Shown here: positions 1-17,412 of the stretch, piece by piece | How the letters are laid out: each line of letters opens with the position of its first letter | Position numbering within the stretch: the stretch's first letter is position 1 | Source of the DNA: a bacterium | GTDB taxonomy: Bacteria; JALSQH01 | Direction of reading: 5' to 3' | NCBI GenBank assembly: GCA_026985515.1 | Contig: JALSQH010000051.1 | Coordinates: 1-17,412, forward strand | DNA length: 17,412 nucleotides | Translations under genes and position numbers: made by a program | Notes under the pieces: generated by a model | The model's database searches: none | What the model saw: only the letters and a program-made list of their open reading frames with translations | What the model was told of the DNA's origin: nothing

Positions 1-1779
1 TTTCAAATCATAGAGTCCCTGAAAAGGATCAATTAATTCTCCAAAATCATCGGGATTTAATGAGATAGCCATTGCATTTATGGTGAAGTCTCTCCTGTAG
101 AGATCCTGATAAAGGGTTCCCTTTGTTACAACAGGGTAGGAGATATTTTCAGGAGTATAATACTCAATTCGGGCTGTTGAAAGATCAATGTGAAAATCTC
201 CATTAAAGTGAAGGCGTGCTGTACCAAACCTCTCCCACTTCTTTACTCTGATGCCTCTTTCCCTGGCGAGAAGTTCTGCAAGTTCTATAGCGTCACCTTC
301 AACAACGATGTCTACATCGTAATTCTCCCTTCTCAAAATCAGATCCCTGACAAATCCACCCACCAGATATGCCCTCATACCAGACTGAACTGCAGTTTCC
401 CCCACTTCTTTTATCACTTCAATCAATTCTTTTTTAAGAGAGGTTTCCAGAAGAGATTTTAAATTCTTTTTCTTCACATTTGAAAGATCACGAAAGGAGT
501 CAGGCTCTGAGAAAAGGTGTTTAAGTAACTCCTTTCGGGTTATACCCCCGGCAGGAAACCCATCTTTAACCACAGGGACAAATCTCTGCCCCTTCTTCAT
601 CATGATCTCTTTCACCCTGGAAACAGGATCTTCGGGAGAAACAATTTCTATGTCTCTTATCATGAAGTCCCTTACTTTTGCTTTTCCGAGATTGTGATAG
701 AGAAGTTTATCAACAATCTGACGGGATAGAATACCTGAAAGCCTGCCCCTGCTGTTTATAACGGGCAAAACATTAAAATTATACTTCCCAAAGATCTCAC
801 CAGCATCTTCTATGGACCTTCCCTCACCAATGGTTACCAGATTGGAAAACATAATGTCTCCTGCTTTGACCTCTTCCTCTTCCCTCCTTTCTATTGCGTT
901 CTTCAAAGCTTTCAAGGCTTCAGGTAATGAGAGATTCTGAAGAACAACCGATGCCGCACTCCTGTGTCCCCCGCCGCCAAGTCTGCCGAGCACCTCAAGG
1001 ACGCTGTACTCTCTGTTTCTGCTCCTTCCAATGATTTGAATCTTTTCACCTGACTGGAGAAGCACAAAAGCTGCATCTAATTCCATCGCTGAAAGATAAT
1101 GATTCATCACAAGGGAAATATCTGGAATATACCTTTCAAGTTTGAGAATAACAATTCCAATGAGAAAATTACCGCTTCTTATTACCTCCCCCTCATTTAT
1201 CATCTCCTGAAGAAGTTCTATCTGGGGAGGCTGAAGAGTGAATTTCACATACCTTGTTACTACCTCCAGATCCGCTCCCTTTCTCATAAGGAAAGCAGCA
1301 GCTTCAAAGTCTTCGGGAGTAACATCACTGAATGAAAGATATCCCGTATCTTCATATATACCAGCAAGCAACGCAGTGGCAATTTCAGAAGGTATTTCTA
1401 CTCCCTTTTCTCTCAGGAGAAGAGAGACAATAGTGGAAGTTGAACCCGTCTCTGCTGTAACTCTGGTAATATTCAGGTTACCGGGTAGATTACCTTCCGG
1501 GTGATGATCAATGATGACTATTTTTTTATCTGAGAAATCAAATGGGCAATCAATTCTCTTCAGGGAAGAAGTATCAACAATCACGATCTGCTCAACTTCC
1601 TCCTCTATATCACTATCAAGAATATCAGCAAAAAAATCCCTTATAAAATTCCTCAGAGGCTCCTCCACTTCCCGGGGAAGAAGCACCCTGCTATTTTCGT
1701 AAAGTAATGTGGCCCCCACAGCACTTCCAAAAGCATCAAAATCTGTATGGATGTGGGGGCATATTACAGTAATTCCCAT
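1..1779 (-). CDS. DHH-CBS-CBS-tRNA nucleotidyltransferase fusion (partial, 3' end outside window)
   Basis: My translation gives 593 codons with no stop before the left edge, so the C-terminal RNA-binding part is missing. Residues 1-300 are a DHH/DHHA1 phosphoesterase: HxHxDxD at 9-15, VDTSS near 75, DHH at 91-93 and GGGGH at 268-272. Two CBS domains follow, starting near 306 and 369. From about 465 comes the head of a class II poly(A) polymerase/CCA-adding enzyme, with GGFVRD at 474-479 and the metal-binding pair D488/D490 in a DVDIVVEGD motif. This order is known in bacteria with split CCA- and A-adding enzymes, where such proteins act in tRNA 3'-end maturation; which base this one adds cannot be read here. 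The ATG at 1779 overlaps the stop of glutamate dehydrogenase in a TGATG junction, so translation is probably coupled. The CBS pair may sense adenine nucleotides and the DHH part may hydrolyse a nucleotide or RNA end; both are inference from the families. Confidence 0.9.
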   Translation of the reverse strand, partial: MGITVICPHIHTDFDAFGSAVGATLLYENSRVLLPREVEEPLRNFIRDFFADILDSDIEEEVEQIVIVDTSSLKRIDCPFDFSDKKIVIIDHHPEGNLPGNLNITRVTAETGSTSTIVSLLLREKGVEIPSEIATALLAGIYEDTGYLSFSDVTPEDFEAAAFLMRKGADLEVVTRYVKFTLQPPQIELLQEMINEGEVIRSGNFLIGIVILKLERYIPDISLVMNHYLSAMELDAAFVLLQSGEKIQIIGRSRNREYSVLEVLGRLGGGGHRSAASVVLQNLSLPEALKALKNAIERREEEEVKAGDIMFSNLVTIGEGRSIEDAGEIFGKYNFNVLPVINSRGRLSGILSRQIVDKLLYHNLGKAKVRDFMIRDIEIVSPEDPVSRVKEIMMKKGQRFVPVVKDGFPAGGITRKELLKHLFSEPDSFRDLSNVKKKNLKSLLETSLKKELIEVIKEVGETAVQSGMRAYLVGGFVRDLILRRENYDVDIVVEGDAIELAELLARERGIRVKKWERFGTARLHFNGDFHIDLSTARIEYYTPENISYPVVTKGTLYQDLYRRDFTINAMAISLNPDDFGELIDPFQGLYDLK

Positions 1780-3050
1780 CAATAACTTCCCCTCAACCTC
1801 TCAGCTTCAGCGAGTCTTGAGATAGCAATGGCGTAGGCAGATTTCCTCAAATCAATTCCTTCTCTCTTTGATAAATCAAGGACTGAGGTATAAGCCTTCC
1901 TGAGAATATTCTCCATCCGCTGGAAAAACTCCTCCTTTTCCCAGCGAAACTCCTGGAGATTCTGCACCCACTCAAAATAGGAACCGATCACTCCTCCTGC
2001 GTTGGCCAGAATATCTGGAACAATGGTCACCCTTCTTTCCAGAAGTATCTTTTCTGCGGTTGGTGTTATGGGACTGTTAGCCGCTTCTATTATCATTCTT
2101 GTTTTTATGTAATCCACATTCTTCTCCTTTGAAATCGCACCACCCAGGGCAGCAGGAATCAAAATATCCGTCTCGATTTTGAAAAGATCTTCTCTGTCCA
2201 GTACCTCAACACCCTCTGCCTCGTATCCCTTCAGCGTCCTGTTCTTTCTGTAGTACTCGTAAGCTTCCGGTATGTTAATTCCATCAGGCTTAAAAAGGGC
2301 AACATTGACATCACTAATAGCCACGATTTTTGCCCCCATTTGATGGAGAAATTTTGCCGCATTGGACCCCACATTACCAAAACCCTGAATGGCTATCCTT
2401 GCATTTTGTAATTCAATTCCAAAATCCTTTGCTGCAAGAGAAGTTATAAAGGCAACTCCCTTTCCGGTGGCCTCCTCCCTGCCCGGTGCCCCTCCAAGTG
2501 GAACAGGTTTACCTGTGACAACAGCAGGTGTGAATCCATGAGCCTTGCTGTACTCATCAAATATCCAGGCCATTACCTGCGCATTGGTGTTAACATCGGG
2601 AGCAGGAATATCCCTGAAAGGACCAAGGATGAGACCAATTCTCTGGGTGTATTTTCTCGTTAATCTTTCAAGTTCAGGAAGAGATAATTTTGATGGATCA
2701 ACAGTAACACCACCCTTTGCCCCTCCAAAGGGAATATCCATCAGAGCCGTCTTTAAACTCATAAGTGCTGCAAGACCCCTCACCTCAAATAGATCAACTT
2801 CTGGATGAAACCTGATTCCCCCTTTCATTGGACCCCTGGCTCCGTTGTGCTGAACCCTGTAACCAACAAATACCTCTATATCACCATTATCCATTCTCAC
2901 TGGAACTTCAACGGTAACCTCCCTGAAGGGGAAGAGAAGATCTTTTTTTTCAGAATAGGTTATTCCCGTGATTCTCATTGTCTCTTCAAACTGGATTTCA
3001 ACAATTTTATAAGGGTGCATGCTCTCTCCTCTTTTCTCCGGTGCCTTCAT
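1779..3050 (-). CDS. gdhA: Glutamate dehydrogenase (Glu/Leu/Phe/Val dehydrogenase family)
   Basis: The product interconverts glutamate and 2-oxoglutarate plus ammonia in the cytoplasm with NAD(P)H. At 423 residues it has the usual length of the short hexameric enzymes. Visible family motifs are PMKGGIRFHP (K76), SLKTAL (K100), GGAKGG (catalytic-type K112), PAPDVNT (catalytic-type D152), the Rossmann loop GFGNVG at 223-228, and NAGGVIGSYFEWVQN near the C terminus. Two starts are credible. The ATG at 3050 overlaps the upstream stop as ATGA and has a perfect AAGGAGGT just before it. The ATG at 3020 (residue 11) has its own GAGGAG site and begins MHPYKIVE, where most family members begin. The longer form is listed because of its SD and coupling. 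Cofactor preference cannot be decided by eye. With the M42 and M19 peptidases in the same operon, a catabolic role in amino acid use is likely. Confidence 0.95.
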   Translation of the reverse strand: MKAPEKRGESMHPYKIVEIQFEETMRITGITYSEKKDLLFPFREVTVEVPVRMDNGDIEVFVGYRVQHNGARGPMKGGIRFHPEVDLFEVRGLAALMSLKTALMDIPFGGAKGGVTVDPSKLSLPELERLTRKYTQRIGLILGPFRDIPAPDVNTNAQVMAWIFDEYSKAHGFTPAVVTGKPVPLGGAPGREEATGKGVAFITSLAAKDFGIELQNARIAIQGFGNVGSNAAKFLHQMGAKIVAISDVNVALFKPDGINIPEAYEYYRKNRTLKGYEAEGVEVLDREDLFKIETDILIPAALGGAISKEKNVDYIKTRMIIEAANSPITPTAEKILLERRVTIVPDILANAGGVIGSYFEWVQNLQEFRWEKEEFFQRMENILRKAYTSVLDLSKREGIDLRKSAYAIAISRLAEAERLRGSY

Positions 3051-3934
3051 AAGATACCTCCTTGTTTATTTGTTATTCTCCGGTAAAAAGCCTCAATCCT
3101 CAATTTTTCTCGCTCTTCAAAACCTGTACCACTCTTTATTTCAAGTGGAATAACATCAGAAGATAAACTCCCCCTGAGAATAATTTCATAATTCTGCCAG
3201 GGTGAAAGGGAGTAATAAAGATAAAAAAACCCTTCAATCTCCCTCTCCTCTGCCACTTCTCTATAAATACCCAATCTCTCCGCAGGAGAAGAAACCACTC
3301 CCGGATCCAGGAAAAATTTTTCATCTGAGAGAAGATATGGTAGCTCAATAAAAACTGGATTAAATAATCTGCACAACTCTCTGTAGAAGTCAGTGAAAGG
3401 TGGCAATTCTCCAAGGAGGCCAATTTTAGTTTTCCCACATTTAAAATCTTTTCCAGGATCTACAGTTACTCCCGAAATTGAAAATAGTTTTTCTGTAAAC
3501 TGTGAGAAATACTTTTCCTCTTCTCCTTTCAGGTACCTGTCCAGATTCAGAATTTTTTCCCGTATATTAACCCCTGAAGAATCAGATGGCAACCAGTTTT
3601 TCAATCTCTCCAGCTCCTGCTCAATACCAGGCATATATCTGAAAACAAAGAAATCAATCCCTTCCGTTTCAAGAACTGTTACTATTTCCCTCATATCTGC
3701 AGGAACACTGACAACGAATTTATCTATACCTTCCCTTCTGAGAATTGGAACCAGAATCTTCGCAATCAGTGGAGAAGTAAGTTCCACCCCTCCCTCTTCT
3801 CCTTCCTTCATCAGCAGATCAAGATAACTTTTGTACTTTTCAGCAAGCAGAGTCACCAATACAGGTTCAACCCTCCCCTCAAGTAAATTCAGTGGTACCA
3901 GTGAAATAAAACCAGCTTTAATCTTTTTCTCCAT
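3047..3934 (-). CDS. Divergent 2-hydroxyacyl-CoA dehydratase-like protein, probably without Fe-S ligands
   Basis: No firm family match can be made by eye for these 295 residues. The C-terminal half follows the pattern of the HgdB/BcrC-type dehydratase subunit: a GLLGELPP strand and loop near 172-179, an AERLGIYREVAEEREIEGFFYL stretch around 218-239, then SPWQNYE, a SDVIPLEI strand, and a closing RIEAF at 279-283. In true dehydratases the loop after the 'GVIY' strand carries a cluster-binding cysteine. Here the matching place is serine (S244 in SLSP). The only cysteines are C166 and C188, neither in an expected ligand position. It may be a non-catalytic or repurposed relative. The ATG at 3934 was chosen; an in-frame TTG directly before it is also possible. 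It overlaps the zinc-ribbon gene by 17 bases and gdhA by 4 (ATGA), so it belongs to the same operon. Confidence 0.45.
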   Translation of the reverse strand: MEKKIKAGFISLVPLNLLEGRVEPVLVTLLAEKYKSYLDLLMKEGEEGGVELTSPLIAKILVPILRREGIDKFVVSVPADMREIVTVLETEGIDFFVFRYMPGIEQELERLKNWLPSDSSGVNIREKILNLDRYLKGEEEKYFSQFTEKLFSISGVTVDPGKDFKCGKTKIGLLGELPPFTDFYRELCRLFNPVFIELPYLLSDEKFFLDPGVVSSPAERLGIYREVAEEREIEGFFYLYYSLSPWQNYEIILRGSLSSDVIPLEIKSGTGFEEREKLRIEAFYRRITNKQGGIL

Positions 3935-4208
3935 CAAGTAACTTCTTCAACAATTCATCTGGATCCACTTTCTTTCTCTTATTTCCAGGTGGAGTCTTCT
4001 TCGGTTTGAAATATTCACAGAAGTTTGAAGCCTCCTTATCTGCCACAAACTCGGCAGATGGTTCTCTGCACTGGTTATGAGCATAGGGATCATAAAACTC
4101 GCACTGAATACACGAGTGCAGATAACTTCCACACGATGGACAGACTGAATCTCTTCCCACATAATCAATATCTATTTTTTCACCACACACCTGACAGTAG
4201 ATAATCAT
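3918..4208 (-). CDS. Small Cys-rich zinc-ribbon protein
   Basis: The product has 96 residues and eight cysteines: CxxC at 5/8, CxxC at 23/26, CxxC at 33/36, then C47 and C64 within CREP and NFCEYF segments. The first two pairs make a classic zinc ribbon. The third pair plus C47 and C64 could form a second metal site. The tail from residue 68 is basic and proline-rich, then ends in an acidic/lysine-rich helix (DPDELLKKLLDG). I recall similar short proteins with a C-terminal NFCxYF signature in other bacteria, but know no function for them. Its ATG overlaps the M42 peptidase stop as ATGA, and its own end overlaps the next gene by 17 bases. A role in nucleic acid or protein binding is only a guess from the fold. 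Confidence 0.8.
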   Translation of the reverse strand: MIIYCQVCGEKIDIDYVGRDSVCPSCGSYLHSCIQCEFYDPYAHNQCREPSAEFVADKEASNFCEYFKPKKTPPGNKRKKVDPDELLKKLLDGEKD

Positions 4209-5281
4209 ATCTTCCAGTCCTCTGTACCATCGAGGGAGTATATGAACTCAACGAGCAATTTAACAGCGTTGTCCAGATCATCAATCTGCAGCATCTCTAC
4301 CGGGGAATGCATATATCTGAGAGGCACGCTCACCAGACCTGTGGCAACTCCAGCCTTTGTAAGTTGAATAACATTTGCATCTGTTCCTGTGCCTCTGGGT
4401 GCAGCTTCAATTTGTAGAGGGATTGAGTTTTTCTCTGCAACATTCAGGAATCTTTTAAAAACCTTTGGACTTATATTTGGACCACGCGACACCACCGGTC
4501 CATCACCAAGCTTCATTTCACCCACCTTTTTCATATCCACATCAGGCTGATCAGTGGCAAATGTAACATCAATGGCTATACCCACATCAGGCGAGATTCC
4601 GTAGGCAGCAGTTTTCGCTCCCCTCAAACCAATCTCCTCCTGAACACTGACAACACCATAGACAGTGTAAGCTGGTTTTTTACCCTCTCTTTTTATCCTT
4701 CTTCCTATCTCCCTGAGGGTCACAGCCACTACATAGGCACCCATCTTATCATCAAAGGCTCTTGCAACTACCCTGTTGTTAATTACATCCATCATACCCA
4801 CATCAACAACACCCACATCTCCTATTGATACATACTTTTCTGCATCCTCTTTATCTTTAGCACCAATATCAATGTACATATCTTCTATTTTTACAGCCTT
4901 CTCCCTGTCTTCAGGTTTTTGAAGATGAATGGGTTTTCTACCTATAACTCCTCTTACCCTGCCGTTTTTAGTAAAGAGGACAACCCTCTGTCCCATTATG
5001 TGCTGGGCATCCACTCCACCTACAGGAGCGAAATAGATAAACCCTTTTTCGTCAATATATCTGACCATTACACCAATTTCATCCATGTGACCTGAAAGCA
5101 TGATTTTTCTCTCACTCTCCCCCCTGATTACTCCCCACCTGTTGCCCATTACATCACCATCAACTTCATCCACAAAATCCTTTACACTATTCTCAAAGAT
5201 TCCTGCACACTCAGATTCATAGCCAGAAGGACATGCAGAAGATGTGAGTGCTTCCATTATCTCTCTATCCTCTTTCCACAT
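4205..5281 (-). CDS. M42 family metallo-aminopeptidase
   Basis: A 358-residue cytoplasmic M42 (FrvX/TET type) aminopeptidase that removes N-terminal residues from peptides; family members often form large tetrahedral particles. Family residues are in place: H65 and D67 in SGHMDEIG, the bridging aspartate D177 in RAFDDKMG, catalytic-type E215 and metal ligand E216 in QEEIG, D238 in AIDVTFATD, and H325 in YMHSPVE. The RGTGTDAN loop at 296-303 is also typical. The start is secure, with GGAGGT five bases before the ATG. The gene has its own extended -10 promoter candidate in the 57-base gap after the M19 gene. Some M42 proteins were annotated as endoglucanases, but that label is unlikely here. 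Substrate specificity cannot be read from the sequence. Confidence 0.95.
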   Translation of the reverse strand: MWKEDREIMEALTSSACPSGYESECAGIFENSVKDFVDEVDGDVMGNRWGVIRGESERKIMLSGHMDEIGVMVRYIDEKGFIYFAPVGGVDAQHIMGQRVVLFTKNGRVRGVIGRKPIHLQKPEDREKAVKIEDMYIDIGAKDKEDAEKYVSIGDVGVVDVGMMDVINNRVVARAFDDKMGAYVVAVTLREIGRRIKREGKKPAYTVYGVVSVQEEIGLRGAKTAAYGISPDVGIAIDVTFATDQPDVDMKKVGEMKLGDGPVVSRGPNISPKVFKRFLNVAEKNSIPLQIEAAPRGTGTDANVIQLTKAGVATGLVSVPLRYMHSPVEMLQIDDLDNAVKLLVEFIYSLDGTEDWKI

Positions 5282-5308
5282 AACTGACCTCCACCGGGGT
5301 TTTTAAAT

Positions 5309-5317
5309 AGTATAGCA
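5309..5317 (-). promoter_or_regulatory. Putative extended -10 promoter before the M42 gene
   Basis: Read on the minus strand this is TGCTATACT: a TATACT hexamer (5 of 6 to TATAAT) with the TG of an extended -10. The -35 position 17 bases upstream (CTGGAA) matches only weakly, which is common for extended -10 promoters. Transcription would start near 5302, leaving a leader of about 20 bases that contains the GGAGGT ribosome site. It would let the aminopeptidase and downstream genes be expressed apart from the genes to the right. Confidence 0.4.
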
Positions 5318-5338
5318 AAGTGCTGTTCAATTTCCAGT

Positions 5339-6337
5339 TTATCCCCCATAATACCTCTCCATAAACCTGAGGGCATTTTTCCAGAAGATACCTTCAATTT
5401 CCTCTCTGCTGAAACCCTCTTCTTCAAGAAATCTTCTCAATTTCTGGATCATTGAGGCATCTCTTATCTCTCTTACGGAAAAAATGTATCCATCAAAATC
5501 TGTTCCAATGGCAACATGCTCCGGACCTATTTTTTCCGAAATATACGCCGCAGTTTTTGCCCAGATTCTGGCAATGGAGAAAACACCCCCTCTCTTCAAA
5601 TACCATGGAAACATGATTATACCAATCAAACCATCCTTCCTGCCAATCTCCCTTATCTGCTCATCTGAAAGATTTCTCTCACTGTCGTTAAAGGCCCTCA
5701 CACCGGTATGGGAGACAAAAAGAGGCCCATTATATATACTGGCGACCTCAAAGAAACCTTTACTGGAAATATGGGCGAGATCAGGGACGATCCCTATCTT
5801 TTCCATCTCTCTTACAACTTCTCTACCGAAAGAGGTCAGACCATCATCCCTGTAAAGAAATTTAAAACTGCATGAACCCACAATCCTGTTTTTTACAAAA
5901 TGAGTAAGTGTAATATAAAAAACTCCCCTTTCCCTGAAAAGATGAAGATTCTCCACACTGTTACCAATGTGATGCCCACCCTCAATGGCAGGAACAGCAA
6001 CAATTCTGTCCCCTTTCTTAACAGCTTCAACAACTTCCTTACCACTTTTTGCAAGAACCATCCTTTCATTATTCTTCTCAACGAAGTGTGAAAGTGTATC
6101 AAGCTGAGCCAAAGCATCTTTAAAATAGTCAAGAAAAACCCCAAATATTCCAGGAACATAAACATCTGATACAATCACCCTGTACCCGCCCTCAGAGATT
6201 TTGGGCAAATCAAGCATATTTTTCAGAGGATTCCAGAAAAGAGGAGATGATACTCTTCTGCTGAGATCTTTCTTCAGATAGTGCAAATTTATCAGCATAT
6301 GTGAGTGGAGATCAATAACAGGTATTTTCCCTTCCAT
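5339..6337 (-). CDS. M19 family (renal-type) dipeptidase with an HxH first metal motif
   Basis: A 332-residue membrane-dipeptidase family protein, expected to cleave dipeptides (some members use D-residues) with a dinuclear zinc site. Matches are E119 in PAIEGG (bridging glutamate), H189 in DLAHIS, H210 in VSHTG, RN at 221-222, and D280 in IGTDFDG. The first motif is DLHSH (H11, H13), whereas classic renal dipeptidase has HxD. HxH is standard in the wider amidohydrolase superfamily and I recall it in some M19 branches, so activity may be kept. No signal peptide is seen, so the enzyme is probably cytoplasmic. The ATG at 6337 has AAGGAGGT five bases upstream; an in-frame ATG ten codons earlier has no such site. 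It lies 215 bases downstream of maf. Confidence 0.9.
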   Translation of the reverse strand: MEGKIPVIDLHSHMLINLHYLKKDLSRRVSSPLFWNPLKNMLDLPKISEGGYRVIVSDVYVPGIFGVFLDYFKDALAQLDTLSHFVEKNNERMVLAKSGKEVVEAVKKGDRIVAVPAIEGGHHIGNSVENLHLFRERGVFYITLTHFVKNRIVGSCSFKFLYRDDGLTSFGREVVREMEKIGIVPDLAHISSKGFFEVASIYNGPLFVSHTGVRAFNDSERNLSDEQIREIGRKDGLIGIIMFPWYLKRGGVFSIARIWAKTAAYISEKIGPEHVAIGTDFDGYIFSVREIRDASMIQKLRRFLEEEGFSREEIEGIFWKNALRFMERYYGG

Positions 6338-6360
6338 AAAAACCTCCTTGTTACAGTAAG

Positions 6361-6522
6361 TTAACATATACCAACATTCTGGTGTAAAAAAGATGTAGAA
6401 AACCTATCTATCTTTTCATACGACTCCTTAATCTCACTTGATTTTTTCTCAGGTTGCTCAATCTCTGTGCAGGTACAATCAGGCAATTTATAAAGAAGAA
6501 TCAGGCAGATAAAAAAATACAT
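6361..6522 (-). CDS. Possible 53-residue membrane-anchored or precursor-like peptide
   Basis: An open frame fills most of the 215-base gap between maf and the M19 gene. It starts with a strongly hydrophobic stretch (residues 2-11), then KLPDCTCTE with two cysteines, then a charged, helix-like tail and a final cysteine. This looks like a small anchored peptide, but no good SD precedes the ATG and the PDC sequence is a poor lipobox. A TTG seven codons upstream is an alternative start. It could also be untranslated sequence; I see no terminator hairpin or convincing promoter in the gap. Confidence 0.3.
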   Translation of the reverse strand: MYFFICLILLYKLPDCTCTEIEQPEKKSSEIKESYEKIDRFSTSFLHQNVGIC

Positions 6523-6552
6523 AGACACACCAGAGACTTCCAAAAAATAAAA

Positions 6553-7143
6553 CTACTTTTTATCTTTAAAGTAAATGAGCCCACACTTAATCATATCCTT
6601 TACCACCTGCGTCAGGGGAAGACCCACAACATTGGAATATGATCCCCTAACCGCCTCTATCATAAAGCTACCTATTCCCTGAACTGCATAGGCTCCCGCC
6701 TTATCGAGAGGTTCTCCAGTGGAAACATACCACTCTATTATTTCATCGCTCAAATTCATAATTTTTACCTTTGATTTCACACTTCTCCTGTAGAGTTTCT
6801 TTCCACACCAGAGGGCATATCCGGTGTACACCCTGTGCCAGTTACCTGAGAGCATTTTCAAAAATTCAACTGCTTCTTTTTCATCAGATGGTTTACCAAG
6901 AATTTTCCCATTTATGAATACCACCGTATCAGCGGTAAGGACAGGCATCTCACCATCCACTTTCCTTCTGACTGCCTCAAGTTTTTCAAGGGCGGCTCGT
7001 TTCACAAACTCCCATGGAGGTTCTCCTGGAGCAGGGGATTCATCAATCTCAGGTGTAATAATTCTGAACTTAAGTCCAATCATGGATAAAAGTTCGCTTC
7101 TCCTTGGCGAAGATGATCCAAGTACAAACTCTCTATTTTTCAT
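6553..7143 (-). CDS. maf: Maf-family nucleotide pyrophosphatase
   Basis: A 196-residue Maf protein, which hydrolyses non-canonical or pyrimidine nucleoside triphosphates (house-cleaning activity, historically linked to septum control). Motifs are SSSPRR at 10-15, the PEIDES segment at 31-36, the catalytic-type D72 in LTADTVV, GKP at 83-85, and the C-terminal KAGAYAVQGIGS stretch. These resemble the YhdE (dTTP/UTP) branch more than YceF, though I cannot be sure. The ATG at 7143 has AAAGGAG seven bases upstream; the in-frame TTG at 7149 sits too close to it. It overlaps the radical SAM gene by 11 bases. It probably rides in the operon rather than acting in the modification cassette. Confidence 0.93.
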   Translation of the reverse strand: MKNREFVLGSSSPRRSELLSMIGLKFRIITPEIDESPAPGEPPWEFVKRAALEKLEAVRRKVDGEMPVLTADTVVFINGKILGKPSDEKEAVEFLKMLSGNWHRVYTGYALWCGKKLYRRSVKSKVKIMNLSDEIIEWYVSTGEPLDKAGAYAVQGIGSFMIEAVRGSYSNVVGLPLTQVVKDMIKCGLIYFKDKK

Positions 7144-8128
7144 CGGCAAGCTCCTTTAAAACAACCGCTCTGTTTCGCAGAATTTCTGTACATCCATTAA
7201 CATCACCCTTCTCAAGCCAGATGGATCCGATACAGGGACTGCAATAGGGGAGAAGGGGGCAACTGCCACATCTGTAATCTTTTATCCTTTTCCCCCTCAG
7301 GCTTTTAAAAACTTCGGATTTCTTCCATATCTCAACAATGCTTTTCTCTCTTATATTTCCCGCAAGGAGTCTGAGCTGAACGCAGGGATAAACATCTCCA
7401 TATGGTGAAATGGCCATCGTGGAAAGACCCGCATTGCATATATATTCATTTACATCCCTCTGAGGGAAAATGTAGGGCCTATCCTTAACAAGGGAGTAAA
7501 ATTCTCTCAATTGATAAAGATCAAGTCTCAACTTCAAGGGATCAATGGATAGATCATCCTTTGGAGTAATAACAACGTCATAATAGAAATTAGCATCAAG
7601 AGAATGGACAAGCTCCTTTACAGACACCACATCCCTGTAGTTGGGCTTCATGGCGATGAATTTAAGATTAACCTTTATATTGTGCTTTCTGAGAAATTTC
7701 ACTGCTCTGACAAGATGGTCAAAAGAACCTCTAACCCCTGTTATTGAATCGTGCAATTCGCTTCTGCTTCCATAGATGCTGAGTTCCACTTCAAGAATGT
7801 TTAATTGCGACAGGAAATGTGCGAAATCTTCATCAATATAATATCCAGCGGTAAAGAGTCTTATTGCAAATTCCTTCTCACTCATCATTTCAAGAAGATC
7901 TCTTATATCCCTCCTTACAAGAGGTTCACCTCCCGTAACTGTCAGAATAAGAGTACCAAGGGTATTAAGGTCATCAAGAAGGTGAGAATATTCCTCAAAA
8001 GTTAATTCATTTTCTCCTCTGTTAACCACATAGCAATGGATGCATTTCAAATTGCATCTGTAGGTAACCTCCAGGACAACATTTGCCGGGATGCCCGCTT
8101 TTATATATGTATCGTAGAGCTTTTTCAC
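7133..8128 (-). CDS. Radical SAM/SPASM peptide-modifying enzyme (PqqE-like)
   Basis: The 331-residue protein opens with the radical SAM cluster motif CNLKCIHC (C25, C29, C32), followed by GGEP at 66-69. Its C-terminal SPASM-type region has seven cysteines: C231, C249 (in SPYGDVYPC), C287, C290, C296, C299 and C313, enough for two auxiliary [4Fe-4S] clusters. Proteins of this design cross-link or otherwise modify ribosomally made peptides (PqqE, sactipeptide and other RiPP maturases) or act as anaerobic sulfatase maturases. The adjacent PqqD-like gene favours a peptide substrate. The start is GTG, overlapping the pqqD-like stop as GTGA, so the two are almost certainly co-translated. A purine-rich GAGAGGG lies a little upstream. 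The substrate is unknown. Confidence 0.92.
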   Translation of the reverse strand: MKKLYDTYIKAGIPANVVLEVTYRCNLKCIHCYVVNRGENELTFEEYSHLLDDLNTLGTLILTVTGGEPLVRRDIRDLLEMMSEKEFAIRLFTAGYYIDEDFAHFLSQLNILEVELSIYGSRSELHDSITGVRGSFDHLVRAVKFLRKHNIKVNLKFIAMKPNYRDVVSVKELVHSLDANFYYDVVITPKDDLSIDPLKLRLDLYQLREFYSLVKDRPYIFPQRDVNEYICNAGLSTMAISPYGDVYPCVQLRLLAGNIREKSIVEIWKKSEVFKSLRGKRIKDYRCGSCPLLPYCSPCIGSIWLEKGDVNGCTEILRNRAVVLKELADEK

Positions 8129-8397
8129 TTAACCCTCTCTATTAGACCCGCTTCCAGCAACTGTGTTAAAAATTCCTCAACATCTCCCTCTGCATCTTCT
8201 TCTGAAACCTCGTATTGCTCCACCAACATTCTGATAATTTCAGCAACACTCCTTCTGCCATCTATCAGATCCCAGATCTCACCCCCCACCTCATTAAGGG
8301 TCAAAACCTCCCCTTCCCTTGTATCTACAAGGATATACTCATCAAGGATCTTCCTGTGAACCACCCCCTTTTTTCTTCTGTAGATCTCTTCCCTCAC
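8125..8397 (-). CDS. PqqD-like RiPP recognition element protein
   Basis: A stand-alone 90-residue PqqD-family protein. The hallmark winged-helix pattern is clear: VVHRKI near 12-17, a strand pair around REGEVLTLNEVGGEIWDLIDG (28-47), SVAEIIRMLVEQY, and a closing FLTQLLEAGLI helix. PqqD proteins bind the leader of a precursor peptide and present it to the radical SAM enzyme; related ones occur with HprK-like kinases in systems named HPr-rel-A. The start is GTG with a strong AAAGGAGGT seven bases upstream, overlapping the kinase stop as GTGA. The small size and high-quality SD suggest it is made in excess over its neighbours. Confidence 0.92.
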   Translation of the reverse strand: MREEIYRRKKGVVHRKILDEYILVDTREGEVLTLNEVGGEIWDLIDGRRSVAEIIRMLVEQYEVSEEDAEGDVEEFLTQLLEAGLIERVK

Positions 8398-9215
8398 AAT
8401 AAAACCTCCTTTACACTCCCATCTTTTCTGAACCTGAGTATATAAAATTCCACCCTTTCCAGCAAAGAGTTTATCCTTTCAACAAGTAAATCAACCATTT
8501 CATCATCGCTGTTTACAAAAGGAGAATTGGCAAAAAGTTTGGCAACTGCATATCCACGCTCCACAGGAACAATTTCATTTTTATCAGATTTTATTAGAAA
8601 AAAAACTCTCACGAGTCTGGTACCTGTTTGCCTCCCCACCCATATCGTCTCCTCGCCCCTGAAAGGCGTTGATAAGATCTGAGTATCCTCTTTGGAAAGA
8701 TCAACGGCCACCAGATCATCACTGTAAATCTCTCCATAATTTCTCAGTAGCCGTGATATGGTTGACTTTCCAGCACCCGACTGCCCCACAAATAGAAATC
8801 CCTTCCCTCCCAGTTCCATTCCTGCGGAATGGAGTAATAAAGCCTCATTGAGAAGAAGATAGTAAGAAAAATAGACTCTGAAAAAATTTTCCATCAGGCT
8901 AACAGACAGGTTTGCCGCGACTTTTACCTCTCCACTAAAGGTGGTTAGATCAAAATCCCCCTTTAATCCCGTGGAAGCAACAGTGACCAGAGAACCATCT
9001 CTTTCAATATCAAGTGGCAAAAGTCCCCTTACAGTTTTAAAACTCAAGTCCCCACTCTTCTCAATAAAAATTTCACCGGCGGCCTGTCCCTCCTTCAACT
9101 CTGAAATAAAACTCCTGTATGTTCTCACAAAAAGATCAATAGTTTCTTCATCTGAAAAAACATTAACCCCGAATCTGCCAAAGCCAAAGGTAATGGCTCT
9201 ACTTTTCCGAGACAA
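8394..9215 (-). CDS. HprK-like P-loop kinase
   Basis: About 273 residues with an HPr kinase/phosphorylase-like C-terminal domain. The family marks are LLLHSAG (H129), a Walker A GQSGAGKST at 144-152, and a YSDDL motif with D166/D167. The first ~105 residues are not recognisable. It is not a classical HprK: the N-terminal HprK domain and typical signature are absent, and the protein groups by context with tailoring kinases. In paeninodin-type lasso peptide clusters an HprK-like kinase phosphorylates a serine of the peptide next to a nucleotidyltransferase; HprK-related kinases with PqqD partners also occur near exosortase genes. The start was placed at TTG 9215, eight bases after GGAGG; a TTG at 9221 is only two bases from it. 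The gene overlaps the nucleotidyltransferase by 17 bases. The substrate is unknown. Confidence 0.85.
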   Translation of the reverse strand: MSRKSRAITFGFGRFGVNVFSDEETIDLFVRTYRSFISELKEGQAAGEIFIEKSGDLSFKTVRGLLPLDIERDGSLVTVASTGLKGDFDLTTFSGEVKVAANLSVSLMENFFRVYFSYYLLLNEALLLHSAGMELGGKGFLFVGQSGAGKSTISRLLRNYGEIYSDDLVAVDLSKEDTQILSTPFRGEETIWVGRQTGTRLVRVFFLIKSDKNEIVPVERGYAVAKLFANSPFVNSDDEMVDLLVERINSLLERVEFYILRFRKDGSVKEVLL

Positions 9216-10185
9216 GATCAATCCCTCCCAGAACCAGGTAGGCTCCCGTGAACAATATCTTGTTCAGCGGCTTTCCTATGGTACTCAGAGCGTAACTGTA
9301 CCTCTGGAAACCTGAAAACTTCTCCTCCCTGAAAAACTCAATATCAAAAATCCTGCCGGTGATCTTTGTTTTCACATTAACACCAAGCAGTTCATTCATG
9401 AGATAAACAACTGTGGAAAATCCTCTTTCTACCCCTGCCTTTTTCACCTGAAATTCAATGTAATCCATATCCAGATTGCTCATATAAAGGTAGTAGAGAT
9501 CCATCAATCCCGAAAGAGGAAGTGTAAAGGCATCTTTAATGAGATGAATAACTGTTATAACAAATTGATCTTCGGGAGATGGATAAAAAAAGAACTCATT
9601 AACTCTGTGTGCCCTCTTCCATATTTCACTCTCATCAAGGGTGTATCTGAATCTCTGGAACAACCTGTAGTGGATATCGATCAACTTCCACTTATCAGGT
9701 CCTCTGAATGTAATCTCAGCCCCGATTCTCTCAAGAAAGTTCCTTCCAGTTTTTACGATTACAAATCCATTTTCAAGCATTTTATTACTCAATCTTACCC
9801 TGTCCTCCCCTTTTATCAGGAAGTCATAATCTCCCATTAACCTCAGAAGAGGATCGGGATAAAACCTTCTTGTGTAAATTCCTTTAAATGCCATCACAGG
9901 AACCTGAATCTGGTTGAAAAAATTGTTCAGATATGTGACCTGCTCCCCTGTAAAGAGATAATCTGCCCCAGCCATCACAAAATCCCTGTACAGCCCCCTT
10001 TTGACCCTTTCATCCAGGGAATTAAGAAGCTGTGATCTCTTCAGATAGTAAAAAAGAAGTGGTGATAAATTGGCTCTGGAGGCAAAAGATGCCTGCTCAA
10101 GTGTGACTTCACTTTCAAGTCTCCCATATTCAATAAGAGAAGCAAGGTTTCTGAAAAAAGAATTTGAAACTGGAGGGATTCTCAT
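9199..10185 (-). CDS. NTP_transf_5-type nucleotidyltransferase family protein
   Basis: The 328-residue protein has the core of this nucleotidyltransferase family: FKGI at 100-103, then YPDPLLRLMGDYDFLIK at 109-125 with the two acidic residues D119 and D121, and later IDIHYRL at 169-175. The family sits in the Pol-beta-like superfamily and often accompanies HprK-like kinases, lasso peptide genes and polysaccharide/exosortase loci; its chemistry is poorly known. The ATG overlaps the MBL gene's stop as ATGA and has AAAGGTGA upstream. The C-terminal ~150 residues look helical. By order it is the first gene of the cassette, so it may act with the kinase on one substrate (inference). Confidence 0.85.
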   Translation of the reverse strand: MRIPPVSNSFFRNLASLIEYGRLESEVTLEQASFASRANLSPLLFYYLKRSQLLNSLDERVKRGLYRDFVMAGADYLFTGEQVTYLNNFFNQIQVPVMAFKGIYTRRFYPDPLLRLMGDYDFLIKGEDRVRLSNKMLENGFVIVKTGRNFLERIGAEITFRGPDKWKLIDIHYRLFQRFRYTLDESEIWKRAHRVNEFFFYPSPEDQFVITVIHLIKDAFTLPLSGLMDLYYLYMSNLDMDYIEFQVKKAGVERGFSTVVYLMNELLGVNVKTKITGRIFDIEFFREEKFSGFQRYSYALSTIGKPLNKILFTGAYLVLGGIDLVSEK

Positions 10186-11006
10186 TTTTCACCTTTCAGC
10201 AGTTCATACGTTGTCTTCGAAGTTTGAAAAACCCTTCCCTCTTTCTTCAACTTATCAAGATGAGCCAGGACAGTTAGTCGGGCAAAGGGTACTACATGCT
10301 CAGGAAGATCCTCCTTATCGTAAACATAATCTGTTATTTCTTCAATGCTCTTTTTACCACTCTCAATGGCTTTAATAATCTGTTTCTCCCTCTCAAGCCT
10401 GTGGGCAATATATTCATCTATTTTTTCACCGGGGTTTGCAATCTCTTCTCCATGACCGGAGTATATTACCCTTATATCAAGTCCCCTGAGCATCTTTAAG
10501 GTCTCCATGTAAACCTTCATATCTCCCTCAGGGGGTCCCACCCATGGGGTACCCTTACTTAGAATGGTGTCACCTGAAAAGAGGATCTTCTCTTCCTCAA
10601 CATAAGGGGAAATATGTCCCCTCGTATGTCCCGGAGTGTGGCACAACCTGACTGTAAATCCTCTGAAAAAGAGCCTCAACCCCTCTTTTACCCTGAAAAC
10701 AGCATCTTCAATTTCAAATTTAAAACTGGGAGGAACCTTTTCATCTCTGTGAAGAAAAATTTTAACACCAAGTTCTCTTAAAAATGGAATTCCACCCGCG
10801 TGATCTTCATGGAGATGGGTGATAAAAGCAGCCTTTAAATTCCACTTTCGTGCAATGGCTTCTATCAACTTCTTCGTCTCTTCTGAGTAAAAACCACTAT
10901 CTATGAGTACAGCTTCCCCCTCGCTCTCAATCAGGTAAAAATTGGCTTCAGGTTCTAAAGAGAGATCCCCACCTGAAACGACAAATCTTTCAACCTTAAT
11001 TGCCAT
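10182..11006 (-). CDS. MBL-fold metallohydrolase with C-terminal winged helix (LACTB2-like)
   Basis: A 274-residue metallo-beta-lactamase-fold hydrolase. The metal set is complete: THLHEDH (H64, H66, D68, H69), TPGHT (H127), SGDT (D146) and SGHG (H185). From about 195 the protein continues into a winged-helix-like tail containing FARLTVLAHLDKLKKEGRV, the layout of LACTB2-type proteins. LACTB2 relatives act as RNA endonucleases or on small thioesters and polyketide intermediates; which applies here is open. No signal peptide is seen. It overlaps the preceding gene by 11 bases and the nucleotidyltransferase by 4. Its place directly before the cassette makes a joint role possible, but it could equally be an independent housekeeping gene. 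Confidence 0.92.
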   Translation of the reverse strand: MAIKVERFVVSGGDLSLEPEANFYLIESEGEAVLIDSGFYSEETKKLIEAIARKWNLKAAFITHLHEDHAGGIPFLRELGVKIFLHRDEKVPPSFKFEIEDAVFRVKEGLRLFFRGFTVRLCHTPGHTRGHISPYVEEEKILFSGDTILSKGTPWVGPPEGDMKVYMETLKMLRGLDIRVIYSGHGEEIANPGEKIDEYIAHRLEREKQIIKAIESGKKSIEEITDYVYDKEDLPEHVVPFARLTVLAHLDKLKKEGRVFQTSKTTYELLKGEK

Positions 11007-11664
11007 CCTTTTTCTTGCTTTTCCTCTTCTTCTCCAGTTCCTTCCTCTCTATGAAAGGCAGCAGATAAGACCAGACAAGTTTAACTTCTTCCCTGTTCCG
11101 GAGGATTATGTAAACCTTTTCAAAAACGAAGTTATCAAGGGCTCTCAGAACTGCTCTGAGGGAATCCTCAATTGGTATAAAATTGTAAAAGGCACCCAGC
11201 AACCTCAACCTTATCTTTTTAACATCGTTTTTCTTCATAATTGAAAACGCCTTCATATAGGCACTCACCAATTTTCTGTAGGAGTAAAAATTACCTTCAG
11301 GCTCATTTATCATATCAAAAACCACTATCCTGACCTTTAAAGGATCAAATATTGTGGGTGGGGTGTCTCGATCCCCCCTTCTGCCTTCAATGTACGCATC
11401 ACCAAGCTCATATGCCCTTACAGAAAAAACATCTCCGGCAAAATCTTCAAAATCCTCATCATCAAAAATATCTTCCTTCAAGATGTAACTGTTCTCCTCC
11501 GGTGTCATTATTCCAAGGGAATCCTGTTCAAGAATTATTCCATCAGCCTTGATACTCTGCTCATCCTCATATGAAAGGGCAAGTAGATTATCACCAAAAA
11601 CCACCTCCACATTCTTATCAAAGTATCTTTGACGATACTTTTCAAAGTCAACAATTTTACCCAT
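10996..11664 (-). CDS. Uncharacterised protein, possibly macro-domain-like
   Basis: I do not recognise this 222-residue protein outright. The order of elements from about 85 on resembles a macro domain: ELGDAYIEGR (like the loop before the second ligand strand), KVRIVVFDM (a 'VIHAV'-like strand), a long helix with YRKLVSAYMKAFSIMKK, the strand IRLRLLGAF, PIEDSLRAVLRALDNF, and a last strand KVYIIL. The usual ADP-ribose-binding glycine loop is not seen, so binding may be altered or lost. Residues 52-80 are very acidic, and the tail from 207 is very basic (KKRKSKKK). The ATG at 11664 has GGGGAG about seven bases upstream. It lies 17 bases after the lipoprotein gene and overlaps the MBL gene, so it is in the same operon. 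Confidence 0.6.
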   Translation of the reverse strand: MGKIVDFEKYRQRYFDKNVEVVFGDNLLALSYEDEQSIKADGIILEQDSLGIMTPEENSYILKEDIFDDEDFEDFAGDVFSVRAYELGDAYIEGRRGDRDTPPTIFDPLKVRIVVFDMINEPEGNFYSYRKLVSAYMKAFSIMKKNDVKKIRLRLLGAFYNFIPIEDSLRAVLRALDNFVFEKVYIILRNREEVKLVWSYLLPFIERKELEKKRKSKKKDGN

Positions 11665-11681
11665 TTTCACACTCCCCGAAA

Positions 11682-12509
11682 TTATTTCTCAACCTTTTGA
11701 ATCAAAACCCTGTCACCAAGGGGAAGGTCATAAAAATCACACCTCATTAAACCTCTTTCCTTCTCAATTTTAAGCACATCACACTCTCCGTTCTCCAGTT
11801 TCATCCTTTCACCCTTCTTTAATAGTGCAATTTCTATGCCTTTTTTTACCGATATTTTTCTCATAGAAGGTGCCATATCCCAGATTATATCCTCAATCAG
11901 GAGTGAAGTTCCATCCACCGAAATCTCAAGATTTTTAGTTGCAATAAATCTGATGGAAATATTCCCCTTCCTCTCAACAGAACCTGATGTGGATGACACA
12001 GCAGTTAGCTTTAACTTAAAAAATTTGTCACCTATTTCCCTGTTCATACTCAGAGTTATCAGTTTACCATTCACCTTCAGTATAAACTGCTCAGGTGAGA
12101 GAGAAGCAGCCATAAGGGCAACTTTGCTGAGTTTCAGAGGTAACTGTGAAGGTGAGCATATCCCCAGAGTCACATTGGAATTAAGCGGATCTGACGAATC
12201 AACATCCAGAACCACCAGTGCATTTCTGGAATCAAGTATGTAGTAATCGTACAGATCAAGATTAACCTTTCTGTAATCACTTCTGCCCCTTATTCCAATT
12301 TCAACTCTCCCATAAATCCCGCTTCCAGGTGGATAAATCTTCAGGATTGCAACGGTGAAATTTCCCACTTTAAAGTTATCGCCGGTGAAATACATATCTT
12401 TGGTGGTGAAATGTATATTCAGAATGGCTTTTCTGTATCGCTCAATATCAAATCTGTGGGAAACACATCCAGAGAGAAGAATCAGTAGAGTGAGGACGAC
12501 CTTCTTCAT
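11682..12509 (-). CDS. Lipoprotein of unknown function
   Basis: A 275-residue predicted lipoprotein. The N terminus MKKVVLTLLILLSGC is a type II signal peptide with cysteine C15 as the lipidation site; the next residue is valine, not aspartate, so in a diderm it would tend to go to the outer membrane. The rest alternates hydrophobic and polar residues, suggesting beta-rich structure, with no motif I know. Two later cysteine-containing spots (GECDVL and RCDFYDL) may pair. The ATG at 12509 was chosen because the lipobox follows at once; the frame stays open another 53 codons upstream but that part covers the promoter. No SD is present, in keeping with a nearly leaderless mRNA. It is the first gene of the long left operon. 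Confidence 0.85.
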   Translation of the reverse strand: MKKVVLTLLILLSGCVSHRFDIERYRKAILNIHFTTKDMYFTGDNFKVGNFTVAILKIYPPGSGIYGRVEIGIRGRSDYRKVNLDLYDYYILDSRNALVVLDVDSSDPLNSNVTLGICSPSQLPLKLSKVALMAASLSPEQFILKVNGKLITLSMNREIGDKFFKLKLTAVSSTSGSVERKGNISIRFIATKNLEISVDGTSLLIEDIIWDMAPSMRKISVKKGIEIALLKKGERMKLENGECDVLKIEKERGLMRCDFYDLPLGDRVLIQKVEK

Positions 12510-12516
12510 TTCTTTA

Positions 12517-12544
12517 ATTATACCACATTTCCTTCTGTTTCCAA
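12517..12544 (-). promoter_or_regulatory. Sigma70-type promoter of the left operon, near-leaderless
   Basis: On the minus strand a perfect TATAAT (12522-12517) lies 16 bases after TTGGAA (12544-12539, 4 of 6 to TTGACA). The -10 ends only seven bases before the lipoprotein ATG at 12509, so the predicted transcription start is about 12510. No SD stands before this ATG, unlike nearly every other gene in the window. Confidence 0.6.
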
Positions 12545-12584
12545 CTGGCATAAAAGGAAGTTTACAGGTAATATAAATGGGAAG

Positions 12585-13898
12585 ATGGACAAAAAAGATA
12601 GAATAGTGGTTATCCTGTTTTATCTCCTTCTTGCGGTAAATCTTATCCTCTTTGGAGGTCCCCATCATGCAACAAGAGTGATTTCTCTAATTATCTCCCT
12701 TTTCATCTTTGGATTTATACGATTCAGGAAACAGGTCAAAGGAGGGTGGCTCTGGACAGGTCTTATTATCATATCTATTTTTCAACTGATCCCCCTCCCG
12801 GAACAAATTTTGAAAATTATATCTCCTGCTACCTACACTCTCAGAATCCTGCCCCTCCATCAGACTGGATTATCCCTTGAAACATTATGGAGGCCCATCT
12901 CTGCTGCACCTGTTGAAACCATGTTTTTTCTATCAACAATCTTCACAGCCAGTATCATATACATGGTTTCCTATCTATTTATACCTGGAAGCATCTCATC
13001 TCTTCAGCGATTCTTTAAGTTCCTGTTTGCACAGTCAATTTTCATCATTCTGGCAGAAATAATTAACAAGTTCTCCGGTACACACAGGATTTACGGCTTT
13101 ACCCTTGAGAGGAAATCACCCTTTGGTGAGTTTATAAATCCCAATTTCGCCGCCACCGTAATGGCAATGTCTCTGCTCGTATTTCTCAACTTTTCTCTCA
13201 ACAGAAGCAAAAAGGAAAATAAAATTACAGGCATACTCCTTTCAGGAATAATTTATGCGGGAATAATACTCACCCTATCCAGAAGCGTGATCATCTACAC
13301 ATCCCTGCTGGTTATTTTTCTGATAATTTCAAACATACAGCCAGAGGGTAACAGAAGGGAAAAAATTATCATCTCATTACTTATTCTTCTTGTCATCCTT
13401 TACGACATCTTTAACCTTGATTTAACTCCTCTTATTAAAAAATTTGATGTTCTGTCTCTCTCACTCAGAGCAAGAAAGGAATTGATCAACTCCACTGCAA
13501 AAATTTTTCTTCACTCACCGGTCACTGGAATAGGCTTTGGAGGAATGTATGAAGCCTTCCACTTCTTCACAATTCCCATGAGGCTCTCAATCCCATACGA
13601 TGATTTTGATCTTTTGCAGATACTTGCAGAGGGAGGGATAATCTCCTTTATTCTTGTAACTGGATTCATCTGGTGGAACTACAAAATTGAAAGGGAAAAG
13701 AGGAGTAAACTCCCTGAAATTTATCAACATTATATTATAGGTCTTGACCTCGCACTGATTCTGTTTCTACTCCACTCCTTCTTTGCCTATGTTTTCTTCT
13801 TTCCATACACTCACTTCATGATGGCATCAATTCTGGGAGTGAGAAATGGAATACTTTTCAGAAAATTCAGAAGAAAAAATTCATGGAAACGAATATGA
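12585..13898 (+). CDS. O-antigen ligase/polymerase family membrane protein (Wzy_C type)
   Basis: The only plus-strand gene: 437 residues, very hydrophobic, with about ten to twelve membrane helices. Family features are the loop GEFINPNFAATVMAM at 181-195 (the 'NPN' region before a helix), LTLSRS at 229-234, a soluble stretch with HSPVTGIGFGGMYEAF at 310-325, DLLQILAEGG at 342-351 and HSFFAYVFFFP at 397-407. Such proteins join O-antigen or other glycans to lipid A-core, polymerise polysaccharide repeat units, or glycosylate pilin; which it does cannot be told. The ATG at 12585 has only a poorly spaced GGGAAG. A TATAAA at 12572-12577 lies seven bases before the ATG, without a good -35. No other polysaccharide gene is nearby. 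Its end overlaps the convergent TPR gene by 18 bases. Confidence 0.88.
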   Translation: MDKKDRIVVILFYLLLAVNLILFGGPHHATRVISLIISLFIFGFIRFRKQVKGGWLWTGLIIISIFQLIPLPEQILKIISPATYTLRILPLHQTGLSLETLWRPISAAPVETMFFLSTIFTASIIYMVSYLFIPGSISSLQRFFKFLFAQSIFIILAEIINKFSGTHRIYGFTLERKSPFGEFINPNFAATVMAMSLLVFLNFSLNRSKKENKITGILLSGIIYAGIILTLSRSVIIYTSLLVIFLIISNIQPEGNRREKIIISLLILLVILYDIFNLDLTPLIKKFDVLSLSLRARKELINSTAKIFLHSPVTGIGFGGMYEAFHFFTIPMRLSIPYDDFDLLQILAEGGIISFILVTGFIWWNYKIEREKRSKLPEIYQHYIIGLDLALILFLLHSFFAYVFFFPYTHFMMASILGVRNGILFRKFRRKNSWKRI

Positions 13899-14732
13899 AA
13901 TCTGCAACTGATTCAGCATCTCTCTCCTGAATCTGCTCCTGTAATAGTAGTTATACCTCTTTGCGGACAGTACAGCCCCATATATGTTACCAAGGTAAAA
14001 ACCCATACCAATAAAACCCCAGAAGCCAGCCTCAGCGTAACCATAATGGGGAATCATCTCAGCCTTTCTTATAGCCTGATAGGTTAAAAAGGCAAAAATG
14101 GCATTGACCACAAATGACATTCCAGCCTCACCATAGTGGGAAGTGTACACCTGACCGGCACCAGGCAGAAGAGCAGAGAGCACTCCAGCAAGAAGAGGGG
14201 ATCTGTACGGTAATTTTTCAGGGAAGTTCTTCATTAAACTAAAAACCTTCTTCTTATCTTCACCAGATACCTCATCAGCGTAACTCCTCAAAAATTTCAA
14301 ACCATCTCTGTCAAACTGCATCATCTTACTTATACCAACAAGAAAATTCCTCCTCCTGTCTCTGAGTCTTCCCCAGAGATACTCAGCCATTGAGTAATTC
14401 CCTCTGATGAAAAAGAGGCGACCTCTGAGATAGATCAACCTCTCTTCACTGCAGTAACTTTTCCCTCTATCATACTCCCTGAGCGCCTCTTCATAATAAC
14501 CTGCCCTGATGAAAGACTCTGCACTTTTTGTTAAAAGCCTGCATCTATCTCTATCGCTAACGGCGTCAAAGAAAGCCATATAATACATGGTTATAGCCCT
14601 GTAGTACTCGCCATTTTTGAAAAACTGATCTCCATAAAATTCCCACCTTTCACCAGCATGGAGAGATATTGAAACTGCAAGCGAAAAAAATATGAGCAAA
14701 AATTTTCCATTTATTTCCAGAAATCGCTCCAT
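13881..14732 (-). CDS. TPR-repeat membrane protein with C-terminal hydrophobic domain
   Basis: A 283-residue envelope protein. Residues 10-26 form a signal segment ending near AGE. From about 30 to 125 come TPR-like helix pairs (GDQFFKNGEYYRAITMYYMAF, AESFIRAGYYEEALREYDRG, GRLFFIRGNYSMAEYLWGRL). After a linker, three hydrophobic segments follow: about 179-197 with LLAGVLSALLPGAGQVY, 205-222, and 234-256. The 'LPGAGQVY' segment is typical of small TM2/DUF5683-like domains. The ATG overlaps the YidD-like gene by 22 bases, with GAGGG seven bases upstream. Function is unknown; the pairing suggests both act together at the envelope, perhaps in membrane protein assembly (inference). Confidence 0.75.
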   Translation of the reverse strand: MERFLEINGKFLLIFFSLAVSISLHAGERWEFYGDQFFKNGEYYRAITMYYMAFFDAVSDRDRCRLLTKSAESFIRAGYYEEALREYDRGKSYCSEERLIYLRGRLFFIRGNYSMAEYLWGRLRDRRRNFLVGISKMMQFDRDGLKFLRSYADEVSGEDKKKVFSLMKNFPEKLPYRSPLLAGVLSALLPGAGQVYTSHYGEAGMSFVVNAIFAFLTYQAIRKAEMIPHYGYAEAGFWGFIGMGFYLGNIYGAVLSAKRYNYYYRSRFRREMLNQLQISYSFP

Positions 14733-15169
14733 ATATATGCCCTCTCAGGTGGATCATAAACTCTCAAAACACCATATTTAACAACAAGCGGGAACCATTT
14801 ATCCTTAACAAGATTGGGATACTCTCTCATCTGCCGGTTGAAAAGCATCAGCAATCCCCAGAAAAAGCCGTATCTTCTGACCGACTCAATTCCAAACTGG
14901 CTGCATGTGGGGTAATATGGACACTTGGGTCCATCAATGGGAGAGAGAATTTTCTGGTAGAATCTGAATAAAATTATCAGGCCTTCCGAAACTGGATTTT
15001 CTTCTTCAATTAAATGTGTTTCCCTTTTCTCCCATCCAAACGGTGAAAAACTTTTCTTTGAATCAAGATCATAAATCATGCCAGGGTAAAAATTACTTCC
15101 CCACAGAGAAGGTGGAGAAAAACTGAAAATCAAGAAAATAGTTAAAGCAAATTTTCTACTCCACACCAA
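14711..15169 (-). CDS. YidD-domain protein with N-terminal signal segment
   Basis: A 152-residue protein whose residues 62-112 are a clear YidD (membrane protein insertion efficiency factor) domain: LFRFYQKILSPIDGPKC, then YYPTCSQFGIESVRRYGFFWG, with the family cysteines C83 and C89. YidD proteins are usually about 70-90 residues and help YidC insert inner-membrane proteins. This one adds a hydrophobic signal segment (6-23), a ~40-residue linker and a ~40-residue C-terminal part (WFPLVVKYGVLRVYDPPERA). It may therefore work on the periplasmic side. The start is TTG (15169) or the adjacent GTG, with TGAGGAAA upstream; it overlaps the transporter by 14 bases. No rnpA or yidC lies next to it, so this is probably not the classical yidD locus. 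Confidence 0.85.
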   Translation of the reverse strand: MVWSRKFALTIFLIFSFSPPSLWGSNFYPGMIYDLDSKKSFSPFGWEKRETHLIEEENPVSEGLIILFRFYQKILSPIDGPKCPYYPTCSQFGIESVRRYGFFWGLLMLFNRQMREYPNLVKDKWFPLVVKYGVLRVYDPPERAYIWSDFWK

Positions 15170-16541
15170 GAAGTTTCCTCAAAAATGGACTTGAAAAAAT
15201 TAACTTCAAAATACCAAACCTGTTGAGAATCATGATGGCCACAAGCACCGGAGAAATCCATCCCACAGTGAAATTCCATCCTCTGTACAGGTACTCAGGA
15301 TATCTGGCAAAGTGGATCTTCTTCAACTTCTCCTCAAGAACAAAGGCAGTGAAAAGTGCAATGAAGAATCCACCCACAGGGAGAAATATATTTGTGGACA
15401 GCCAGTCAACAAAGTCAAAGAAACTATCCCAGATGGCACTTGGAACACCCAGGAGGAATATAAGAAATCCCACAACTGGAGTAACAATCTTTCTATCCCA
15501 CCCCAGCTCATCCACAAAAAAAGCCACAACAACTTCGAGGAGAGAGATTGCAGAGGTAAGAGCCGCAAAGGTGAGGAGGGTGAAGAATAGAAATGAAATA
15601 ACCATTCCAAAATGCAATTTTGCAAACACAACAGGAAGGGTCCTGAAAACAAGGCCCGGACCTGCAGAGGGCTTCAATCCAAAGGTGAAAACTATGGGGA
15701 AAATGGCCATCCCTGCCAGAAGAGCAATCAGTGTATCCAGAACAGCAACACTCACGGCGGGAACAACAATATCCTCTTCATCTTTGAGATAACTTCCATA
15801 GGTTATCATTGCTCCCATTCCAAGGCTAAGGGTGAAGAATGAGTGTCCCAGTGCCTGCAGAATGGCATCAGGTGTCAATTTTGTGAAATCTGGCTTGAAA
15901 AGAAAAGTGAGACCTGTCACGAATCCTTTAGTTGTGGCGGCGTAGAGGTCAAGAAAAAGGATAATCCCAAAGAGAAGGGGCATCAAAATTTTGCTCCACT
16001 TTTCCAGTCCCTTCTTGACCCCTCCAATAACTATTCCCACAGTGAAAAACATGAAGATGAAGTGCCAGATAATTTCAATTCCCGGCGAAGAGGTGAGTTC
16101 CACAAAAAGATGGTCAATCTTCTCAGGTGGCAAACCTGAAAAGGGTTCAAAAATTGATCTGAAGACATAACTCAGAGCCCAGCCAGCCACCACACTGTAG
16201 AAGGAGAGTATCACAAATCCAGATACAACTCCCATCCACCCCACAAGCTGCCAGTACTTTTTTCCTTTTGGAGAAAGAACGATAAAGGTTCCAACAGGGT
16301 CACGATGGGCAGACTTACCCAACAGTATTTCTGCAATCAGAAGAGGCAGACCCACCAGAAGAACACTAAAAAGGTAAACGAAGACAAATGCTCCTCCTCC
16401 ATATACACCTGTAATGTAGGGAAACTTCCATACGTTACCCAGGCCTATAGCAGATCCCGCCGCAGCAAGTACAAAAGCAAATTTGCTACCCCAGGATCCC
16501 CTCTGGAGGAGATGCTCAGGTGGCGACTTTTTCTCACTCAC
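15156..16541 (-). CDS. Sodium-dependent NSS/SNF-family transporter
   Basis: A 461-residue neurotransmitter:sodium symporter homologue in the inner membrane, with about eleven or twelve helices. TM1 carries AAAGSAIGLGNVWKFP (25-41), the counterpart of the LeuT stretch that binds sodium and substrate, followed by GGGAF at 48-52. Later segments with GVKKGLEKWSK and SFFTLSLGMGAMITYGSYL also match. Bacterial members take up amino acids; the substrate here is unknown. The start is GTG at 16541 with AGGAGGT seven bases upstream, a site formed by the last codons (LGG) of gatB only four bases away. It fits the amino acid and peptide use suggested by the left operon. Confidence 0.93.
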   Translation of the reverse strand: MSEKKSPPEHLLQRGSWGSKFAFVLAAAGSAIGLGNVWKFPYITGVYGGGAFVFVYLFSVLLVGLPLLIAEILLGKSAHRDPVGTFIVLSPKGKKYWQLVGWMGVVSGFVILSFYSVVAGWALSYVFRSIFEPFSGLPPEKIDHLFVELTSSPGIEIIWHFIFMFFTVGIVIGGVKKGLEKWSKILMPLLFGIILFLDLYAATTKGFVTGLTFLFKPDFTKLTPDAILQALGHSFFTLSLGMGAMITYGSYLKDEEDIVVPAVSVAVLDTLIALLAGMAIFPIVFTFGLKPSAGPGLVFRTLPVVFAKLHFGMVISFLFFTLLTFAALTSAISLLEVVVAFFVDELGWDRKIVTPVVGFLIFLLGVPSAIWDSFFDFVDWLSTNIFLPVGGFFIALFTAFVLEEKLKKIHFARYPEYLYRGWNFTVGWISPVLVAIMILNRFGILKLIFSSPFLRKLLGVE

Positions 16542-16545
16542 AGCT

Positions 16546-17412
16546 TCAACCTCCTAATTTTTCCCTCAGAATCTTATTCACAATTTCAGGATTGGCCTTT
16601 CCCCTGGTCTCCTTCATCACCTGACCAACAAAGAAACCAATTACCCCCTTTTTACCAGCCCTGTACTTCTCCACCACATCGGGGTTCTCCGCCAGGACTT
16701 TGTCTATGATTTCTTCAATAAATCCTTCATCTTTTATCTGAACAAGACCCTTCTCCTCAATAATCTCCTCCGGAGACTTTCCCGTTTCATACATCTCCTG
16801 AAATACTGTTTTCCCTATTTTTCCAGAAATAGTCCCATCTTTGATTAACCGGAGCATTGAAGCAAGCATGTTGGGTTTTACTCTGCTTTCATAAATATCT
16901 ATTTTATCCTCATTGAGGTGATGGAGAAATTCGCTCATTATCCAGTTGCTCACCATTTTTGGATCACCAAACTCCTTCACCACCTCTTCAAAGTAATCAG
17001 CTACACTTTTTTCCTGCGTGAGCACCTGAGCATCATACCTGGGAATTCCATAGTCCCTGACAAATCTATCTGCCCTTTCAAGGGGGAGTTCAGGAAGGTT
17101 GCCTCTTTCCTTTTCTATCCACTCATCATCAATATCAAGAAACACAAGATCAGGCTCCGGAAAGTATCTGTAATCATGTGCCTCTTCCTTTGATCTCATG
17201 GAAAATGTTTTTCCCCTTGCTGCATCCCATAGTCTCGTTTCCTGAACCACTTTTTCACCAGACTCAATCAACATCACCTGCCGCTCAAATTCATACTGCA
17301 GGGCTCTCTCAATATTGTGAAAGGAGTTCATATTCTTTATTTCAGTTTTTGTACCCAGTTCATCTGAACCCTTTGGCCTGACCGAAATATTGGCATCAAC
17401 CCTCATGGATCC
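16546..17412 (-). CDS. gatB: Asp-tRNA(Asn)/Glu-tRNA(Gln) amidotransferase subunit B (5' end outside window)
   Basis: The last 288 residues of GatB; the frame is open to the right edge (codons for Gly-Ser precede MRVDANISVRP, the GSMRxDAN motif of the cradle domain). Visible family segments are EIKNMNSF, QETRLWD, SMRSKEEAHDYRYFPEPDL, then the helical domain and the YqeY-like tail (GKKGVIGFFVGQVMKETRGKANPEIVNKILREKL) that touches tRNA. GatB binds misacylated tRNA and activates it for amidation by GatA in the GatCAB complex. About 190 N-terminal residues (by family length) are missing. The stop is four bases before the transporter start, so gatB heads or belongs to the right-hand operon. Confidence 0.97.
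   Translation of the reverse strand, partial: GSMRVDANISVRPKGSDELGTKTEIKNMNSFHNIERALQYEFERQVMLIESGEKVVQETRLWDAARGKTFSMRSKEEAHDYRYFPEPDLVFLDIDDEWIEKERGNLPELPLERADRFVRDYGIPRYDAQVLTQEKSVADYFEEVVKEFGDPKMVSNWIMSEFLHHLNEDKIDIYESRVKPNMLASMLRLIKDGTISGKIGKTVFQEMYETGKSPEEIIEEKGLVQIKDEGFIEEIIDKVLAENPDVVEKYRAGKKGVIGFFVGQVMKETRGKANPEIVNKILREKLGG

Follow-up and report, generated by a model that had tools for sequence, protein, structure and literature searches.

What could a nucleotidyltransferase, a kinase, a PqqD-like protein and a radical SAM enzyme, encoded by four overlapping genes in an apparently orphaned set, be acting upon? The genes run from 10185 to 7133 on the minus strand of a 17,412-nucleotide stretch of bacterial DNA, called the window here. 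In order, they encode a PF14907 nucleotidyltransferase, an HprK-like P-loop kinase, a discrete PqqD-type RiPP recognition element (RRE) and a radical SAM-SPASM enzyme. These genes and their immediate neighbours are:

10182..11006, minus strand: MBL-fold hydrolase with BLACT_WH C-terminus (PF00753 E 8e-30, PF17778 E 9e-12)
9199..10185, minus strand: nucleotidyltransferase (PF14907, NTP_transf_5; Pfam E 2.8e-34; FKGI...DYD)
8394..9221, minus strand: predicted HprK-like P-loop peptide kinase (GQSGAGKST, H131, D168/D169, STPFRGEET)
8125..8397, minus strand: discrete RiPP recognition element, PqqD fold (PF05402 E 5e-24)
7133..8128, minus strand: radical SAM/SPASM enzyme, predicted to be peptide-modifying (PF04055 E 1e-19; PF13186 E 1e-11)
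6553..7149, minus strand: Maf family nucleotide pyrophosphatase (PF02545 E 2.5e-57; overlaps the end of the radical SAM gene)

Gene order and enzyme motifs

The overlapping run is longer than four genes: upstream, an MBL-fold gene shares 4 bp with the nucleotidyltransferase gene and is itself overlapped by a 224-aa gene, while maf overlaps the radical SAM gene downstream. The sole other genome of the host's family in our survey (G001, contig JALTID010000171) carries the four cassette genes in identical order, followed by maf, and the arrangement is therefore not due to chance. Between the two genomes the nucleotidyltransferases are 51% identical, the kinases 41%, the PqqD proteins 44%, the radical SAM enzymes 63% and the Maf proteins 71%. 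The MBL-fold gene was not seen beside the G001 cassette, where the contig ends shortly after. We regard maf as a conserved neighbour and the MBL-fold gene as a neighbour, and claim a pathway role for neither. An earlier note on this DNA had described four overlapping, ordered genes with intact motifs, resembling RiPP and paeninodin-type tailoring enzymes, and had named a lack of joint conservation in relatives as the finding that would speak against its reading. All reading frames and overlaps are present, the motifs are invariant in the second genus, and such parts make up a conserved four-gene unit.

The closest solved structures to the window PqqD are RREs of lasso peptide systems and of linear polyphosphorylated peptides (LPPs), namely 9x90, 5v1u and 9x8z; the LPP cluster referred to here is lppA-K-B-S-D-N of Paenibacillus alginolyticus (PMC13381572). 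Its best NCBIfam model is lasso_PqqD_Bac (E 2e-16, below cut-off). An ungapped alignment with 9x8z chain B places equivalents of LppB N33, Y60, E61, D70, F74 and L83 in the window protein, and those of N33, D70 and F74, which belong to the Tyr-binding groove, are N, D and F in both the window and G001. With the LppB groove residues for the leader Tyr and Pro kept, the window PqqD is predicted to bind a YxxPxI leader. In the radical SAM enzyme, CNLKCIHC provides C25, C29 and C32, and seven SPASM cysteines follow (C231, C249, C287, C290, C296, C299 and C313); all ten are invariant in G001. The closest solved relatives are 5v1q (SuiB), SkfB and PqqE.

The kinase P-loop reads GQSGAGKST in the window and GQSGSGKTT in G001, and H131 and D168/D169 are kept. 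Its matches to HprK_rel_B (E 7e-6), ScmC (E 1e-5) and Hpr_kinase_C (E 0.0014) all lie below the curated cut-offs. A true HPr kinase/phosphorylase was considered and rejected (20.8 vs 240 bits for the HprK equivalog); the host has a separate HprK-like gene together with HPr-like and EI-like genes at G000:C114. A TP[F/W]xG-type motif is present in the window kinase and in most peptide/radical SAM-linked kinases; neither the HprK of the host itself nor a kinase from a lasso cluster has it. In a kinase tree, where support is mostly weak, the window protein pairs with that of G001. A kinase-only pattern search in named genomes found no relative, the patterns being too specific. The nucleotidyltransferase has intact FKG and DYD (D119, D121) motifs, invariant in G001, and is of the kind described as LppN or as the nucleotidyltransferase of pseudomycoidin/paeninodin-type clusters; a search by sequence found no solved relative. 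AlphaFold2 models from two-row alignments (pLDDT 33 for the kinase, 42 for the nucleotidyltransferase) were too poor for use.

A candidate precursor and leader peptidase elsewhere in the host

Motif searches for a precursor within the window returned noise ORFs only. A peptide profile built free of the host matched the host genome once (E 2.5e-7), at G000:C117:1754-1894(+), on another contig than the cassette. This candidate precursor, MKMKKKRYIKPKIISREKIEARANVCPSTSGGKSSGSTPPCSVLTS, has 46 residues, or 44 from the second ATG, and a strong ribosome-binding site, GGAAGGAGG, lies just upstream of its gene. It comprises a KKRYIKPKI leader with the YxxPxI motif, a Cys-containing core and a Ser at the C-terminus. 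NCBIfam gave no match to the host peptide and none above cut-off among related peptides, where one weak match to the sactipeptide StsA was seen (E 0.008).

In LPP biosynthesis the leader peptidase is an archaeal-type signal peptidase (PMC13381572). A relative of this protein is encoded in the host at G000:C118:1358-1663 (TIGR02228 E 3e-10, below cut-off) and another in G001 (E 2e-15, above cut-off), and the former is our candidate leader peptidase. The label “orphan” in the earlier note thus holds inside the window only. Its list of absences divides in the same way: precursor and leader peptidase are missing from the window alone, whereas the lasso cyclase and B2 protease were not found genome-wide. 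For the macrolactam cyclase, the host genome returned only a GMP synthase-like protein and a 612-aa AsnB, which has an amidotransferase Cys (MCGI), lies in a polysaccharide-type locus (G000:C24) and is an ordinary AsnB. For the B2 transglutaminase-like protease, it returned one partial PF13471 match, covering about 47 positions of the profile, within a protein of 479 residues.

Co-occurrence across genomes and a proposed pathway

The genome search for the neighbourhood and co-occurring short ORFs that the earlier note had suggested located all four genes inside about 10 kb in at least 14 of the 386 genomes surveyed, from 12 families. Ten of these genomes encode a linked peptide of 42-83 residues that has a KKxYxKPxI leader and most often ends in Ser; the remaining four (G000, G001, G104 and G320) have a K-x-Y-x-x-P peptide elsewhere in the genome. 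The training peptides, picked by N-terminal motif and location only and not by C-terminus, end in Ser in 13/16 cases and in Thr in 1/16; among related peptides, D, P, G or V also occurs as the last residue. Among genomes outside the training set, presence of the peptide was accompanied by the kinase in 16/17 (vs 115/371, p 4e-8) and by kinase, PqqD and nucleotidyltransferase together in 14/17 (p 2e-8). PqqD presence was scored by PF05402 matches, because an iterated PqqD profile also matched inside radical SAM genes.

We propose that the cassette probably supplies the enzymes of a RiPP pathway whose locus is split, with the C117 peptide as its likely substrate, a pairing that rests on homology and not on linkage, since the peptide is encoded on a different contig. 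We infer the following order of steps and chemistry. PqqD would hold the peptide via the KKRYIKPKI leader, while the radical SAM/SPASM enzyme would alter the core with its Cys, possibly through formation of a Cys thioether. The kinase may then phosphorylate the C-terminal Ser, and the PF14907 enzyme may cap that phosphate with a sugar- or nucleotide-type group. The signal peptidase relative at G000:C118 is a candidate for removal of the leader. Family membership alone does not reveal the kinase site, because LppK phosphorylates an internal residue, Ser3, and not a terminal one (PMC13381572). The nucleotidyltransferase role is the weakest step, as deleting LppN produced no visible change in the system where it was tested (PMC13381572). 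Counting against the scheme as a whole, the best peptide match in G001 is weak (E 0.014; 44% identical to the C117 peptide) and truncated by a contig end, and no exporter was identified: no ABC transporter corresponding to the MsbA-like exporter of the LPP cluster was recognised among the window ORFs. That radical chemistry and phosphorylation both act on a peptide, as the earlier note had supposed, stands as the best reading of the sequences.

Could the enzymes instead serve another target, such as some large protein that is secreted or a short ORF that escaped recognition, with the C117 peptide a relic or part of a separate system? The peptide is unlinked to the cassette in the host, and related kinase-PqqD pairs do occur in polysaccharide loci with no obvious peptide (G054). 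However, the C117 peptide is the single genome-wide match, its translation signals are good and its RRE-binding motif is intact, the host genome has no second PqqD-family match, and peptide and cassette co-occur strongly across genomes. We therefore consider another target unlikely.

A link between the precursor peptides and surface proteins is possible, though not probable. The C117 precursor gene adjoins a gene for a lamin-tail-domain protein, and on the next-numbered host contig, C118, a C25 peptidase gene lies beside the signal peptidase relative. The order in G015 is C25 peptidase, peptide and radical SAM enzyme; G043 has several peptide copies, most of them beside large secreted proteins, and in G104 the precursor is near beta-propeller proteins. 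The C25 match is PorU-like, and type IX secretion was considered; since SprA was found in G089, G229 and G104 and not in G000 or G001, we do not claim this system for the host.

Comparison with known systems

The proposed pathway would give a concrete candidate substrate to an enzyme set that looked orphaned. Similar kits and peptides in many unrelated bacteria suggest a widespread RiPP-like pathway class, undescribed in the literature searched, where one peptide would undergo both radical SAM chemistry and phosphorylation or nucleotidyl transfer at its tail. The role of PF14907, an “uncharacterised nucleotidyltransferase”, can now be tested on a defined peptide for which the site is predicted, and precursor genes are worth seeking genome-wide, not just beside the enzymes.

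The pairing of an HprK-like kinase with a PqqD-like protein is shared with HPr-rel-A loci (HprK_rel_A, PqqD_rel_X), from which the cassette differs by its radical SAM enzyme, and such pairs occur in polysaccharide loci of some genomes (L031, L112). The cassette might accordingly belong to a polysaccharide/exosortase surface assembly, its kinase and nucleotidyltransferase acting on a glycan or lipid carrier, and an O-antigen ligase-like gene does lie at 12585-13898 of the window. That gene, however, lies on the other strand and is not part of the overlapping run, and the curated HPr-rel-A cut-offs are not reached (TIGR04352, 20.8 vs 200 bits; TIGR04353, 31.7 vs 35 bits). The pairing of a discrete RRE and a SPASM enzyme, moreover, indicates a peptide substrate, and we judge a role in surface assembly improbable.

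Even less probable, in our view, is that the cassette is what remains of a radical SAM cofactor pathway, PQQ-like or other, with the kinase and nucleotidyltransferase as fortuitous neighbours. PqqD does pass the cut-off of the PQQ model TIGR03859 (49.2 vs 46 bits), and AhbD, mycofactocin and PqqE are among the best-scoring models of the radical SAM enzyme. On the other hand, the PqqE cut-off is far off (117 vs 381 bits), PqqC gave no match in the host or G001, though control genomes were silent as well, and the two supposed bystanders are conserved in place and statistically tied to the peptide. SynChlorMet clusters likewise combine kinase-like ScmC, PqqD-like ScmD and the radical SAM/SPASM enzymes ScmE/F, but the cassette has one radical SAM enzyme and a nucleotidyltransferase, and identity with that system is rejected by the scores (ScmC 24.8 vs 125, ScmD 43.6 vs 100, ScmE 113 vs 400 bits).

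With paeninodin/pseudomycoidin lasso clusters the host system shares an HprK-like kinase, a nucleotidyltransferase, a PqqD-type B1 protein and a precursor with a C-terminal Ser. Its leader is YxxP rather than the WxxP also seen, with a terminal Ser, in a lasso-like cluster of our survey (G327, L106), and a radical SAM enzyme takes the place of the cyclase and B2 protease. A lasso-like discrete RRE combined with a radical SAM enzyme has already been remarked on in one paper, in whose main text a kinase does not feature.

With the LPP system the likeness extends to the discrete RRE, HprK-like kinase, NTP transferase, YxxPx[V/I] leader and lack of a macrolactam cyclase. Comparison of the LPP leader consensus, YxxPxVLxHQxIxFETxxS, with YIKPKIISREKIEARANVC shows YxxPx[I/V] in common and the remainder similar but not matching. 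The host adds a radical SAM/SPASM enzyme and a Cys in the core, and its conserved candidate site is the terminal Ser instead of core Ser3. Its precursor and peptidase are unlinked to the cassette, whereas the archaeal-type signal peptidase is part of the LPP cluster. LPPs are reported as limited to Bacillota (PMC13381572), whereas the host comes from an isolated lineage. The best reading of the cassette is a radical-SAM variant of the paeninodin-lasso/LPP phosphopeptide systems that is not itself a lasso system.

Organization and distribution of the four-gene cassette

ORF, Pfam and NCBIfam analysis confirmed the four open reading frames of the cassette at the positions reported in the earlier note, together with the motifs named there. 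On the minus strand they run in the order nucleotidyltransferase, kinase, PqqD and radical SAM/SPASM enzyme, each gene overlapping the next. Further overlaps join them to an MBL-fold gene and the gene of a 224-residue protein upstream and to maf downstream, so that the cassette is one part of a longer chain of overlapping genes. The 224-residue protein is without a match in Pfam or NCBIfam:

10996-11670, minus strand: 224-residue protein; its reading frame overlaps the MBL-fold gene that lies upstream

The host organism is isolated among the surveyed genomes (59, then 386, host included), with only G001 (JALTID010000171), an unclassified bacterial MAG, in the same family. The earlier note had named a lack of joint conservation of the four genes in relatives as a refutation; G001 has all four in the window's order, followed by maf. 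The sequence identities between the two are 51% (nucleotidyltransferase), 41% (kinase), 44% (PqqD) and 63% (radical SAM enzyme), and the key motif residues as well as all ten radical SAM/SPASM cysteines are invariant.

Of the 386 genomes, 136 contain PF14907, 177 contain PqqD and 130 an HprK-like kinase, the last count taking in genuine HprK. The neighbourhoods of about 30 loci were read. All four genes lie within about 10 kb in at least 14 of 386 genomes from 12 families, the presence of PqqD having been checked against PF05402 matches. Their order is variable, that of the window recurring in G001 and G104. ABC transporter genes are found near some of these loci, and many encode an additional small protein of signal peptidase I / S24 type. 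Such a domain also occurs as an N-terminal fusion:

L101, 216-1862: signal-peptidase-like domain fused to the PF14907 nucleotidyltransferase
L109, 1816-3243: signal-peptidase-like domain fused to the PF14907 nucleotidyltransferase
L095, 7831-9111: signal-peptidase-like domain fused to the kinase

Judged from sequence, these fusions suggest that the signal-peptidase-like domain, the nucleotidyltransferase and the kinase work jointly.

Candidate precursor peptides and their neighbours

The search for co-occurring short ORFs that the earlier note had proposed revealed, in ten of the 14 four-gene loci, a linked ORF of about 42-83 codons that opens with a K-rich stretch, carries the motif Y-x-x-P-x-[I/V] and nearly always has a Cys-containing tail. 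Sixteen peptides were chosen by N-terminal motif and location only, the C-terminus being no criterion; the last residue is Ser in 13 and Thr in one, an excess with a chance probability of ~2e-12 (assumed 8% background). Ser or Thr is also C-terminal in 11 of 14 readable peptides from other profile-found genomes. A profile of the 16 peptides, containing no host-family sequence, was run on the host and G001 and gave one match in each (E 2.5e-7 and 0.014, respectively). The precursor had been considered absent; none is linked to the cassette in the host, but a candidate lies on another contig:

G000:C117, 1754-1894 (locus L117): host peptide, MKMKKKRYIKPKIISREKIEARANVCPSTSGGKSSGSTPPCSVLTS, C-terminal Ser

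Directly 5' of it is GGAAGGAGG. The G001 peptide, truncated by the contig end (MKKDERKGKKPYIPPKVDSRDIFEVNALG...), is 44% identical to that of the host. Cassettes without a linked peptide are those of the host, G001, G104 and G320, and each of these genomes has a peptide at another place; because the G104 contig stops inside the radical SAM gene, a linked peptide may have been missed there.

With the 15 profile-supplying genomes left out (background n=371), the peptide (E 1e-4 or better) is present in 17 genomes. The kinase is found in 16 of these vs. 115/371 in the background (p 4e-8), PqqD in 16 (p 1e-5), the nucleotidyltransferase in 15 (p 2e-6), and all three in 14 vs. 74/371 (p 2e-8), p values that are indicative owing to kinship among the genomes.

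Twelve bases 3' of the host peptide begins a secreted lamin-tail-domain protein ending in Cys, a transmembrane segment and a basic tail. Contig C117 ends in a 3'-open secreted protein after this gene, and the next-numbered contig, C118 (L175), starts within a 5'-open C25 (PorU-like) peptidase with a tail similar to the lamin-tail protein, followed by a signal peptidase relative and glnB-like and glnA-like genes; the two ends are possibly one broken locus. In G015 a C25 peptidase is followed by the peptide and then by the radical SAM enzyme. G043 (L148-L153) has near-identical peptides at scattered genome sites (KKAYxKPTIKQVKLVPEEAVLGVCKSD...CIIPQCFNPGS), most of them adjoining large secreted proteins that have C-terminal tails in common and in some cases beta-propeller repeats. 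A similar peptide is present in G320 (L163), profile matches in G188 (L154-L155) have comparable settings, and the G104 peptides are close to beta-propeller proteins, one of which carries a sorting tail. A link between such peptides and surface proteins is a tentative possibility; searches of the host and G001 for SprA of type IX secretion gave no match.

Proposed maturation and competing identities

The discrete PqqD-like RRE (RiPP recognition element) of lasso and linear polyphosphorylated peptide (LPP) pathways binds [Y/W]xxPx[L/V/I]. The window PqqD aligns gap-free with LppB, in whose leader complex D70 holds the leader Tyr, N33 the Pro kink and F74 packs on Pro (PMC13381572); N, D and F are kept here and in G001, and the groove thus appears to match a Tyr-type leader. 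PqqD would then capture the peptide through its YxxPx[I/V] leader. HprK-like kinases of paeninodin clusters phosphorylate a C-terminal Ser, the rest of the peptide mattering little, and in pseudomycoidin the nucleotidyltransferase puts a hexose on the C-terminal phosphate (PMC8498205). LppK targets core Ser3, at times with multiple phosphorylations, and deletion of LppN had no visible effect in the test host (PMC13381572). By analogy with these precedents, the terminal Ser is most likely the site that the cassette kinase would phosphorylate; the PF14907 enzyme might, more tentatively, add a group to that phosphate. The solved structures nearest the radical SAM/SPASM enzyme are 5v1q (SuiB), SkfB and PqqE, and since the host core contains two Cys, a thioether formed by this enzyme is plausible. 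Leader removal could fall to the following protein:

G000:C118, 1358-1663, and G001:C113: archaeal-type signal peptidase relative, in both genera directly 3' of a C25-family peptidase

Could the cassette kinase be the HPr kinase? This is ruled out by a separate HprK-like gene in the host, which adjoins HPr-like and PTS EI-like genes (L033; read by eye). A TP[F/W]xG-type motif is common to most peptide- or radical SAM-linked kinases in the sample and is missing from the separate HprK and the sampled lasso-cluster kinase. Scores fell below the NCBIfam cut-offs for HPr-rel-A, SynChlorMet and GeoRSP, and for PqqE in the radical SAM enzyme. PqqD (8125-8397, minus strand) scores 49.2 bits against an NCBIfam PQQ-PqqD cut-off of 46; an automatic pipeline would therefore probably give it the wrong label of PQQ biosynthesis.

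Relation to known systems

The absence of a lasso cyclase, already remarked on in the earlier note, holds for the host genome, where neither a cyclase nor a B2 protease was found. A paeninodin-like lasso cluster read by eye (L106, in G327) encodes a WxxP leader peptide with terminal Ser, a kinase, PqqD, a nucleotidyltransferase and a 643-residue Asn-synthetase-like protein. No report of all four genes with a YxxP/terminal-Ser peptide was found in the open-access literature, within which the combination, as read from sequence, appears undescribed. Its parts have precedents: kinase, nucleotidyltransferase and discrete RRE are already known together from paeninodin lassos and, since 2026, from LPP, and a 2020 paper (PMC7470986) had noted a lasso-like RRE together with a radical SAM enzyme.
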